Shown piece after piece: positions 1-64,000 of a stretch of DNA of 64,000 nt. The position numbers and the translations under genes were made by a program. The stretch is from Halobaculum litoreum. GTDB taxonomy: Archaea; Halobacteriota; Halobacteria; Halobacteriales; Haloferacaceae. The notes under the pieces are model-generated. The model had not been told where the DNA came from, did not search any database, and saw only the letters and a list, made by a program, of their open reading frames with translations. Where the stretch lies: contig NZ_CP126156.1 of NCBI RefSeq assembly GCF_030127125.1, positions 2,170,001-2,234,000 of the forward strand. Direction: 5' to 3'. Position 1 is the first letter of the stretch. Every line of letters begins with the position of its first letter.

Positions 1-762
1 GACACGCCGCTGTTCGTCGACAACACGTTCGCGACGCCGTACCTGTGCCGCCCGATCGAACACGGCGCGGACCTCGTGTGGGAGTCGACGACCAAGTGGA
101 TCCACGGCTCCGGCTCCACCGTCGGCGGCGTGCTCGTCGACGGCGGCTCGTTCCCGTGGGGGGAGCACGCCGACCGCTTCCCCGAGTTGGGCGCCGAGAA
201 CCCGGCGTACCACGGTGTCGACTTCGCCGAGCGCTTCGGCGAGGCGGCGCTCACCTACGCCGGCATCGCGCGCGGGCTCCGTGACCTCGGGAGCGCGCAG
301 TCGCCGTTCGACGCGTGGGCGACGATGCAGAAACTGGAGTCGCTCCCGATGCGGATGGAGCGCCACTGCGCGAACGCCCAACACGTCGCCGAACACCTCG
401 CGGACCACCCGGCCGTCGACTGGGTGACGTACCCGGGACTGCCGGACCACGAGACCCACGCCGAGGCGTCGGAGTACCTCGACGGCGGCTACGGCGGGAT
501 GATCGCCTTCGGCCTCGCCGGCGGCTACGAGGCCGCCCGCGACACCGTCGAGAACACGGAGTTGGCGTCGCTGCTCGCGAACGTCGGCGACGCGAAGACG
601 CTCGTCATCCACCCGGCGTCGACGACCCACCAGCAGCTCACCGAGGAGGAGCAGCTGGCGGCCGGTGTCACCCAGGACATGGTGCGTCTCTCCGTCGGTG
701 TGGAGAACCCCGAGGACATCGTCGCCGACCTCGACCGAGCGATCGACGCGGCGGCACGGTAG
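1..762 (+). CDS. metY: O-acetylhomoserine sulfhydrylase-type PLP enzyme, C-terminal part
   Basis: The frame enters from before base 1, so only the last 253 residues are present; the family is about 430 residues long. FVDNTFATPYL at the very start and the Schiff-base lysine in ESTTKWIHGSGS (residue 32 of the fragment) mark the Cys/Met-metabolism PLP enzymes, and VIHPASTTHQQL plus VRLSVGVENPEDI are their usual C-terminal motifs. The insert with YHGVDFAERFGEAALTYAG is typical of O-acetylhomoserine aminocarboxypropyltransferases rather than cystathionine gamma-synthases, so the likely reaction is O-acetylhomoserine plus sulfide giving homocysteine. The family is seen in the sequence; the exact substrate is inferred. 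In many haloarchaea a homoserine acetyltransferase gene is the neighbour, but the upstream side is outside the window. Confidence 0.88.
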   Translation, partial: DTPLFVDNTFATPYLCRPIEHGADLVWESTTKWIHGSGSTVGGVLVDGGSFPWGEHADRFPELGAENPAYHGVDFAERFGEAALTYAGIARGLRDLGSAQSPFDAWATMQKLESLPMRMERHCANAQHVAEHLADHPAVDWVTYPGLPDHETHAEASEYLDGGYGGMIAFGLAGGYEAARDTVENTELASLLANVGDAKTLVIHPASTTHQQLTEEEQLAAGVTQDMVRLSVGVENPEDIVADLDRAIDAAAR

Positions 763-1040
763 TCGGGCGGCGTCGCTCGCGGAGGGGCGAGCAGGCGGCC
801 CTGTGACCGTTGAGCCGGAGGGTCGTACGTCGGCGGTCGGGCCGCACACCCGCCTCGTCGCCGACGACCGTTCTCAGCGTCGCATCGGCGCGAGTGGTCG
901 CGGTATCCGGCTTGAACCCTCGGTGCGGGGCGGGCCGTGTGCGTCGTGCTGCGGCAGTTCGCGGCTCCCGTCGCTCACCGCTCGCCGACGCGGTCTCGCG
1001 TTCGTTCGACCGTGCACCGCTCGGCCCCGCTCGCGGCGGC

Positions 1041-1051
1041 AACGCTTTACT
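1041..1051 (+). promoter_or_regulatory. TATA-like box for the PPC-domain gene
   Basis: AACGCTTTACT lies 28 nt before the ATG at 1075, the spacing expected for a leaderless haloarchaeal transcript. The remaining roughly 280 nt between 763 and 1040 show no gene and no clear RNA structure. Confidence 0.5.
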
Positions 1052-1074
1052 CCCGGTCGGCCGAGGCCTCGCGT

Positions 1075-1494
1075 ATGAACTACCGTGAGGTCGAAGTCGC
1101 CGGCGAGTACATGGCGAGCCTCGACAACGGCGCGGACTGGCGCGAGGAGATCGAGTCGCTCGCCGACGAGGTCGAGGCGGACGCCGCGTGGTTCAACGCC
1201 ATGGGCGCGGTGCAGGACGCGGAGGTGTGGTTCTACGACCAAGACGACCAGGAGTACCAGTCGGTCGCCTTCGACGAGCCGCTGGAAGTGGCCGCCTGCG
1301 TCGGCAACGTCGCGCTGCTGGACGGCGAGCGGTTCGCCCACACCCACGCGGTCCTCTCGCGCCGGAACGGGCAGGCGCTCGCTGGCCACCTCGACGGCGG
1401 CACCGTGTTCGCGGGCGAGGTGTACTTCCGCGCGTTCGAGTCGCCGCTGGAGCGCGAACACGACGCGGTGACCGATCTGGACCTCTGGCTGTAA
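1075..1494 (+). CDS. PPC-domain (DUF296) DNA-binding-like protein
   Basis: A 139-residue protein that is a single PPC/DUF296 domain. Seen: the N-terminal GEYMASLDNGADWREEIESL, the core FNAMGAVQDAEVWFYD and the conserved HTHAVLSRRNGQALAGHLDGG followed by AGEVYFRAFES. In plants this domain is joined to AT-hooks; the stand-alone archaeal and bacterial members form trimers and have no settled function. The three-His/Asn cluster around HTHAVL...GHL could bind a metal. It starts at the ATG 28 nt after a TATA-like box and is monocistronic. Family assignment is firm; role is unknown. Confidence 0.85.
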   Translation: MNYREVEVAGEYMASLDNGADWREEIESLADEVEADAAWFNAMGAVQDAEVWFYDQDDQEYQSVAFDEPLEVAACVGNVALLDGERFAHTHAVLSRRNGQALAGHLDGGTVFAGEVYFRAFESPLEREHDAVTDLDLWL

Positions 1495-1540
1495 CACGGG
1501 GAGCCGCCGGGGATCGACACACCCGGCCGGGAGACGACGA

Positions 1541-1551
1541 ATCGCTTATCA
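1541..1551 (+). promoter_or_regulatory. TATA-like box upstream of polC
   Basis: ATCGCTTATCA sits about 24 nt before a GTG at 1571 and 170 nt before the polC GTG. It is the best promoter candidate for polC and implies either a long 5' leader or translated mini-ORFs (see 1571-1630 and 1627-1719). Confidence 0.4.
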
Positions 1552-1570
1552 CCCTCCCCCGCACAGGAAG

Positions 1571-1630
1571 GTGACGTGCATCGACGACCCCGACACGCGA
1601 GCCGAGGCGGCGCGCCCCTCGCCGCCGTGA
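1571..1630 (+). CDS. possible leader mini-ORF 1 of polC
   Basis: GTG-initiated 19-codon frame (VTCIDDPDTRAEAARPSPP) placed where a leaderless transcript from the TATA-like box at 1541-1551 would begin. Its TGA overlaps the GTG of the next mini-ORF by four bases (GTGA). It has no recognisable product. In such GC-rich DNA TGA is a frequent stop and GTGA overlaps arise by chance, so this is a suggestion only. Confidence 0.2.
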   Translation: MTCIDDPDTRAEAARPSPP

Positions 1631-1719
1631 CGCCGGCTCCGGGGTCGTCAGCGACGACGACGCGACCGCGGCCGCGACGCGGCCGGACCGGGACGGCGAC
1701 GACGGAGGCGACACCGTGA
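1627..1719 (+). CDS. possible leader mini-ORF 2 of polC
   Basis: GTG-initiated 30-codon frame, rich in Thr, Arg and Pro, whose TGA (1717-1719) overlaps the GTG start of polC at 1716 by four bases. Together with the preceding mini-ORF it would carry ribosomes by stop-start coupling from the promoter to polC, which has no Shine-Dalgarno sequence. The product is not recognisable and coding status is unproven. Confidence 0.2.
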   Translation: MTPAPGSSATTTRPRPRRGRTGTATTEATP

Positions 1720-4700
1720 GACCCGACGACGAGCGCTACTTCACGCGGATCGAGGACCGGCTCGACGAGGCGTTCGAGCGCGCGCAGGCGGCCAAGGCAC
1801 AGGGGAAAGACCCCGAGACGGAGATCGAGATCCCCGTCGCCCGCGACATGGCCGACCGCGTCGAGAACATCCTCGGCATCCCCGGCGTCGCGGAGCGCGT
1901 CCGGGAACTGGAGGAGGAGTTCTCGCGCGAGGAGGCGGCGCTGGAGCTGGTGACCGACTTCGTGGAGGGCACCGTCGGCGACTTCGACTCCCGCGCGGGC
2001 AAGATCGAGGGCGCCGTGCGGACGGCCGTCGCCCTGCTCACCGAGGGGGTCGTCGCCGCCCCCATCGAGGGGATCGACCGCGTCGAGATCCTCGAGAACG
2101 ACGACGGCACGGAGTTCATCAACGTCTACTACGCCGGCCCGATCCGCTCCGCGGGCGGCACCGCGCAGGCGCTGTCGGTCCTCGTGGGCGACTACGCCCG
2201 CGCCCTGCTCGGCATCGAGGAGTACCGCGCCCGCGACGACGAGATCGAACGCTACGCCGAGGAGATCGGCCTGTACGACAAGGAGACCGGCCTCCAGTAC
2301 ACGCCGAAGGACAAGGAGACGAAGTTCATCGCCGAGCACATGCCGATCATGCTGGACGGCGAGGCGACGGGCGACGAGGAGGTGTCGGGCTTCCGCGACC
2401 TCGACCGCGTCGACACGAACAACGCCCGCGGCGGGATGTGCCTCGTGCTCGCCGAGGGGATCGCGCTCAAGGCCCCGAAGATCCAGCGGTACACCCGCCA
2501 ACTCGACGAGGTCGACTGGCCGTGGCTGCAGGACCTCATCGACGGCAGCTACGGCGACGACGGCGGCGACGACGCGGCCGACGACGAGGGCGACGGGGAC
2601 GACGCGGACGCCGAGGCGGACGGCGCCGACGAGGACGACGTCCCCGACCCGGACGCGCCGACCGGATCGCTCCGGCCGGAACCCTCCAAGAAGTTCCTCC
2701 GCGACCTCATCGCGGGCCGGCCCGTCTTCGGCCACCCCTCCGAGGCGGGCGGGTTCCGCCTGCGCTACGGCCGCGCGCGCAACCACGGGTTCGCGACCGC
2801 GGGCGTCCACCCGGCGACGATGCACATCGTCGACGACTTCCTCGCGACCGGCACCCAGATCAAGACCGAGCGCCCCGGCAAGGCCGGCGGCGTCGTCCCC
2901 GTCGACTCCATCGACGGCCCGACCGTGCGGCTGGCGAACGGCGACGTGCGCCGCATCGACGACCCGAAGGAGGCGCTGGAGGTTCGCAACGGCGTCGAGG
3001 AGGTGCTCGACTTGGGCGAGTACCTCGTCAACTTCGGCGAGTTCGTCGAGAACAACCACCCGCTCGTCCCCGCGGGCTACGTCCGCGAGTGGTGGGAACA
3101 GGACCTGGCGGCCGCCGGCGCCGACCTCCAGGCGCTGGAGGACGACCGCACCATCGACCTCGACGACCCCGACGCCGGGACGGCGCTGGCGTGGGTCGAC
3201 GAGTACGACGCCCCCCTCCACCCCGCCTACACCTACTGCTGGCACGACGTCTCCGTCGACGAGTACGACGCCGTCGCGGACGCAGCCGCGGCGGGCGAGG
3301 TGACCGGCGACCTGCTCGTCGTCGAGCACACCGACACCGTGCGGCGCGCGCTGGAGAACCTGCTCGTCGAGCACAGCCAGACCGAGGACGCGCTCCGGAT
3401 CCCCGACTTCCGCCCGCTCCTGCGCCAACTGGGCGTCACCGGCGGCCTCCGCCGCGAGTGGGAACTGGCGGACCTCTCCGCGGAGGCGACCGCGTGGGAC
3501 GACGGCGAGAACGCGATCCGCGCGGTCAACGAGGTGGTCGACTTCGAGGTCCGCGAGCGCGCGCCGACCCGGATCGGGAACCGGATGGGCCGCCCGGAGA
3601 AGTCCGAGAGCCGCGACCTCTCGCCGGCGGTCCACACGCTGTTCCCCATCCGCGACTACGGCGGGAGCCAGCGCTCGGTGGCCGAGGCCGCCCGCACCCG
3701 CACGGACAAAGGGAAGGGCGTGTACGACGTGCTCGTCGGCGACCGCGAGTGTCCCGACTGCGGCGAGCACTCGTTCAAGTGCCTGTGTCCCGACTGCGGC
3801 GCCCACACCGAGCCCTACTACGAGTGCGAGGAGTGCGGCACCGAGTGCGAACCCGACGAGTCGGGGCGCGTCGAGTGCCCGCGCTGCGAGCGCGAGGTCG
3901 AGAGCCCCGACTGGCACACGGTCCGCCTCAACGACGAGTACTGGGGCGCCTTGGAGGCGACCGGCGAGCGCGAGGCCTCCTTCGAGATCCTGAAGGGCGT
4001 GAAGGGGCTGTCCTCCTCGAACAAGACGCCCGAGCCGATCGAGAAGGGCGTGTTCCGCGCGAAACACGGCGTCACCACGTTCAAGGACGGCACCGTCCGC
4101 TACGACATGACCGACCTCCCGGTGACGGCGGTCCGACCGGAGGAACTCGACGTGACCGTCGACCACTTCCGGGAGTTGGGGTACGAGGAGGACATCGACG
4201 GCGAACCCCTCGTCCACGACGACCAGCTCATCGAGCTGAAGGTGCAGGACATCGTCCTCTCCGACGGCGCCGCCGAGCACATGATGAAGACGGCGGACTT
4301 CGTCGACGAACTGCTCACGGACTTCTACGACCTGGACCCGTTCTACGAGGTGAACGAGCGCGACGACCTCGTCGGCGAGTTGGTGTTCGGGATGGCGCCC
4401 CACACCAGCGCCGCGGTCGTCGGCCGCGTCGTGGGCTTCACGAGCGCCGCCGTCGGCTACGCGCATCCGTACTTCCACGCGGCGAAGCGGCGGAACTGCT
4501 TCCACCCGGAGACGAAGCTCTGGTACCGAGACGAGGCCGATGAGTGGCACTACGGTCGGATCGACGAGTTCGTCGAGGACCGGTTAGACGACCCCGCAGC
4601 GGACGACTTCGGGACGCTCGTGTCGGAACTCGACGGCGACGTGTTCGTCCCGTCGCTGACCGACGAAGGTGAGGAGGTACTGCGCCCGGTCGAAGCCGTG

Positions 4701-6770
4701 TCGAGGCACGTCGCACCAGACCACATGGTTCGTGTGGAGACGCGGAGCGGCCGGGAGGTCACGGTGACACCCGACCACGAGATGCACGTCTTCGACGAAG
4801 GGGCGATCGAGACGAAGCTCGCGAGGGACGTGACCGAGGACGACCACGTGGTCAAGCCCTCGCGACTCGACGGCGTCGACCCGGACGGAACGAAGGCGTT
4901 CGACCTCCTCGCGGAGTTCGTCAGTTCGGAGACGATCGACAACGAGCGGTTGATGATCAAGGGGTTAGAGAAGGATGCGCTCTACGACCTGTTCAGCGAC
5001 CGACTCGCGCCGCAGTGGGATGGTCAGTTCCACCCGCTGAAGAGCACCGCCGAGTATCTCGGGCTCTCGAGGAAGGGGCTCAGCAATTACCTCTACAGGG
5101 GAAGCCTCCCGGCGGAACTTCTGTTGGAGTTCTTCGACTCGGCGGAGTCGATGCTCGAATACGTTCCAACAGACGCGAAACTCGGCGTGAAGCGGGATTC
5201 GGTCGAGATCGACAGACACGTCGATTTGAACGAACGGACGGCGACACTCCTCGGCTACTACGCCGCCGAGGGGTTCACTCGCGCACAGGAGACGCCGAAG
5301 GGGACGATCCACCAGACGACGATCTGTGGAACCGAGGACCAGGCCCGAGACTTCTACGTAGAAATCCTGCGCGAGGAGTTCGGTGTCGACCCGTACCGTG
5401 AGAACGACGCGAAGGTGACCGCGTCCGGTCGACTGCTCCGCGCGTTCTTCGACAGCGTCCTCGACACCGGGGCGTCCGCGGAGACGAAGCGCGTACCGCA
5501 GTGTGTCTTCGATGCCGACGAGGGAATCGTCGAGGCGTACCTCGGTGGGTATTTCAGTGGCGACGGAACCGCCGAATCGAACGCGGCAGTCGTCTCGGCG
5601 ACGACCGTGAGTCGAGAGCTGAAAGAGGACCTGCTTGCGTTGCTGTCGCGGCTCGGGATCGTCGGTCGTGTCGACATCGAGGAGCCGGTGCCGCTCCACA
5701 CGAAGTTCCCCGACTACTACGACATCGACGACCCGACGATGTCGGCTCGAAGCTACGTCCTCCGTGTCACCTCGGAAGACGCGGTCACGTTCGCGGAGCG
5801 TGTCGGCTTCCACTTGGACCGGAAGGAGGGACGGCTACGCGAGCAGATCCAGACCAGAGCGACGACGCCGCGTCGTGCGTTCGACGGGGGTGGCGAGGAC
5901 GCGCTCGTCGAGGCCGTCGCGACCGTCGAGTACGTCGAGGCGGACACCGAGCACACGTACTGCCTGACCGTCGAGGGGACCCACTCGCTCGTCGCGAACG
6001 ACCTGTCTCAAAAGCAGTGCGACGGCGACGAGGACTGCGTGATGCTGCTCATGGACGGCCTGCTCAACTTCAGCAAGTCGTTCCTGCCGGACAAACGCGG
6101 CGGGCAGATGGACGCCCCCCTCGTCATGTCCTCGCGGATCGACCCCGCGGAGATCGACGACGAGGCCCACAACATGGACATCGTGCGGCAGTACCCCCGC
6201 GAGTTCTACGAGGCCACCCTGGAGATGGCCGACCCCGGCGAGGTGGAGGACCGCATCCAACTCGGCGAGGACACCCTCGGCACCGACGACGAGTACCGCG
6301 GCTTCGACCACACCCACGACACGACCGACATCGCGCTCGGGCCGGATCTGTCGGCGTACAAGACGCTCGGGTCGATGATGGACAAGATGGACGCCCAGTT
6401 GGCGCTCGCCCGCAAGCTGCGCGCCGTCGACGAGACCGACGTCGCCGAGCGCGTCATCGAGTACCACTTCCTGCCGGACCTGATCGGGAACCTCCGGGCG
6501 TTCTCCCGGCAGGAGACGCGCTGTCTCGACTGCGGCGAGAAGTACCGCCGGATGCCGCTGACCGGCGACTGCCGCGAGTGCGGCGGCGACATGACGCTCA
6601 CCGTCCACCGGGGGTCGGTGAACAAGTACATGGACGTCGCGCTGGAGGTCGCCAAGGAGTTCGGCTGCCGCGAGTACACCGTCCAGCGACTGGAGATCCT
6701 CGAACGCTCGCTGGAGTCGGTGTTCGAGAACGACAAGAACAAGCAGGGCTCCATCGCGGACTTCATGTGA
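1716..6770 (+). CDS. polC: DNA polymerase D large subunit DP2, with intein
   Basis: Catalytic subunit of the euryarchaeal family-D replicative polymerase; it pairs with the exonuclease subunit DP1, which is not in this window. The precursor is 1684 residues; removing the intein (residues 928-1434) leaves 1177, normal for haloarchaeal DP2. Seen: YAGPIRSAGGTAQALS near residue 139, an acidic halophile-type insert around residues 280-315, a Cys4-type zinc ribbon cluster starting near residue 680 (CPDCGEHSFKCLCPDCG), the catalytic CDGDEDC directly after the intein (residues 1435-1441), and a second zinc site near 1603 (CLDCGEKYRRM...CREC). Start is the GTG at 1716, which gives the family N-terminus MRPDDERYFTRIEDRLDEAF. 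No Shine-Dalgarno sequence is visible. The C-terminus SIADFM is complete. Confidence 0.97.
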   Translation: MRPDDERYFTRIEDRLDEAFERAQAAKAQGKDPETEIEIPVARDMADRVENILGIPGVAERVRELEEEFSREEAALELVTDFVEGTVGDFDSRAGKIEGAVRTAVALLTEGVVAAPIEGIDRVEILENDDGTEFINVYYAGPIRSAGGTAQALSVLVGDYARALLGIEEYRARDDEIERYAEEIGLYDKETGLQYTPKDKETKFIAEHMPIMLDGEATGDEEVSGFRDLDRVDTNNARGGMCLVLAEGIALKAPKIQRYTRQLDEVDWPWLQDLIDGSYGDDGGDDAADDEGDGDDADAEADGADEDDVPDPDAPTGSLRPEPSKKFLRDLIAGRPVFGHPSEAGGFRLRYGRARNHGFATAGVHPATMHIVDDFLATGTQIKTERPGKAGGVVPVDSIDGPTVRLANGDVRRIDDPKEALEVRNGVEEVLDLGEYLVNFGEFVENNHPLVPAGYVREWWEQDLAAAGADLQALEDDRTIDLDDPDAGTALAWVDEYDAPLHPAYTYCWHDVSVDEYDAVADAAAAGEVTGDLLVVEHTDTVRRALENLLVEHSQTEDALRIPDFRPLLRQLGVTGGLRREWELADLSAEATAWDDGENAIRAVNEVVDFEVRERAPTRIGNRMGRPEKSESRDLSPAVHTLFPIRDYGGSQRSVAEAARTRTDKGKGVYDVLVGDRECPDCGEHSFKCLCPDCGAHTEPYYECEECGTECEPDESGRVECPRCEREVESPDWHTVRLNDEYWGALEATGEREASFEILKGVKGLSSSNKTPEPIEKGVFRAKHGVTTFKDGTVRYDMTDLPVTAVRPEELDVTVDHFRELGYEEDIDGEPLVHDDQLIELKVQDIVLSDGAAEHMMKTADFVDELLTDFYDLDPFYEVNERDDLVGELVFGMAPHTSAAVVGRVVGFTSAAVGYAHPYFHAAKRRNCFHPETKLWYRDEADEWHYGRIDEFVEDRLDDPAADDFGTLVSELDGDVFVPSLTDEGEEVLRPVEAVSRHVAPDHMVRVETRSGREVTVTPDHEMHVFDEGAIETKLARDVTEDDHVVKPSRLDGVDPDGTKAFDLLAEFVSSETIDNERLMIKGLEKDALYDLFSDRLAPQWDGQFHPLKSTAEYLGLSRKGLSNYLYRGSLPAELLLEFFDSAESMLEYVPTDAKLGVKRDSVEIDRHVDLNERTATLLGYYAAEGFTRAQETPKGTIHQTTICGTEDQARDFYVEILREEFGVDPYRENDAKVTASGRLLRAFFDSVLDTGASAETKRVPQCVFDADEGIVEAYLGGYFSGDGTAESNAAVVSATTVSRELKEDLLALLSRLGIVGRVDIEEPVPLHTKFPDYYDIDDPTMSARSYVLRVTSEDAVTFAERVGFHLDRKEGRLREQIQTRATTPRRAFDGGGEDALVEAVATVEYVEADTEHTYCLTVEGTHSLVANDLSQKQCDGDEDCVMLLMDGLLNFSKSFLPDKRGGQMDAPLVMSSRIDPAEIDDEAHNMDIVRQYPREFYEATLEMADPGEVEDRIQLGEDTLGTDDEYRGFDHTHDTTDIALGPDLSAYKTLGSMMDKMDAQLALARKLRAVDETDVAERVIEYHFLPDLIGNLRAFSRQETRCLDCGEKYRRMPLTGDCRECGGDMTLTVHRGSVNKYMDVALEVAKEFGCREYTVQRLEILERSLESVFENDKNKQGSIADFM
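4497..6017 (+). mobile_element. intein with LAGLIDADG endonuclease inside polC
   Basis: A 507-residue in-frame insertion that begins with Cys (CFHPETKLWYRD, block A) and ends ...HSLVANDLSQKQ before the extein Cys of CDGDED. Block B is VTVTPDHEMHVF with the usual T-x-x-H; the two dodecapeptide endonuclease motifs are LLGYYAAEG (about 5248-5275) and YLGGYFSGDG (about 5536-5566). Between block B and the first dodecapeptide, at about 5035-5100, STAEYLGLSRKGLSNYLYRG looks like a helix-turn-helix. The C-terminal residue is Gln, not Asn, and the penultimate residue is Lys, not His. Inteins occur at this same site in other archaeal polC genes, and the Pyrococcus abyssi one also ends in Gln. By eye the insert is less GC-rich and uses rarer codons (TTA, AAA, GAA) than the exteins. 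Confidence 0.93.
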
Positions 6771-6816
6771 ACGGGCGGGGCGCCACACCTACCTCGTCCC
6801 GCGTCGAACGTCGCCC

Positions 6817-7224
6817 GTGCTCACCGCCGACGCCTGCCGCGCCGAGATCGAACGCCTCCACGACTGCTTCGTCGCGTGGTTCACCGGCGCGAGCGACGAC
6901 GACGAGTTCGCGGCCGTCGCCGACGCCCTCCACCCCGACTTCGAACTGGTCACCCCCGACGGAACCCGGCGCGGGCGCGAGTCGGTGCTGGAGTCGATCC
7001 GCGGGGCGCACGGACGCGACGAGCCGGGGGCGTTCGACATCGCGATCCGGAACGTCGCGGTCGTCGACGCGACCGCCGACCGCGCGACCGTCCGCTACGA
7101 GGAGTGGCAGGAGACGCCCGACGGCACGACCGGACGGGTGAGTACGGTCCTGTTCCGGGCGGCCGACGACGCGCCCGGCGGCCTCGTGTGGCGCGACCTC
7201 CACGAGACGTGGATCGAGCGGTGA
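6817..7224 (+). CDS. NTF2-like / SnoaL-type small protein
   Basis: 135 residues with the cone-shaped NTF2-like fold signature: an N-terminal helix (CRAEIERLHDCFVAWFTG), then ALHPDFELVTPDGTRRGRESVLESIRGAHG, and a C-terminal sheet ending VWRDLHETWIER. Members of the DUF4440/SnoaL-like group may be small enzymes or ligand-binding proteins; nothing here fixes a substrate. The GTG at 6817 is chosen because ACCTACCTCG lies about 25 nt upstream as a weak TATA box and the next in-frame start would remove the first helix. It follows polC by 46 nt but probably has its own promoter. Confidence 0.7.
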   Translation: MLTADACRAEIERLHDCFVAWFTGASDDDEFAAVADALHPDFELVTPDGTRRGRESVLESIRGAHGRDEPGAFDIAIRNVAVVDATADRATVRYEEWQETPDGTTGRVSTVLFRAADDAPGGLVWRDLHETWIER

Positions 7225-7382
7225 CGCGGGACCGAACTCCGCCGATCCGAACCGCCAGGGTGCGATCGTCGCGACGAGGAGTGCTCGATAGGTAGTCGAC
7301 ACACAGGGACCAACGATGCGGCGAGAACCCTGACAGGGATCCTGTGACATCGCTTACGGGTCGGCGGCGCGTACCGGCCGGT

Positions 7383-7691
7383 ATGGCGAGCGAACAACGC
7401 GGCGAGCGGACGAAGCTGACCGACATCTCGGCGGGACAGTCGGTGTACGACGCCGACGGCAACGAGCTCGGGACGGTCCGCGGCATCGACGACGCCGGGT
7501 TCTACGTGCTCGCGCCCGAGGGCGCCGCCACGGTGAGCCTCGACGAGGCGCGCGAGGTGTTCGGCAGGGCGTCGGTGATGTGGCGGTGTTGGAACTGCGG
7601 CACGATGGGGCGCATCGAGGGCGGGCTGCCCGAGCGGTGCCCGGACTGCGAGGCGCCGCGCGAGGAGCTGTACTACTGGGCCGAGGACTGA
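7383..7691 (+). CDS. rubredoxin-like zinc-ribbon protein, copy 1
   Basis: 102 residues in two parts. Residues 10-60 (GQSVYDADGNELGTVRGIDDAGFYV) look like a PRC-barrel-type beta domain; the C-terminal part has CWNCGTMGRIEGGLPERCPDC, two CxxC knuckles spaced as in rubredoxin or rubrerythrin, so it should bind one Fe or Zn ion. The protein ends EELYYWAED. The ATG at 7383 is preceded by GCTTACGGG about 28 nt upstream. A second copy of the same architecture follows at once (ends at 8095), so this is a tandem duplication. Function is unknown; electron transfer or metal-dependent structural roles are both possible. Confidence 0.75.
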   Translation: MASEQRGERTKLTDISAGQSVYDADGNELGTVRGIDDAGFYVLAPEGAATVSLDEAREVFGRASVMWRCWNCGTMGRIEGGLPERCPDCEAPREELYYWAED

Positions 7692-7780
7692 CCGGTGACC
7701 GACAGCGCCGTCGTCGGTCGACGCCACGCCGTCGCCCCGGCGGTTCCCGGCGGGCGGGAGCGCTCGGCGCGCTTCGCCTC

Positions 7781-8095
7781 CTGCCCGACGAACGGACGGC
7801 CACGAGCGAGGAGCGAGCGCCGGTCGGACTCGGCCAGGGCGTGTTCACGGAGTCGGGACGAGCCATCGGCACCGTCCGCGGCGTCGACGAACACGGCGTG
7901 AACGTGACGACGCTGGAGGGGATCCGCTCGCTGTCGATCGAACACGAGCGCGCGGGCCACGAGTTCGGCGAGGGCGAACTCGTGTGGCGCTGTTCGGACT
8001 GCGGGGAGGTGGGCGACCTCGACGGCGGCCTCCCCGACGCCTGCCCGAACTGCGACGCCCCGCGCGAACACCGCTACTACCGGACCGAGGACTGA
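7781..8095 (+). CDS. rubredoxin-like zinc-ribbon protein, copy 2, start damaged or unusual
   Basis: Tandem paralogue of the preceding gene: GRAIGTVRGVDEHGVNV matches GNELGTVRGIDDAGFYV, and CSDCGEVGDLDGGLPDACPNC repeats the two CxxC knuckles, ending EHRYYRTED. The frame is convincing from about 7800 onward, but no ATG, GTG or TTG precedes the homologous N-terminus; only a CTG at 7781 fits. A GTG at 7695 directly follows copy 1 but is in another frame, so a one-base error between 7695 and 7790 is an alternative to a CTG start. The coordinates given are the minimum supported extent. Confidence 0.55.
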   Translation: MPDERTATSEERAPVGLGQGVFTESGRAIGTVRGVDEHGVNVTTLEGIRSLSIEHERAGHEFGEGELVWRCSDCGEVGDLDGGLPDACPNCDAPREHRYYRTED

Positions 8096-8192
8096 CGAGG
8101 CCGAGCCAGTCGGGCGGGGCTAGGCGGGGCGGGCGGCCGCCGACCGCGCGGTCGACCGAACACCTCTTTTCGCCGCCGCGCCACCGCCGGGC

Positions 8193-9095
8193 ATGGACAT
8201 CGTCGTGTTCGGCGCGGGCGCGCTCGGCAGCCTCGTCGGGGGACTGCTCGCGCGCGACCACCACGTGACGCTCGTCGCCCGCGACCCGCACGCCCGCCGC
8301 GTCGCCGGGCAGGGGCTCCGCGTCACCGGCGAACTCGACGCCCGCGTTCGACCCCGAGCGACCACCGATCCGACGCCCGCGGACCTGACGTGCGACCTCG
8401 CGCTCGTGACCGTGAAGGCGTACGACACGGCCGCGGCCGCCCGCACGCTCGCGACCGGCGACCCCGCGGTCGTCTGTGCGCTCTCGAACGGGTTGACCGA
8501 GGAGACGCTCGTCGCCGAACTGGGCGACCGCGTGCTCGCCGGCTCGGCCACCTACGGCGCGGAACTCGTCGCCCCGGGCGAGGTCCGCTGCACCGGCGTG
8601 GGGCGGATCCACGTCGGCGAACTCGACGGCGGGACCAGCGAGCGGGCCGCACGCGTCGCGGCGGCGTTCCGCGAGGCGGGCCTCGACTGCGAGGCCGACC
8701 CCGGGATGCCGCGCCGCCGCTGGGAGAAGCTCGCGGTCAACGCCGGCATCAACGCCGTCACCGCCCTGGCCCGGGTGGAGAACGGCGCGCTCGCCGACGG
8801 CCCCGCCCGCGACGCCGCGCACCGCGCCGCACGCGAGACCGCCCGGGTCGCCCGCGCGGAGGGCGTCGACCTGACCGACGACGCCGCGGTCGCTGCCGTC
8901 GACACCGTCGTCGAGGAGACCGCCGCGAACCGCTCGTCGATGCTCCAGGACGTCGAGCGCGGGAGTCGAACGGAGGCGAGCGAGATCAACGGCGCGGTGG
9001 TCGACCGCGCCCCGGCCCACGGGGTCGCGACGCCGACGAACCGGACGCTCGCGGACCTGCTCCGGGCGTGGGAGGCAGCCGGGATCGCGGAGTGA
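8193..9095 (+). CDS. panE: 2-dehydropantoate 2-reductase
   Basis: Ketopantoate reductase, NADPH-dependent, making pantoate for coenzyme A. 300 residues. The N-terminal Rossmann motif is VVFGAGALGSLVGGLLA; the middle has LALVTVKAYDTAAAA; the C-terminal all-helical domain has the family's WEKLAVNAGINAVTALARVENG (the Lys of WEKL is the usual catalytic lysine) and SSMLQDVERGSRTEASEINGAV. Length and all key motifs are intact. It is preceded by CACCTCTTTTCGCC about 25 nt before the ATG, so it has its own promoter, and it runs convergent to the sulfatase-family gene with a 97-nt gap. Confidence 0.92.
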   Translation: MDIVVFGAGALGSLVGGLLARDHHVTLVARDPHARRVAGQGLRVTGELDARVRPRATTDPTPADLTCDLALVTVKAYDTAAAARTLATGDPAVVCALSNGLTEETLVAELGDRVLAGSATYGAELVAPGEVRCTGVGRIHVGELDGGTSERAARVAAAFREAGLDCEADPGMPRRRWEKLAVNAGINAVTALARVENGALADGPARDAAHRAARETARVARAEGVDLTDDAAVAAVDTVVEETAANRSSMLQDVERGSRTEASEINGAVVDRAPAHGVATPTNRTLADLLRAWEAAGIAE

Positions 9096-9192
9096 ACAGC
9101 TCGGAGTCTGTCCTCCGATCCGACGCTACGTCTGTCGGTTTACCGGTTCCGTAAACGTCGACAGCGATCGGGGGACGGCTCGGAGATCCGCG

Positions 9193-10758
9193 TTACTCGA
9201 CGTAGCCCAAGTCGCGGAGCCGTTCGGTCGCCTCGTCGTCCATCTCGTCGAGCGAGTCGTCGGTGACCGCGCCGTCTGCGGCGTCGGTCCACGCGCCGCC
9301 GGCGGCGGCTTCGAACTCGCCCAGCTTGGACTCGGCCTCGGCGATCCGTTCGTCGGTGCCGTCGGCGAGGTTCCGCTCCTCGTCGGGGTCTGCGTCGAGG
9401 CGGAACGCCTCGTCCGGGATGCGGTCGATGCGGACGTACTTCGCGTCGGTCGCGCGGGCCGCGCGCATCCGGGAGTAGAAGCGCGACTCCTCGGGCAACT
9501 CGATGCCGGCGCCGGAGGCCTTCTCCTCCAGCTGCTTCAACTCGACCACGGGTCGGGAGTACTCGACGAAGCCGAAGTCGCCGTCGGGGGCGGCGCGCTG
9601 GCCGGGGTCGCGGGCGGAGTCGTCGACGCCGGCGAACTCGCGGTAGTCGGCCGACAGCAGCGACCGGGTGCGGTCGAGCGCGACCGCCGCCTCGCCGTCG
9701 GCGGCGGGCTCGCCGCCCTCGACGCCGAGCGTGTCCAGCACGGTGTGGTACGTGTCGAGGAGTTCGACGGTGTCCTCGCGTCGCTCGTCGTCGAGTGCGG
9801 GGTGTTTCACCATGAGCGGGACGTTGATCAACTGGTCGTACAGGCAGAACTCGTGGCCGTACAGGTCGTGCTCGCCGTGGAGTTCGCCGTGGTCGGCGCA
9901 GACGACCACCGCGGTGTCGTCCCAGCGGTCCGTCTCCTTCAGCCAGTCGAACAGCCGGGTGAGTTGGTCGTCGATGTGGGCGATCTCGGCGTCGTACAGC
10001 CCCTCGATGGCCGCCCACTCGTCGTCGTCGATGTCGCGGGCGCCCGAGTTGTACTCCTTGGAGTTCTGGCACACCGCCGTCGAGTCGACGCCCGGGGCGT
10101 ACTCGTCGACGTACTCCTGTGGCGGGTGGTACGGGAGGTGGGCGTCCATCAGGTTGATGAACGCGAACCAGTCGTCGCCGGCGGCCTCCGCGTCGTCGAC
10201 GAACGACTTCGTCCGGTCGATCACCGCGGGCGTCTTCGAGTCGGCGCCCTCGCCCGACGCGAGGTACTCGTGGGCGACGTTGCCCAGCGAGACGAGTTTG
10301 TCCGCGACCGTCCGGAGGGCGTCGTTGTCGTTCATCGCCTTCCACGCCTTCGCGAGCGGCCCCGACAGGAAGTCGCCGGGCATCACCTCGAAGAAGTTGT
10401 CCTGGTCGTCGAACCCGTCCGTGAGGTGGGTGTACGGCGTGATCCACGCGTTCGAGGAGTAGCAGGCGGTGCGGTAGCCCGCCGCCGACAGCGTCTCGGC
10501 GAGCGTCGTCGCCCCCTCGAGGTAGGGGTTCTCCTGGTCGGCGCCGTGGCGGTGCGGGTACATCCCGGTGAACAGCGACGCGTGGACCGGGAGGGTCCAC
10601 GGCGCGGGCGCGACGGCGTTCTCGAACACCGTCGCCTCCTCGCCGAACGCGTCCAACCCCGGCGTCGTCCCCCCGTCGTAGCCGTACGGCCCGAGGCGGT
10701 CCTTCCGGACCGTGTCGAGCACGACGAACAGCACGTTCTCGGGCGAGTCGTCGCTCAT
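9193..10758 (-). CDS. sulfatase / alkaline phosphatase superfamily protein
   Basis: 521 residues. The N-terminus NVLFVVLDTVRKDRLGPYGY and APWTLPVHASLFTGMYPHRHG are the metal-binding and nucleophile regions of the sulfatase branch; VVVCADHGELHGEHDLYGHE supplies the second metal-binding His/Asp set, and KETDRWDDTAVVV is typical. At the formylglycine position (Cys or Ser in C-x-P-x-R) there is Thr, and the Arg is His (TLPVH), so this is unlikely to be a classical formylglycine sulfatase. A phosphatase, phosphodiesterase or phospho-transferase using Thr is possible. No signal peptide is seen. The ATG at 10758 is chosen over upstream codons because GGATTAGCGG lies about 25 nt before it. Confidence 0.85.
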   Translation of the reverse strand: MSDDSPENVLFVVLDTVRKDRLGPYGYDGGTTPGLDAFGEEATVFENAVAPAPWTLPVHASLFTGMYPHRHGADQENPYLEGATTLAETLSAAGYRTACYSSNAWITPYTHLTDGFDDQDNFFEVMPGDFLSGPLAKAWKAMNDNDALRTVADKLVSLGNVAHEYLASGEGADSKTPAVIDRTKSFVDDAEAAGDDWFAFINLMDAHLPYHPPQEYVDEYAPGVDSTAVCQNSKEYNSGARDIDDDEWAAIEGLYDAEIAHIDDQLTRLFDWLKETDRWDDTAVVVCADHGELHGEHDLYGHEFCLYDQLINVPLMVKHPALDDERREDTVELLDTYHTVLDTLGVEGGEPAADGEAAVALDRTRSLLSADYREFAGVDDSARDPGQRAAPDGDFGFVEYSRPVVELKQLEEKASGAGIELPEESRFYSRMRAARATDAKYVRIDRIPDEAFRLDADPDEERNLADGTDERIAEAESKLGEFEAAAGGAWTDAADGAVTDDSLDEMDDEATERLRDLGYVE

Positions 10759-11165
10759 GTCCCCCGAATCCCGCTCGCCGCTAATCCCTCTTCTGGTCTC
10801 CGGGGGCGGGGGCTCGGCGGGATCGGCTCGATTCGATATTGCGCGCTCGGGTTTATCGTCGGGAACGACGGGCTCCGTCGCCGGACGTGGTCGGAGCCGG
10901 ATCCGGCCGCGACACCGGCGAGGACCGATGAAACCGCGCGCCGCGTCCACGACGGCGGCGAGGACACCGAACGGAGACGACCGCGGCGGTCGGGTCCGTC
11001 GTCGCGGCGAGGACGAGGGCCGTCGGCGACGGCCGCCGGCGCACGGGTCTGCGTAGCGGTCGCTCGAACACCGACCACACGGTCACTGGGTGCCCGCCGG
11101 GGGACCACACGGGGCGAGGTCGCCGAACCGTCGCCCGCGAGCCGCCGCCGCGGCGGGCGCTCCCC
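10759..11165. other. 407-nt intergenic region without a supported gene
   Basis: It contains the minus-strand promoter of the sulfatase-family gene (about 10775-10790). A plus-strand TATA-like GGTTTATCGTC occurs at about 10849-10859, followed by short Arg-rich frames that do not look like protein. I see no tRNA, repeat or terminator. Confidence 0.5.
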
Positions 11166-11501
11166 TCACTCCTCGGTCGGCGGCTCGAGGTCGAACACGC
11201 GGTACAGTTCCGTCTCGATCTGCGCGACGTAGCGGTCGAGCGTCTCCGCGAGCTTCTCGTCGTCGACGACGATCGCGGTCAGCCGATCCGTGGGGTTCTC
11301 CGGGAGTTCGACGGTGAACCGTCCCGATCCCTCGTCGTAGAACGGTTCCGACTCGTTGAGGATCTGCTGGTCGATCCCGTGGATCAGCTCGGAGTCGTAC
11401 CGCTCGTTCATCTGCTCGAACGCGTTCTTGTACGCGCGCTGGAGCTCCGGGAAGTAGTTCGCGTACTTGTCCTCGAACCGCTCGGGGTCGAACTCGGCCA
11501 T
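11166..11501 (-). CDS. conserved haloarchaeal protein, DUF5783-like
   Basis: 111 residues, very acidic, no membrane segment. It reads MAEFDPERFEDKYANYFPEL then a helical stretch LQRAYKNAFEQMNERYDSEL, IDQQILNESEPFYDEG and a short beta part with VELPENPTDRLTAIVVDD. I recognise this as the small haloarchaeal family annotated DUF5783; the name is from memory and its function is not known. The ATG at 11501 is preceded by CCTTACGCC at 28 nt (minus strand). It stands alone between two intergenic spaces. Confidence 0.7.
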   Translation of the reverse strand: MAEFDPERFEDKYANYFPELQRAYKNAFEQMNERYDSELIHGIDQQILNESEPFYDEGSGRFTVELPENPTDRLTAIVVDDEKLAETLDRYVAQIETELYRVFDLEPPTEE

Positions 11502-11825
11502 CGTCGGGCGTTGCTCGGGCACCGGCGTAAGGCCGACGGTCGGCGAGTGTAAACGGGATACCGCGATATCGAATGGGGTGTCGTCGCAGGACCGTCCCTC
11601 TTCGACGCCGAGCGTGGCCCCGGGAGTCGGTCGCCCGTCGGTGCGGTTCGGTCGGCGTAGCGGTAGTGGCTGTCGGACTGGCGGCCCTCGAGCGTGGCAG
11701 GCGGTCGTCGTCGACCCAGCAGGAGGCGGGCTCACAGTACTCGCGACTGTCACGGTCGACACGAGAGTCGCTCGACGGGAGGTCGGGTCGGTCCGTCGAT
11801 GGCGTCGAGAAGAGTCGCTGCGGGG
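11502..11825. other. 324-nt intergenic region
   Basis: It holds the promoter of the minus-strand gene ending at 11166 and the region after the KaiC-like ATPase gene that ends at 11826. The only notable sequence is GATACCGCGATATCG (about 11557-11571), a short imperfect palindrome. No gene is supported. Confidence 0.4.
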
Positions 11826-12452
11826 TCAGAACGTCGTCCACGCCGTCGCCGCGGTCTGCCGGTTGCGGACGCGCATCTCGCGCGATCCGTCCTCCTCGCG
11901 GGTGTTGATCACCGTGTCGAACGGCTCGTACATCGTGTGGAGGGTCCGCTCGTCGTGCATCGTGGAGTTGATCACGGCGACCGTGGACCACCCCTCGCTC
12001 TCGACCTGCCGGGTGAGGACGCGCACGAACTGGTACACGTCCTGTGGGTCGAGGTACATGAGCAGCTCCGACAGCGTGTGGACGCCGACGCCGACCGTCT
12101 GGTCCGTCTCGCGGAACACCTCGTAGAGGTCGGTGAACTTCATCCCGATGTCGGTGACGTTCTTCGGGGAGGAGGCGTACCGGACGAGCTCGTCCTCGAC
12201 GAGGTCGCCGCCGCGCTGCTTCGAGACGCAGTCGACCACGCCGACCGAGGCCGGGTCGCAGTCGGCGACCGCGGCGTAGTCCGCGCGGATCTGGTCGGCG
12301 GAATCGCCCGTGGTGATGACGACGCCCCGCTCACCGGTCTCCGCCAACAGGCGGAGCATGAGGTCGTACTTGCCGGTCATGGGCGGACCGGCGATGAGGA
12401 GGCTCCGGCCTCCTCCGCCGCCGTCGAACGACAGCGGGGCGTCCTCCAGCAT
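11826..12452 (-). CDS. RecA/KaiC-superfamily ATPase-like protein
   Basis: 208 residues with the RecA-like core of the archaeal KaiC/RAD55 group: P-loop IAGPPMTGKYDLM (residues 20-32), a middle with VGVVDCVSKQ, a Walker B-like stretch QTVGVGVHTLSELLMYL, and a C-terminal VFDTVINTREEDGSREMRVRN-type strand. The P-loop has Lys but Tyr where Ser/Thr normally coordinates Mg, so ATPase activity may be weak or lost. The ATG at 12452 is chosen because GGTTTTAGC lies 27 nt upstream; a longer frame from 12530 lacks a promoter. Its position beside cheW and another RAD55-like gene suggests a role in motility signalling, which is inference. Confidence 0.7.
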   Translation of the reverse strand: MLEDAPLSFDGGGGGRSLLIAGPPMTGKYDLMLRLLAETGERGVVITTGDSADQIRADYAAVADCDPASVGVVDCVSKQRGGDLVEDELVRYASSPKNVTDIGMKFTDLYEVFRETDQTVGVGVHTLSELLMYLDPQDVYQFVRVLTRQVESEGWSTVAVINSTMHDERTLHTMYEPFDTVINTREEDGSREMRVRNRQTAATAWTTF

Positions 12453-12526
12453 ACGCGTGAGGTTGCGACCGACAGCTAAAACCTTTGTCCAAAGCGACGG
12501 AAACGGCAGTTCCGATCGGAACACGC

Positions 12527-13063
12527 TCACGAGTTCGGCCCCTTCCGGTCGTTCGGTTCCCCCACGCCCTCGGGGAAGCCCAACGCCCCGAGGTCCGCGC
12601 CGCCGTCGAGCAGGCCCGCCCGCTGGAGCGCCGTCGGGAGGTCGCCGCCCGGCGCGTCGCCGTCGACCGGCGACGGGAGACCCTCGCCGCCGGCGTCGCC
12701 CGAAGGCTGCCCGGCCGCGCCGGCGGGCTCCGCCAGTTCGTCGCGGAGCCGTTCGGCAGCCTCGTCGGTGAGTCCCTCGCCGTCGTGTCCCTCGGCGTCG
12801 CCCCGACCCTCGCGGTACGCGAGGTCGACGATGCTCCGGTCGTACGTCGCGTCGAGCGACGCCTTGACCGCCGCCAGCGCGTCGTCGGTGTCGGCGCCGA
12901 AGGCGGCGGCGACCCCGAGGGCGTGGGCCCGACGGATCGCCTCGTCGGGCGTCAGTGTCGGGTCGTCCCCGGCGTCGACGAACGGCACGCCGAGCCGCGA
13001 GACGAACCCCTTGACCGCCTCGAGCGCCGTGGCGAACGGGGACGGTCCGGACGCGCGGGACAC
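12527..13063 (-). CDS. uncharacterised protein, paralogue B of a tandem pair
   Basis: 178 residues, GTG start, two bases after the stop of its upstream paralogue. Three conserved blocks are shared with it: TPDEAIRRAHALGVAAAFG (residues about 38-56), LDATYDRSIVDLAYREG (about 70-86) and LPTALQRAGLLDGGADLGALGFPE near the C-terminus. Between blocks two and three is a low-complexity Gly/Asp/Ala linker. No transmembrane segment or signal peptide. I recognise no family. Operon position after a RAD55-like ATPase whose promoter carries the motility dyad suggests a signalling or adaptor role; that is inference from context only. Confidence 0.75.
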   Translation of the reverse strand: MSRASGPSPFATALEAVKGFVSRLGVPFVDAGDDPTLTPDEAIRRAHALGVAAAFGADTDDALAAVKASLDATYDRSIVDLAYREGRGDAEGHDGEGLTDEAAERLRDELAEPAGAAGQPSGDAGGEGLPSPVDGDAPGGDLPTALQRAGLLDGGADLGALGFPEGVGEPNDRKGPNS

Positions 13064-13065
13064 GC

Positions 13066-13527
13066 TCAGGGCCCCCCTTCGTCGTCGGCGGCGCCCGGGG
13101 AGCGCCCGAGGAGGTCGGGGAACCCCAGCGCGTCGAGGTCCTCGCCGCCGTCGAGCAGCCCCGCCCGGCGGAGCGCGGCCGGGAACTCGGTCGCGGTGAT
13201 CGGACGGCCCGCGGGGCCGGGGGACTCGACGTCGGCGTCGTCGCTGTGCGGCGACGATAGCGCCCCCCCGACCAGCTGTGCCCAGACGGCCGCGCCGTCG
13301 TCGGTGTCGCTCTCGGCGTGGACGACGCGGGCCTCCTGGGTGCCCTCCTGGTACGCGAGGTCGATGATGCTGCGGTCGTAGGAGGTGTCGAGCGCCGCGC
13401 GGAGGCGGTCGAACTCCTCGCGGTTCTCGTAGCCGAACGCCGCGGCCACGCCCAGCGCGTACGCCCGGCGGATCGCCTCCTCGTCGCTGATGTCGGTCCA
13501 GTCGGTTCCGAGCCTGTCCTCGTACAT
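13066..13527 (-). CDS. uncharacterised protein, paralogue A of a tandem pair
   Basis: 153 residues. Its ATG overlaps the TGA of the RAD55-like gene upstream by one base (TGATG), so translation is probably coupled. It has the same three blocks as its neighbour: SDEEAIRRAYALGVAAAFG, LDTSYDRSIIDLAYQEG and FPAALRRAGLLDGGEDLDALGFPD, joined by a divergent acidic linker. The two paralogues differ mainly in the linker and N-terminus, as expected of a duplication followed by specialisation. No known domain is recognised and no catalytic motif is evident. Confidence 0.78.
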   Translation of the reverse strand: MYEDRLGTDWTDISDEEAIRRAYALGVAAAFGYENREEFDRLRAALDTSYDRSIIDLAYQEGTQEARVVHAESDTDDGAAVWAQLVGGALSSPHSDDADVESPGPAGRPITATEFPAALRRAGLLDGGEDLDALGFPDLLGRSPGAADDEGGP

Positions 13528-14222
13528 CAGTGGGTGACCGGCCGGCCGTCCCCGACGACCAGCCCGGAGGACGTGAACTGCAGCCCTTGGATGTCGGTGT
13601 CGACGTCGGCGCCGCGCATCTTCACGACCTGCAGCCCGCGGCGCATCCCGTCGTCCTCCATGTAGTTGTGGAAGAAGACGACGCCGTGAGCGAGGAAGTG
13701 TTCGTCCGCGTACGCCGAGGGATCGGTCATCTCGGAGATCAGGTAGGTGGTGGCGCTCGTCCGCTTGAGCGCCGAGAGGAACCGCATCAGCGTGTTGTCC
13801 GTGTCGTCGAGCAGGTACCGCAGCAGCATCGTCGAGTCGATGACGACCCGGTCGATCTCCCGTGACTCGACGAACGAACTGATCCGGTTCGTGACGCTGT
13901 TGACGTCCCGTCGGTCGCCCGGCATCCCGAAGAACCGCTTCCCCTCCGAGGAGAAGGCGTCGAGGAACGTCACCGACCCCGACTCCAGCGCCTGCGCGAA
14001 GCCGAAGTCGTAGGCGTCCATGTCGCGTTCGAGGTCCGCCCGACTCTCGTGCATACTGATGAACAGACACCGGTCGCCGTCGGCGGCCCCCTCGGCGATG
14101 AACTGCGCCGAGAAGGTGGTCTTGCCGCTGCCCGGCGGCCCACAGACCACGTACAGCCGCTCTCCCGGCAGCCCCCCGCCGACGAGGTCGTCGAACCCCG
14201 CAACGCCGCTCGATACGCGCAT
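13527..14222 (-). CDS. RAD55/KaiC-like ATPase
   Basis: 231 residues, single RecA-type domain. Intact Walker A GPPGSGKTT (residues 28-36), a Glu/His switch region LFISMHESRADLERDM, Walker B DRVVIDSTML near residue 128 and VVFFHNYMEDDGMRRGLQVVKMRG near the C-terminus, as in the haloarchaeal RAD55/KaiC family. These are single-domain relatives of the clock protein KaiC; in haloarchaea some act on motility (CirA of Haloferax is one). It is the first gene of the operon with the tandem paralogues. The promoter has CCTTATGAG about 28 nt upstream of the ATG and a motility dyad at 14266-14279. Confidence 0.85.
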   Translation of the reverse strand: MRVSSGVAGFDDLVGGGLPGERLYVVCGPPGSGKTTFSAQFIAEGAADGDRCLFISMHESRADLERDMDAYDFGFAQALESGSVTFLDAFSSEGKRFFGMPGDRRDVNSVTNRISSFVESREIDRVVIDSTMLLRYLLDDTDNTLMRFLSALKRTSATTYLISEMTDPSAYADEHFLAHGVVFFHNYMEDDGMRRGLQVVKMRGADVDTDIQGLQFTSSGLVVGDGRPVTH

Positions 14223-14265
14223 ACAGGGATGCGGCCGAGCGGTCTCATAAGGACTGCCCCCCGAG

Positions 14266-14279
14266 ACTCAACGCTGATA
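14266..14279 (-). promoter_or_regulatory. motility dyad, RAD55-like operon
   Basis: Plus-strand reading ACTCA-ACGC-TGATA; on the minus strand TATCA-GCGT-TGAGT. It ends 13 nt upstream of the TATA-like CCTTATGAG (14244-14252, minus). This is the same element and spacing as at other motility promoters in the window. Confidence 0.55.
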
Positions 14280-14328
14280 CCGGGCCGGCCCCACCCGGAG
14301 CCGCGCCCGTACGGAATCGCCGCCCGGC

Positions 14329-14778
14329 TCACTCGGTCCGCGGCTCGACCCAGACGACGAAGCGGTCGTCGCCCTTGACGATCCCCCGGACGGAGTCGTC
14401 GCCGGCGGTGGTCGCCTCGTCGACCTGGTCGGGGGAGACGTCGCGCACCTGGAACACCTCGTCGACGACCCAGCCGACCGTACCGCCGTCGTCGACCTCG
14501 TCGGGGTCGAACACGATGATCCGCTCGCGTGCCCCGGTCCCCGTCACGCCGAGGAGGGTCTTCGGGTCGATGATCGTCGTCGTCTTGCCGCGCAGGTCCA
14601 TCACGCCCTCGACGTGGCGCGGCGAGTTCGGGATCGCCGTGAGGTCGCCCGCGTCGACGATCTCGTCGATGTACGCGATGTCGAGGCAGTACGTCTCGTC
14701 CCCCAGCCCGAACTCGAGCACCTGGGTCTGTTCGGCGTCGACCGTCCCGGCGTCCGTCGCCCGCTCGCTGCTTGCCAT
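14329..14778 (-). CDS. cheW: chemotaxis adaptor CheW
   Basis: 149 residues. CheW couples receptors to the CheA kinase. Seen: VLEFGLGDETYCLDIAYIDEI, the hallmark IPNSPRHVEGVMDLRGKTTTIIDPK and RIIVFDPDEV, ending in VWVEPRTE. The ATG at 14778 is preferred over the TTG at 14787 because CGTTAAGC lies 26 nt upstream. The gene faces cheB; the 140-nt spacer between them carries one motility dyad (14823-14836) that could serve both promoters, with tighter spacing toward cheW. Confidence 0.95.
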   Translation of the reverse strand: MASSERATDAGTVDAEQTQVLEFGLGDETYCLDIAYIDEIVDAGDLTAIPNSPRHVEGVMDLRGKTTTIIDPKTLLGVTGTGARERIIVFDPDEVDDGGTVGWVVDEVFQVRDVSPDQVDEATTAGDDSVRGIVKGDDRFVVWVEPRTE

Positions 14779-14822
14779 ACCACTCAACCCCGAACCGCGC
14801 CGCTTAACGCTAGCGCACGAGG

Positions 14823-14836
14823 TATCAGCCGTGAAA
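14823..14836. promoter_or_regulatory. motility dyad between cheW and cheB
   Basis: TATCA-GCCG-TGAAA. Read toward cheW (minus) it ends 13 nt before the TATA box GCTTAACG (14802-14809); read toward cheB (plus) it ends about 15 nt before TTCAATAACG (14852-14861). The fixed spacing matches cheY, arlI, arlCE, archaellin and MCP promoters. Confidence 0.6.
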
Positions 14837-14851
14837 TTCGGGGCGGTGACT

Positions 14852-14861
14852 TCAATAACGG
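14852..14861 (+). promoter_or_regulatory. TATA box of the cheB operon
   Basis: TTCAATAACG, about 25 nt before the ATG at 14881, implying that transcription starts on or next to that ATG rather than at the cheB GTG 38 nt further on. Confidence 0.5.
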
Positions 14862-14880
14862 CGTATCGGAAGGCCGGAAC

Positions 14881-14922
14881 ATGATTCGAGACGCCACACG
14901 GCCGGCTGGGGGTGCGCCGTGA
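14881..14922 (+). CDS. leader mini-ORF of the cheB operon
   Basis: A 13-codon ATG frame (MIRDATRPAGGAP) at the predicted 5' end of the transcript. Its TGA overlaps the GTG of cheB by four bases (GTGA). Since cheB has no Shine-Dalgarno sequence, this looks like a leaderless mini-ORF that delivers ribosomes to cheB by termination-reinitiation. The same arrangement occurs at 63320-63364. Coding status is inferred from position only. Confidence 0.4.
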   Translation: MIRDATRPAGGAP

Positions 14923-16007
14923 GCGCGCGTGCGCCGCGGACGGTCGTGGTGGACGACTCCCGGTTCATGCGGGGACTCATCGCCGACATCCTGGAGTCCG
15001 GCGGCGTGGAGGTCGTCGGGGAGGCCGGCGACGGGCGGGAGGCGCTGTCGGTCGTCGCCGACACGGAGCCGGACGTCGTCACGATGGACGTGGAGATGCC
15101 CGAGATGGACGGGATCGAGGCGGTCGAGCGGCTGATGGCGGACACGCCGACGCCGACGCTGATGCTGTCGGCGTACACGGCGGAGGGGGCCGAGGAGACG
15201 TTCGAAGCGCTGGACGCGGGCGCGGTCGACTTCTTCGCCAAGCCCGGCGGCGAGGTGTCGATGGGCGTCTCCCGGCTGGAAGAACAGCTCGTCGAGACCG
15301 TCCGCTCGGTGGCGCGGGCGGACCTCTCGACGGGGAGCCGGCGCCGGCGGACGGCGGCCGCGGCGGCCGCGAGCGGCGCCGCCCGGAGCGACGCGGGCGG
15401 CACCGGCGACGCCGGTCCGGACGTCTCCGTCGAGCCGAACACGACGCTGATCGTCGGCTCCTCGACCGGCGGCCCCGACGCCGTCGAACGCGTGCTCTCG
15501 GCGCTCCCGGGCGAGGCGGACCTGCGCGGGGTCGTCGTCCAGCACATGCCCGAGGCGTTCACCGGTCGCTTCGCCGAACGGCTCGACGCCGCCTGCGACC
15601 TCTCGGTCAGCGAGGCCGAGGACGGGATGCGGATCGGCCGCGGGGAGCTCGCGGTCGCCCGCGGCGGCCACCACCTGGAGGTGGCGAGCGCCCGCGACGG
15701 TCGCCTCCGGCTGAATGTGATCGACGAGGAGCGCGGACAGGGCGTGCGCCCCTCGGTGAACGTGACGATGGAGTCGGCCGCGCGGGTCGTCGACGACCCG
15801 CTCGTCGGGGTCGTGCTGACGGGGATGGGCGCCGACGGGAGCGACGGCGTGCGGGCGCTGTCCCGCGCCGGGGCGCGCGTGCTCGCGCAGGACGAGGACA
15901 CCTGCGTCGTGTACGGGATGCCCAAGCGCGCGGCCGAGACCGGCTGCGTCGACACGGTGCTCCCGTTGGACGACATCGCGGGCGGCATCACGGGTGAGCG
16001 GGCGTGA
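14919..16007 (+). CDS. cheB: chemotaxis response regulator and protein-glutamate methylesterase CheB
   Basis: 362 residues. N-terminal receiver: VVVDDSRFMR with the acidic pair, phospho-acceptor Asp57 in VVTMDVEMPEMDG, and FFAKPGG with the conserved Lys. An Ala/Gly/Arg linker (about residues 135-165) leads to the methylesterase domain with SSTGGPDAVERVL (catalytic Ser), VVVQHMPEAFTGRFAERL (His) and LTGMGADGSDGVRAL (Asp). CheB removes methyl groups from receptor glutamates and so resets signalling. GTG start overlaps the leader mini-ORF; its TGA overlaps the GTG of cheA by four bases, so the operon is tightly coupled. Confidence 0.96.
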   Translation: MSARAPRTVVVDDSRFMRGLIADILESGGVEVVGEAGDGREALSVVADTEPDVVTMDVEMPEMDGIEAVERLMADTPTPTLMLSAYTAEGAEETFEALDAGAVDFFAKPGGEVSMGVSRLEEQLVETVRSVARADLSTGSRRRRTAAAAAASGAARSDAGGTGDAGPDVSVEPNTTLIVGSSTGGPDAVERVLSALPGEADLRGVVVQHMPEAFTGRFAERLDAACDLSVSEAEDGMRIGRGELAVARGGHHLEVASARDGRLRLNVIDEERGQGVRPSVNVTMESAARVVDDPLVGVVLTGMGADGSDGVRALSRAGARVLAQDEDTCVVYGMPKRAAETGCVDTVLPLDDIAGGITGERA

Positions 16008-18167
16008 GCGAGGCACACATCCGTGCGTTCGTCCGCGAGTCCGAGGAGGGGATCACGGAGCTGAACAACTCCCTGCTCGCGCTGGAGTCGGACCCGGACG
16101 ACCCGGCGGCGATGGACGCCATCTTCCGGACCGCCCACACGCTGAAGGGGAACGCCGCGGCGATGGGGTTCGGCGACTTCTCCGGGCTCGCGCACGCGAT
16201 GGAGGACCTGCTCGACGAGGTGCGCGACGGCGAGATGACGGTGTCGGGCGACCTGATGGACCGGCTGTTCGAGGCGGTCGACCTGCTCGACGCGATGCTC
16301 GGCGAGATCGACGAGACGGGCGAGACGACCGTCGACCCGACCGAGGTCGAGGAGGACCTCCGCACGCTCGTCGAGGAGGGCGACGCCGCGCTCGGCGACG
16401 ACGCGGACGCGACCGCCGACGTCGACGCGGACGCTGACGCGACGACCGACGACGGGGCCGACGGCGCGGCCGACGCGGCACCCGACGCGGTCGACTCCGA
16501 CGTCGACCACGGCCTCGCGCCCGACGACGACGAGGGCGTCTACCGCGCCCGCGTGACGCTCCGGGAGACGGAGATGCCGGGCATCGACGCGATGTTCGTG
16601 CTCGAGGCGGTCGACGAGGCGTTCGGCGGGCTGACGTGCGACCCGCCGCGCGAGACGGTCGAGGCCGGCGAGTTCGAGGGAACCTTCGACCTGTTCGTGA
16701 CCGGCGAGGCGGGCGCGGCGGTCGCCGCCGGCGTCGAGGCGGTCACGCAGGTCGAGTCGGCCGCCGTGGCCGTCGTCGAGCCGGCCCCCGGCGACGAGGC
16801 GGACGGGGCGGAGGCGACCGACGACGGCGCGGCGACGCCGGACGGGGCGGACGAGACGGGCGAGGCGGACGAGACGGACGCGGCGGGTGCGGCCGACGAC
16901 GCCGCGGACGCCGACGACGGCGAGGAGCCCGCGTCGGCTGGCGCGGCGGCGTCGTCCTCGTCGACCTCCGACAGCATCTCGTCGGTCCGTGTCGACGTGG
17001 AGCAGCTCGACGACCTGTACGGGCTCGTCGAGCAGCTCGTCACGAGCCGGATCAAGCTCCGCCGCGAGATGGAGGACGCCGGCATCGACTCGGACAACCT
17101 CGACGAGCTGGACAAGATCTCGACGAACCTGCAGGACACGGTGATGGACATGCGGCTCATCCCGCTGTCGGCGGTCGTCGACACGTTCCCGCGGCTCGTG
17201 CGCGACCTCGCGCGCGACCAGTCGAAGGACGTGGAGTTCGACATCGACGGGCGGGACATCGAGTTGGACCGCACGATCCTCACGGAGATCCGCGACCCGC
17301 TCGTCCACATCCTCCGCAACGCCGTCGACCACGGCATCGAGCCGCCCGAAGCGCGCGAGGCGGCCGGCAAGCCCGAGACGGGGACGATCGAGTTGACCGC
17401 CGACCGCGAGCGCGACCACGTCACCATCGTCGTCGAGGACGACGGCGGCGGGATCGACGCGGACGTGCTCCGGGAGAAGGCCGTCGAGAAGGGCGTCAAG
17501 AGCCCCGCCGAGGTGGAGGCCATGTCCGACGCCGAGGCGCGCGAACTGATCTTCCACCCCGGGTTCTCGACCAACGACGAGGTCACCGACGTCTCCGGCC
17601 GCGGGGTCGGGATGGACGTCGTCCGGACGACGGTGAAGGACCTCGACGGGAGCATCAGCCTCGAGTCGACGCCCGGCGAGGGGTCGCGCTTCGAGATCAA
17701 GCTCCCCGTCACGGTGGCCATCGTCCGCGTGATGTTCGTCGAGGTCGACGGCGTCGAGTACGGCGTCCCGATCAAGAACATCGCGGAGGTGAGCCGCGCG
17801 GGCGGCATCGACGTGGCCCACGGCGACGAGGTGGTGCGCCACGACGACGACATCTACCCGGTCGTCAGGCTCGGCGAGGTGCTCGGCACGCCCGCGGCCG
17901 ACCCCGGCGGCGCGGTCGCCGACGGTGGCGAGGACCTGCCCGCCGACGCCGACGCGGACGGGGACGACGGGATGCTCCTCCGGATCCACGAGGAGAAGCG
18001 CCCGATCGCGTTGCACTGCGACGACGTGCTCCACCAGGAGGAGGTCGTCGTGAAGCCGCTGGAGGGGATCCTCTCGGGGATCCCGGGGCTGTCGGGGACG
18101 GCCGTCCTCGGCGACGGCGACGTGGTGAGCATCCTCGACGTGGAGACGCTCGGGGGGGCGGCGATGA
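16004..18167 (+). CDS. cheA: chemotaxis histidine kinase CheA, end frameshifted
   Basis: About 720 residues. HPt domain with phospho-acceptor His45 (IFRTAHTLKGNAAAMGFG), acidic linkers, a P2-like part, the P3 dimerisation helices (VEQLDDLYGLVEQLVTSRIKLRREM), the P4 kinase domain with N box HILRNAVDHGIEPPEARE, G1 VVEDDGGGIDAD and G2 GRGVGMDVVRTTV, and a CheW-like P5 domain (VTVAIVRVMFVEVDGVEYG). CheA phosphorylates CheY and CheB. In the raw sequence the frame has no stop here: it reads on through cheR out of frame into the HEAT gene. Removing one G from the seven-G run at about 18150-18157 gives a stop at 18165-18167 overlapping the ATG of cheR, the normal arrangement; the end given assumes this. 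Confidence 0.93.
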
Positions 18168-18992
18168 GCCGCGCCGAGCGGGGCGACGAGGGGGCTCCAG
18201 CGCGTCATCGACTTCGTCGAGGACGCGGTGCCGTTCGAGCCGGGGTACTACAACGAGGCGTACCTCGGCCGGCGGGTCGCCGCCCGGATGCAGCGCTGCG
18301 ACACCGACGACCACGCCGCCTACCGGCGGGTGCTCGAACGCGACGACGAGGAGCGCGAGGCGCTGCTGGACGCGCTCACGATCAACGTCACCGGCTTCTT
18401 CCGCGACCCGGACGTGTGGGCCGACCTCCGGCCGGTCCTCCGGGAGCTGAGCGAGGAGAACGGCCGGGACGGCGTCGACGTGTGGAGCGCGCCGTGTGCG
18501 GACGGGCGCGAGCCGTACTCGCTGTCGATGCTCGTGGCCGACGACGAGGAGGTGAACGAGCGCCGCTTCCGGATCACCGCGATCGACATCAGCGAGGAGG
18601 CGCTCGACGCCGCCCGCGCGGGCGTGTACGAGACGACCCGGACGACCGACATCGAGGAGGAGCTGTCGCCGCTGTCGGACCCGACGGCGTACGTCGAACA
18701 GGAGGAGAACGTCTTCCGGGTGCGCCGGTCGGTCAAGTCGCGCATCGAGTTCGAGCAGTACGACCTCATCAGCGACGGGCCGAGGACCGACATGGACCTG
18801 GTGTTCTGTCGGAACCTGCTCATCTACATCGACACCGCGTACAAGGAGCGGCTGTTCGAGACGCTGCGCGACTCGCTGCGGCCGGGGGGGGGTACCTCGT
18901 GCTCGGGAAGACCGAGACGGTGCCCCCCCGGCCTGCGCGACGACTTCGAGCCCGTGGCGAAACGGAGCCGCATCTACCGCTACGAGGGATAA
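18164..18992 (+). CDS. cheR: chemotaxis protein methyltransferase CheR, frameshifted
   Basis: SAM-dependent receptor methyltransferase. The start MSRAERGDE (ATG at 18164) is in one frame, and LQRVIDFVEDAVPFEPGYYN onward is in another; an extra G in the five-G run at 18190-18194 explains it. Core motifs: ITGFF-type NVTGFFRDPDVW, WSAPCADGREPYSLSML (SAM site), and MDLVFCRNLLIYID. Near the end, the expected PGGYLVLGKTETVPPGL is scrambled to GTSCSGRPRRCPPGL by two compensating slips, a nine-G run at 18884-18892 and a seven-C run near 18923-18929; the final VAKRSRIYRYEG is back in frame. With these corrected the length is about 275 residues, normal for the family. TAA overlaps the next ATG by one base. 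Confidence 0.88.
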
Positions 18993-20218
18993 TGTCGCTG
19001 TACACGCTCGCCCGCGACGGGGACATGGAGCAGCTCACCGACACCGCCAAGAACAGCGACAGCGCGGCGGTGCGCCGGCGGGCCGCGGAGATGCTCGGCG
19101 ACGTGGGCGACCCCGAGGACGACCGCACCGTCGACGTGCTCATCCACCTCGCACGCGAGGACGACGAGGAGTCGGTGCGCGCGGCGGCGGTCGACGGGCT
19201 CGACGACCTCGGCGGCAACGGGCTCCAGCGACTCATCGCCAAGCAGTTCGGCATCGACCCGAACGCCGCCGACTGGGCGGCGATGCGGGCGTTCGCGAAG
19301 GTGCTCGGCGGGGCGAGCATCCCCGAGTACCGGATGGCCGCCGCCAACGCGCTCGGGCGGATCGGCGACGGGGACGCCGTCGGCCCGCTGGCGAAGCGGC
19401 TCGACGACCCCGACCCGCGGGTGCGCGAGCGCGCCTGTCTCGCGCTCGGCCGCATCGGCGACGGGCGCGCCGTCGGCCGGCTCCGGGCGAAACTCGACGA
19501 CGACCACCCCGCGGTGAAGGCCGCGGCCGCCGACGCGCTCGGCACCATCGCCAACGGGCAGGCGCTCGCGGCGCTGTTGGACCTGCTGGACGACGAGAAC
19601 GTCAGTCTCCGGCGGCTGGCGGCGTCGGCGCTGGGCAACGCCAGTTCGGCCAAGCCCGTGCCGAAGCTCGCGGGCGCGCTGGAGGACGAACACGACACGG
19701 TGCGCCGGACGGCGGTGTTCTCGATCATCGAACTGCTCGCGAACGCGCCGACCAAGCAGAGCCACGCCGTCCGCGACGCCGTCATCTCGGAGCTACAGGA
19801 CGCCGACGACGAGACGGTGACGGGGCCGCTCGTGGAGATCCTCGAGGACGCGACGCAGGCGCGCCAGCGGCGCAACGCGGTGTGGTTCCTCGGGCGGGTG
19901 ACGAGCACGGAGCCGCCCGACCACGTGCTGGACGCGCTCGTCGAGGCGCTCGACGACGACGACAAGATGACCGCCCAGTTCGCGGCGACGAGCATCACGA
20001 ACCTCGAGGGGTTGCACGTGGAGTCGACGCTCATCGAACTGGTGAAAGACGAGGACGCGAGCGTCGACGCCCGCGCGAAGGCGGCGTACGCCCTCGGCTC
20101 CGTGGGCGGCGACCGGGCGCGCGAGACGCTCGACGCGATCACCGACAGCGACGTGGACAAGCAGATCCGGAAACGGGCGTTCGCGTCGCTGTCGAAGCTC
20201 GGAGGTGTTAAACAGTGA
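18992..20218 (+). CDS. HEAT-repeat protein of the chemotaxis operon
   Basis: 408 residues built almost wholly of HEAT/PBS-lyase-type repeats, for example AAANALGRIGDGDAVGPLAKRL, RACLALGRIGDGRAVGRLRAKL and AAADALGTIANGQALAALLDLL, roughly ten helical pairs. Such solenoids bind other proteins. The Halobacterium salinarum homologue (OE2401F) sits in the same place and was found to interact with CheF and chemotaxis proteins, so a scaffold linking Che signalling to the archaellum is likely. It starts in the stop of cheR (TAATG) and its TGA overlaps the GTG of cheF by four bases. Confidence 0.88.
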   Translation: MSLYTLARDGDMEQLTDTAKNSDSAAVRRRAAEMLGDVGDPEDDRTVDVLIHLAREDDEESVRAAAVDGLDDLGGNGLQRLIAKQFGIDPNAADWAAMRAFAKVLGGASIPEYRMAAANALGRIGDGDAVGPLAKRLDDPDPRVRERACLALGRIGDGRAVGRLRAKLDDDHPAVKAAAADALGTIANGQALAALLDLLDDENVSLRRLAASALGNASSAKPVPKLAGALEDEHDTVRRTAVFSIIELLANAPTKQSHAVRDAVISELQDADDETVTGPLVEILEDATQARQRRNAVWFLGRVTSTEPPDHVLDALVEALDDDDKMTAQFAATSITNLEGLHVESTLIELVKDEDASVDARAKAAYALGSVGGDRARETLDAITDSDVDKQIRKRAFASLSKLGGVKQ

Positions 20219-21123
20219 ACGACGCACAGCGGAACGGCGGTGGCGGACAGCAGCCCGGCGGCGGCGAGGAGTACAAGGTCGCGGACACCCGCGGCAAGTT
20301 CGCCCAGGCGATGAAGGGCGGGCGCAAGCTCAACGACGTGTCGTGGTCGAACGGCCGGATCATCCTCTCGAACAAGCGCGTCGTCCTCGTCGGCAACGGC
20401 GGCAAGCGGACGCTCGCGCTGTCGAACGTCGACGGCATCGGCGGCCGCTACGACGCCAACCAGGAGATCCAGCGCGTCTCCAACTACGTCAGCCTCCGCA
20501 TCGGCGACGACGTGTTCCTCATCGCCGCCGAGGAGCACGAGGAGTTCCGCACGGACCTGTACCGCGCGTTCCTCGACCGCAAGGTGATCAAGGCCCGTCA
20601 CCCGGCGATCAAAGGCGGCGTCGTCCAGGACACCGAGTGGGAGCAGGCACGCATCAAGGTGGAGGCCGACGGCATCTCGGTGGCCCAACAGAGCGGCGCG
20701 TTCGTCCGGCTCGAACTCGACGACATCGGGACGCTGGAGGAGACCGAGCGGACCGTGATGGACGAGAAGGCGTCGGTCATCGAGGCCGAACACACCGACG
20801 ACGAGGGGACCAGCGTGCAGACGTACCTCTCGGGCGAGCCGTGGATCGTCGCCGTGGTCAAGTCGTACCTCGGGGAGGGACGCGACCGCAACCGCGGTGC
20901 CGTCGAGCTGTCGGAGTCCGAACGCGAGGTGTTGATGGCGCTGTACTCCGGCGTCTCCTCGTTCGAGGTGCCGAACTTCCTCGGGATGAGCGTCGACCGC
21001 GTCGAGGAGATCTTCGAGCGCCTCATCGAGGCGGAGGTGCTGGAGGAGGTGCGCACCCGCCGCGAGGTCGCGCTGGAGCCGCGCGGCCGCAACATCGCCA
21101 GCGAGGCGATGAACGAACAGTAG
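20215..21123 (+). CDS. cheF: archaellum-specific chemotaxis adaptor CheF (first copy)
   Basis: 302 residues, DUF439/CheF family. CheF binds phosphorylated CheY, CheC and CheD and passes the signal to the archaellum motor. Seen: a flexible Gly/Gln N-terminus, VSWSNGRIILSNKRVVLVGNGGKRTLAL, DDVFLIAAEEHEEFRTDLYRAFL and, at the C-terminus, a winged-helix-like part (LSESEREVLMALYSGVSSFEV...GMSVDRVEEIFERLIEAEVLEEV). GTG start inside the stop of the HEAT gene. It is the last gene of the cheB operon. A second CheF lies on the other strand at 21782-22648. Confidence 0.93.
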   Translation: MNDAQRNGGGGQQPGGGEEYKVADTRGKFAQAMKGGRKLNDVSWSNGRIILSNKRVVLVGNGGKRTLALSNVDGIGGRYDANQEIQRVSNYVSLRIGDDVFLIAAEEHEEFRTDLYRAFLDRKVIKARHPAIKGGVVQDTEWEQARIKVEADGISVAQQSGAFVRLELDDIGTLEETERTVMDEKASVIEAEHTDDEGTSVQTYLSGEPWIVAVVKSYLGEGRDRNRGAVELSESEREVLMALYSGVSSFEVPNFLGMSVDRVEEIFERLIEAEVLEEVRTRREVALEPRGRNIASEAMNEQ

Positions 21124-21231
21124 TCCGTTCCCGACCGACTCCGCACGACGCACGGCCCGCCGTGGCCCGCCGCCGACGGCGGAGAGCCCCTGAACACAAC
21201 GGATAAGTACTGGAGTGGAATATAAGAGGTA

Positions 21232-21726
21232 ATGTTCAAATACAAAAGTATCACGGTCGCCGCGCTCGTCGTGTTCTCCGTCCTCGCGGTGTCCGTCGCG
21301 CCGGTCGCCGCCCAGTCGGAGGCCGACTCGTGCACCGTCGACCTCGAGGGCATGCAGATGGCCGTCGACACCTACAACGGCAACCTCGACCAACTCCCCG
21401 GTCCCCTTCGCGGACAGTTAGCCGGCGAGCGCGTCAACGTCGTGATCACGTCGTCCGACGGCGACTACGAGTACAGCGCCGTGACGAACGGCGACGCGCG
21501 GGTGACGAGCTTCTCGGAGGACCTCGTCGAGAACCCGACCCTGCGCGTCGAGACGAGCGAGTCGACCGTCTGTGAGATCCTCGACTCGCAGAACCCCGCC
21601 GCCGCCGCGCTCGACGCCTACCGGAACGACGACATCACCGTCGAGGGCGTCGGCGTGACGAAGTCGGTGACGCTGCGCGTCGCCAAGACGCTGTTCGACG
21701 TCGGGAGCGCCCTCGGCCTGTTCTGA
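21232..21726 (+). CDS. small secreted protein, SCP2-like
   Basis: 164 residues. A clear Sec-type signal peptide (KYKSITVAALVVFSVLAVSV then APVAAQS, cleavage likely after VAA) precedes a soluble domain with two Cys. Features such as VNVVITSSDGDYEYSAVTNG, NPTLRVETSESTVCEIL and AYRNDDITVEGVGVTKSV resemble the short SCP2-type fold seen in other archaeal secreted proteins; the match is by eye. A good promoter (GGATAAGTAC, about 28 nt upstream) makes it a separate transcript between the two cheF genes. Whether it has any part in taxis is unknown. Confidence 0.72.
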   Translation: MFKYKSITVAALVVFSVLAVSVAPVAAQSEADSCTVDLEGMQMAVDTYNGNLDQLPGPLRGQLAGERVNVVITSSDGDYEYSAVTNGDARVTSFSEDLVENPTLRVETSESTVCEILDSQNPAAAALDAYRNDDITVEGVGVTKSVTLRVAKTLFDVGSALGLF

Positions 21727-21781
21727 GGCCGGACACGACGACCCCTTTCTCGGCGACCGCTCCCCGTCGCGAGCCGACGCC

Positions 21782-22648
21782 TCAGGTGTTGACCGACTCG
21801 ATCCGCTGGCCCACGACGACGCGGCCCTTCGCCGTGAGTTGGGTCCCCTCGTCGGTGTCGACGAGCAGGTCCTCGTCGATGAGGCCGTTCAACAGCATGG
21901 TGAGCCGCTGCGGTTCGATGTCGACCACCTTGTTCAACGAGACGCCCGGTCCGGCCGAGTACGCCGCGACCAGCACCTCCATCTCCTCCTCGCTGGGCTC
22001 CAGGTCCTCCAGTTCCGCCTGCACGTCGGCGTAGCGCAGTCTGACGTACCGCCCGAGGACGTTCGTGAGCCGGCCGGACGTCATCCCCACCTCCGAGGTG
22101 ACGGCGGTGCCGTCCTCGACGTGGCGGAACGAGACGACCGGGTGGCTCCCGTTGCCGAGGTCGCGCTGGGCGCGTTCGACCGAGACGACGTTCGCGAGGT
22201 CGACGGTGAAGGCGTCGCCGTCCCCCTCGAAGGTGAGCGCGCCCTGCGTCACGTCGAGGCGCGTCTGCCGGGTGTCGGCGTCGACGACGCGGCCGCCGAC
22301 CTTCGCCGGGTGGCGCGCGAGCGCCTTGGTGCCGTTGAGCAGCACCTTGAACAGGATCGTCGCGAAGCGGTCGATGTCGGTCCCCTTCCCCTCGATGGCG
22401 GCGACCGCCCGCCCCTCGCCCTTCCGGTAGGCGACGGTGACGGTGTCGTTGAAGTAGCCCGCCATCTCCGGGGGGACCTGTCCGATGGTCACGTCGAACA
22501 CCTTCGACAGCGGGATCGTCTCCTTGTAGCCGTCGGCCGCGAGGACGAGCCGTCGCTGGCTCAGGATGATCCGGCCCCTCGGCGGCTCCCCGTCGACGCC
22601 GGGGGCGAAGAACCGACCGACGAAGTCCGCGACGACCGACTCGCTCAT
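21782..22648 (-). CDS. cheF: archaellum-specific chemotaxis adaptor CheF (second copy)
   Basis: 288 residues, the same DUF439/CheF family as the gene at 20215: RGRIILSQRRLVLAADGYKETIPLSKVFDV, FNDTVTVAYRKGEG, FATILFKVLLNGTKALARHPAKVGG and a C-terminal winged-helix-like segment LEPSEEEMEVLVAAYSAGPGVSLNKVV. Haloarchaea commonly carry two CheF proteins that both contact Che proteins and the motor. The ATG at 22648 is preceded by a weak TATA-like region at about 28 nt and by a degenerate motility dyad at 22692-22705. It converges with the secreted protein gene. Confidence 0.92.
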   Translation of the reverse strand: MSESVVADFVGRFFAPGVDGEPPRGRIILSQRRLVLAADGYKETIPLSKVFDVTIGQVPPEMAGYFNDTVTVAYRKGEGRAVAAIEGKGTDIDRFATILFKVLLNGTKALARHPAKVGGRVVDADTRQTRLDVTQGALTFEGDGDAFTVDLANVVSVERAQRDLGNGSHPVVSFRHVEDGTAVTSEVGMTSGRLTNVLGRYVRLRYADVQAELEDLEPSEEEMEVLVAAYSAGPGVSLNKVVDIEPQRLTMLLNGLIDEDLLVDTDEGTQLTAKGRVVVGQRIESVNT

Positions 22649-22691
22649 AGCTTCGACTCCGAGTCGGGAGACTTGACCGTTTCGCACCCAC

Positions 22692-22705
22692 ACTCAGCGA
22701 TGAAA
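22692..22705 (-). promoter_or_regulatory. motility dyad (degenerate), second cheF
   Basis: Plus-strand ACTCA-GCGA-TGAAA; on the minus strand TTTCA-TCGC-TGAGT. It ends about 11 nt before the expected TATA position for the gene starting at 22648. One half-site is weak. Confidence 0.4.
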
Positions 22706-22745
22706 ACCGGGGGCGTCTCGAACCCGGGCGACGGCGCCGGGTGGC

Positions 22746-23945
22746 TCAGTCCGGGGACAGCCCGACGAGGCGCTCGATCCGCCGCGCCTCGCTCATCGCG
22801 ACCGTGCCCGCGAACGACAACACGAGCACGTAGCCGACGGCGAACGCCGGGACGACCGACGAGACGAGCGGGTCCGGCGAGGACGTCGCCAGCGCCGCGA
22901 TGATCAGCGAGAACTCTCCGCGGGGGACGAGCGCGAGGCCGGTCCGCAGCGACCGCCGCGGCGAGAGACCGTACAGCCGGCCGCCGACGGCGCCGCTGAA
23001 GACCTTCGTCGGGCCGGAGACGAGCGCCGCGACGAGCACCGGCACCGCGACCGCCGCCACGGCGACGACGTCGGTGTTGAGCCCGACCCACGCGAAGAAC
23101 ACGACCGCGAACGCGTCGCGCAGCGGGGCGATCCGGTCGGCGACGCGGTCGTGCAGCGGGGTGGCGCCGACGCCGACGCCGACGAAGAAGCCCGCGACCG
23201 CCTCGCTGGCGCCGACCGACAGCGCCAGCCCCGCGACGACGAGCGCGACCGCGAGCGTCCGCACGACCAGGTCCTCGTCGCTGGTGCCGAGGTACGGCGT
23301 GAGCCGCGGGGCGAGCAGTTGGGCCGCGAGCGCGACCGCCCCGAGGAACCCCAGCGCGACGGCGATGCGCGGGAGCGCGTCGACCGGGGAGCCGCCGGCG
23401 ACGAGCGCGCCCGCGAGCGCGAGGTAGACGGCGACGACGAGGTCCTCCGCGACGAGCACCCCCAGCACCGGCTCGGCCTCGGGGTCGGCGATCCAGCCGA
23501 GGTCGACGAGCGACTTGGTGATCACCGCCGACGAGGAGATGTACACGATGCCGCCGACGAGGAACGCCCCGAGCGGGCCCAGCCCGAACAGGAACCCGAG
23601 CGCGACGCCGACGGGGAAGTTCACCAGGAGGTCGACGGCCGCGGCGCCCGAGAGCCGGCGGCGGGCGGCGATGAGGCGGTCGATGCTGAACTCCAGCCCG
23701 AGGAAGAACAGCAGGAGGACGACCCCGACCTCCGCGAGCGTCGTCAGCTCCGCCGGCTCGACGGTGGGGAGGCCGATCGCGCCCGCCACCGAGGGGCCGG
23801 CGACGACGCCGCCGAGCACGTACAGCGGGACGGTCGGGATCCCGACGCGACGACCCAGCGCCGCGACCGCGGCGGCGACGGCGACGACGGCGCCGAGCGC
23901 GAGCAGGCCGTTGAGGTCGCCCGCGACGGGCGCTCCCGCCGCCAT
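22746..23945 (-). CDS. CPA2-family monovalent cation:proton antiporter
   Basis: 399 residues, about 12 hydrophobic segments from residue 12 to 380. GGVVAGPSVAGAIGLP, LLFFLGLEFSIDRL, SSSAVITKSLVDLG and VLVAEDLVVAVYLALAG are the signatures of the KefB/NapA-type CPA2 antiporters; LVPRGEFSLIIAALA is the conserved distal motif. It exchanges Na+ or K+ for H+ across the membrane; ion choice cannot be read from the sequence. Its ATG overlaps the TGA of the upstream regulatory-subunit gene by one base, so the two are co-translated and probably form one complex. Confidence 0.9.
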   Translation of the reverse strand: MAAGAPVAGDLNGLLALGAVVAVAAAVAALGRRVGIPTVPLYVLGGVVAGPSVAGAIGLPTVEPAELTTLAEVGVVLLLFFLGLEFSIDRLIAARRRLSGAAAVDLLVNFPVGVALGFLFGLGPLGAFLVGGIVYISSSAVITKSLVDLGWIADPEAEPVLGVLVAEDLVVAVYLALAGALVAGGSPVDALPRIAVALGFLGAVALAAQLLAPRLTPYLGTSDEDLVVRTLAVALVVAGLALSVGASEAVAGFFVGVGVGATPLHDRVADRIAPLRDAFAVVFFAWVGLNTDVVAVAAVAVPVLVAALVSGPTKVFSGAVGGRLYGLSPRRSLRTGLALVPRGEFSLIIAALATSSPDPLVSSVVPAFAVGYVLVLSFAGTVAMSEARRIERLVGLSPD

Positions 23946-24478
23946 CAGTTCGGGTCGGCCGCGTCCTCGGTGTCGTCCGCGGCGTCGTCGCCGACGCCGG
24001 CGATGAACGTGTCGTGGAACCGTTCGACCTCCTCGCGCGACCCCATGACGACGACGGTGTCGCCGCCGTGGACCCCCGCGCCGGGGTCGGGGTTCGGCAC
24101 CACGTCGGCGCCGTGCTGGACGGCGATGATCGACGCGCCGGTCCGCTGGCGCACGTCGGCCTCCTCGATGGTCTCGCCCGCCAGTTCGGAGCCGGCGGGC
24201 ACGTCGTACCACTCGATGAGCGCGTCGCCGCCCAGCATCGTCTCGATGGTGTCGGTCGCGACCGGCTGGAAGTACGCCCCCTCCAGCACGGTGCCGACCG
24301 TCCGCGCGAGCTCGTCCGACAGTTCGAACAGTTTCTCGGCGTCGGCGTCGGCGTCGGCGCGGCGGTACACCTCGCGTTTGCCCGTGTTGTGGGTGACGAC
24401 GACGATCCGCTCGTCGCCGTCCAACTCGATCTCGTGTTTCTTCCCGACGCCCGGCAGGTCGGACTCGTAGACGGTCAT
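23945..24478 (-). CDS. antiporter regulatory subunit with TrkA-C domain
   Basis: 177 residues. An N-terminal helical-sheet part (VYESDLPGVGKKHEIELDGDERIVVVTHNTGKREVYRR) resembles the KhtT-type regulatory subunits, and residues about 90-160 form a TrkA-C (RCK-C) ligand-binding domain: LIEWYDVPAGSELAGETIEEADVRQRTGASIIAVQ and HGGDTVVVMGSREEVERF. An acidic tail follows. With the downstream CPA2 antiporter this makes a KhtTU-like pair in which the soluble subunit gates transport in response to a ligand. Start is the ATG at 24478. Confidence 0.85.
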   Translation of the reverse strand: MTVYESDLPGVGKKHEIELDGDERIVVVTHNTGKREVYRRADADADAEKLFELSDELARTVGTVLEGAYFQPVATDTIETMLGGDALIEWYDVPAGSELAGETIEEADVRQRTGASIIAVQHGADVVPNPDPGAGVHGGDTVVVMGSREEVERFHDTFIAGVGDDAADDTEDAADPN

Positions 24479-24622
24479 TGGTGGGAGGTGACACGGTCGG
24501 AGCATAAATACGACGACGGGGCCGCGGTCGGAGCGCCCGCGGAGCGGGTGCCGACGGGCCGGGCGCGAGCCGGCCGACCCGAACGCGAACCACTTACCCC
24601 GGATCGCGACCCAGCACCGCGC

Positions 24623-25344
24623 ATGAGCCACTTCCCGGAGTTCGAGGTCGTCCCCGCCGTCGACATGGAGGGGGGCGAGGTCGTCCAGTTGGTGCAGGGC
24701 GAGCGCGGCACCGCCACCCGCTACGGCGACCCCGTCGCGGCGGCCGAGCGCTGGGTCGACGAGGGCGCCGAGACGCTCCACCTCGTCGACCTCGACGGCG
24801 CGTTCGACGGCGAGCGCGCCAACGCCGCCGCCGTCGACGCGATCCTCGACGCCGTCGACGTGCCGGTCCAACTGGGCGGCGGGATCCGAGCGCCGCCGAC
24901 GCGGTCGCCCTCCTCGACCGCGGCGTCGACCGCGTGATCCTCGGCACCGCGGCCGTCGAGAACCCCGACGTCGTCGCCGATATCAGCGAGCAGTACCCCG
25001 GGAGCGTGATGGTGAGCCTCGACGCGAAGGACGGCGAGGTCGTCGTCTCGGGGTGGACCGAGGGCACCGGCCTCGACCCCGCCGAGGCCGCGGGCCGCTA
25101 CGAGGAGTTGGGCGCGGGCGCGATCCTGTTCACCGACGTCGACGTGGAGGGCCAACTGGAGGGCGTGAACCGCGGGAGCGTCGAGCGCGTCACCGAGGCC
25201 GTCGACATCCCCGTCGTCGCCTCCGGCGGCGTCGCGAGCCTCGACGACGTCCGCGTCCTGCGCGAGGCGGGCGCGGCGGCCGTCGTCGTCGGCACCGCGC
25301 TGTACGAGGGGACGTTCACGCTCGCCGAGGCGCAGTCGGTCTGA
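24623..25344 (+). CDS. hisA: HisA, ProFAR isomerase of histidine synthesis, frameshifted
   Basis: TIM-barrel isomerase for the fourth step of histidine synthesis. First part: FPEFEVVPAVDMEGGEVVQL, HLVDLDGAFDGERANAAAVD and VPVQLGGGIR. The frame then breaks at about 24887-24890: the expected SAADAVALLDRGVDRVILGT continues one frame over after inserting one base, and VSLDAKDGEVVVSGWTEGTG, FTDVDVEGQLEGVN and VVASGGVASLDDVRVL follow intact. With one base restored the protein is 240 residues, exactly the family length. The break is most likely a sequencing error, since every catalytic Asp is preserved (PAVDMEG and FTDVDVEG). Confidence 0.9.
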
Positions 25345-25406
25345 GCGGACGGCCGCGGCCGACCGCGGTGTGCGGGGCCGCCGGGACGCTCCTGTCGGCC
25401 GGACGC

Positions 25407-25574
25407 TCACCCGCCGTCGGCGTAGCGGATCAGCGAGCGCGAGACGGTCGCGACCGCGAGCGCGGTGCCCGCGGCGGTCAACACGAGGCCGAGCGTCAGG
25501 CCCGCCGCGGTCGCCGTCGAGAGGCCGACGGAGCCGCCCCCGAGGGCGACCAGCGCGGGAAAGCCGGTCTTCAT
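25407..25574 (-). CDS. small membrane protein between hisA and hisB
   Basis: 55 residues ([20 protein letters not shown] then a second hydrophobic stretch [19 protein letters not shown], ending [11 protein letters not shown]). Two short hydrophobic helices with a positively charged end fit a small inner-membrane protein. It is antisense to the his genes and convergent with hisA (62-nt gap). Coding is supported by the hydrophobic pattern and clean start and stop; no family is recognised. Confidence 0.5.
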
Positions 25575-25764
25575 GCGATCGACTCCCACGCGCGGCCACT
25601 TCAACGCCAGTCGAACGGGCGTCCGACGCCCGGACGACGCCGGCGGCGTCGGGGCCGCCGACGGCGACCGGGTCCGGTCGCGGCGGACGCACGGCCCGGG
25701 AGGCTGGGCGCGGCCGACCCCGGAAGCCGGAACGGTCTTGCCGGCCCGTACCCACGCACCGCGC

Positions 25765-26355
25765 ATGAGCGACCGCACGGCGGCCGTCGCGCGCGAGACG
25801 GCCGAGACGGACATCGAGGTCACCCTCGCCGTCGACGGCGACGGCGACAGCGAGGTGGAGACGGGCGTCGGCTTCTTCGACCACATGCTGACGGCGTTCG
25901 CCAAGCACGGCCTGTTCGACCTGACGGTGCGGTGTGACGGCGACACCCACATCGACGACCACCACACCGTCGAGGACGTCGGCATCGCGCTCGGCGAGGC
26001 GTTCGCCGAGGCGCTGGGCGACAAACGCGGCATCCGCCGCTACGCCGACCGGCGCGTCCCGCTGGACGAGGCCGTCGCGGGCGTCGTCGTCGACGTGAGC
26101 GGCCGCCCGTACTTCGAGTTCGCCGGCGAGTTCTCGCAGGACGCGGTGGGCGAGATGGCCAGCGACATGGCGCGCCACTTCGCGTACTCGCTGGCGATGA
26201 ACGCCGGGCTCACGCTCCACACGGAGGTCGAGACCGGCGTGAACGCCCACCACGAGGTCGAGGCGCTGTTCAAGGCGCTCGCGCGGGCGCTCGACGACGC
26301 GACCCGGCTCGACGAGCGCCGCAGCGACACCCCGAGCACGAAGGGGGACCTGTAG
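25765..26355 (+). CDS. hisB: imidazoleglycerol-phosphate dehydratase HisB
   Basis: 196 residues, monofunctional archaeal HisB for the sixth step of histidine synthesis, a Mn-dependent dehydratase. Metal-binding motifs are all present: [49 protein letters not shown] and [19 protein letters not shown]. The ATG at 25765 begins [20 protein letters not shown], the normal N-terminus. It is about 0.4 kb from hisA on the same strand but separated by the antisense small membrane gene, so it probably has its own promoter. Confidence 0.96.
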
Positions 26356-26376
26356 CCCGCCGGCGGTCGGGGCGCC

Positions 26377-27044
26377 TCAGCCCTTCACCAGCTTCCCGCC
26401 GTTCTCCGCGAGGATCCCGCGCTCGACCGCGTAGTCGAAGATCTCGGCCACCTCGTCGTCCTCCAGATCGTACGCGCCGGCCGCGAACTCCGCCACCTCC
26501 GCGCGGTCGACGGGGAACTCGCGGTTGTTGAGGAAGCGCATCACCTTCCGGAAGTTCGGCGGCTCCTCGCGGGCCGCCGTCCCGGCGTCCGCGTCCGCCG
26601 CGTCTCCCGCGGCATCCGCTGGGCCGGCGTCCGATTCGTCTCCTCCGAGGTCGCGTCGGCTTCCTCCGAAGTCGCGTCGTCGCCGTCGGGCGCCGCGTCG
26701 GGGTCGCCGTCGGGCGCGCTCGGCGTCGGCGGCGGGGCGTGGCCGGCCGCGTCGACCGCGAGGTCGGGGTCGTCGTCGCCCTCGTCGATGCCGTCCTCGC
26801 TCGGCGGCGCCTCGGGCGGCGCGTGCCCCGCGGTGGCGTCGGCGAAGGAGGGGTCGACGCCGCCCTCGTCGCTCGCCCCGAGCCGGTCGAGCAGCGGGGT
26901 GAGCACGCCGTCGAGCGTCTCGCGACAGCCCGCACAGAGGACGACCCGAACCTGTTCGTCGGGCGTCGGGTCCAGTTCCGTCGGCAGCACCTCGTAGGCC
27001 CCCGCCGCCGGCTCGCCGCAGAAGTCGCAGTCGAGTTCGCGCAC
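26377..27044 (-). CDS. zinc-binding protein with C-terminal winged-helix-like domain, frameshifted
   Basis: The GTG at 27044 opens VRELDCDFCGEPAAGAYEVL; a CDFC pair and a later VLCAGCRETLDG pair would bind one zinc. A long acidic, Ala/Pro-rich linker follows. The frame then slips between about 26600 and 26680, and the other frame gives a folded C-terminus: PPNFRKVMRFLNNREFPVDR, AEVAEFAAGAYDLEDDEVAE and IFDYAVERGILAENGGKLVKG with a stop at 26377. Without correction the first frame ends in Arg-rich nonsense. I do not recognise a family for the whole; the C-terminus looks like a small helical or winged-helix fold. About 222 residues if corrected. Confidence 0.6.
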
Positions 27045-27236
27045 AGCAGTCGCCTCGGGTGGGGGCGACAAGGGCGTTGTGGGGGCGGCCCGTCCCTGGA
27101 CGACCCCGGTCGACGCGCCGACGACGGCGCGAGCGGCCCCGGCGCGGTCCGGCGTCGGAGGCGTCCCGGCCGCTGCGGCGACCCGATCCGCCGACTCCGA
27201 ACAGTTATGCCCGCAGGTGGGCGACGACGAACACGG

Positions 27237-27737
27237 ATGTTCGACGAGATCATGGGGAAGTTCGAGGGCTCCCCGGGACAGCAGGCGGTCGTGCGGCTGC
27301 TCCTCGAGCGGGGGTTCTCCGTGAACGACGACGGGCGCGTCGTCTCGGGCGGCATCGAGATCCCCGACACCGGCATCGCCCGCGAGGCGGGCGTCGACCG
27401 CCGGGTGGTCGACGCGACGACGACGGCGATCCGCGACGACGAGGAACTGCGGCGGATCTTCGCCAACATCACCGCGGTGCCGAGCCTGATGGACCTGGCG
27501 CCGGTGCTCGACCTCACGGTGCTCACCGTCGAGGTGGGCGACCCCGACGCCTCCGGCATCGTCGCCGAGATCACCGGGATGCTCGCGGAGGCGGACCTCT
27601 CGCTGCGGCAGGTGCTGTCGGACGACCCCGAGTTCGCCGACGAGCCGAAACTGTACCTGATCACCGACGAGGCGCTTCCGGGCGACCTCCTCGTGTCGAT
27701 CCGGGCGCTCCCGTACGTGCGCAGCGTCGAGTTCTGA
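27237..27737 (+). CDS. ACT-domain regulator of amino acid metabolism
   Basis: 166 residues. The N-terminal half (SPGQQAVVRLLLERGFSVNDDGRVVSGGIEIPDTGIAREAGVDRRVV) is a wing-like helix-turn-helix, and residues about 95-166 form an ACT domain (LTVLTVEVGDPDASGIVAEITGMLAEADLSLRQVLSDD). ACT domains bind amino acids; this arrangement is the archaeal family annotated as regulator of amino acid metabolism. Ligand is unknown; nearby his genes may be coincidental. Start is the ATG at 27237, 28 nt after CAGTTATGC. Confidence 0.82.
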   Translation: MFDEIMGKFEGSPGQQAVVRLLLERGFSVNDDGRVVSGGIEIPDTGIAREAGVDRRVVDATTTAIRDDEELRRIFANITAVPSLMDLAPVLDLTVLTVEVGDPDASGIVAEITGMLAEADLSLRQVLSDDPEFADEPKLYLITDEALPGDLLVSIRALPYVRSVEF

Positions 27738-27780
27738 CCGAGACCGACGCCGCTTTCACCGCGAGTCGCCGAAGACGGGT

Positions 27781-28272
27781 ATGGACGACCGAACCGCCAG
27801 CGTACTGCGCGTGCTCGCCGTGCAGGCGGCGCTCGTCTCGGCGGCGATCCACCTGATCGAGGGGCTCCCCCGCCTCCTCGTGTACCTCCCGATCGGCTCG
27901 TTCGCGGACCCGCGCCCGTACCTGTTCGTCCCGTCGGCGCTGCTGCTCGTCGGGCTCGCGACCCTGATCGTCCGCGGCGCCCGGCACCGACGCCTCTACT
28001 CGCTGACGGCCGGCATCCTGCTCGCGTACTCGGCCGGCTACGCGTGGTGGCACCTCACCGACCACGGCGGCCTCGTGCCGAGCCACGAGGTGACGAACCC
28101 GGTCGGCGAGGTACTCGCACACCTCGCGAGCGACCCGATCGCGCTGGTCGCGTTCGTCGCACAGGGCGTCGGCGCGGCCTGCCTGTTGGCGCTGTTCGTC
28201 GCCGACCCGGACCTCCCGGCGAACGCCGGGGACGCCCCCGACGCCGCGACCGCCGCGGCGGGCGACGAGTAA
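27781..28272 (+). CDS. four-helix membrane protein
   Basis: 163 residues with four hydrophobic segments: VLAVQAALVSAAIHLIEGL, LFVPSALLLVGLATLIV, LTAGILLAYSAGYAWWHL and ALVAFVAQGVGAACLLALFV, with an acidic cytoplasmic tail. The conserved HLIEGLPRL near the first helix and WWHLTDHGG after the third could ligate a metal or haem, which is a guess. No family is recognised. It follows the ACT-domain gene by 43 nt with a TATA-like CGCTTTCACC in the gap. Confidence 0.65.
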   Translation: MDDRTASVLRVLAVQAALVSAAIHLIEGLPRLLVYLPIGSFADPRPYLFVPSALLLVGLATLIVRGARHRRLYSLTAGILLAYSAGYAWWHLTDHGGLVPSHEVTNPVGEVLAHLASDPIALVAFVAQGVGAACLLALFVADPDLPANAGDAPDAATAAAGDE

Positions 28273-28302
28273 CCCTTTCACGCCGCGTCCGGAACGACGA
28301 CC

Positions 28303-28935
28303 ATGGCGAACCCGGAGCCGTACCGCACCGTCGCCGAGCGCGCGACCGCCGAGTTCACCGTGCAGGGGTCGCGGTTCCTCGGGCACGTCGCCCCGGTCGA
28401 CACCGTCGCCGAGGCGGAGGCGGTCGTCGACGAGGTGCGCGCCGAGTTCGACGACGCGACCCACAACGTCCCCGCCTACCGCGTCCCCGCCGGCGACGCC
28501 GGGTCGCGGTCGCCCGGCGAGGTGCTGCTCCGCGAGTACGCCAGCGACGACGGGGAGCCGACCGGCTCGGCGGGGAAGCCGGCGCTGAACGTGCTCCAAC
28601 AACGGGAGATCCGCAACGTCGTCGCGGTCGTCACGCGCTACTACGGCGGCACGAACCTCGGCGTCGGGGGACTCGCCCGGGCGTACTCCCGGGCCGTGAA
28701 GGAGGGGGTCGACGCCGCCGGCGTCGTCGAGGAGGCGCCCCACGAGCGGGTGGTCCTCACGGCCACGTACGACGACTCCGGCACCGTCCGGGGCATCCTC
28801 GAGTCGGCGGGGGTGGAGTTCGAGGCCGACTACGACGCCGAGGTGTCGTTCGTGGCGCGGGTGCCGGTCGCCGACGCCGCCGGGCTTCGCGACCGCCTGC
28901 GCTCGGCGACGAGCGGGCGAGTGGGGATCGAATAG
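28303..28935 (+). CDS. YigZ/IMPACT-family protein
   Basis: 210 residues, UPF0029/IMPACT N-terminal domain followed by the DUF1949 domain. Seen: FTVQGSRFLGHVAPVDTVAEAEA, the hallmark ASDDGEPTGSAGKPALNVLQ, and NVVAVVTRYYGGTNLGVGGLARAY; the C-terminal half VVLTATYDDSGTVRGILESAG is a ferredoxin-like fold. The eukaryotic relative IMPACT modulates translation control through Gcn1; the role in prokaryotes is open. Family assignment is firm. Confidence 0.92.
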   Translation: MANPEPYRTVAERATAEFTVQGSRFLGHVAPVDTVAEAEAVVDEVRAEFDDATHNVPAYRVPAGDAGSRSPGEVLLREYASDDGEPTGSAGKPALNVLQQREIRNVVAVVTRYYGGTNLGVGGLARAYSRAVKEGVDAAGVVEEAPHERVVLTATYDDSGTVRGILESAGVEFEADYDAEVSFVARVPVADAAGLRDRLRSATSGRVGIE

Positions 28936-28991
28936 CCCGCGTCCGATTCCGGGTTCCGAACGTACTTGCCTCGCCACTCCGAGGCCGGCGT

Positions 28992-31037
28992 ATGGACACG
29001 ATTCAGGCGAGCGACGTCCACGACATCGCCAAGCCGAGCGACCCGCGGGTCGCGCCGGACGGCGAGCACGTGGCGTTCGTTCGCCGCGAGCCCGACGGCG
29101 ACGATTCCTACGAGTCGACGGTGTACCTCGCGCCGACCGACGGGAGCGACGTGGCGCGACGGCTGACGCTCGCGGAGGGGAGCGACGCGGAGCCGCGCTT
29201 CTCGCCGTCGGGCGACCGGCTGGCGTTCACCTCCACGCGCGGGGAGGACGACGACACCCAGCAGCTGTGGCTGCTCCCGCTCGACGGCGTCGGCGGCGAG
29301 GCCGAGCAGGTGACCGAGGTGGTCGGCGGCGTCAACGCGATCACGTGGAGCCCGGACGGCACCCGCATCGCGTTCCTCCAGTCGGTCACCGCCGACGACC
29401 GCGAGGCCGAGCGCGACCTCGAAGTCCCGGACGACTACGAGCCCGAGGAGCCGGACCCGCGCGTCATCGACCGGACGGTGTACCGCACCGGCACGAGCTA
29501 CTTCGACGGGAAGCGCCCGCAGGTGTACCTCCTCGACGTGGAGTCGGGCGACCTCGAACGGGTGACCGACGGCGACCACGACCACGGCGCGCCCGCGTGG
29601 GGCGACGACGAGACGCTGTACTTCACCGCCCAGAAGGCCGGCGAGGACCCCGACGACAACTACGACATCGACGTGGTCGCCTACGACACCGAGTCGGGCG
29701 ACACGGAGGACGTCCTCCGCACCACCGGCTGGGGCGCCTCGCTGGCGGTCACCGAGGACCACCGGATCGCGTACACGTACACCGAGGCCGAGCAGGCGAG
29801 CATCCAGCCGACCGAACTCCACGTGTACGACCGTGCGGCCGACGAGACGGCCGACCTGACGGCGGAGCTCGACCGCGGGCTCGGCTACGAGGCCGCCCCC
29901 CAGTGGGGCCCCGACGAGGAGCGTGTCCACTTCACGACCCCCGACGAGGGCGCGACGAGCCTCTGGTCGGCGCCCGGCGACGCGAGCGCCGCGCCCGAGC
30001 GCGAGTACCGCGGCGGCTCGGTCGACGGCGCCCACGTCGCCGACGGCGTCACGGCGGTCACGAAGAGCGAGTGGGACCACCCCGGGGACCTGTTCGTGCT
30101 CGACGGGAGCGAGGAGCGCCGGCTCACCGACCTCAACGGCGAGTACCTCGACTCGGTCGCGGTGTCGGAGCCGGAGCCGCTCGCGTTCGAGTCCGCGCAG
30201 GGCCCCGTCGAGGGGTGGGTGTTGACGCCGCCGGACTTCGACGCCGACGAGCAGTACCCGCTGGCGGTCGAGGTGCACGGCGGCCCGCACGCGATGTGGA
30301 CGACCAGCGGGACGATGTGGCACGAGTTCCAGACGCTCGCGGCGCGCGGCTACGTCGTCTTCTGGTCGAACCCGCGCGGCTCGACGGGCTTCGGCGAGGA
30401 GTTCATGCGGGCCATCGAGCGCGACTGGGGCGACGTGACCCTCACGGACGTGATGGCGGGTGTCGAAGAGGTGGCGGACAGGGACTACGTCGACGAGACG
30501 AACGTGTTCCTCACCGGCGGCTCCTTCGGCGGCTACATGACCTCGTGGGCGGTCGGCCAGTCGGACTACTTCCGCGCGGCGGTCTCCCAGCGCGGCGTGT
30601 ACGACTTCACCGGCTTCTACGGCTCGACCGACGGGGCGTACAAGCTCGTCGAGGGCGACTACGACACGACGCCGTGGGAGGAACCGGAGTTCCTCTGGGA
30701 GCACTCGCCGGTCGCCCACGCCGACGAGGTGGAGACGCCGACGCTCGTGCTCCACTCGGACCGCGACTACCGGACCCCGGACAACACGGCGGAGCTGTTC
30801 CACCGGATCCTCAGGAAACACGGCGTCGACACCCGACTCGTGCGCTACCCGCGCGAGGGCCACGAGCTGTCGCGCTCGGGCGAACCGGCCCACATCGTCG
30901 ACCGCATCGAGCGCATCGTCCGCTGGTTCGACGGCTACTCCGAACACCACGACGCCGAGCGCGCGCTCGACCGGCCGGCCGACGACGGGCTGAGCGCCGG
31001 CGGCGACGGCGAGAGCGACGACGACGCCGAGGAGTAG
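28992..31037 (+). CDS. S9-family serine peptidase (acylaminoacyl-peptidase type)
   Basis: 681 residues. An N-terminal beta-propeller with Tol-B-like repeats (APDGEHVAFVRREPDG, SPSGDRLAFTSTRG, SPDGTRIAFLQ) caps a C-terminal alpha/beta-hydrolase. The catalytic triad is Ser511 in TGGSFGGYMTSW, Asp592 in HSDRDYRTP and His624 in REGHELS. HGGPHAMWTTSGTMWHEFQ is the usual oxyanion region. No signal peptide, so a cytoplasmic peptidase removing acylated or short peptides is likely. A Gly/Asp-rich acidic tail is typical of halophiles. Confidence 0.93.
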   Translation: MDTIQASDVHDIAKPSDPRVAPDGEHVAFVRREPDGDDSYESTVYLAPTDGSDVARRLTLAEGSDAEPRFSPSGDRLAFTSTRGEDDDTQQLWLLPLDGVGGEAEQVTEVVGGVNAITWSPDGTRIAFLQSVTADDREAERDLEVPDDYEPEEPDPRVIDRTVYRTGTSYFDGKRPQVYLLDVESGDLERVTDGDHDHGAPAWGDDETLYFTAQKAGEDPDDNYDIDVVAYDTESGDTEDVLRTTGWGASLAVTEDHRIAYTYTEAEQASIQPTELHVYDRAADETADLTAELDRGLGYEAAPQWGPDEERVHFTTPDEGATSLWSAPGDASAAPEREYRGGSVDGAHVADGVTAVTKSEWDHPGDLFVLDGSEERRLTDLNGEYLDSVAVSEPEPLAFESAQGPVEGWVLTPPDFDADEQYPLAVEVHGGPHAMWTTSGTMWHEFQTLAARGYVVFWSNPRGSTGFGEEFMRAIERDWGDVTLTDVMAGVEEVADRDYVDETNVFLTGGSFGGYMTSWAVGQSDYFRAAVSQRGVYDFTGFYGSTDGAYKLVEGDYDTTPWEEPEFLWEHSPVAHADEVETPTLVLHSDRDYRTPDNTAELFHRILRKHGVDTRLVRYPREGHELSRSGEPAHIVDRIERIVRWFDGYSEHHDAERALDRPADDGLSAGGDGESDDDAEE

Positions 31038-31107
31038 TCGCCTCGGCCGGTCGGCGGCGACGCGCCCGGCGACCGCTTTTTGCGGCGGCGGCACGTACCC
31101 GCTCGTG

Positions 31108-31284
31108 ATGAGCGACACCACCGACTGCGCGTACTGCGGCTGCGATGTGACCGTCCACGACCCGGTGTACGTCCGCGAGGGCGGGGAGTCGAGCGAGACG
31201 CCGTACTGCAACTACGGCTGTCTGGCCGCGCACGTCGAGGAGGAGGGGCTCGCCGTCGGGACCACCTGCTCGGTCGAGCTGTGA
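31108..31284 (+). CDS. small zinc-binding protein
   Basis: 58 residues, ATG at 31108 after GCTTTTTGCGG (about 30 nt upstream). Sequence starts MSDTTDCAYCGCDVTVHDPV and has YCNYGCLAAHVEEEGL, giving CxxC and CxxxCxxxH, a likely zinc knuckle like those of TRASH or MYM-type fingers. It ends one base from a convergent gene that also encodes a small Cys4 protein. Family not recognised; the motif and clean ends support coding. Confidence 0.6.
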   Translation: MSDTTDCAYCGCDVTVHDPVYVREGGESSETPYCNYGCLAAHVEEEGLAVGTTCSVEL

Positions 31285-31285
31285 C

Positions 31286-31489
31286 TCAGTCGACGATGAT
31301 GTCGTTCTCCCCGTCGATCGTCACGTCCGGGTCGGACTGCATCTCCCGCTCGTAGCGGTCGATCCAGTCGGCGAAACAGCCGGGACACAGGCGCTGTTCG
31401 TCGACGGTCGAGCGGTCGACCGACAGCCGGACCGTCCGGGCGAGCGCGTCCTCGACCGCCGAGCCGCAGGCGTCACACGAGTCGGACAT
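31286..31489 (-). CDS. small Cys4 zinc-finger protein
   Basis: 67 residues: MSDSCDACGSAVEDALARTV, then RLCPGCFADWIDRYEREM and a short acidic tail ending IDGENDIIVD. The two CxxC pairs 28 residues apart fit a zinc ribbon. The ATG at 31489 is the only sensible start. It converges with the preceding zinc-binding gene, with one base between them. Small haloarchaeal proteins of this kind are common and mostly unstudied; function unknown. Confidence 0.7.
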   Translation of the reverse strand: MSDSCDACGSAVEDALARTVRLSVDRSTVDEQRLCPGCFADWIDRYEREMQSDPDVTIDGENDIIVD

Positions 31490-31689
31490 ACCCACGGCTG
31501 TGCGAGCCACCCGTTTAGTCGTTGCCACGGAGCCGTCACCGAGCCGGCGGCTCGGCGACGGCGGCGGGCGAGGCGAACAGGCGCCGAACCGTGCCGCGAC
31601 GGGCGTGGCGCGCTCCCGCGGACCCGTCGCGGCCGTCGTCAGGTCACGGGCCGTGTGGTCCCGGCATCCGGGGTGAACCTTCGCCGCGG

Positions 31690-32574
31690 TCAGCCCCACA
31701 GCTCCGGCCCGGGCACGTCCGCGTCGGCGGCCGTCCGCCAGTCGTGGGTCGGCGTCCAGTCGAACAGCTCCCCCGCCTTCGCCGTCGACAGCGCGGACTG
31801 CTCGCCGTCGAGGTGGCAGTCGTCGGGGAGGCGACCGAAGTGCTCCGCGACCGCGTCCGCCGTCGGCCGACCGAGGTAGTTCTCGGCGGCGGCGGCGTGG
31901 ACCGGCTCGTGGCCCGCGGGCGGGTCCGCGACCGCGCGGGCGACGAGGGCGGCCACGTCGCGCACGTCGACGTACGACCAGCAGTTGCCGGCGCCGTCGG
32001 CGAGGTCGTCGAGCGTCAGACAGGTGTACTCGCCGGGGTACTGGATCCACGACGGACGCACCGAGGTGACGGGGACGCCGTGGCGGCGGTGGACCATGTC
32101 GGCCACCTCCTCGGCGACGACCTTGCCCGTGCCGTACGGGTCCTCCGGGCGCGTGGGGTGGCTCTCCGTGATCGGGAGTTCCTCGGGGAGCGGAGTGGTC
32201 TCGGCGAAGGCGAGCCCGTAGGCGCTCTCGCTGGACGCCTGGACGACGGTCGCGTCGGCACGGCCGGCGGCGACGAGGACGTTGTACGCGCCGGCGACGT
32301 TGTCGTGGAACACGCGGCTGCCGGCGTGGCGCGTCGGCGACGGGTATGCGGCCCAGTGGACGACGGCGTCGGGGTCGAGCGCGCCGACGAGGTCGAACGC
32401 CTCTCCGGGGTCGGTGAGGTCGGCGGCGCGGAAGTCGACGGTCGGGGCGGCGTCCACCTCGTAGCCCGGGTGATCGAGGTCGACGCAGACGACGTCGTGG
32501 TCGGCGGCGAGGCGGTCGACGATCCAGCGGCCGGAGCGGCCGAGGCCGCCGGTGACGAGTACGGTGGAGTCCAC
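31690..32574 (-). CDS. NAD-dependent epimerase/dehydratase
   Basis: 294 residues, extended short-chain dehydrogenase. Rossmann motif VLVTGGLGRSGRWIVDRLA, VVCVDLDHPGY, then HWAAYPSPTRHAG and the catalytic region ASSESAYGLAF ... PYGTGKVVAEEV (a Y-x-x-x-K variant, YGTGK). The C-terminal part has SYVDVRDVAALVARAV. Substrate is probably a nucleotide sugar or similar but cannot be named. The GTG at 32574 is chosen because TTTTTGTCG lies about 27 nt upstream and it begins directly at the first beta strand. Confidence 0.87.
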   Translation of the reverse strand: MDSTVLVTGGLGRSGRWIVDRLAADHDVVCVDLDHPGYEVDAAPTVDFRAADLTDPGEAFDLVGALDPDAVVHWAAYPSPTRHAGSRVFHDNVAGAYNVLVAAGRADATVVQASSESAYGLAFAETTPLPEELPITESHPTRPEDPYGTGKVVAEEVADMVHRRHGVPVTSVRPSWIQYPGEYTCLTLDDLADGAGNCWSYVDVRDVAALVARAVADPPAGHEPVHAAAAENYLGRPTADAVAEHFGRLPDDCHLDGEQSALSTAKAGELFDWTPTHDWRTAADADVPGPELWG

Positions 32575-32685
32575 ACGCTCGGCGTCGGCCGGGGGCGACA
32601 AAAACGGGGGCGGTGCCCCGGCGCGCGGGCGGGGACCGGGCGGAGAGCGGCCGCGGGCGGGGGGCGCGGGGACGGCGGTGGTCGC

Positions 32686-33600
32686 CTACGCGATCTTGTC
32701 GTACTGCGTGGAGAGCTTCTCGGCCGCCTCGTCCATGAGGTCTGCCTCGTAGTCGTCGAGGTCCCACTCGACGACCTCCTCGACGCCGTTCGAGCCGAGC
32801 TTCACCGGGACGCCGAAGGCGGTGTCCTCGTAGCCGAACTCGCCCTGCAGCGCGACGGAGCCGGGGAGCACCTCGCCGGTGTCGCGGACGACGGCCTCGA
32901 CCATGTGGGCGACGCCCGTCGCCGGGCCCCACTCGGTCGCGCCCTTCCGGGAGATGACGTCCATCGCGGACTCCTGCAGGTCGCCGAGGATCTCCTCCTT
33001 CTCGTCGGCGGTGAACGCGGGGTCGGTGCCGTCGACGCGGACCTTCGAGAACACGGGCACCTGCGCGTCGCCGTGCTCGCCGAGGATCGTCGCCTCGACG
33101 TTCTTCACGGGCGCGTCGAAGCGCTCGGAGAGGACGTAGCGGAAGCGCGCGGAGTCGAGGCGCCCGCCGAAGCCGATCACCTTCTCGCGGGCGCGCTCGC
33201 CGCTCTCGTACAGGTGGCGGTTGAGCAGGTCGACCGGGTTCGACGTGGTGATCGACACGAAGTCGTCGTTGTACTCGCGCAGCGACTCGCCGATGTCCTC
33301 CATGATCGGCGCGTTGTCGCCCGCCAGGTCGATCCGGGTCTGGCCCTCCTTGCGCGGGATGCCCGCCGTGATGACGACGACGTCGGAGCCCTCGGTGGCC
33401 TCGTAGCCGCCCTGCCGGATCCGCGTGTTGGAGTCGTACGCGACCCCGTGGTTGGTGTCGGCCGCCTGGCCGATCGTCGTCTCTTCCATGTCCGGGATGT
33501 CGACGAACACGAGTTCGTCCGCGATGTCGCGCAGGGCGATGTTGTACCCCGCCGCGGCGCCGACCGTCCCCGCCGCACCGATCACACTGACTTTCGTCAT
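32686..33600 (-). CDS. mdh: malate dehydrogenase
   Basis: 304 residues, LDH-like malate dehydrogenase of the haloarchaeal type; oxidises malate to oxaloacetate in the citric acid cycle. NAD site [20 protein letters not shown] with Asp34 in VFVDIPD (NAD preference), substrate loop [13 protein letters not shown], and catalytic His176 in [14 protein letters not shown] with the partner Asp in GRLDSARFR. All key residues are present. The ATG at 33600 follows ACGTTTAGTGG by about 28 nt. Confidence 0.97.
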
Positions 33601-33778
33601 ACCACGTGAATCGCCGACCGAGCCGCCACTAAACGTTTCGAAACGCGCGATAGCGGGGTACTGAACGACGAAGCGCGATTCGACGTTCGTCGAATCCGCG
33701 GCGTCGGCGAGGGCGGACGGTGCGCCGCGCGCGACCCAACGGGATTATGCCCGGCCGCACGGCAACGTTCGGACAACG

Positions 33779-34456
33779 ATGGCCATCGAGAAGCGAGGCG
33801 ACGCGCACCTCATCACGCACGCGCTGGCGAAGGACACCCTCTCGCGGCTGCGCGACGTGGAGACCGAGCAGGTGGCGTTCCGCAAGGGGCTGGTGAAGCT
33901 GGGCCGCATCTGCGGCTACGAGATCATCGACGGCGCGATGGAGACGGAGTTCGTCTCCATCGAGACGCCGCTGGCGGAGACGACCGGCGAGCGCGTGAAG
34001 GGGCTCGACAACGTCGTCATCATCAACGTGCTCCGGGCGGCGACGCCGTTCGTCGAGGGACTGTTGAAGGCGTTCCCGCGCGCGAAGCAGGGCGTCATCT
34101 CCGCCGGCCGCAACGAGGAAGCCGGCATGGACGACGACGGCACGTTCCCCATCGAGATCGACTACACGAAGCTCCCCGACATCACCGCCGAGGACACCGT
34201 CATCGTCGCCGACCCGATGCTCGCGACCGGGTCGACCATGTGTGCGGTGCTCGACCACGTCGTCTCGAACAACCCCGAGCCCGAGGACCTGTTCGTGCTC
34301 TCGGCGGTGTCGGCGCCCGACGGCCTCACTCGCGTCGGCGAAGCGGTGCCCGCGGCCGACCTCCTCACCGTTGCCATCGACGACGAACTGAACGAGGAGG
34401 GGTTCATCGTCCCCGGTCTCGGCGACGCGGGCGACCGCGCGTTCCGGACGAAGTAG
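33779..34456 (+). CDS. upp: uracil phosphoribosyltransferase
   Basis: 225 residues. Salvages uracil with PRPP to UMP. The PRPP-binding loop is [21 protein letters not shown]; the uracil site is near [15 protein letters not shown] at the C-terminus, and [20 protein letters not shown] is the conserved middle. TATA-like GGATTATGCC lies about 30 nt before the ATG. The downstream 200 nt to uvrC (34457-34656) has a short inverted repeat (about 34595-34619) but no gene. Confidence 0.96.
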
Positions 34457-34656
34457 CGCCGCCCCACCGCGACCGGGGGCCACGTTTCCGGCTACAGCCA
34501 CACCGCGCCCGACCACACCTTCTCGTGCGATAGCGAGGCCACGCCCTCGCGTGACGTAGTCGCCGCCGTCGGAGCACTCGGCGGGTGCGTGATCCACCTC
34601 CGGCGGCGCTACGGAGGATCACCTGTCAGCAACGGACACACCGCGGTGGGGCACCG

Positions 34657-36390
34657 CTACAGCCGCGCTTGCAGTTCGCTCGCCGTCTTCCGTCCGACGC
34701 CGGGCACGTCCAGCAGGTCGTCCTCGCTGGCCGCGCGGACGTTCTCCACGGAGCCGAACCGACGGAGGAGCCGCCGGCGCGTCTCCGGACCGATCCCGGG
34801 CACGTCGTCGAGGACCGTCGACACGTCGTCGCGGAGCGTCTGGTGGTACTGGACGGCGAAGCGGTGCGCCTCGTCGCGCACGCGCTGGAGCAGGTGGAGG
34901 TGCGGCGCGTCGTCGTCCCACCGGCGGACGCCGTCGGGGGTGATCACCAGTTCCTCCTCCTTCGCCAGCGCCACGACCGGGACGTCCCACCCCACCGCCG
35001 CGAGCGCGTCGCGGGCGGCGCCCAGTTGGCCGTCGCCGCCGTCGATCAACAGGAGGTCCGGGTCGGGACGGTCGTCGCGCCCCTCGACGGCGCGCTCGCC
35101 GCGCCAGCGGACGAGCTCGCGCATGTTGGCGTAGTCGTCGTTGCGGTCGGTGAGCTTCTTCCGGCGATAGTCGGCCTTCTCCGCGCTCCCGCCGACGAAG
35201 CACACGTTCGAGCCGACGACCTGTTTCCCCTGCGCGTGGCTCACGTCGAACCCCTCGATGCGCTCCGGGCGGTCGATACCGAGCGCGTCCGCGAGCGCCG
35301 CCAGTTCGTCGCCGCGGGTCGGGCCGCTGCGGGCGTTCTTCAGGGCGAGTTCGACGAGCTTCGCCTCGCGGCCGGCGCCGGGGACGCGGACGGCGACGCC
35401 CTCCGCCTCCAGCCACGCGAGGACGTCCTCGTCGGCCGGGCGCTCGGAGAGGAGGACCGCGTCGGGCAGTTCGCGCTCGGCGTAGTACTGGACGAGGAAC
35501 GCCGCGAGCACCTCGGCGACGCGGTCCGCGGCGTCGGGGGCGTCCAGCGAGTGGCGCGACCGGTCGACCAGTTGCCCGCGCTCGCTGTGGAGGCGGGCGA
35601 CGACCGCCGAGTCCCCCTCGACGGCCGCGCCGAGCACGTCGACGGCGCGCTCGTCCGACCGGTCGGCGACGGCCTCCTCGCCGGCGCCGTGGAACGACTC
35701 GACGGCCGCCAACCGGTCGCGGAGGTTCGCGGCGCGCTCGAACTCCTGGCGTTGGGCGGCCGCCTCCATCTCGCGGCGGAGCGGGTCGGCGAGCGCACCC
35801 GTCTCGCCCTCGAAGAAGCGGACCGCCGAGGCGACGTCCTCGCGGTACGCGTCGGGGGCGATCTCCCCGGTACAGGGCGCCGAGCACAGCCCCATCTCGT
35901 AGTCGAGACAGGGGCGGGCGCGGCCCTCGTACTTGTGGTCCGAGCAGCCCCGGAGGCCGTACGTCTCGCGGACCGCCTTGACCACGGTGTCGACGCGGCC
36001 GCGGTCGGTGAACGGGCCGAACACCGTCGCCGCCTCGTCGGGGTCGCGGGTGACCTCGATCCGCGGCACCTCGTGGTCCGTGAGTTGGACCAGCGGGTAC
36101 GACTTGTCGTCCTTGAGGCGGACGTTGAAGCGGGGGTTGAGCCGCTTGATCAGGTTCGCCTCCAGCAACAGCGCCTGCGTCTCCGTGTCGGTGACGGCGA
36201 AGTCGAGCGCGTCCGCACGGTCGACCATCCGTGCGACCCGCGCCGACCGGGGGTCGGCGTACGACGGCACCCGATCGCGCAGGTCGACCGCCTTCCCGAC
36301 GTACAACACGGTGTCGCCGTCAAGGAACTGGTACACCCCCGGCTCGCGGGGCAGGTCGGCGGCGCGCTCCCGGACCGCGCTCGCGTCCAT
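34657..36390 (-). CDS. uvrC: excinuclease ABC subunit C
   Basis: 577 residues; incises damaged DNA on both sides of a lesion with UvrA and UvrB. GIY-YIG nuclease at the N-terminus ([25 protein letters not shown]), Cys-rich region [18 protein letters not shown] domain around [22 protein letters not shown], the RNase H-like second nuclease with [15 protein letters not shown] and [13 protein letters not shown], and tandem helix-hairpin-helix motifs at the end ([35 protein letters not shown]). Complete. Confidence 0.96.
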
Positions 36391-36500
36391 CGGCGATCGG
36401 TGGGCGCTCCGCGGGTTTGAGGCTGACGCGTGAGACGGCGTTCGCCCTCGCGTGCCCGCCTGTCGGTACCAGTTCGCACGGTATGTCGACGGAGTGGAAT

Positions 36501-36514
36501 TATTCGATTTGAAA
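36501..36514 (+). promoter_or_regulatory. motility dyad (degenerate), MCP gene
   Basis: TATTC-GATT-TGAAA, ending 12 nt before the TATA box GGCTTAATC (36527-36535) of the methyl-accepting protein gene. The right half and the spacing match the other motility promoters; the left half is weak. Confidence 0.45.
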
Positions 36515-36558
36515 ACCGGCGGGTTAGGCTTAATCGGGGTACGCGTAGCAGGTGTAGT

Positions 36559-38362
36559 ATGTCACTGTTAGGTCGGCTCCGGGAGTGGGTGCCCGGCACG
36601 GCGACGGACACCACCATCGCGGACGGCGGGGTCACCGTCGAGGCGGGCGGGGACCCCGCGCCGGCGCCGGAGCCGGAGGACGACGACGAACTGAACGTGG
36701 ACGACGACCTGTTGCTCGACGGTATCGGCTCGCCGGTGTTCATGCTCGACGGCGACGGCGAGATCGTCGCGTGGAACTCGGCGATCGAGGATCTCACGGG
36801 CGCGACCGCCGAGGAGGCGGTCGGCCACGAACACGCCAGCGAGATGTTCTACCCGGACGGCCGCCGCGCGCAGACGCTCGCGGACAAGGTCCTCGAGTAC
36901 CCGAAGTCGGTCCACGAGGAGTTCGACGTCGATCTCAAGAACGAGTGGACGTGGCTGTACGCGGACACCAGCGTGATGACCGACCAGCACGGCGTCGACC
37001 GGAGCATCTACTTCACGGCGATGCCGCTGTACGAGGACGGCGAACTGGTGGCCGTCGTCGAGACCGTCCGGGACCGGACCGAGCAGGCCAAGCGACAACA
37101 GGCCGTCGAGGGGCTGGTGGACGAACTCGGGTCGGCGATGGCGGCGCTCATGGGGGGGCGACCTGTCCCGGCGCGCCCGGTTCGACGACGAGGACGACTG
37201 CCTCGACGACCGGCTGCTGGCGGTCGTCGACGACCTCAACGAGATGGCCGAGGCGTTCCAGGAGACCGCCGCCGGCGTCGACGAGGGGACCGCGCGACTG
37301 GAGGACTCCGTCGATGAGGCGGTCGACGCCGCCGAGGAGATCGCCGAGAACGTCGGCCAGCAGAACGAGCTCCTGTCGGAGGGCGTCACCGAGATGCAGA
37401 CGTTCTCCGCGTCGATGGAGGAGGTCGCCGCCACCGCCGAGGAGGTCGACGTCGCCGCCGAGCAGGCGCGCGAGGCCGCGACCGAGGGGCTCGACGCCAG
37501 CGAGGACGCCCGCGAGGCGACCGAGGACGTCACCGAGATCGGCGAGGAACTCGTCGACTCCGTCACCGACCTGGGCGAGCGGATGGACGACATCGAGGCG
37601 GTCGTCGAGGTCATCTCCGACGTCGCCGAGCAGACGAACCTGCTCGCGCTCAACGCCAACATCGAGGCCGCCCGCGCCGGCAAGGACGGCGACGGCTTCG
37701 CCGTCGTCGCCGAGGAGGTGAAGACGCTCGCCGACGAGACCCGCCAACACACCGAGCAGATCACCGGCAACATCGAGGAGTTGCAGAACCAGACCGACTC
37801 GACGGTCGTCGCCGCCGAGCAGAGCCACCAGCAGATCGACCACGCGGCCGACCAGATCGACGACGTGCTGGAGGCGTTCGAGGACATCGCCGCCTCCATC
37901 GACCAGGCGGCCGACGGCATCACCGAGGTGTCGCGCGCGACCGACGACCAGGCCGCCACCGTCGAGGAGCTCACCGCCACCATCGAGGACGTGCGCGAGC
38001 GCTCGACCGAGGCCGAACACGCCGCCGACCGCATCGTCGCCGCCACCGACGACCAGAGTCGTGCGATCGAGGACCTCTCCGAGCGCGTCGCCGAGCTGCG
38101 CGGCGAGGACGCCGAGAGCGCCGGCTTCCGCGCCGACGGCGGCCGCACGAGCTCGCTCGTCGACGACGCGGAGCGGGAGTTCCGCACCGACGGCGGCGTG
38201 ACCTTCGACGTCGACCCCGACGAGACCGACGGCGAGGACGACGACGCCGACGGCGTCACGATCGAACCGGCCGCCGAGGACGACGAGGCCGCCGGGGCGG
38301 ACGACGAGGCGGCGACCGAGACCGACGACGAGGAGTACGGCGGCTTCGAGTTCGGGAACTGA
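36559..38362 (+). CDS. soluble methyl-accepting chemotaxis transducer with PAS domain, frameshifted
   Basis: About 600 residues without any membrane segment, so a cytoplasmic receptor. Residues about 50-175 form a PAS domain ([43 protein letters not shown]). The frame breaks in a seven-G run at 37151-37158: removing one G joins AALMGG to [20 protein letters not shown]. The signalling domain follows, with the hairpin tip [20 protein letters not shown] and [20 protein letters not shown], then an acidic tail ending GFEFGN. Likely senses an intracellular cue such as redox or metabolic state; the ligand is unknown. Start ATG is about 28 nt after the TATA box. Confidence 0.88.
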
Positions 38363-38426
38363 CCCGCCGGCCGACCGCCGCCGCGGATCCCGGGACCCTT
38401 TCTCCGTGCCGCGCCAACCCCGAGCC

Positions 38427-38678
38427 ATGCGCCTCTGGCTCGTCTCCCGCGAGTACGACACCCGACAGACCGTGACGCTCACGTACGCGAGCGTCGACGG
38501 CGAGCGATCCTACACGAGACAGGCGTCGATCGAGCTGCTCCAGCGCAGCCCCGTCACCGCCGCCGTCGACCGCGACGGGACCGACACCGAGCCCGTCGAC
38601 GACCCGGCGACGCGCGAGCGCTACGCCGCGGAGGCCGAGCGGATGGCCGCCGACCACGACCCCGACGACGAGGTGTGA
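38427..38678 (+). CDS. small conserved haloarchaeal protein
   Basis: 83 residues: MRLWLVSREYDTRQTVTLTY, then ASVDGERSYTRQASIELLQR and a charged helical tail. The ATG at 38427 follows a TATA-like CCTTTCTCC by about 28 nt. The N-terminal half looks like a small beta-sheet domain. No family is recognised and no catalytic motif is seen. Confidence 0.6.
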   Translation: MRLWLVSREYDTRQTVTLTYASVDGERSYTRQASIELLQRSPVTAAVDRDGTDTEPVDDPATRERYAAEAERMAADHDPDDEV

Positions 38679-38742
38679 GCGGACGCGCCGCTGGCGGCCG
38701 CGAGGAGCGAGAGAAGGACGCGCGGGACCGGCCCCGCGCGGG

Positions 38743-38895
38743 TCAACACCAGTTCTCGAGCACCGGGGCGTCGGACTCGCCGACGGCGATCCAGGCGTCG
38801 TCGCACCCGAGGTCCGCGATGACGAACTCCGCGGAACCCTCGTCCACCGACGCCATCACCTCACCGGGCTCGCACCCCGTGTGCCTCGTTGTCAT
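38743..38895 (-). CDS. small conserved haloarchaeal protein
   Basis: 50 residues: MTTRHTGCEPGEVMASVDEG, followed by SAEFVIADLGCDDAWIAVGE and ending DAPVLENWC. Three Cys, including the terminal residue. A strong TATA-like GTTTATCAG lies about 27 nt upstream of the ATG at 38895, supporting expression as a leaderless transcript. The EFVIADL...DDAWIA pattern is familiar from many small haloarchaeal proteins; function unknown. Confidence 0.65.
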   Translation of the reverse strand: MTTRHTGCEPGEVMASVDEGSAEFVIADLGCDDAWIAVGESDAPVLENWC

Positions 38896-39042
38896 ATGCG
38901 TACCTCTCACATGCTTACTGATAAACTCGTCGGATCGGCGACGCGCCGGCCGCGCGGGCGGACCGGTCGCCGGTGTCGCCGCCGCGACACGGCGCTCCAC
39001 ACCTTCGCATGATACAAGAGGCGTGGGGGCGCACGACGGGGT

Positions 39043-39897
39043 ATGAACGTCGAAGACGCGATGACCCCGCGGGCCGAACTCGTCACGGCCTCGCTCCCCG
39101 GCGGCCGCGACGACGTGCTCGCGTACCTCCAGGAGTACCGCTTCTCCTCGGTCCCGGTCGTGAAAGGCGAGGGCGACGACGAGGTGTACCGCGGCCTCGT
39201 CTCCCGCGACGACCTGATCGAACAGCCCGACGAGGACCAGCTGGCGCTGTTGATGCGCGAGACGCCGACCGTGACGCCGGCGACGAACCTGCGCGACGCC
39301 GCGCAGGTGATGGTCGGCGGCACCCGCCGGGTCCCCGTCGTCGAGGAGCAAGACGGCGATCGCCTCGTCGGCATCGTCACCGTCACCGACATCGTCGCCG
39401 CCATCGCCCGGGAGGAGGTCGCGGTCGACGCGACCTGCGGCGACGTCGCCGGCACCGACATCAACACGGTGTACGCCGGCACGCCGCTGACGGTCGCCGA
39501 GCGCGAACTGTTCTTCGCGAACGTCCCGTACGGCGTCGTCCTCGACGACGACGGCGACGTGGCGGGCATGCTCACCGAGGTCGACGTACTGGAGGTCGCC
39601 CGCGTCGTCGAGGGCGAGGACGACACCGGCGACTCCATCGCCGGGCAGGACGACGAGTGGAAGTGGGAGGGCATCAAGGCCGTCGGCAACTCCTACGTCC
39701 CCACCCGCAACGTCGAGATCCCCGCCGAGCCCGTCTCGGAGTTCATGACCGAGGACGTGATCACCGTCTCGCGGACGCGCAGCGTCGTCGAGGCCGCACA
39801 GGAGATGATCTCCGAGGACATCGAGCAGATGCCGATGCTCGCGGGCGGCGAACTCGTCGGCATCGTGCGCGACGTCCACCTGCTGGAGGCGCTGTAG
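39043..39897 (+). CDS. CBS-domain protein with four CBS repeats
   Basis: 284 residues arranged as four CBS motifs: MTPRAELVTASLPGGRDDVL, MRETPTVTPATNLRDAAQVM, a divergent third repeat (TDINTVYAGTPLTVAEREL) and MTEDVITVSRTRSVVEAAQEM. Two Bateman modules normally bind adenine nucleotides (AMP, ATP, SAM) and regulate a partner. The stop is separated by one base from glyS, so they form an operon, which raises the idea that it monitors energy state for translation; this is inference. TATA-like GATACAAG lies about 30 nt upstream. Confidence 0.88.
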   Translation: MNVEDAMTPRAELVTASLPGGRDDVLAYLQEYRFSSVPVVKGEGDDEVYRGLVSRDDLIEQPDEDQLALLMRETPTVTPATNLRDAAQVMVGGTRRVPVVEEQDGDRLVGIVTVTDIVAAIAREEVAVDATCGDVAGTDINTVYAGTPLTVAERELFFANVPYGVVLDDDGDVAGMLTEVDVLEVARVVEGEDDTGDSIAGQDDEWKWEGIKAVGNSYVPTRNVEIPAEPVSEFMTEDVITVSRTRSVVEAAQEMISEDIEQMPMLAGGELVGIVRDVHLLEAL

Positions 39898-39898
39898 G

Positions 39899-41695
39899 AT
39901 GGCCGAACAGGAGGACGTGATCGAGCTGGCGAAGCGCCGAGGCTTCTTCTTCGGCGCCAACGGCGCCTACGGCGGCGTCGCCGGCTTCTACACGTACGGG
40001 CCGAACGGCGCGGCGGTGAAGGACAACCTCGAGTCCGCCTGGCGCGACCGCTTCACGGTCCGCCAGGGCAACATGGAGATCGAGGCGCCCACCATCATGC
40101 CCGAGGCCGTCTTCGAGGCGTCAGGCCACCTCGACGGCTTCGACGACATGCTCGTCGAGTGCCCCGAGTGCGGCGAGTCCCACCGCGCCGACCACCTCAT
40201 CGAGGACAACACCGGCATCGAGGAGGCCGAGTCGCTCCCCATCGCGGAGGTCAAGGAGCTGATCCGCGAGCACGACCTGCGGTGTCCGACGTGTGACACC
40301 CCGCTCGCGGACGAGCCGGTCGAGGACTTCAACCTCATGTTCGAGACGAGCATCGGCCCCGGCTCGGGCCAGCCCGGCTACATGCGCCCGGAGACGGCGC
40401 AGGGCATCTTCGTCGAGTTCCCGCGGCTCAAGGAGTACGCGCGCAACCGCCTCCCGTTCGGCGTCACCCAGATCGGCCCCGCCTACCGCAACGAGATCAG
40501 CCCCCGCAAGGGCATCATCCGCGTTCGCGAGTTCACGCAGGCCGAGCTGGAGACGTTCATCGACCCCGAGACGGACGAGCCGCCGCTCCACGAGGTCGAG
40601 GACGTCGAAGTTCGTCTGTACTCGGCCGAAGCGCAAGAAGCGGACGACGGCGGCATCACGACGACGACCGTCGGCGAGGCCGTCGCCGAGGGCGTCATCG
40701 CCTCCGACTGGGTCGCCTACTACCTCGGCGTCGCACAGGAGTGGTACCAGCGTATCGGCGTCGACACGGACCGGTTCCGCTTCCGCCAGCACCTCCCGGG
40801 CGAACTCGCCCACTACGCGGCGGACTGCTGGGACGCCGAGAGCGAGGTCGGCGGCGACTGGATCGAGATCACCGGCTTCGCGTACCGCTCGGACTACGAC
40901 CTCACGAAGCACGCCGACCACTCCGGCGAGTCGTTCACCGTGTTCAAGCAGTACGACGAGCCGAAGACGGTCGAGCGCGCGACGGTCGACCCGGACATGG
41001 CGACGCTCGGGCCCGAGTTCGGCGGCGACGCCGGCGCGGTCGCCGAGGCGCTCCGGACGCTCGCCGAGCGCGACCCCGACGCCTTCGACGCCGACGAGGT
41101 CGAGGTGGAGGTCGACGGCGACAGCTACACCGTCGACACGGACGTGGCGAACTTCTCGGTCGAGACGGTGACCGAGAACGGCGAGCACATCACCCCGCAC
41201 GTCGTCGAGCCGTCGTTCGGCGTCGACCGCATCGTGTACACCGTCATCGAACACGCCTACCGCGTCGACGAGGTCGACGGCGAGGAGCGCACGTACCTCG
41301 CGTTGGACCCGGAGATGGCCGCGACCGACGCCGCCGTGTTCCCGCTCGTCTCCAACGACGACCGCCTGCTCGACCTCGCGGACGAGGTGACGGCCGACCT
41401 GCGCGCGGCGGGCCTCGCCGTCGAGTACGACGACTCCGGCTCCATCGGCCGGCGCTACCGTCGGCAGGACGAGGTCGGCACGCCGTTCTGCGTCACGGTC
41501 GACCGCGACGGTATCGAGGGCGACGGCCCCGACACCGTCACCGTTCGCGAGCGCGACTCCGCCCGGCAGGTCCGGGTGCCCGTGAGCGCGGTCGCCGACG
41601 AGATCGCCGCCCTGCTGGACCCGGAGACGGAGCGCGCGTTCGACGCGCTCGCGGCGGCGTACGACGAGATCGAGACCGACGTGGAGACCGCCTGA
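39899..41695 (+). CDS. glyS: glycyl-tRNA synthetase
   Basis: 598 residues, the dimeric archaeal/eukaryal class II enzyme. Seen: RRGFFFGANGAYGGVAGFYTYGP, a zinc-binding pair CPECGESH ... CPTCDTPL, motif 2 around GPAYRNEISPRKGIIRVREF, motif 3 region FGVDRIVYTVIEHAYR and an anticodon-binding domain (LVSNDDRLLDLADEVTADLR, DSGSIGRRYRRQDEVGTPFC). It charges tRNA-Gly. Start ATG one base after the CBS gene. Confidence 0.97.
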   Translation: MAEQEDVIELAKRRGFFFGANGAYGGVAGFYTYGPNGAAVKDNLESAWRDRFTVRQGNMEIEAPTIMPEAVFEASGHLDGFDDMLVECPECGESHRADHLIEDNTGIEEAESLPIAEVKELIREHDLRCPTCDTPLADEPVEDFNLMFETSIGPGSGQPGYMRPETAQGIFVEFPRLKEYARNRLPFGVTQIGPAYRNEISPRKGIIRVREFTQAELETFIDPETDEPPLHEVEDVEVRLYSAEAQEADDGGITTTTVGEAVAEGVIASDWVAYYLGVAQEWYQRIGVDTDRFRFRQHLPGELAHYAADCWDAESEVGGDWIEITGFAYRSDYDLTKHADHSGESFTVFKQYDEPKTVERATVDPDMATLGPEFGGDAGAVAEALRTLAERDPDAFDADEVEVEVDGDSYTVDTDVANFSVETVTENGEHITPHVVEPSFGVDRIVYTVIEHAYRVDEVDGEERTYLALDPEMAATDAAVFPLVSNDDRLLDLADEVTADLRAAGLAVEYDDSGSIGRRYRRQDEVGTPFCVTVDRDGIEGDGPDTVTVRERDSARQVRVPVSAVADEIAALLDPETERAFDALAAAYDEIETDVETA

Positions 41696-41702
41696 ACCGG
41701 GG

Positions 41703-42335
41703 ATGGGGGAGCTGAAGCGACGGGCGGTCCACCTCTCGGGAACCGGGTTCCCGGCGATCTACCTGCTGGACCTCGTGACGTGGCGCCAACTGCAGGCGCT
41801 GCTGCTCGTGGCGACGGCCGGCGTGTTCCTGTTGGAGTTCCTCCGGCTCGTCGTCGAGGTGGAGTGGGGCCCGCTCGACCGCGTGTACGACGAGCTGACG
41901 CGCGAGTACGAGGCCGACAACGTCGCCGGCTACGCGCTGTTCATGGTGGGCGCGACGCTCGCGGCGCTGGCGGTCGCGCCGCCGTACGGGCCCGCCGCCG
42001 TGGCGGTCGAGCCGCCGCTGGCGGTGCCGGCGATCCTCATGCTGTCGATCGGCGACCCCGTCTCGGGGTACCTCGGGAGCAACGACGCGACGACGGCGAA
42101 GGAGGTGGGGGTGCTCGCGGTGATGTTCCTCGTCTGCTTCGCGCTCGCGGTGCCGTTCACGACGCTCCACGCGGGGACGGTCGTCGGCGTCGCCGCCGCG
42201 GCCGCGGGCGCGCTCGGCGCGACCGTCGCCGACGGCCTGAAGCCGGTGATCCGCGGCTACGTCGTCGACGACAACCTCACCATCTCCCCGACCGCGGGGG
42301 CGGCGATGACCGCGGTGTTCGTGTTCGCGGCGTAG
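41703..42335 (+). CDS. dolichol kinase-like membrane protein
   Basis: 210 residues, about six membrane helices. KRRAVHLSGTGFPAIYLLD at the start and SIGDPVSGYLGSNDAT ... TVADGLKPVIRGYVVDDNLTIS match the dolichol kinase / phosphatidate cytidylyltransferase-like family (CTP-dependent). In archaea it may phosphorylate polyprenols for lipid or glycan carriers. It follows glyS by seven bases and probably shares its transcript. Family is fairly firm, substrate inferred. Confidence 0.82.
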   Translation: MGELKRRAVHLSGTGFPAIYLLDLVTWRQLQALLLVATAGVFLLEFLRLVVEVEWGPLDRVYDELTREYEADNVAGYALFMVGATLAALAVAPPYGPAAVAVEPPLAVPAILMLSIGDPVSGYLGSNDATTAKEVGVLAVMFLVCFALAVPFTTLHAGTVVGVAAAAAGALGATVADGLKPVIRGYVVDDNLTISPTAGAAMTAVFVFAA

Positions 42336-42362
42336 CGGTCGGTCGCCCCCGCGAGCGGCCCG

Positions 42363-43022
42363 TCACAGCCGTTCGAGCGCCGTCCGGACGAGCGTCGCCT
42401 CGGCCTTCCGGAGGTGTTCGGCAGCCGTGCTGGGCGCGCAGTCCAGCGCCTCGGCCACGTCCCGCTGGCTCCCCGTGCGCGGCACCTCGTAGTAGCCCGC
42501 CGCGAGGGCGGCCTCGACCGCCTCGCGCTGGCGGGGGCTCAGTCGTCGGGTCGCCGGGGCGAGCGCGGTCAGCCCGCCGACGCGTTCGACGGTCACCTCG
42601 ACGGGCGGGTCGAGCGCGTCGACGAGCGCGCCGACCGCGTCGCTCGGTCCGAACACCGACAGCTCCACGGCCCCGTCGCGCCGGTAGCGGATCGGCGGCA
42701 CCACGACCAGTCCCGCGGCCGCGAGCGGGGCGAACAGGTCCGCGACCGGGCCGACCGTGTCGTCGCGAACGTACGCGTAGAAGGCGCCGTCGTCGACGGG
42801 TGCGAGCGCGTGCTCGACGACCGCGTCGAGCGCCCCGACCGCCTCGTCGAAGGCCGCGGCGTCGCCCTCGACGTAGTGGAGGACCCCGAGCGTGCCGTCG
42901 GTGCGGTTCCACTGCAGCGCCGTCGCACGCTCGACGAACGGCGCGCCGGTGAGGAGGCCGTACATCGGGTGGATCGCCGACTCGTGCCCGCCGGCCGTGA
43001 TCGACAGGCGAACGTGTTTCAC
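42363..43022 (-). CDS. HTH-10 (bacterio-opsin activator-type) regulator
   Basis: 219 residues. C-terminal HTH-10 domain: LSPRQREAVEAALAAGYYEV, RTGSQRDVAEALDCAPST and AAEHLRKAEATLVRTAL, the standard haloarchaeal Bat-type DNA-binding module. The N-terminal part is the small sensory-like region usual for this family. The GTG at 43022 is preceded by GATTTATCAG about 28 nt upstream, giving a leaderless start. It is divergent from the NmrA-like gene, which it may control; target is inferred. Confidence 0.9.
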   Translation of the reverse strand: MKHVRLSITAGGHESAIHPMYGLLTGAPFVERATALQWNRTDGTLGVLHYVEGDAAAFDEAVGALDAVVEHALAPVDDGAFYAYVRDDTVGPVADLFAPLAAAGLVVVPPIRYRRDGAVELSVFGPSDAVGALVDALDPPVEVTVERVGGLTALAPATRRLSPRQREAVEAALAAGYYEVPRTGSQRDVAEALDCAPSTAAEHLRKAEATLVRTALERL

Positions 43023-43107
43023 ACGGCGGGCGGTCCGGCGCGTCGCTGATAAATCCCCCGAGCAGTTCCGGCAGCGAGCCCTCGGGGACGGGGGCGGATC
43101 CCGTCGT

Positions 43108-43952
43108 ATGGGACGGATCCTGCTCACCGGCGCGACGGGGACGCTCGGGCGACGACTGCTCCCGCGGCTGCTCGCCGCCGGCCACCGCGTCACGGCGACG
43201 AGCCGGACGCCCGACACCGCCCGCGAGACGGTCCGGGACGCCGACGGACTCGACTGGACGGCGCTGGACCTCGAGGACGGCGACGGGATCGAACCGCTCG
43301 CCGACTCGCTCGCCGACGTCGACCGCGTGATCCACGCGGCGACCGCGCCGCGGGGCGACACGGCGGCGGTCGACGCGGCGGGCACCGAGCGGCTGGTGTC
43401 GGCGGCGGCCGACGCCGGCGTCGACGGGTTCTGGTACGTGTCGATCGTCGGCGTCGACGCGATCCCGTACTCGTACTACCGACACAAACGCCGGGCCGAG
43501 CGGGCGGTGGCGGCGAGCGACGTGCCGTCGACGGTCGTCCGCTCGACGCAGTTCTACGCGTTCCTCGACGGCCTCCTCGGCGGCCTCTCGCGGCTCCCCG
43601 TGTGGCCGGTGCCGAGGGGGTGCCGCTGCAGCCGGTCGCCGCCGCCGACCTCGCCGACGTGCTCGTCGCCGCCCTCGAGCGCCCCGGCGACAGGGTCCCG
43701 GCGGTGGCCGGCCCGACGGTCGAGACCGTCGGCTCGCTGGCGCGGACGTACCGCGAGCGCCGGGGGCTCCGGCGGCCGATCCTCCCGGTTCCGGTCCCCG
43801 GGTCGACGGCCGCCGGCTTCCGGGCCGGGCACGCGACCCGCCCCGACCGGGCCGTCGGGACGATTACGTGGGCGGAGTGGCTGGCGGCGGCGTCCGGCGA
43901 CGGCGACGCCGGCGAGGACCCGCCGGCGGCCGAGGCGCTGGCGCCGTCCTGA
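43108..43952 (+). CDS. NmrA-like NAD(P)-binding protein, frameshifted
   Basis: Atypical short-chain dehydrogenase: RILLTGATGTLGRRLLPRLL, DRVIHAATAPRGDT, FWYVSIVGVDAIPYSYYRHK. The frame breaks in the five-G run at 43616-43620; adding one G continues as RGVPLQPVAAADLADVLVAA and on to TITWAEWLAAASG. With that base the protein is 281 residues, normal for NmrA/complex I-associated SDRs. Substrate unknown; many of these bind NADPH as sensors. Divergent from the HTH-10 gene. Confidence 0.82.
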
Positions 43953-43962
43953 CCGCGCCGCG

Positions 43963-44142
43963 CTACCGCAACACGATCAGGTACGTCGCCAGGAACACGA
44001 CGAGCGTCATCCCGACGACGTTCTCGACGGTGAGCGAGGCGAGGTCCGCGTACGACAGCCCCCACACGACGACGGTGGAGAACGCGGTCGAGAGGACGAG
44101 GTTCATCGCGAGCAGCACGCGCGGGTCGCCGTCGCTTGCCAT
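43963..44142 (-). CDS. small two-helix membrane protein
   Basis: 59 residues: MASDGDPRVLLAMNLVLSTA, then FSTVVVWGLSYADLASLTV and a second helix VVGMTLVVFLATYLIVLR. Two hydrophobic helices with an Arg terminus. The ATG at 44142 is preferred to an upstream GTG. It converges with the NmrA-like gene, 10 nt apart. Family not recognised. Confidence 0.6.
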   Translation of the reverse strand: MASDGDPRVLLAMNLVLSTAFSTVVVWGLSYADLASLTVENVVGMTLVVFLATYLIVLR

Positions 44143-44193
44143 GGCTCGGCCTGCGGGGACCACCTACTTGTCTCCCGCGGTCGTAGCCGCCCC

Positions 44194-44517
44194 ATGCGCC
44201 TCCGGAACCGTCGGGGCGACCCCGTCGACCCGGTTCCGTTCCTCGTCGTCGCCGGCACCGCGTTCATGATCGTCTACTCCGTGGGGCCGGTGTACCTCAT
44301 CACGCTGTTCGGCGTCGACGTCGCGACGGCGGTCGCCGGCTCGACGCCCGTCTTCCTCCTCGCGACGGCCGCCGCGTACTGGCGGTTGGTCCGGACCGTC
44401 CGCCCGGACCTGCGCGCGGAGACGCCCGCAGAGTGGCGGTTCCGGCGGCTGTGGTACGCGGCCGTCGGGTTCGGGCTCCTGTTGGTCGCGCTGACGCTCC
44501 CGTTCCTCGAGTGGTAG
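44194..44517 (+). CDS. three-helix membrane protein
   Basis: 107 residues with hydrophobic segments PFLVVAGTAFMIVYSVGPVYL, VAGSTPVFLLATAAAYWRL and AVGFGLLLVALTLPF (the first slightly trimmed here by its Pro). A conserved-looking RRLWYAAVG precedes the last helix. TATA-like CACCTACTTG lies about 30 nt upstream. No family recognised. Confidence 0.6.
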   Translation: MRLRNRRGDPVDPVPFLVVAGTAFMIVYSVGPVYLITLFGVDVATAVAGSTPVFLLATAAAYWRLVRTVRPDLRAETPAEWRFRRLWYAAVGFGLLLVALTLPFLEW

Positions 44518-44591
44518 CCGGCGCCGGTCGCGACCGCCCCCGGCGCGGCCCGCTCCCCCGTGTTTTTGTCCGGGCCGCGCCCACGCCGGGT

Positions 44592-44996
44592 ATGCGCGAA
44601 GTCGAGGCCGAGCGGTTCGTCGCCGCCCCGCCCGCGGCCGTCCGGCGCCTGCTGTCGCCGACGGCGCTCGTCGAGTACGAGGGGAGCTTCACGGCCCGGT
44701 CGACCGGCGAGGACGGCGACGCCACCGTCGTCACCGTCGCCGGCGGCGGGCTGGAGTTCGACCTCCGGGTGACCGAGACCGCCGACGGCTGGCGCTACGA
44801 ACAGGCCGGCGAGCGCGGGCCGTTCGACGCGATGGAGACCGTGGTGACGGTCGCCCCCGCGAACGAGGGGAGCCGCCTCCGGGCCGTCTCGCGCGTCTCG
44901 CTGGGGCTCCCGGTGCCGCTGGCCGACCGGGTCGCCGGCTGGAAGCGACGCGGCGAACTGCGGCGCCTGCTCGACAACGTCGCCGACGACGTCTGA
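44592..44996 (+). CDS. SRPBCC-fold (polyketide cyclase/START-like) protein
   Basis: 134 residues: MREVEAERFVAAPPAAVRRL (the Vxxxxfi-x-a-p-v start of SRPBCC proteins), LSPTALVEYEGSFTAR, and a C-terminal helix VAGWKRRGELRRLLDNV. These proteins form a hydrophobic ligand pocket. Ligand is unknown. TATA-like GTGTTTTTGTCC lies about 28 nt before the ATG. Confidence 0.78.
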   Translation: MREVEAERFVAAPPAAVRRLLSPTALVEYEGSFTARSTGEDGDATVVTVAGGGLEFDLRVTETADGWRYEQAGERGPFDAMETVVTVAPANEGSRLRAVSRVSLGLPVPLADRVAGWKRRGELRRLLDNVADDV

Positions 44997-45081
44997 GTCG
45001 GCCGACGCCGCCGGTCGCGGTCGTGTGCCCGGCGCGCGAGCCCGCGGGGAGTTTACACGCGTGCCGTCGAGTCACACGGGC

Positions 45082-45303
45082 ATGGGACTGCTCGGCACGC
45101 TCACGGAGACGCTGAAGGCCTCGACGGAGTCGCCGACCCGCGGCGACGGCGTCGAGGAGTCGGCGGGCGCCTACTGGTGTCACGACTGCGACGAACGCCT
45201 GCTCGACCTCGACGTCGACGGCGAGGCGCCGCCGTCGTGTCCCGACTGCGGCGCGGAGATGACGTTCGAGCGCTCGCCGGGGTCGACCGGCTGCGCCTGC
45301 TGA
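45082..45303 (+). CDS. small zinc-ribbon protein
   Basis: 73 residues. After a charged N-terminus come WCHDCDERLLDL and SCPDCGAEMTFERS, two CxxC pairs, and the protein ends TGCAC with two more Cys. A zinc ribbon is likely. TATA-like GTTTACACG lies 28 nt upstream. Similar small proteins are widespread in haloarchaea; function unknown. Confidence 0.65.
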   Translation: MGLLGTLTETLKASTESPTRGDGVEESAGAYWCHDCDERLLDLDVDGEAPPSCPDCGAEMTFERSPGSTGCAC

Positions 45304-45319
45304 GGGCGGCACGCCGCGA

Positions 45320-46615
45320 CTACCCCAGCGAGACGACCGTCCCGCCGTCCCCCTCCTCCCCCGTCGGGAACCACTCGGCGGGGTCGACGCCCGACCCGTC
45401 CGCCAGTTCCGCGTCCGTACACAGGCAGTCGTCGAGCCGCGCGCGCACCGCGGACTCGTCGAGGTCGACCCCGATGACGACCAGTTCCGTGTGGCGGTCG
45501 CCCCACTCGTCGTGCCAGTCGGCGTCGTCGCGCCGGTTCGCCCGGTACAGGTCGCGGTCCGCCTCGTCCATGGCGGCGACCCACGGGCCGACCGCCTCCA
45601 CCCGAACCGACGGTCCCGCCTGACTGTAGGCGAGCCGCTGGTCGCCGCCGGCGACGTGGAGCGTCCCCTTCGAGCGGACGACCGACTCCGGCAGGTCCGC
45701 GAGCACGGCCGCGAGCCGCCCGGGGTGGAACGGGCGGCGCTCGCGGTAGACGAAGGAGGTGACGCCGTACACCTCGTCGGGGTGGGCGTGGTCGTGGTCG
45801 CCGTGGCCGCCACGGTCCCCGTGGTCGTACTCGTGCCTCTCCTCCTCGCCGCCGTGACCGCGGGCCCCGCCGTCGCGGTCGCGGTGTTCGTACAGGTCCA
45901 CGTCGAGCACGCGGTCGAGCGGCGCCGCCGCGTGCTCGGTGCGGAGCGTCTCGACGCCCGGGCGGAGCGCGCGCACGAGGTCCGCGGCCTCCGCGAGGGC
46001 GGCCTCGTCGCAGAGGTCCGCCTTGTTGAGCAGCACCACGTCGGCCCCCTCCACCTGTTCGACGAGCAGGTCCGAGAGGGGGCGGACCTCGTCGGGCCCG
46101 TCGCCGGCGGTCGCGTCGCCGTCGGCGGGGGCGCCCCGCCGCTCGGGCGTCCCCTCGCCGGCGAAGGCGTTGAGGAACTGCGGCGTGTCGAGGACGGTGA
46201 CGACGGCGTCCATCCGGTAGCGCGCGGCCGCCGGGCCGTTGGTGAACTGGCGGGCGACCGGCCCGGGTTCGCTGATCCCCGACGGCTCGACGACGAGGTG
46301 GTCGAACTCCTTGCCGTCGGCGAGTTGGACGACCGCGCGTTCGAGGTCGTCGCGCAGTTCACAGCAGATACAGCCGTTCGACAGCTCGGCGACGCCGACG
46401 GCGGGGAGGTCCTCCGAGGAGAGGAGGTCGTAGTCGACGTTCACCGCGCCCACATCGTTGACCAGCACCGCGATGTCGCGCTCGCCGGCGTTCGACAGCA
46501 GGTGGTTGACGAGCGTCGTCTTCCCCGCGCCGAGGCTCCCCGAGAGGACGGTCACGGGGATCGCGTCGTCGTCGGCCGAGCCGGGACCGCCGCCGAGACC
46601 GCGTCCGGGCGTCAT
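45320..46615 (-). CDS. CobW/COG0523-type metal-chaperone GTPase
   Basis: 431 residues. G3E GTPase: P-loop VLSGSLGAGKTTLVNHLL, the metal-binding GCICCELRDDLERA, VEPSGISEPGPVA, guanine motif VVLLNKADL, then a His/Asp-rich stretch (EEERHEYDHGDRGGHGDHDH) and the CobW C-terminal domain (VRSKGTLHVAGGDQRLAY). The His-rich loop points to zinc or another divalent metal. It likely delivers metal to a client enzyme; client unknown. ATG at 46615 after CACAAGTACC. Confidence 0.9.
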   Translation of the reverse strand: MTPGRGLGGGPGSADDDAIPVTVLSGSLGAGKTTLVNHLLSNAGERDIAVLVNDVGAVNVDYDLLSSEDLPAVGVAELSNGCICCELRDDLERAVVQLADGKEFDHLVVEPSGISEPGPVARQFTNGPAAARYRMDAVVTVLDTPQFLNAFAGEGTPERRGAPADGDATAGDGPDEVRPLSDLLVEQVEGADVVLLNKADLCDEAALAEAADLVRALRPGVETLRTEHAAAPLDRVLDVDLYEHRDRDGGARGHGGEEERHEYDHGDRGGHGDHDHAHPDEVYGVTSFVYRERRPFHPGRLAAVLADLPESVVRSKGTLHVAGGDQRLAYSQAGPSVRVEAVGPWVAAMDEADRDLYRANRRDDADWHDEWGDRHTELVVIGVDLDESAVRARLDDCLCTDAELADGSGVDPAEWFPTGEEGDGGTVVSLG

Positions 46616-46767
46616 GTGTCGTCCCCGGATCGGTGGGTGTGGTACTTGTGCCCGTTGGTCGCGGCGACGCGGCGGGCCGTCGCGACCGCCGAGGGCGCCC
46701 CGCGGCCGGAGGCGACGCGGCGCGGCGACCGGAACTGCCTTATCGGCGGTAGCGTCTCACACGGACA

Positions 46768-47091
46768 ATGACCGACGACAGCGCGGACGGGGAGGTGACG
46801 CTCGCCGACCGGATCGACGACTTCCTCGCGGTCCTCCGCGAGTGGGCGGCCGGCCTGTACCACGGGCTGGTCACCCACCCCGCCTACGAGAAGATCGAGA
46901 AGGAGGCCGAGGACACCGAGGACACGTTCATGCTGGCGTGCTTCCCGGACGCCTTCGGCATCCCGTCGCCCGTCTCCTACTACACCGCCGAACTGCTCCC
47001 GTACCTCGAAAGCGAGTTCGAGGCGTGGGAGCGACGGATGTGGGACCGCGGGTCGATGCTCGAACGCAAGGGCGAACAGTACCACTTCTGA
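46768..47091 (+). CDS. uncharacterised protein paired with the ArsA-type ATPase
   Basis: 107 residues: LADRIDDFLAVLREWAAGLY, HGLVTHPAYEKIEKEAEDTE, DTFMLACFPDAFGIPSPVSY and a helical C-terminus ending GEQYHF. Mostly helical and acidic with no membrane segment. Two bases separate it from the ArsA-type ATPase gene, so a joint function (for example a client or adaptor for a Get3-like ATPase) is plausible. TATA-like CCTTATCGG lies 28 nt upstream. No family recognised. Confidence 0.68.
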   Translation: MTDDSADGEVTLADRIDDFLAVLREWAAGLYHGLVTHPAYEKIEKEAEDTEDTFMLACFPDAFGIPSPVSYYTAELLPYLESEFEAWERRMWDRGSMLERKGEQYHF

Positions 47092-47093
47092 CG

Positions 47094-48074
47094 ATGGAGA
47101 AGTTCGTGTTCTTCGGCGGGAAAGGGGGCGTCGGCAAGACGACCATGTCGGCGGCGTACGCGGTCAAGTGCGCCGCCGCGGGGCTCGACACGCTCGTCGT
47201 GTCGACGGACCCGGCCCACTCCACGTCGGACGTGTTCGACCAGCGGTTGGGCGACGAACCGCAGGCGGTCGACGGTCGCGACGGGCTGTGGGCCATGGAG
47301 ATCGACCCCGACGAGGAGGTCGAACACCACCTCATGGAGACGAAACGGGCGCTCGGCGACCAGGTGAGCGCCGCGCTCGTCAACGAGATCGACCGGCAGA
47401 TCGAGATGGCCCACCAGACGCCCGGCGCCTACGAGGCGGCGCTGTTCGACCGCTTCGTCGACGTGATGCGCTCGAGCGAGGCGTTCGACCGCGTCGTGTT
47501 CGACACCTCGCCCACCGGCGGCACCCTCCGGCTGCTCGGGCTCCCGGAGTTCCTCGAGGGGTGGATCGACCGCCTGCGGCGCAAGCGCGAGCAGTCGATC
47601 GACCTGTACGAGAAGGCCGCCATCGGCAACACCGAGCCGCGGCGCGTGATGGACGGCGACCCGATCCTCGCGCGGCTCCGGGAGCGCAAGGAGTTCTTCG
47701 AGTACGCCGGGCGGATGCTGCGCGAGCACACCGCCTTCTTCCTCGTCGTCAACCCCGACGAACTGTCCGTCCGGGAAACGCGCCGCGCCGCCGATGGCCT
47801 CGCCGACCGGGGGCTCGCGGTGCGGGGGCTCGCCGTGAACCGGCTCACACCCTCGCCGGACGACGACGAGAACGGCCGCGGGGCGCGCTACCTCCGCGAC
47901 CGCGTCGCGACCGAGCGGGCACACCTCCGGACGCTGCGCGAGGCGTTCGACCAGCCCGTCGTCGCCGAGATCGAGACGCGGGTCGAGGAGGTGAAGGGCG
48001 ACTTCCTCACGGAGGTCGCCGAGGAACTCGACGTCGACACCGCCCCGCCCGCGGCGCCGCCGACCGACGAGTGA
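47094..48074 (+). CDS. ArsA/Get3-family ATPase
   Basis: 326 residues, single nucleotide-binding domain. Deviant Walker A FFGGKGGVGKTTMSAAYAV, switch I STDPAHSTSDVFDQ, switch II DTSPTGGTLRLLGLPEFL, and VNPDELSVRETRRAADGL. Single-domain archaeal members are related to eukaryotic Get3, which targets tail-anchored membrane proteins, more than to the double-domain arsenite pump ATPase; no ars genes are nearby. The CxxC zinc motif of Get3 is absent. Translationally close to the gene upstream. Confidence 0.88.
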   Translation: MEKFVFFGGKGGVGKTTMSAAYAVKCAAAGLDTLVVSTDPAHSTSDVFDQRLGDEPQAVDGRDGLWAMEIDPDEEVEHHLMETKRALGDQVSAALVNEIDRQIEMAHQTPGAYEAALFDRFVDVMRSSEAFDRVVFDTSPTGGTLRLLGLPEFLEGWIDRLRRKREQSIDLYEKAAIGNTEPRRVMDGDPILARLRERKEFFEYAGRMLREHTAFFLVVNPDELSVRETRRAADGLADRGLAVRGLAVNRLTPSPDDDENGRGARYLRDRVATERAHLRTLREAFDQPVVAEIETRVEEVKGDFLTEVAEELDVDTAPPAAPPTDE

Positions 48075-48174
48075 ACGGTGCGCGGGCGACCGGACGCTCG
48101 CGTGCGAGGTCGCCACAAAGTATTCAAGCGAAGATCGGGAGTAAATTCTGCGTCCAAGCGTTCGAAACCTTAGA

Positions 48175-48188
48175 TGAACGGGCGTTCA
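48175..48188. repeat. perfect inverted repeat upstream of cstA
   Basis: TGAACG-GG-CGTTCA, six-base arms with a two-base centre, about 53 nt upstream of the cstA TATA-like box (48241-48250). A second small inverted repeat, GGCC-gtttc-GGCC, follows at 48192-48204. Both could be regulator sites. Confidence 0.45.
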
Positions 48189-48240
48189 GGTGGCCGTTTC
48201 GGCCGGTTTCCGGTTCCGAGGGGCGGCCAGAAACTGTAAC

Positions 48241-48277
48241 GTTTTTATATTCTGTCCACACACGCCTGCGATGAGGT
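48241..48277 (+). promoter_or_regulatory. cstA promoter and Shine-Dalgarno
   Basis: TATA-like GTTTTTATAT at 48241-48250; GATGAGGT at 48270-48277 is a ribosome-binding site 7 nt before the ATG. So cstA has a short true 5' leader, unlike most neighbours. Confidence 0.5.
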
Positions 48278-48284
48278 AACACAC

Positions 48285-50126
48285 ATGGTGGCTGTGATGT
48301 GGCTGGTGCTCGCGGTGCTCGCGCTGTTCAGCGCGGGGTACCTCGGGTACTCGCGGTACCTTTCCAGGTTCGTCGAACTGGACGAGGATCGTGAGACGCC
48401 GGCCCACAAGTACGAAGACGGACAGGAGTACGTTCCGGCCAAGAAGCCGGTGCTCCTCGGGCATCACTATTCGAGTATCGCGGGCGGTGCACCCATCGTC
48501 GGCCCGATCACGGCCGGCGTCGTGTGGGGCTGGGTGCCCGCGCTGCTGTGGATCGGGATCGGCAACCCGCTGATGGGCGCGGTCCACGACTTCGTCTCGC
48601 TGTCGGCGAGTCTCCGGCACGAGGGGAAGTCGATCGGGTACATCATCGGCGAGTACGTCGGCGAACGCGGGAAGAACATGCTGCTGTGGTTCGCGTTCCT
48701 GACGATCATCCTCGTCGTGGCGGTGTTCGCGCTCGTCGTGGGCATCGTGTTCAACGCGTACCCCGAGGCGGCGACCGCGAGCCTGATCTACATCGCGCTC
48801 GCCGTGCTGTTCGGCGTGTACCTGTACCAGTTGAACCTCTCGTTCATCCCGGGGACGGTCGCGTTCGTCGCCGCGATGTTCGTGGGCGTGTACCTCGGGA
48901 CGATGTTCCCGGTGGCGATCTTCGAGCCGGCCGCGCGGGCGCCGGCCGACACGATCGTCCTGCTGGGTAGCGGCGGGTCGTGGCTCCCGGCCGCCGGCGC
49001 CTTCGGCGCCAACACGGCCGCGTGGGTCCCGTTCATCCTCGTGTACGGGGCGATCGCGAGCGCGCTCCCCGTGTGGGTGCTGCTCCAGCCGCGCGACTAC
49101 CTCTCGTCGTTCCTCCTGTACACGGGGGTCGGCGGGGCGCTGCTGGCGATCATCGTCGGCACCGTCGGCGGCTCGCTCGGCATCGCGGCGATCACGCCGA
49201 GCCAGCCGCTCGTGACGCAGTTGGAACCGTTCTACGGGTTCGTGGGGCGCTCCGGCGCGCCGCTGTTCCCGCTGCTGTTCATCACCATCGCGTGCGGGAC
49301 CATCTCCGGGTTCCACTCGCTGGTGTCCTCGGGGACGACCTCGAAGCAGCTGAACAAGGAGACGGACGCGCGCGCCATCGGCTACGGCGGCATGCTCGGC
49401 GAGGGACTGCTCGCCACCGTCGCCCTCGTCGCGGTCGCCATCGTCGCGCCCGAGGTCGGCGGCGGCATCGGCCTCGCGCTGCCGACGTTCGCCACCGGCG
49501 GCGGGATCATGCTGACCAGCTTCGGCATCCCCGCCTCCTTCGGCGGCCCGTTCATGGCGCTCGTGCTGGTGAGCTTCCTGCTCACCTCGACCGACACGGC
49601 CGTCCGGCTCGGCCGCTACATGATGGAGGAGATCGTCGGGACGCCCGAGACCCCCGTCGAGTCGTTCGCGTCGGACCGCTACGGCAACGCGCTCGTGCAG
49701 GCGGTGCCCGCGTACGTGCTCATCACCAGCGGTTCGTGGCTCACGCTGTGGCAGCTGTTCGGCGGCGCGAACCAGCTGCTGGCGGCGCTGGCGCTGCTCA
49801 CCGCGACGGTGTGGCTCGCCAACTGGAGCGACTCCAAGCAGCTGATCAGCACCGGCGGGCCGATGGCGGTCATGACCACGATCACCATCATCGGGCTGCT
49901 GTGGCTGGCGCTGCACGACAACCTCTACGCGAAGTTCCTCAACGACGCGTGGATGGCGGAGGCGACGACGGTCGCGATGATGTCGGCCATCGTCCAGATC
50001 GTCATCGCGTTCGTGCTCATCTACCTGGCGCTGTCGCTGGTGAAGATGGGCTACGAGAACATCCGGGACGCGCGCGGCGACGCCGGCGGCGCGGTCGCCA
50101 CCGACGGCGGCCGGGCCGACGACTGA
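48285..50126 (+). CDS. cstA: CstA-family peptide/pyruvate transporter
   Basis: 613 residues, about 16 membrane helices. YVPAKKPVLLGHHYSSIAGGAPIVGP is the conserved N-terminal signature of carbon starvation protein A (only its core is quoted), followed by GNPLMGAVHDFVSLSASLRH and IACGTISGFHSLVSSGTTSK. Family members import peptides or pyruvate under carbon limitation. It has a leader with a Shine-Dalgarno site and a palindrome upstream, suggesting control. The last helix ends before an acidic tail. Confidence 0.94.
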   Translation: MVAVMWLVLAVLALFSAGYLGYSRYLSRFVELDEDRETPAHKYEDGQEYVPAKKPVLLGHHYSSIAGGAPIVGPITAGVVWGWVPALLWIGIGNPLMGAVHDFVSLSASLRHEGKSIGYIIGEYVGERGKNMLLWFAFLTIILVVAVFALVVGIVFNAYPEAATASLIYIALAVLFGVYLYQLNLSFIPGTVAFVAAMFVGVYLGTMFPVAIFEPAARAPADTIVLLGSGGSWLPAAGAFGANTAAWVPFILVYGAIASALPVWVLLQPRDYLSSFLLYTGVGGALLAIIVGTVGGSLGIAAITPSQPLVTQLEPFYGFVGRSGAPLFPLLFITIACGTISGFHSLVSSGTTSKQLNKETDARAIGYGGMLGEGLLATVALVAVAIVAPEVGGGIGLALPTFATGGGIMLTSFGIPASFGGPFMALVLVSFLLTSTDTAVRLGRYMMEEIVGTPETPVESFASDRYGNALVQAVPAYVLITSGSWLTLWQLFGGANQLLAALALLTATVWLANWSDSKQLISTGGPMAVMTTITIIGLLWLALHDNLYAKFLNDAWMAEATTVAMMSAIVQIVIAFVLIYLALSLVKMGYENIRDARGDAGGAVATDGGRADD

Positions 50127-50623
50127 GCCGCCGCGCGGCCCCGACGCGGACGCGACGCGGTTCCTTCTTTCGACGCCCGTGACGCCAGCGGCGGCGCCGT
50201 CGTGCGCGGTCGCGACGGATGGACGCTGCCGCGACGGTCGCGATAGCCGGCGAAGGCGCCGGCTGGCCGCACCGAACGGGCTGGGGCGACGGGAACGGCG
50301 CGCCCGCGGTTCGCCGGCCGCGGGTCCGCCCCGCGACGACGGCGCGGGACGGTCGGCACGCCCGACGCGGAGCGCCCGCTCGCGACGACGCGTGACGGCG
50401 CGCGAAAACCGCGTCGGGGTCGAGGTGACGGAAACCAGGTCCCTACCCATGGCTTCGCCGCGACCCGACGGCGGCCACCTCCCGAGTCCCTCGTGTCCGC
50501 CGCTACCGGACCCACCGGGGCACCACGGATAACCGTTCCGCGCGGAGTATCAACGGTGAAACGGAGCTGTCGGCACCGTGCAACAACGGCCGACCGGGGG
50601 CGTGTTCGGGACCCGCCCGAGGA
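50127..50623. other. 497-nt region between cstA and arlJ with an orphan promoter
   Basis: No convincing protein in any frame; the only open frames are Arg/Pro-rich. On the minus strand there is a TATA-like GGTTATCC (50527-50534) with a motility dyad 13 nt upstream of it (50548-50561), predicting a transcript that starts near 50503 and runs toward 50127, antisense to the cstA end if it continues. Either a non-coding RNA, an unrecognised short gene, or a relic promoter. Confidence 0.4.
50548..50561 (-). promoter_or_regulatory. motility dyad without an obvious gene
   Basis: TATCA-ACGG-TGAAA on the plus strand; on the minus strand it precedes GGTTATCC by 13 nt, the spacing seen at arl and che promoters. 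Confidence 0.5.
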
Positions 50624-52372
50624 TCAGATCGTGAGGATGGACGTGACTAGGTGCTTGGTGAAGATGGCGACCGCCGAGCCGAGCCACGTCATCAACACGA
50701 AGTGGAGGTAGGCGTTCGCCTTGTTCCCGCCGTCGATGGTTCGGATCATCACCGACGAGAGCACCGCGTTGAACAGGATGACCAACAGGAGCAGGAACTC
50801 GATGAGCGCGATGTCGTACACGCCGGCGTAGATGATCTGGCCGACGCCGCCCGCGTTGGTGACGTTGAACTGCTCGGACAGGTCCGCGAGGATGCTGACG
50901 ACCTGCAGGCCGATGAAGAACGCGAACGCCGACGCGGAGGTGATCCCGTACAGCAGCCCGATCATCGTCACCGTCGCCTGCCGGCGCTGTTCGCGCAGTT
51001 GCATGACGGTGTTCATGTTCTTCGAGATGAGTTCGCCCAGCTGCTTCGGGCGGCCACCCATCGCGCGGCCCTCGAGGTACATGTCGGAGAACTTCTGGAT
51101 GAGGTACGAACGCGTGTCGGTGGCGAAGGTGTACCACGCGTCCCCGGAGCTGATGCGGATGTTGAGCCGCCGGTACAGCCGGACGATGGAGGGGGTGAGC
51201 GCCCCGAAGTCCTTCCGGTGGAGCGTCTCCAACACGTCGCCCGTGGTCGACTGCTTGGCGGACTCCGCCGCGCCCAGCGCCCGGATGAACGACGGGAACT
51301 CGCCGTCGCGCTCCTCGATGTTGCGCTCCTCCAGACGGAGCATGATCCCCGTGACCGCCATCGGCGAGATGGGGACACAGAGGTACATCGCCAGCGGGAT
51401 GTCCTCGAGGAAGAACAGGAGGCCGCGCAGCCCCGGCCCGATCCCGAACAGCCCGGCGCCGATGAACGCCACGAGCGCGGTCGTGCCGACGACGCCGACG
51501 GCGAAACTGGCCCACAGCCGGAAGTCCGACGGCGCCCCCTGCTCGGAGTGGAACCAGACGGGGTCGTGGGGCGACATCGCGCGGATGACGATGTAGAAGC
51601 CCAACTGCACCAGCATGAACAGGACGATGACGGCGGAGACGGTCATCGTCGGGTTGTCGCCGGTGAGGATGGGGAGCACGATGGCGAACACCAGCGCGAA
51701 CGTCATCGAGAGGATCATCGACATGTACAGGTCCTTCATCACCTCGAGGTTCGCCAGCGCGCCCTCGTACACCGTGATGTAGTTCTGGATGACGGCGTCC
51801 TGCTCGGACAGGAGGAAGTCGTCCAGCGACTGCCCGGCGCCGATGGTGTAGCCGAGGCGGTCGAAGAAGTCCGAGAACGCGTCCGAGGGCACCTCCTTCG
51901 CGCGACGGCGCAACGCGTCGTCGAGCGACTGGTTCCACGTGTCGACGAGGTGGGTGACGCGGGCGAGTTCGTCGGCGGCGGCGCCGTACTCCTCCTCGCG
52001 CGCGAGCGTCCGGAACACCTCCATCCGGTCGATGTTCGTCGTCGACAGCACCGTCATGTGGGTCATGACGAGGTGGAGTTGGTTCTCGATGGCCACCTGC
52101 CGACCGTTGAGGTACAGCTTCGGGTAGATGACCGCCGCGACGAACACCAGCAGGCCGAGGGCGGGGATCGGCAGGCGGACCGTCAACGGCAGCGGGAGGA
52201 GGAACGCGCCGACGACCGTGAGCAGGAGGAAGCCCGCCGCCGGCAGGAGGACGTAGCCGACGTACTTCCGCTTGGACATGTCCAGCGCGTCGTACGACTC
52301 CAGCAGGTCCGCGGCCAGCTCGCTGGCCGAGTCCGGGAAGAAGTCCGACGACGACGCGCTGTTCGTGCTCAT
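50624..52372 (-). CDS. arlJ: archaellum motor platform protein ArlJ
   Basis: 582 residues, polytopic membrane platform of the archaellum (formerly FlaJ), related to TadC/GspF. Two N-terminal helices (residues about 38-85), a cytoplasmic part with NQLHLVMTHMTVLSTTN and LGYTIGAGQSLDDFLLSE, paired helices near 215-275 and 290-330, another cytoplasmic domain with GGRPKQLGELISKNMNTVMQ, and three C-terminal helices. It anchors ArlI and ArlH. Starts 8 nt after arlI, in the same transcript. Confidence 0.96.
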   Translation of the reverse strand: MSTNSASSSDFFPDSASELAADLLESYDALDMSKRKYVGYVLLPAAGFLLLTVVGAFLLPLPLTVRLPIPALGLLVFVAAVIYPKLYLNGRQVAIENQLHLVMTHMTVLSTTNIDRMEVFRTLAREEEYGAAADELARVTHLVDTWNQSLDDALRRRAKEVPSDAFSDFFDRLGYTIGAGQSLDDFLLSEQDAVIQNYITVYEGALANLEVMKDLYMSMILSMTFALVFAIVLPILTGDNPTMTVSAVIVLFMLVQLGFYIVIRAMSPHDPVWFHSEQGAPSDFRLWASFAVGVVGTTALVAFIGAGLFGIGPGLRGLLFFLEDIPLAMYLCVPISPMAVTGIMLRLEERNIEERDGEFPSFIRALGAAESAKQSTTGDVLETLHRKDFGALTPSIVRLYRRLNIRISSGDAWYTFATDTRSYLIQKFSDMYLEGRAMGGRPKQLGELISKNMNTVMQLREQRRQATVTMIGLLYGITSASAFAFFIGLQVVSILADLSEQFNVTNAGGVGQIIYAGVYDIALIEFLLLLVILFNAVLSSVMIRTIDGGNKANAYLHFVLMTWLGSAVAIFTKHLVTSILTI

Positions 52373-52379
52373 CCGTCGC

Positions 52380-54047
52380 TCACGTCGTGCGGTGCATGTC
52401 GAACGGCAGTCCGTCGACGCCGTCGCGCTGGAAGGAGGTGATCGCCTCGTTGACCTCGTGGTAGCCGAGAACCCCCTCCTGGATCATCCGCTCGATGAGC
52501 TCCGCGCGGAAGCTCAGGTCGTCGTAGATGTCGCGGGTGTCGGCGTACCCCAGCAGCGTCGCGATCTGCTCTTCGAGCACGTAGGAGTTGTTGCGCCCGC
52601 GGAAGACGATCTCGTCCTCGACGGGGTCCCAGTCGAACACCTGCCGGGTGACGACGCCGTCCATCTCCTTGGAGTACCCCTCGATCTCCTGGACGGAGGT
52701 GACACGCCGGAGCACCTTGTCGCCCTGTTTGACGCGGTTCTGGAACAGCGCCACGTCGGCCACGTCCATGAACGTCTCCGGGACGTTGATCGGCTCGGAG
52801 GTGAACCGCTGGATCATCGAGACGATGTCGGACGCGTGGAACGTCAGCATCACGGGGTGGCCCGTCTGGGCCGCCTGGAACGCCATGCGACCCTCCGCGC
52901 CACGCACCTCCCCCACGATGATGTAGTCGGGGCGCGAACGCAGCGCGGCCGCGACGAGGTCGAACATGTCCACGTCGTTCGACTCGCCGCCGTCGCCCTC
53001 CCGGGTCAACAGCTGCTGCCACGTGTTGTGCGGGGGGATGACCTCCGCGGTGTCCTCCGCGGTGTAGATCTTCGAGTCGCGGGGGATGTAGCTGAGGACG
53101 GCGTTGAGCGTCGTGGTCTTCCCGGACGCCGTCTCCCCGACGACGAAGACGGTCTGCTCGTTCTCCAGACACAGCCACAGGTACGCCGCCAGTTCGGGAC
53201 TGAGCGTCCCCCACTTCGTGATCTGGTTGATCGACAGCGGCGTCTCCTCGCCCTGCCGGATGGTGAGCGAGGAGCCCTTGATGGAGACGTCGTCGGAGTA
53301 GATGATGTTGATACGCGACCCGTCCGGGAGCGTCGAGTCGATGATGGGGTTGGAGTCGGAGACGGGGTCGCCCATCCGCTCGCCCATGTTGCGCAGCCAG
53401 TTGTCGAACTCCTTCGGGGTCCCGAAGTCGACGGTCGTCTCCAGCATCCCGAACACGCCGTGGTCGACGTGGCACTCCTTCGGCCCGATGACGTGGATGT
53501 CCTCGTTCTCCGGGTCGCGCATGACCGGCTCCAGCGGGCCGAAGCCGACGATGTCGCGGTTGAGCCGGTAGCGGATGTTGTCGTACGTCTGCTTGGACAC
53601 CTCGACGCGACCGAAGTTCTTGATCGTCGAGAGCACGTTGCGGCCGGTCTGCTCTTCGGTGACTGCGGTGACCTCCTCCAACAGCTCCTCGATGAGGTCG
53701 TCGTAGCCGGACTCCCCCTCGGGGGCGGGCTTGTGGCCGCTCTGTCGCAGCAGCTTCGACTTGACCGTGTCGAGCACCTGCTCTTCGGCGCCCGACAGCG
53801 TCGGCTCGACGGTGTAGTACTTCGTGTCCTGGCCGAAGTCGCCGTACACGTGACAGAAGATCGGGCCGCCGACCGGGTAGAGCACGTTCGGCCGCTGGGC
53901 CTCGTGGTCGCCCTCGATGTCGTCGACGAACATCGGGAACTCCCCGGTGATCTGCTTGAACTTCTGTAGGTGCTCCCGCAGGTGCGGGCGCTTCATCGCC
54001 AGCTGCTTCAACTCGCTCGACGGGTTCGCCTGTCCCTGATCTGTCAT
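52380..54047 (-). CDS. arlI: archaellum motor ATPase ArlI
   Basis: 555 residues, secretion-superfamily (VirB11/GspE-like) ATPase that powers archaellum assembly and rotation. N-terminal domain with VGGPIFCHVYGDFGQDTKYY; then YRLNRDIVGFGPLEPVMRDP; Walker A VVGETASGKTTTLNAVLS near residues 300-316; Asp box around SKIYTAEDTAEVIPP; Walker B RPDYIIVGEVRGAEGRMAF; His box TFHASDIVSMIQRF. Unusually for this window, it has a leader of about 95 nt and a strong Shine-Dalgarno GGAGGTG 7 nt before the ATG. Promoter TTTAAGCC and dyad lie at 54168-54201. Confidence 0.97.
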   Translation of the reverse strand: MTDQGQANPSSELKQLAMKRPHLREHLQKFKQITGEFPMFVDDIEGDHEAQRPNVLYPVGGPIFCHVYGDFGQDTKYYTVEPTLSGAEEQVLDTVKSKLLRQSGHKPAPEGESGYDDLIEELLEEVTAVTEEQTGRNVLSTIKNFGRVEVSKQTYDNIRYRLNRDIVGFGPLEPVMRDPENEDIHVIGPKECHVDHGVFGMLETTVDFGTPKEFDNWLRNMGERMGDPVSDSNPIIDSTLPDGSRINIIYSDDVSIKGSSLTIRQGEETPLSINQITKWGTLSPELAAYLWLCLENEQTVFVVGETASGKTTTLNAVLSYIPRDSKIYTAEDTAEVIPPHNTWQQLLTREGDGGESNDVDMFDLVAAALRSRPDYIIVGEVRGAEGRMAFQAAQTGHPVMLTFHASDIVSMIQRFTSEPINVPETFMDVADVALFQNRVKQGDKVLRRVTSVQEIEGYSKEMDGVVTRQVFDWDPVEDEIVFRGRNNSYVLEEQIATLLGYADTRDIYDDLSFRAELIERMIQEGVLGYHEVNEAITSFQRDGVDGLPFDMHRTT

Positions 54048-54167
54048 CGTTCACACCTCCGCGCCGACGTCAGCCGGCACGAGTTCGGTTCCGACCGCAC
54101 GACGGCACCGGGCCCCCGACTCCCGGCAGGGGTGGTACGCATTACGACGATCAACCGACGAACGAGG

Positions 54168-54201
54168 CTTAAACCCTCCCCGCGAGCTATCACGGGCGAT
54201 A
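54168..54201 (-). promoter_or_regulatory. arlI-arlJ promoter with motility dyad
   Basis: Minus strand: dyad TATCG-CCCG-TGATA (54188-54201), then 11-12 nt, then TATA-like GGTTTAAGCC (about 54168-54177). The predicted start near 54145 leaves a leader of about 95 nt before arlI. It separates arlI-arlJ from the upstream arlCE-F-G-H transcript. The rest of 54048-54254 is non-coding. Confidence 0.6.
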
Positions 54202-54254
54202 ACGGACTGCGGGGCGGCGGCGACGGCGCGGACCGCGGCGGCGCGGGCGCCGTC

Positions 54255-55013
54255 TCAGGCGACGCTGCGCGACTCGATGACGATGCCGGTGCCGGAGCGG
54301 ACGGAGAAGCCGATGGAGTCCCCGACCTGGCTGCCCATCCCGGCGAAGCGCTTGACGGCGATGTTGCGGCGCACGTCGGAGCCGACCTCGACCATCTGGA
54401 GTTCGAAGAACACGTCGGCGATGGAGCGGAACGGGCCGATGGCGTCGTCGCCGACCGCCGAGGGGTCGACGGTGAGGACGATCACCTTCCCAGAGGAGAT
54501 CATGTCCCGGAAGAAGGAGATGATCTCCAGGGCGGCCTGTCGCTCGTCGTTGTTGCGGACGAGCGCCTCGAACGTGGGGTCGTTGCGCAGGATGGAGTCG
54601 AACGTGTCGAGGATGATCACGTCGGAGTTCCACATCGTCTCCGCCTCCATCAGGAGCTTGAGCAGTTCCTTGCGCTCGGCGTCGGTGTCGGAGAAGTTCC
54701 CGCCGGAGTCGAAGTCCGCCGCGAGGAACAGCAGTTCCTCGTTGAGCAGCGGCTTCGTCACGTCGTACCCCAGCGAGTACATCTGGTCGATGAACCCGGA
54801 GACGGTCAGCTCCGTCGACAGCAGGGTGACGCTCGCGCCCTCGTCGACGAGGCCGTACGAGAAGCGCTGGGACAGCGCCGACTTCCCGGCGCCGTAGTCC
54901 CCCTCCATGAGGACGATGGAGCCGCGGGGGATCCCCCCGCCGAGTTCCTTGTTCAGTTGGTCCCGCTCGGGCAGTCCGATCGACAGCAGCGTGTTCTGGT
55001 GTGCGCGTGACAT
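54255..55013 (-). CDS. arlH: archaellum motor protein ArlH
   Basis: 252 residues, RecA/KaiC-like protein that binds ArlI as part of the motor (formerly FlaH). N-terminal LSIGLPERDQLNKELGGGIP, Walker A EGDYGAGKSALSQRFSYG, Walker B VIILDTFDSIL, and DDERQAALEIISFFRDM-like helix (NNDERQAALEIISFFRDM). ArlH normally binds but does not hydrolyse ATP. Fourth gene of the arlCE-F-G-H operon, 19 nt after arlG. Confidence 0.96.
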   Translation of the reverse strand: MSRAHQNTLLSIGLPERDQLNKELGGGIPRGSIVLMEGDYGAGKSALSQRFSYGLVDEGASVTLLSTELTVSGFIDQMYSLGYDVTKPLLNEELLFLAADFDSGGNFSDTDAERKELLKLLMEAETMWNSDVIILDTFDSILRNDPTFEALVRNNDERQAALEIISFFRDMISSGKVIVLTVDPSAVGDDAIGPFRSIADVFFELQMVEVGSDVRRNIAVKRFAGMGSQVGDSIGFSVRSGTGIVIESRSVA

Positions 55014-55032
55014 TGGTCTGGGGTCGTTGGGT

Positions 55033-55491
55033 TCACTCGGTCCTGAAGCGGAACACTTCCTCGTCGCCGCGGACGACCAGCTTCAGGCGGTGGTCGCCGG
55101 GGTCGAGCGCCGTCGCCGGCGCGAACTCGATGGTCACCACGTCGCCGCGGTGCCACGTCTCGCCCCCGTCGACGACGGAGACGTTCACGTCCGTGACGTA
55201 CGCGCCGTCGAGGACCACGTCGACGGTCCCCGGGTCGGCCGGGAGGTCGGACGCACCCGTGTTACGGACGTGGATCGTGACGTTGCCGTCGCCGGAGCGG
55301 TTGTACACGCCGGCGCCGGCGTCGGAGACGATCTCGGTGTCGGCACGGATCTCGCCGGCGACGTCGAGCGACTTCGCCGAGATGGCGTCGCTGACGCGGT
55401 CCACCTCGCTGGTGAGGGTGCCCGCGACCGACGCGGCGATGACGATCGCCGCGATGAACAGGATGAGTTCGGCGGCGCTCCCGCCCGCCAT
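55033..55491 (-). CDS. arlG: archaellum stator/periplasmic protein ArlG
   Basis: 152 residues. A single N-terminal membrane helix (AELILFIAAIVIAASVAGTL) followed by a beta-sandwich of archaellin-like type (NVTIHVRNTGASDLPADPGT). ArlG forms filaments capped by ArlF that contact the S-layer and act as stator. Its ATG follows the arlF stop without a gap. Confidence 0.94.
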   Translation of the reverse strand: MAGGSAAELILFIAAIVIAASVAGTLTSEVDRVSDAISAKSLDVAGEIRADTEIVSDAGAGVYNRSGDGNVTIHVRNTGASDLPADPGTVDVVLDGAYVTDVNVSVVDGGETWHRGDVVTIEFAPATALDPGDHRLKLVVRGDEEVFRFRTE

Positions 55492-55938
55492 TCAGGCCAC
55501 CTCGACGACGTCGACGGCGTCGCGGACGCCGTGGTCGACGACGACCTGCGTGCGGTTCGGCGCGGCCGCCAGGTCCACCTCGAACGTCACCGTCTCGCCC
55601 GGCAGCCACAGGTCGGTGGCGACGCCGCCCGCGACGGTGGTCGTGACGTCGGCCGTGGGCGGGATCGAGTTGTCGACGAGCAGCGTCGTGTCGTTCACGC
55701 CGACCGCGGTGGTGCCGTCGTTGGTGGCGTTCACCGTCAGCGTCGACGTGGTCGTGTTGTACGTCGCGTCCGTCACGTCGACGGCGGTGTTCGCGCGGTC
55801 GAGCGCGCGGTCGGCGGCGTCGTGGCGCGCGTCGGTGACCTGCTCGAAGCCGTTCGCCGCGGCCGGGTAGACGATGCCGACCGCGAGGAACACGCCGAGG
55901 AACACGACCCCTGCGGAGGCACTAACGCTGAGGCCCAT
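55492..55938 (-). CDS. arlF: archaellum stator protein ArlF
   Basis: 148 residues: N-terminal helix SAGVVFLGVFLAVGIVYPAA, a short coiled part, then a beta-sandwich (TLTVNATNDGTTAVGVNDTT, DLWLPGETVTFEVDL). ArlF binds the S-layer glycoprotein and with ArlG forms the stator. Its start lies 17 nt inside the end of arlCE, so the two are translationally coupled. Confidence 0.94.
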   Translation of the reverse strand: MGLSVSASAGVVFLGVFLAVGIVYPAAANGFEQVTDARHDAADRALDRANTAVDVTDATYNTTTSTLTVNATNDGTTAVGVNDTTLLVDNSIPPTADVTTTVAGGVATDLWLPGETVTFEVDLAAAPNRTQVVVDHGVRDAVDVVEVA

Positions 55939-57364
55939 GCATGCCCCCCGAGAGCTGCGGCCACCGGTCGATGACGACCGATTCGGCCGTGGCGTCGGTC
56001 AACTGCATGATGTACTTGAGCGAGCGCGTGTGGTGGTCGAGGTCGAGGTGGTCGGTCCCGGGGCGGTCCATGAGGTTGCGGTCGATGTCGCCGAACCCCG
56101 AGAGGAACCCCTTGAGCTGGTCGGCGACCTCGTCGTCGATCCACTCGACGCGCCGGTAGTAGTTGACCGCCCGCACCGCGTCGGTCGTGGTGGACTCCTC
56201 GACGAGGAACTCCAGCCACTCCATCACCATCAGGTCGCCCACGTAGTCGCCCGGCAGGCTCGTGAGGTACGGCTTGGCCGGCTCGTCGGAGAGGTCGTCC
56301 TCCTCGACGAACTCGAACCCGCCGTCGTCGTCGACGCCCGCGGCGCGTCGACTCGGGTCGGTCGGGCCCGCCGTCGACTCCGGTTCGGGGTCGTCGCCGA
56401 AGCCGAGGTCGTCGGCCTCGTCGTGGCCGTTCGTCCCCGGTTGGGTGTCGAGCGCGTCGAGCGGGTCGTCCCCGTCGTCGTCGGGCTCCGGCTCCGCCCC
56501 GGCGCCGTCGTCCCAGTCGGCGTCGCCCGACTCGTACTCGTCTTTCAGTTCGCTGAAGCTCTTGCCGCCGCCGTTGTCGGTCGCCATGGTGTCTGATTCG
56601 GTGTCGTCGTCCTCGTCCTCGAAGCCGTCGAGGTCGTCGTCGAACTTCTCGTCGTCCGCCGTCTCGTCGAACTCGTCGAGGTCATCCATGTCGTCCATGT
56701 CGCCCATGTCGTCCATCTCGTCGTCGAGACCGTCGTCCGCGAGGTCCTCGTCGAAGAACCCCTCCGCGTCGGCGCTGGCGAGGTCCTCGTCGAGGTCGTC
56801 CTCGCTCTCCTCCTCGCCGCCCGCGTCGTCGAACAGGCCGAAGCCGCCGGCGTCGCCCCCGAAGTCGCTGGCCTGGACGTCGTCGACGAAGGGGTTGATC
56901 CCGCGGGTGACCATCTCGTAGATGTCGAGGAGGCTCCGGACGTCCTCGCCCATGTCCTCGACCTTCCCGGAGATCTCCTCGTTCTCCGAGCGGACGGTGT
57001 TCACCGTCGACGAGAGGCTCGCGACCTCGTTCTCGAGGTCGTCGACCCGTTTCTCCAGCTCGGCGACGCCGTCGTCGCCGCCGTCCTCCCCCGCGAAGGG
57101 GTCGTCTTCGTCCCAGTCGTCCATGCCGCCGAGGTCGCCGAGGCCGTCGCCGCCGGCGTCGCCGCCGCCGCCGCCGAAGGCGCCGTCGTCGCCGCCGAGC
57201 AGGTCGTCGTCGTCGCCGGCGTCGCCGTCCCCGGGTCCGTCGTCGCCGTCGCGGAAGCGGTCGAGCAGGCTGGCTCCGAGGAGCCCCAGCGAGACCAGTA
57301 GTCCCGCGTCTGCTCCCGGGATCCCGCCGACCCATGCTCCCGATAGCGCGGTGAGGAGACCCAT
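55922..57364 (-). CDS. arlCE: archaellum switch protein ArlCE
   Basis: 480 residues, a fusion of the FlaC and FlaD/E modules. N-terminal hydrophobic stretch, a coiled coil (VAELEKRVDDLENEVASLSS), the FlaC part with DMGEDVRSLLDIYEMVTRGI and NPFVDD, a long acidic disordered middle (about residues 170-370, Asp/Glu-rich), then the ArlD/E domain AKPYLTSLPGDYVGDLMVME and EWLEFLVEESTTTDAVRAVN. It links chemotaxis (through CheF) to the motor. First gene of the operon; no separate arlD is present in the window. Confidence 0.95.
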   Translation of the reverse strand: MGLLTALSGAWVGGIPGADAGLLVSLGLLGASLLDRFRDGDDGPGDGDAGDDDDLLGGDDGAFGGGGGDAGGDGLGDLGGMDDWDEDDPFAGEDGGDDGVAELEKRVDDLENEVASLSSTVNTVRSENEEISGKVEDMGEDVRSLLDIYEMVTRGINPFVDDVQASDFGGDAGGFGLFDDAGGEEESEDDLDEDLASADAEGFFDEDLADDGLDDEMDDMGDMDDMDDLDEFDETADDEKFDDDLDGFEDEDDDTESDTMATDNGGGKSFSELKDEYESGDADWDDGAGAEPEPDDDGDDPLDALDTQPGTNGHDEADDLGFGDDPEPESTAGPTDPSRRAAGVDDDGGFEFVEEDDLSDEPAKPYLTSLPGDYVGDLMVMEWLEFLVEESTTTDAVRAVNYYRRVEWIDDEVADQLKGFLSGFGDIDRNLMDRPGTDHLDLDHHTRSLKYIMQLTDATAESVVIDRWPQLSGGMHGPQR

Positions 57365-57390
57365 TACACCTCACCACCCACGAACGAACC

Positions 57391-57423
57391 ATAAACCCTG
57401 CCCGCGGATTATCGGGGTCGATA
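57391..57423 (-). promoter_or_regulatory. arlCE-F-G-H promoter with motility dyad
   Basis: Minus strand: perfect dyad TATCG-ACCC-CGATA (57410-57423), 12 nt, then TATA-like GGGTTTATGG (57390-57398), with the ATG about 30 nt further. This is the best-formed copy of the element. The remaining 116 nt to the cheC/cheD frame are non-coding. Confidence 0.65.
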
Positions 57424-57539
57424 ACGCCGCAGGGAACCGATCCCGGCCGGTCCGGCCGGTCGGAGGCGCGGGAGTGCAGCCGTGCGAACGGCGACTGTGG
57501 GGCGGTGAGAACGGGGGATCGCGGGGGCGTTCGGTCCCG

Positions 57540-59285
57540 TCACAGGACGACCGTCTCGCCGCCCGCGTACGAGACGTGGAGCGACCCCGTGGTCGTCTCG
57601 AAGCGCAGCGACCGGCCGCGGTCGCCGCCGGTGTCGGAGGCCGCCAGCGGGACGTCCCGCGCGGCGAGCGCCGCCTCGGCCGCGGCGACGTTGCGCTCGC
57701 CCACGGAGGCGCCGTCGTCGCCGATCTCGAAGGCGATCATCTCGGCGGCGCCCGCGACCTTCGCGACGAGCGCGGTCCGGTCGGCGCCGGCGGCGACGAG
57801 GTCGGCGATCAGCGCGTCGATCCCCTCGACGACGAACTTCTCGTCGTCGCCGGGGCGGTCGGCCGCCTCGGGGAGCATCGCGTGGAGCAGCCCCCCCACG
57901 CCGCCGGTCGGGTCGTGGATCGCGACCCCGAGACACGAGCCGAGGCCGCTGGTCACGAGCAGTTCGCCGTCGGTGACGACCGCCGCGTCCGACAACCCCA
58001 CCTTGCGTCGCGGGACCGACTCCTCGCTCAACGACGGCGAGGACGGTCCGCCCGCGGGCGGGGAGTCGGAGGGGCACACGGCGTCGTCACCGGGGAGCCC
58101 GCCGTCGGTCGCGGCGGGCTCGATGCGGTCCAGCGCCGCCGCCAGCTCCCGCTGGTCCGGCAGCGCGTAGATGTCACACCGGACGTTCCCGTCGGGCGTG
58201 CGCACCGTCGAGTCGATGATGAAGGCGTGGTCCTGCGTCTGTCCGAGCCGACTCACGAGCGGGCTCATCACCGCCGAGCCCATGTCGTGGACGAACTGCG
58301 GCGGGGTGTGCTCGATACTCGTCCCGAGGACGTTCGCCCAGCCGTCGATGAACCCCGACGTCATGATGTTGCCGAGCTCCCGGAGCGCCCCCTTCTCCAT
58401 GTCGCCGATCCCCGGCTCGGTCTCGGTGGGGATCATCCCGCCGGCGACCTCCTCGGCCGACGACTCGTCGAACAGGATCGCGAGGTAGCCGCTCGGGTCG
58501 CCGTGGAGTTCGAACACCGTCCCGGCGACGGTCTCCGTGCCCAACTCGGAGGGGACGTCCTGCACCGGGACGAACCGCAGCCGCGACACGTCCACGTCCG
58601 TCTCGGTGCCGGTCATCATCGTGATGTTGTCGGCGGCCGAGGACGCCCCCTGCCGGGTCATCTCGTTGAACGTCGGCAGCTTGTTCACCGGGACGGCGTC
58701 GCCGGCCTCGCCGACGGGCCCGTCGTGGCCGAGCATGTCCGTGAAGCCGGCGTACTCCGGCAGCATGTAGATCGTGAACTCCAGCTCCTCGTCCATCGAG
58801 GACACCTGCGACTCGAACATGAACACGCCCTGGCGGTCGTCGTCGAACGCGCCGTCCGGGAGGATGTCCGTGCCGGAGGCGCGGACGTACGCGGGCGGCG
58901 TCATGTCGATGGCGACGCCGAGGTGGTCGGCCCAGCCGTCGATGAACCCCGACGTCATGATGTTGCCCGCCTCGGTGACCCCGCTGCGGACGAGTTCCCC
59001 GTCGCCGCCGCCGGGCAACAGCCGCTCGACGAGGCTCTCCGCGGCGTCCATCTCGAACGCCATCACCGTCTGGCCGGCGATGCCGCCCCGCAGTCCGATC
59101 TCGACGCCGACGAACTCCCGTCCCGCGAACGCCTCCCGCAGATCGCCGGCCGCCATCAGCGTCACGTCGGTCACGTCGACGTACACGTTGGCGCCGGCCA
59201 GTTGGCCGAGCGCGTCGGCGGCGCGGTCGGCGCCCTGGCTCGCGAGATCCGAGAACTCCCCCAGCGACTGGATGTCGACGTACAT
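57540..59285 (-). CDS. cheC: CheC (two-domain) fused in frame to CheD
   Basis: 581 residues in one frame. Residues 1-180 and about 190-385 are two CheC phosphatase-like domains, each with the motif pattern GNIMTSGFIDGWADHLG or GNIMTSGFIDGWANVLG. After a Pro/Ser/Gly linker (about 385-430) comes a full CheD receptor deamidase: KVGLSDAAVVTDGELLVTSG, catalytic Cys451 in GLGSCLGVAIHD and His in GGLLHAMLPEA. In most haloarchaea cheC and cheD are separate adjacent genes. An in-frame GTG near the linker (58077, minus) and a nearby out-of-frame TGA mean a one-base error could have joined two genes, so fusion is seen but not proved. Confidence 0.85.
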   Translation of the reverse strand: MYVDIQSLGEFSDLASQGADRAADALGQLAGANVYVDVTDVTLMAAGDLREAFAGREFVGVEIGLRGGIAGQTVMAFEMDAAESLVERLLPGGGDGELVRSGVTEAGNIMTSGFIDGWADHLGVAIDMTPPAYVRASGTDILPDGAFDDDRQGVFMFESQVSSMDEELEFTIYMLPEYAGFTDMLGHDGPVGEAGDAVPVNKLPTFNEMTRQGASSAADNITMMTGTETDVDVSRLRFVPVQDVPSELGTETVAGTVFELHGDPSGYLAILFDESSAEEVAGGMIPTETEPGIGDMEKGALRELGNIMTSGFIDGWANVLGTSIEHTPPQFVHDMGSAVMSPLVSRLGQTQDHAFIIDSTVRTPDGNVRCDIYALPDQRELAAALDRIEPAATDGGLPGDDAVCPSDSPPAGGPSSPSLSEESVPRRKVGLSDAAVVTDGELLVTSGLGSCLGVAIHDPTGGVGGLLHAMLPEAADRPGDDEKFVVEGIDALIADLVAAGADRTALVAKVAGAAEMIAFEIGDDGASVGERNVAAAEAALAARDVPLAASDTGGDRGRSLRFETTTGSLHVSYAGGETVVL

Positions 59286-59287
59286 CC

Positions 59288-59650
59288 CTACGCGGGGACG
59301 ACGTCGTTGATGGCTTCGAGCACGTTCGGCTTCTGGAACGGCTTCGTGATGTACCCCTCCGCGCCCGCCTTGACCGCGGCCTTCATCTTCTCCTCCTGCC
59401 CGACGCTGGTGCACATGATGACGCTGGCATCGGGGTGTTCCTCGGTGATCTCGGTGGTCGCCTCGATCCCGTTCCGGATCGGCATCACGATGTCCATCAT
59501 CACGATGTCGGGCGCGTGTTCGCCGTACAGGTCCACCGCCTCCACGCCGTTCTCCGCCTCGCCGACGATCTCGAACTCCCCCTCGAGGATCTCCCGCAGG
59601 AGGTTCCGCATGAACTCCGAGTCGTCCGCGATCAGCACGCTGGTCGGCAT
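59288..59650 (-). CDS. cheY: chemotaxis response regulator CheY
   Basis: 120 residues, receiver domain only. VLIADDSEFMRNLLREILEG with the acidic pair, phospho-acceptor Asp53 in DIVMMDIVMPIRNG, the conserved Ser/Thr region IMCTSVGQEEKMKAAV and Lys in GYITKPFQK. Phospho-CheY acts on the archaellum through CheF and ArlCE. The ATG at 59650 is preferred over an upstream start because TTTATCCC lies about 28 nt before it; the cheC/cheD frame follows by 2 nt, in one operon. Confidence 0.97.
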   Translation of the reverse strand: MPTSVLIADDSEFMRNLLREILEGEFEIVGEAENGVEAVDLYGEHAPDIVMMDIVMPIRNGIEATTEITEEHPDASVIMCTSVGQEEKMKAAVKAGAEGYITKPFQKPNVLEAINDVVPA

Positions 59651-59675
59651 ATAGTCGACTTCCACCCCGGAACCG

Positions 59676-59710
59676 GGATAAACACTCCCCCGCGACTATC
59701 AGCGGTGAAA
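59676..59710 (-). promoter_or_regulatory. cheY promoter with motility dyad
   Basis: Minus strand: TTTCA-CCGC-TGATA (59697-59710), about 11-12 nt, then TATA-like GTGTTTATCCCG (59676-59686), ATG at 59650. Confidence 0.6.
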
Positions 59711-59757
59711 ACCGGTCGCGGTGGCGTCGGGCGATCCGCGGCGACCCCGGCGGTCGT

Positions 59758-60612
59758 CTACAGACGCAGTCCGCCCGCGTCCTCGAGCGCGACGAGCAGG
59801 TCCTCCATCGTGTCGTCGCGGGCCATCCCGAGCCGCGCCAGCGCCGCCCGCACCGCGTTCGGCGGGAGGGTGGGTCCGTCGTCCATGTTCGACAGGAGGA
59901 TGCCGAGCGCCGCTTCGGGGGGCGTGTCGCCGGCCGCGGCCGTCGCGAACCACGTGACGAGCGTCTCGAACGTCTCGCCCACGTCGTCGGAGGCCATCCG
60001 GTGGCGGGTCGTGCGGCCGTCGATCGACAGCGTCGCGTCGAAGCCGTAGGCGAACTCCGTGTCCGCGAGCGAGGCGGCCAGCCACTGGCCGACCGCCCGC
60101 GCGTCGAGGTCGCCGGGGTCGGCGCCGCTCTCGGCGCCGCCGCGGGGCGCACCGCGCCGGTCGTGCGACGCCGGGCGCGCCCCCTCGACCGATCCCGAGG
60201 CCGGGTCCGTCGTCGTTCCCGCGGGGTCGCGCGGGAGCCCGTCGGTGCCGGCGTCACGGTCGGTGGCCGGGTCGGATCCCGCCGTCGGGGATCCGTCCCC
60301 GGAAGGTCGGCCCGTCGGGGCGGCCGGCCCGGCCGGGTCCGCGGCGGCACCCGGACCCGCGTTCGGGTCGAGTCCCTCGCGAACCGCCTCCGCCGTCTCC
60401 GCGACGCCGGCGGCGCGGTCCGGCGGGTCGGGGTCGGCCGCCCGCTCGTCGGCCGCGTCTCCCGTCGCCTCCTCGCGGGGCGCCCGCGGCGGGCGACTCC
60501 CCGCGGAGACGACGTAGCGGTCGTCGCCCAACTCGCGGACGTACTCGCTTTTCGAGATGTCGAGGTCGTCCGGGTCGACGCCGGGGTTGCCGCGCGGTGC
60601 GTCGTCGCTCAT
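59758..60612 (-). CDS. uncharacterised protein with disordered middle and folded ends
   Basis: 284 residues. N-terminal DDLDISKSEYVRELGDDRYV looks like a small conserved motif; residues about 45-170 are Pro/Gly/Asp/Ala-rich and probably disordered; the C-terminus is folded: AVGQWLAASLADTEFAYGFD, DVGETFETLVTWFATAAAGD and MARDDTMEDLLVALEDAGGL. It resembles the haloarchaeal family called DUF7500 (name from memory). Located between cheY and the archaellins with its own promoter (CTTTTTAGC), so a motility role is possible but only by context. Confidence 0.6.
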   Translation of the reverse strand: MSDDAPRGNPGVDPDDLDISKSEYVRELGDDRYVVSAGSRPPRAPREEATGDAADERAADPDPPDRAAGVAETAEAVREGLDPNAGPGAAADPAGPAAPTGRPSGDGSPTAGSDPATDRDAGTDGLPRDPAGTTTDPASGSVEGARPASHDRRGAPRGGAESGADPGDLDARAVGQWLAASLADTEFAYGFDATLSIDGRTTRHRMASDDVGETFETLVTWFATAAAGDTPPEAALGILLSNMDDGPTLPPNAVRAALARLGMARDDTMEDLLVALEDAGGLRL

Positions 60613-60658
60613 GGTACGCTGTTCGGCGGTGTGCGCTAAAAAGTGTGGGCGGCCGAGC

Positions 60659-61255
60659 TTACAGTTCGACGCCCTGCTGCTGCCCGAGCGACTCGGGCAC
60701 CGTGAACCGGATCGTCGTGGTCGAACCGGCCCGCGTGTTGATCTTGATCGTCACCTCGTCGCCCTCGTCGAGTAGCTCTGGATCGCCGCTACCGGTGGAG
60801 AGGTCGAAGTCGAGCGAGAAGCGGTCGTCCGGGTCGTCGAGGACGGTCGACGAACCGTCGACGTTCTTGATCTGCGAGGTGCCGAAACTGTCGTCGACGC
60901 TCTGGCTCGCGTTCTCGTGGTTGAGCAGGAACGTCCCGTCCGGGCCGATCCACGTGACGGTCACGTTTTCGAGGTCGATCTCGCCGGCGCCGGGCGCCTG
61001 CGTGACAGTGACGTTGACCTCGTCGATCTGGCCAGCGGGGGTCACGTTCCCGACGGTGGCGACCTCTTGGAGGCGGTTGCTGACCTGCTTACTGCTTTGG
61101 GTCCCCGTCTCCTGGGCCTTGCTCTGGAGGAAGCCCGCGGTGTTGATCAGGACGCCGGCGGCGATCGCCGCCACCAGCACCATCGCGATGAACACGATGA
61201 GGGTTCCGATACCCACCTGGCCGCGTTCGTCCTCGTCCGTCACGAACTCGAACAC
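60659..61255 (-). CDS. arlA2: archaellin (second of two)
   Basis: 198 residues, filament subunit. Class III signal: [20 protein letters not shown], cut by prearchaellin peptidase between Gly and Gln; the hydrophobic helix forms the filament core. The C-terminal beta domain has several N-glycosylation sequons (NVTV, NVTP, NASQ) and ends [15 protein letters not shown]. It follows the first archaellin by 2 nt and shares long near-identical stretches with it at the 5' end, consistent with gene conversion. Confidence 0.96.
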
Positions 61256-61257
61256 GG

Positions 61258-61845
61258 TTACAGCTCGACCGCGCTCTTCTGTCCGAGCGACTCGGGCACC
61301 GTGAAGCGGATGCTCGTGGTCGCGCCGGCCATCGTGTTGATCTTGATCGTGACCTCGGAGCCCTCGGCGAGCGAACTCGGGGAGTCACTCAGCGTGAGGT
61401 CGAAGTTGATGTTGAACCGGTCGTCCGGGTCGTTCAGCACGTTGGTGGACGTGTCCGTGTTCTTCACCGCGGTCGTGTTGAACTGCCAGCCGGCCTCGCC
61501 GGAGCTGTTGTGCGTCAGCGTCTCGGTCCCCTGCGGGCCGATCCAGTTGATCGTCGCGTTCGAGAGGTCGACCTCTCCCGCACCCGGGGCCAGCGTCACC
61601 GTCACGTTCACCTGATCGATGCTGTTCCCGCTCACCGACCCGGTCGTGACGACCTCTTGGAGGCGGTTGCTGACCTGCTTACTGCTCTGTTGTCCGGTCT
61701 CCTGCGACTTGCTCTGGAGGAAGCCCGCGGTGTTGATCAGGACGCCGGCGGCGATCGCCGCCACCAGCACCATCGCGATGAACACGATGAGTGTCCCGAT
61801 ACCGACCTGCCCGCGCTCTTCCTCGTCCGTGATGAATTCGAACAT
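61258..61845 (-). CDS. arlA1: archaellin (first of two)
   Basis: 195 residues. Signal [20 protein letters not shown] as in its neighbour; then ITAG-type helix and a variable beta domain with sequons NVTV, NATI, NSSG and NTTA, ending [15 protein letters not shown]. Promoter: dyad at 61931-61944, TATA-like GTTTAATATTC at 61908-61918, giving a leader of about 45 nt. It heads a two-gene archaellin operon. Confidence 0.96.
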
Positions 61846-61907
61846 TGTGGTTCTCTCGGTCCCGTCCCGACAGCGGGGCGGGCACTGCTCGCAGCGACAC
61901 GGATCCG

Positions 61908-61944
61908 AATATTAAACCTACGGCGCCGAGTATCGGATGGGATA
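61908..61944 (-). promoter_or_regulatory. archaellin promoter with motility dyad
   Basis: Minus strand: TATCC-CATC-CGATA (61931-61944), about 12 nt, then GGTTTAATATTCG (61907-61919). Confidence 0.6.
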
Positions 61945-62023
61945 ACTGGGCGAAGGAATCGCTACCGATATCGAAACCGAGGGGGCGGCGAAACCGACCG
62001 GCGCAACCGTCTTCGAGGCGGTA

Positions 62024-62053
62024 CGCTTATCACCACCACAATCAGTATTGAGA
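62024..62053 (+). promoter_or_regulatory. winged-helix gene promoter with downstream dyad
   Basis: TATA-like CGCTTATCAC at 62024-62033. A dyad copy AATCA-GTAT-TGAGA lies at 62040-62053, between the TATA box and the ATG at 62057, where bound protein would block transcription. Confidence 0.45.
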
Positions 62054-62056
62054 GCT

Positions 62057-62398
62057 ATGCCCGCGGACGACGAGGAGATCATCGAGGTGCTGGGGAACAA
62101 GTACAACCCCGAGATCCTCGATGCGGCGGGAGAACCCAAGTCTGCACAGGAGCTGTCGGACCAACTCGGGGTGCCGATCGCCACCTGCTACCGCCGGATC
62201 AACGAGCTGGAGGACACCGAACTGCTGGAGCTCCACGACCGGCCGCTCTCCGACGAACACCGCCGGATCAAGGTGTACAGGCGCTGCGTCGACGGCGTGA
62301 ACGTCACCTTCCGGGACGGGCTGACCGTCGAACTGGAGGAGCGCTCGGAGGTCAAGAACAAGCTCGACGACGTGTGGCGGACGATGACCGACGGCTGA
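62057..62398 (+). CDS. winged-helix regulator in the archaellum block
   Basis: 113 residues. N-terminal winged helix: EEIIEVLGNKYNPEILDAAG, SAQELSDQLGVPIATCYRRI (helix-turn-helix) and NELEDTELLELHDR; a beta wing around SDEHRRIKVYRRCVDGVNVT; a C-terminal helix ELEERSEVKNKLDDVW likely for dimerisation. ArsR-like in fold, without Cys for metals. Its place next to the archaellins matches that of euryarchaeal archaellum activators such as EarA, and a dyad lies at its own start. Regulator of the motility genes is the favoured reading; unproven. Confidence 0.85.
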   Translation: MPADDEEIIEVLGNKYNPEILDAAGEPKSAQELSDQLGVPIATCYRRINELEDTELLELHDRPLSDEHRRIKVYRRCVDGVNVTFRDGLTVELEERSEVKNKLDDVWRTMTDG

Positions 62399-62412
62399 GG
62401 GGCCCGCGCCCG

Positions 62413-63144
62413 TCAGAACGCCGTGTCCGACCCGTCGCCGCCCATCATCGAGAAGCCGGCGGCGCGCTCGTACACCTTGATCCCGCCGTCCGCGATCTCC
62501 ATGGGGAAGATGTCGGTGTCGATGTCCTGTTTGCGCATCTTCGCCACCCAGACGTAGCGGTTGACGCCAGAGTCGGTCGGCGTCTGGATGAAGTAGATGT
62601 TCCCGTCGGTGAGGAAGTTCTCGAGGCCGATCTCCGTCTCGGGGAACACCGCGCCCTGTTCGTTGATCAGGAGGGAGGTGAGGCCGTTTTGCTTGAGGAT
62701 GTCGGAGAACTTCAGGAGGTAGGTGCGCTTCTCCTTCTCGTCCTCGAAGAACAGCGAGAACATCGTCAGCGAGTCGAGGACGAGTCGGTCGTAGGAGGCG
62801 TTCGCGAAGTCCTCGAGGAGCGTGTCCAGCGCCGACGAGAAGTCGCCCTCGCGGAGCATGTGCTGTTTGTCGTACACCTTGATCGCCCCCTCGTCGACGA
62901 GGTCGCCCCAGCGGTCGAAGCCGATCGACTCGGCGGCCTGCCGGATGTCCTCCTCGTTCTCCTCGAAGGAGATGTAGATGCCGTGCTCGTCGTACTCGGT
63001 GACCCCGTCGTAGAGGTACTGGATCCCGAACAGGGACTTCCCCGTCCCGGGGTTCCCGCTCACCAACACCGTCGCGTGCTCGACGAGCCCCCCGTTGAGG
63101 ATCGAGTCGAGGCCGTCGACTCCGGTCGGAACCGTGTCTACCAT
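62413..63144 (-). CDS. KaiC/RAD55-like ATPase in the archaellum block
   Basis: 243 residues. TGVDGLDSILNGGLVEHATV, intact Walker A SGNPGTGKSLFGIQYLY, FEENEEDIRQAAESIGFD, Walker B YDRLVLDSLTMFS, and a C-terminal strand YVWVAKMRKQDIDTDIFPME. Full-length single-domain KaiC homologue. Haloferax CirA, a KaiC-like protein linked to its arl genes, represses motility; this gene may be its counterpart. The ATG at 63144 follows GTTTTCATAT by about 28 nt. Convergent with the winged-helix gene (14-nt gap). Confidence 0.87.
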   Translation of the reverse strand: MVDTVPTGVDGLDSILNGGLVEHATVLVSGNPGTGKSLFGIQYLYDGVTEYDEHGIYISFEENEEDIRQAAESIGFDRWGDLVDEGAIKVYDKQHMLREGDFSSALDTLLEDFANASYDRLVLDSLTMFSLFFEDEKEKRTYLLKFSDILKQNGLTSLLINEQGAVFPETEIGLENFLTDGNIYFIQTPTDSGVNRYVWVAKMRKQDIDTDIFPMEIADGGIKVYERAAGFSMMGGDGSDTAF

Positions 63145-63319
63145 ATCGCTAGTCGCCGTCCTCACATATGAAAACGGTTGCGCCGTGGACGCGGCGGATC
63201 GCCGGTCTATCGAGGGGGACGAGTCGCCCTACGAGCGTATAGTCGTTGCGTCGGGGCGCGACGGCGGAGAGGGGCCGGCGTGCGATAGTTTTAAGCGGGA
63301 ACACATCCGCCTCACGAAC

Positions 63320-63364
63320 ATGACTGACCGCGGGGTCAAGCGCGTGCGGGGGCGGTCGTCGTGA
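63320..63364 (+). CDS. leader mini-ORF before the receiver-domain gene
   Basis: A 14-codon ATG frame (MTDRGVKRVRGRSS) at the predicted transcription start: TATA-like GATAGTTTTAAG (63283-63294) lies 28 nt upstream. Its TGA overlaps the GTG of the receiver-domain gene by four bases. Same layout as the cheB leader at 14881-14922. Confidence 0.4.
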   Translation: MTDRGVKRVRGRSS

Positions 63365-63939
63365 CACGGCACGTGCTCATCGTCGAGGACGAACCGGAGG
63401 TGGCCGACCTCTACCGCGGCTACCTGGCCGGGGAGTACGACGTGACCGTCGCGAACACCGGCGAGGAGGCGCTCGACCTGGTCGACGAGACGACCGACGC
63501 CGTCCTCCTCGACCGTCGCCTCCCGGACACCTCCGGCGCCGACATCCTCGCGGAGATCCGCGACCGCGACCTCGACTGCCGCGTGGCGATGGTGACGGCC
63601 GTCGAGCCGGACGTCGACATCGTCGAGATGGGGTTCGACCTGTACCTCGTGAAGCCCGCGACCCGCGACGACATCCAGTCGGCCGTCGAACGGCTGGGCA
63701 CCCGGGCACAGTACGACGACACCCTCCAGCGCACCGCCTCGCTCGTGACGAAACGCGCCGTGCTGGAGGCCGAGCGCACCCCCGCGGAGCTCCGCTCCTC
63801 GCCCGAGTACGAGACCCTCCTCTCGGACATCGAGGCGCTCCAGGACGACCTCGACGACCTCGCGTCGGCGTTCTCGCCTGACGACTACCGGATGCTGTTC
63901 CGCGACATGAGCAGGTCCTCGGCCTCCGAGTCGGCGTAG
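63361..63939 (+). CDS. response regulator with receiver and HalX domains
   Basis: 192 residues. Receiver: VLIVEDEPEVADLYRGYLAG, phospho-acceptor Asp in DAVLLDRRLPDTSGADIL, Thr in RVAMVTAVEPDVD, Lys in LYLVKPATRDD. C-terminal HalX domain: SLVTKRAVLEAERTPAELRS and LLSDIEALQDDLDDLASAFS, a helical module found in haloarchaeal regulators (HoxA-like). Output is unknown, likely protein contacts. GTG start is coupled to the leader mini-ORF. Confidence 0.9.
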   Translation: MTRHVLIVEDEPEVADLYRGYLAGEYDVTVANTGEEALDLVDETTDAVLLDRRLPDTSGADILAEIRDRDLDCRVAMVTAVEPDVDIVEMGFDLYLVKPATRDDIQSAVERLGTRAQYDDTLQRTASLVTKRAVLEAERTPAELRSSPEYETLLSDIEALQDDLDDLASAFSPDDYRMLFRDMSRSSASESA

Positions 63940-63964
63940 CGGTCGCCGTCGGTCGCGCCGTCTT

Positions 63965-64000
63965 TCACTCCCCGTCGCCGGCCAGTTGCTCGCCGACGAG
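63965..64000 (-). CDS. C-terminal end of a gene that continues beyond the window
   Basis: On the minus strand the last 36 bases read LVGEQLAGDGE then TGA. The frame is open to the window edge and typical of a halophilic C-terminus, but too short to identify. Confidence 0.3.
   Translation of the reverse strand, partial: LVGEQLAGDGE

Follow-up and report, generated by a model that had tools for sequence, protein, structure and literature searches.

A winged-helix gene beside the archaellin genes

The window is a stretch of 64,000 nucleotides of Halobaculum litoreum DNA, and the locus studied here, csmR, occupies positions 62024 to 62398 of it. Position 62024 belongs to the promoter only, and the coding part is an open reading frame of the + strand (62057–62398) that opens with the ATG at 62057, closes with a stop codon ending at 62398 and encodes 113 amino acids. 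As had been proposed, the gene stands beside the archaellins: two archaellin genes (60659–61255 and 61258–61845) are divergent from it, and a 211-nt intergenic region separates csmR from arlA in Halobaculum. The features of the locus are:

62026–62031, + strand: CTTATC, TATA-like box of csmR, read from the sequence; the TATA region is kept in 11 Halobaculum promoters
62040–62053, + strand: self-dyad AATCA-GTAT-TGAGA (AATCAGTATTGAGA), probable autorepression operator, from sequence, position and conservation
62057–62398, + strand: csmR orthologue, winged-helix regulator (HTH_20, orthology, PMC13286277)
62413–63141, − strand: KaiC-like gene after csmR, probable CirA counterpart (PF06745, E 5.7e-51; synteny; PMC13286277)

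The protein carries an N-terminal winged-helix/HTH domain (HTH_20, 36.2 bits against a Pfam cut-off of 27); its Pfam matches are all to HTH domains at the N-terminus, and a C-terminal RAM/AsnC effector domain is absent from its 113 residues. We rejected an Lrp/AsnC label because the HTH_AsnC-type match stays under the Pfam cut-off and no RAM/AsnC domain is present, and a TrmB label because PF01978 scores 20.8 bits against a curated cut-off of 25.6. A sequence search of solved structures returned no real relative of the csmR product. Its AlphaFold model is poor (pLDDT 57), and Foldseek with this low-confidence model matched winged-helix proteins including Pyrococcus furiosus Phr (2P4W) and ArsR/MarR-type regulators, all at E above 0.001, which only supports a winged-helix fold for the DNA-binding core and nothing finer; these proteins resemble the csmR product at the level of the fold, but have other targets. 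A winged helix, with Phr among the structural matches, has been reported for CsmR too (PMC13286277).

CsmR (HVO_1209) is a 13-kDa winged-helix protein encoded beside arlA1/arlA2 in Haloferax volcanii (PMC13286277, June 2026). The comparison set for the csmR product consisted of 112-residue proteins other than HVO_1209 from the genus Haloferax (genus g49, recognised as Haloferax by its plasmid matches; e.g. L126), to which it is 59–61% identical over the full length, while the next-best copies within its own genome reach 38% identity with E 8e-9 or worse. An orthologue is present in 144 of the 153 complete genomes of the family, and archaellin and KaiC/cirA genes adjoin it in most of the inspected loci, and this synteny extends across the family. 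Because of the full-length identity, the far weaker copies elsewhere in the genome and the kept arlA and KaiC neighbours, the 62057–62398 protein is almost certainly the CsmR orthologue, predicted to recognise the same dyad in this species.

The dyad at target promoters and at the start of csmR

In H. volcanii, ChIP-seq of CsmR yielded the semi-palindrome TATCA(N4)TGATA within a ~34-bp element that adjoins the TATA box, found in 50 of 65 peaks, the arl operon included (PMC13286277). A scan of the window with TWTCANNNNYGATA, allowing up to one mismatch, gave 11 strand-hits at six loci where 0.85 were expected, a number that none of 100 shuffles reached. Eight copies besides the one at 62040 were found:

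61931–61944, − strand: dyad TATCC-CATC-CGATA with GTTTAAT 13 nt downstream; archaellin gene arlA (61258–61845)
59697–59710, − strand: dyad TTTCA-CCGC-TGATA with GTTTATC 13 nt downstream; cheY-like receiver gene (59288–59650)
57410–57423, − strand: dyad TATCG-ACCC-CGATA with GTTTATG 13 nt downstream; arlCE (55922–57364)
54188–54201, − strand: dyad TATCG-CCCG-TGATA with GTTTAAG 13 nt downstream; arlI (52380–54047)
50548–50561, − strand: dyad TTTCA-CCGT-TGATA with GGTTATC 13 nt downstream; followed by no convincing protein gene
22692–22705, − strand: dyad TTTCA-TCGC-TGAGT with GGTCAAG 13 nt downstream; cheF (21782–22648)
14823–14836, − strand: dyad TTTCA-CGGC-TGATA, between the divergent genes cheW (14329–14778, −) and cheB (14919–16007, +)
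14266–14279, − strand: dyad TATCA-GCGT-TGAGT with CCTTATG 13 nt downstream; KaiC-like gene (13527–14222)

All eight lie upstream of a TATA-like element at a spacing of exactly 13 nt, and the 14 nt of the dyad, the 13-nt interval and the 7 nt of the TATA-like element add up to 34, equal to the length of the published element. In the Haloferax-genus loci (g49), arlA, cheY and other genes are preceded by the same dyads, set at the same distance from the TATA-like element. That the winged-helix protein governs the dyad regulon, as the original prediction had it, is thus supported by synteny and by the binding of its orthologue to TATCA(N4)TGATA at arl/che promoters, demonstrated in H. volcanii, and it is already known from that published Haloferax study (PMC13286277). 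The two systems share orthologous winged-helix proteins of 112–113 residues, archaellin and KaiC (cirA) neighbours, the same dyad by the TATA box and arl/che targets; they differ in that Halobaculum csmR is divergent from arlA with a dyad between TATA box and ATG, whereas the Haloferax-genus csmR promoters are without one.

A second KaiC-like gene (13527–14222, −) has a CsmR-type promoter, composed of the dyad, the 13-nt interval and CCTTATG. Transcription from the 50548 promoter would proceed in the direction of the 3' end of a membrane-protein gene (48285–50126, +; carbon-starvation CstA-like, judged by eye), and a small RNA or a small gene is possible there. Genome-wide pattern searches also showed a dyad (G000:C1:495903–495916, L039) 13 nt before the TATA-like element of another archaellin gene, one that lies at a great distance from the arl cluster.

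Matches to the dyad plus TATA box average 7.3 in the 144 genomes with csmR and 1.1 in the nine without it. We take this co-occurrence as support, not proof, because it reflects in part a joint loss with motility genes: five of the nine lack a detectable arlF, and the inspected arl region of the other four (genus g10, L154–L157) contains no canonical archaellin or cheY, which makes the csmR-less genomes weak as natural knock-outs. Divergent arlI/arlF genes are present in genus g10, and another regulator or another filament type is likely in these species.

EarA of Methanococcus and Pyrococcus is also a winged-helix archaellum regulator, with its site just upstream of the BRE. The suggested resemblance to EarA holds for the winged helix and the genomic position, but not for sequence or structure, in which no similarity between CsmR and EarA was found (PMC13286277). 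The known EarA site does differ, as had been noted: it is of the TACATA type, and by eye the arlA and arlCE promoters here contain no TACATA and carry the dyad instead. We rejected the EarA label on both grounds.

At the start of csmR, a direct reading of the sequence places AATCAGTATTGAGA at 62040–62053, between TATA box and ATG as originally described, 8 nt downstream of CTTATC and separated from the ATG by 3 nt. The site is real; it had been described as the tenth of its kind, and eight other copies, not nine, were found. It is imperfect, matching the published palindrome at eight of ten positions, and a scan with AATCANNNNTGAGA allowing up to two mismatches returned 10 matches against 9.77 expected, so the exact string does no better than chance; the importance of the site comes from its position and its conservation in relatives, not from its score in this genome. 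The distance from the TATA box to the transcription start is well established for haloarchaeal promoters. With the csmR TATA box centred near 62029, we infer a leaderless start near 62055–62057, and the dyad would therefore span roughly −16 to −3.

Probable autorepression and the sign of regulation

We propose that CsmR, probably as a dimer, binds the dyad WWTCA-N4-YGATA in two settings. At arl/che promoters the dyad precedes the TATA box by 13 nt, which puts it immediately beyond the BRE. In the csmR promoter it falls between the TATA box and the start codon, the transcript presumably being leaderless; CsmR bound there could block the loading of RNA polymerase or the opening of the start site and so produce negative feedback. 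Archaeal regulators bound downstream of the TATA box stop RNA polymerase recruitment and those bound upstream of BRE/TATA can activate; EarA and Ptr2 are upstream activators. TrmBL1/Tgr of Thermococcales and TrmB of Halobacterium salinarum (VNG1451C) do both with one palindrome, repressing from sites downstream of TATA and activating from upstream ones, and autoregulation has been proposed for Tgr. They are sugar-sensing proteins, however, and the csmR product falls under the curated TrmB cut-off. Judging from position, we consider it rather probable that CsmR represses its own gene through the 62040 site.

The sign at the upstream dyads is a different matter. Deletion of csmR in H. volcanii abolishes motility, yet arl/che transcripts go up, an increase for which the authors favour indirect effects, and overexpression gives more motility (PMC13286277). 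Activation from the upstream sites does not stand in the form first stated, and the rule that upstream sites activate may fail for CsmR, because its deletion raises target transcripts. CsmR might then repress everywhere, arl/che through the upstream dyads and itself through the downstream one, with the mutant being non-motile through misexpression. We regard this as unlikely: the upstream dyads end ~13 nt before the TATA box and beyond the BRE, where activators typically bind, and both the non-motile mutant and the gain of motility on overexpression, as well as the authors' own argument for indirect effects, speak against it (PMC13286277).

Conservation and possible rewiring of the self-site

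Within 28 nt of the csmR ATG, scored against the published palindrome, 14 of 30 clade representatives carry a self-dyad with at least eight of ten matches that ends 3–8 nt before the ATG, where shuffles predict 0.3. Every one of the 11 Halobaculum and 24 Halorubrum csmR promoters matches the palindrome at eight of ten positions (the Halorubrum count leaves out the listed L022, which is of a different genus and has no match). In Halorubrum the arms of the self-site hold 1.5–2.0 bits per position, three of the four spacer positions 0.3–0.5 bits, and most of the TATA–dyad interval is also far lower than the arms; such conserved arms around a variable spacer look like the footprint of a bound dyad.

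These patterns also bear on whether the dyad is an operator of CsmR at all. It could be an initiator or start-context element, or be bound by a winged-helix regulator other than CsmR, given that the GATAACG part by the ATG is kept in more genera than the left arm (in Haloarcula, Halovenus and Halosimplex) and that the Halobaculum spacer is nearly invariant. In Halorubrum, however, the left arm is conserved and the N4 spacing exact while the spacer varies, at least eight of ten matches is rare at control ORF starts (17 of 2226), and the GATA arm is oriented toward the gene as at target promoters, all of which makes this explanation improbable. That the dyad instead serves the divergent arlA as a remote second operator, given the 211-nt intergenic region that the two genes share in Halobaculum, is very improbable and we rejected it: arlA already possesses a dyad at 61931, placed at the usual 13-nt spacing, the csmR–arlA distance ranges from 211 to 1089 nt among relatives while the dyad keeps a constant position relative to csmR, 3–6 nt from the ATG even where arlA is 550–1089 nt away (850 nt, for example), so that the dyad belongs to csmR, and species of genus g3 keep it though their archaellum genes lie elsewhere. 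We return to a CsmR orthologue with upstream dyads at arl/che and a self-dyad for negative feedback, which is the best explanation as a whole and a reasonably probable one. The self-site is a new, well-conserved addition to the published picture of CsmR, with a putative role as operator.

The layout at csmR varies among genera. The downstream dyad is absent from the csmR promoters of Haloferax, Halonotius, Halohasta and others, with genera g25 and g7 among those that have none. The Haloferax promoters examined came from seven species of the genus other than H. volcanii, and from these sequences H. volcanii probably has no csmR self-dyad either. Such a lack fits the published account, in which csmR transcript levels are stable across conditions and autoregulation of csmR is not mentioned in the main text (PMC13286277). 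In the csmR promoters of Haloarcula and relatives, TATCA(N4)CGATA directly adjoins the TATA box and TGATAACG is found at the start/ATG, a different self-regulatory layout seen in L092, L096, L100, L101, L106, L117, L120 and L122. In genus g5 the csmR dyads are upstream of the TATA box. The Halolamina-like genus g3 (L158, L159, L160) keeps the self-dyad as TCTCA-N4-CGATA, with the KaiC gene adjoining; its archaellum genes are away from csmR and without dyads, and csmR may serve other genes there. We suggest tentatively that CsmR is a position-dependent regulator whose negative feedback loop has been rewired in the course of evolution, with a downstream operator in Halobaculum, Halorubrum and others, a TATA-abutting dyad in Haloarcula and one upstream of the TATA box in genus g5, while Haloferax has no dyad.

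A previously unnamed winged-helix gene is now tied to a just-published regulator of haloarchaeal motility. With a downstream dyad at csmR and upstream dyads at arl promoters, one genome supplies the promoters with which to ask directly in vitro if CsmR is an activator, a repressor or both, the paradox left by the H. volcanii study. The laboratory model Haloferax may be atypical in having no self-operator, and if the rewiring is true, the model species would be missing a loop that is present in much of the group.
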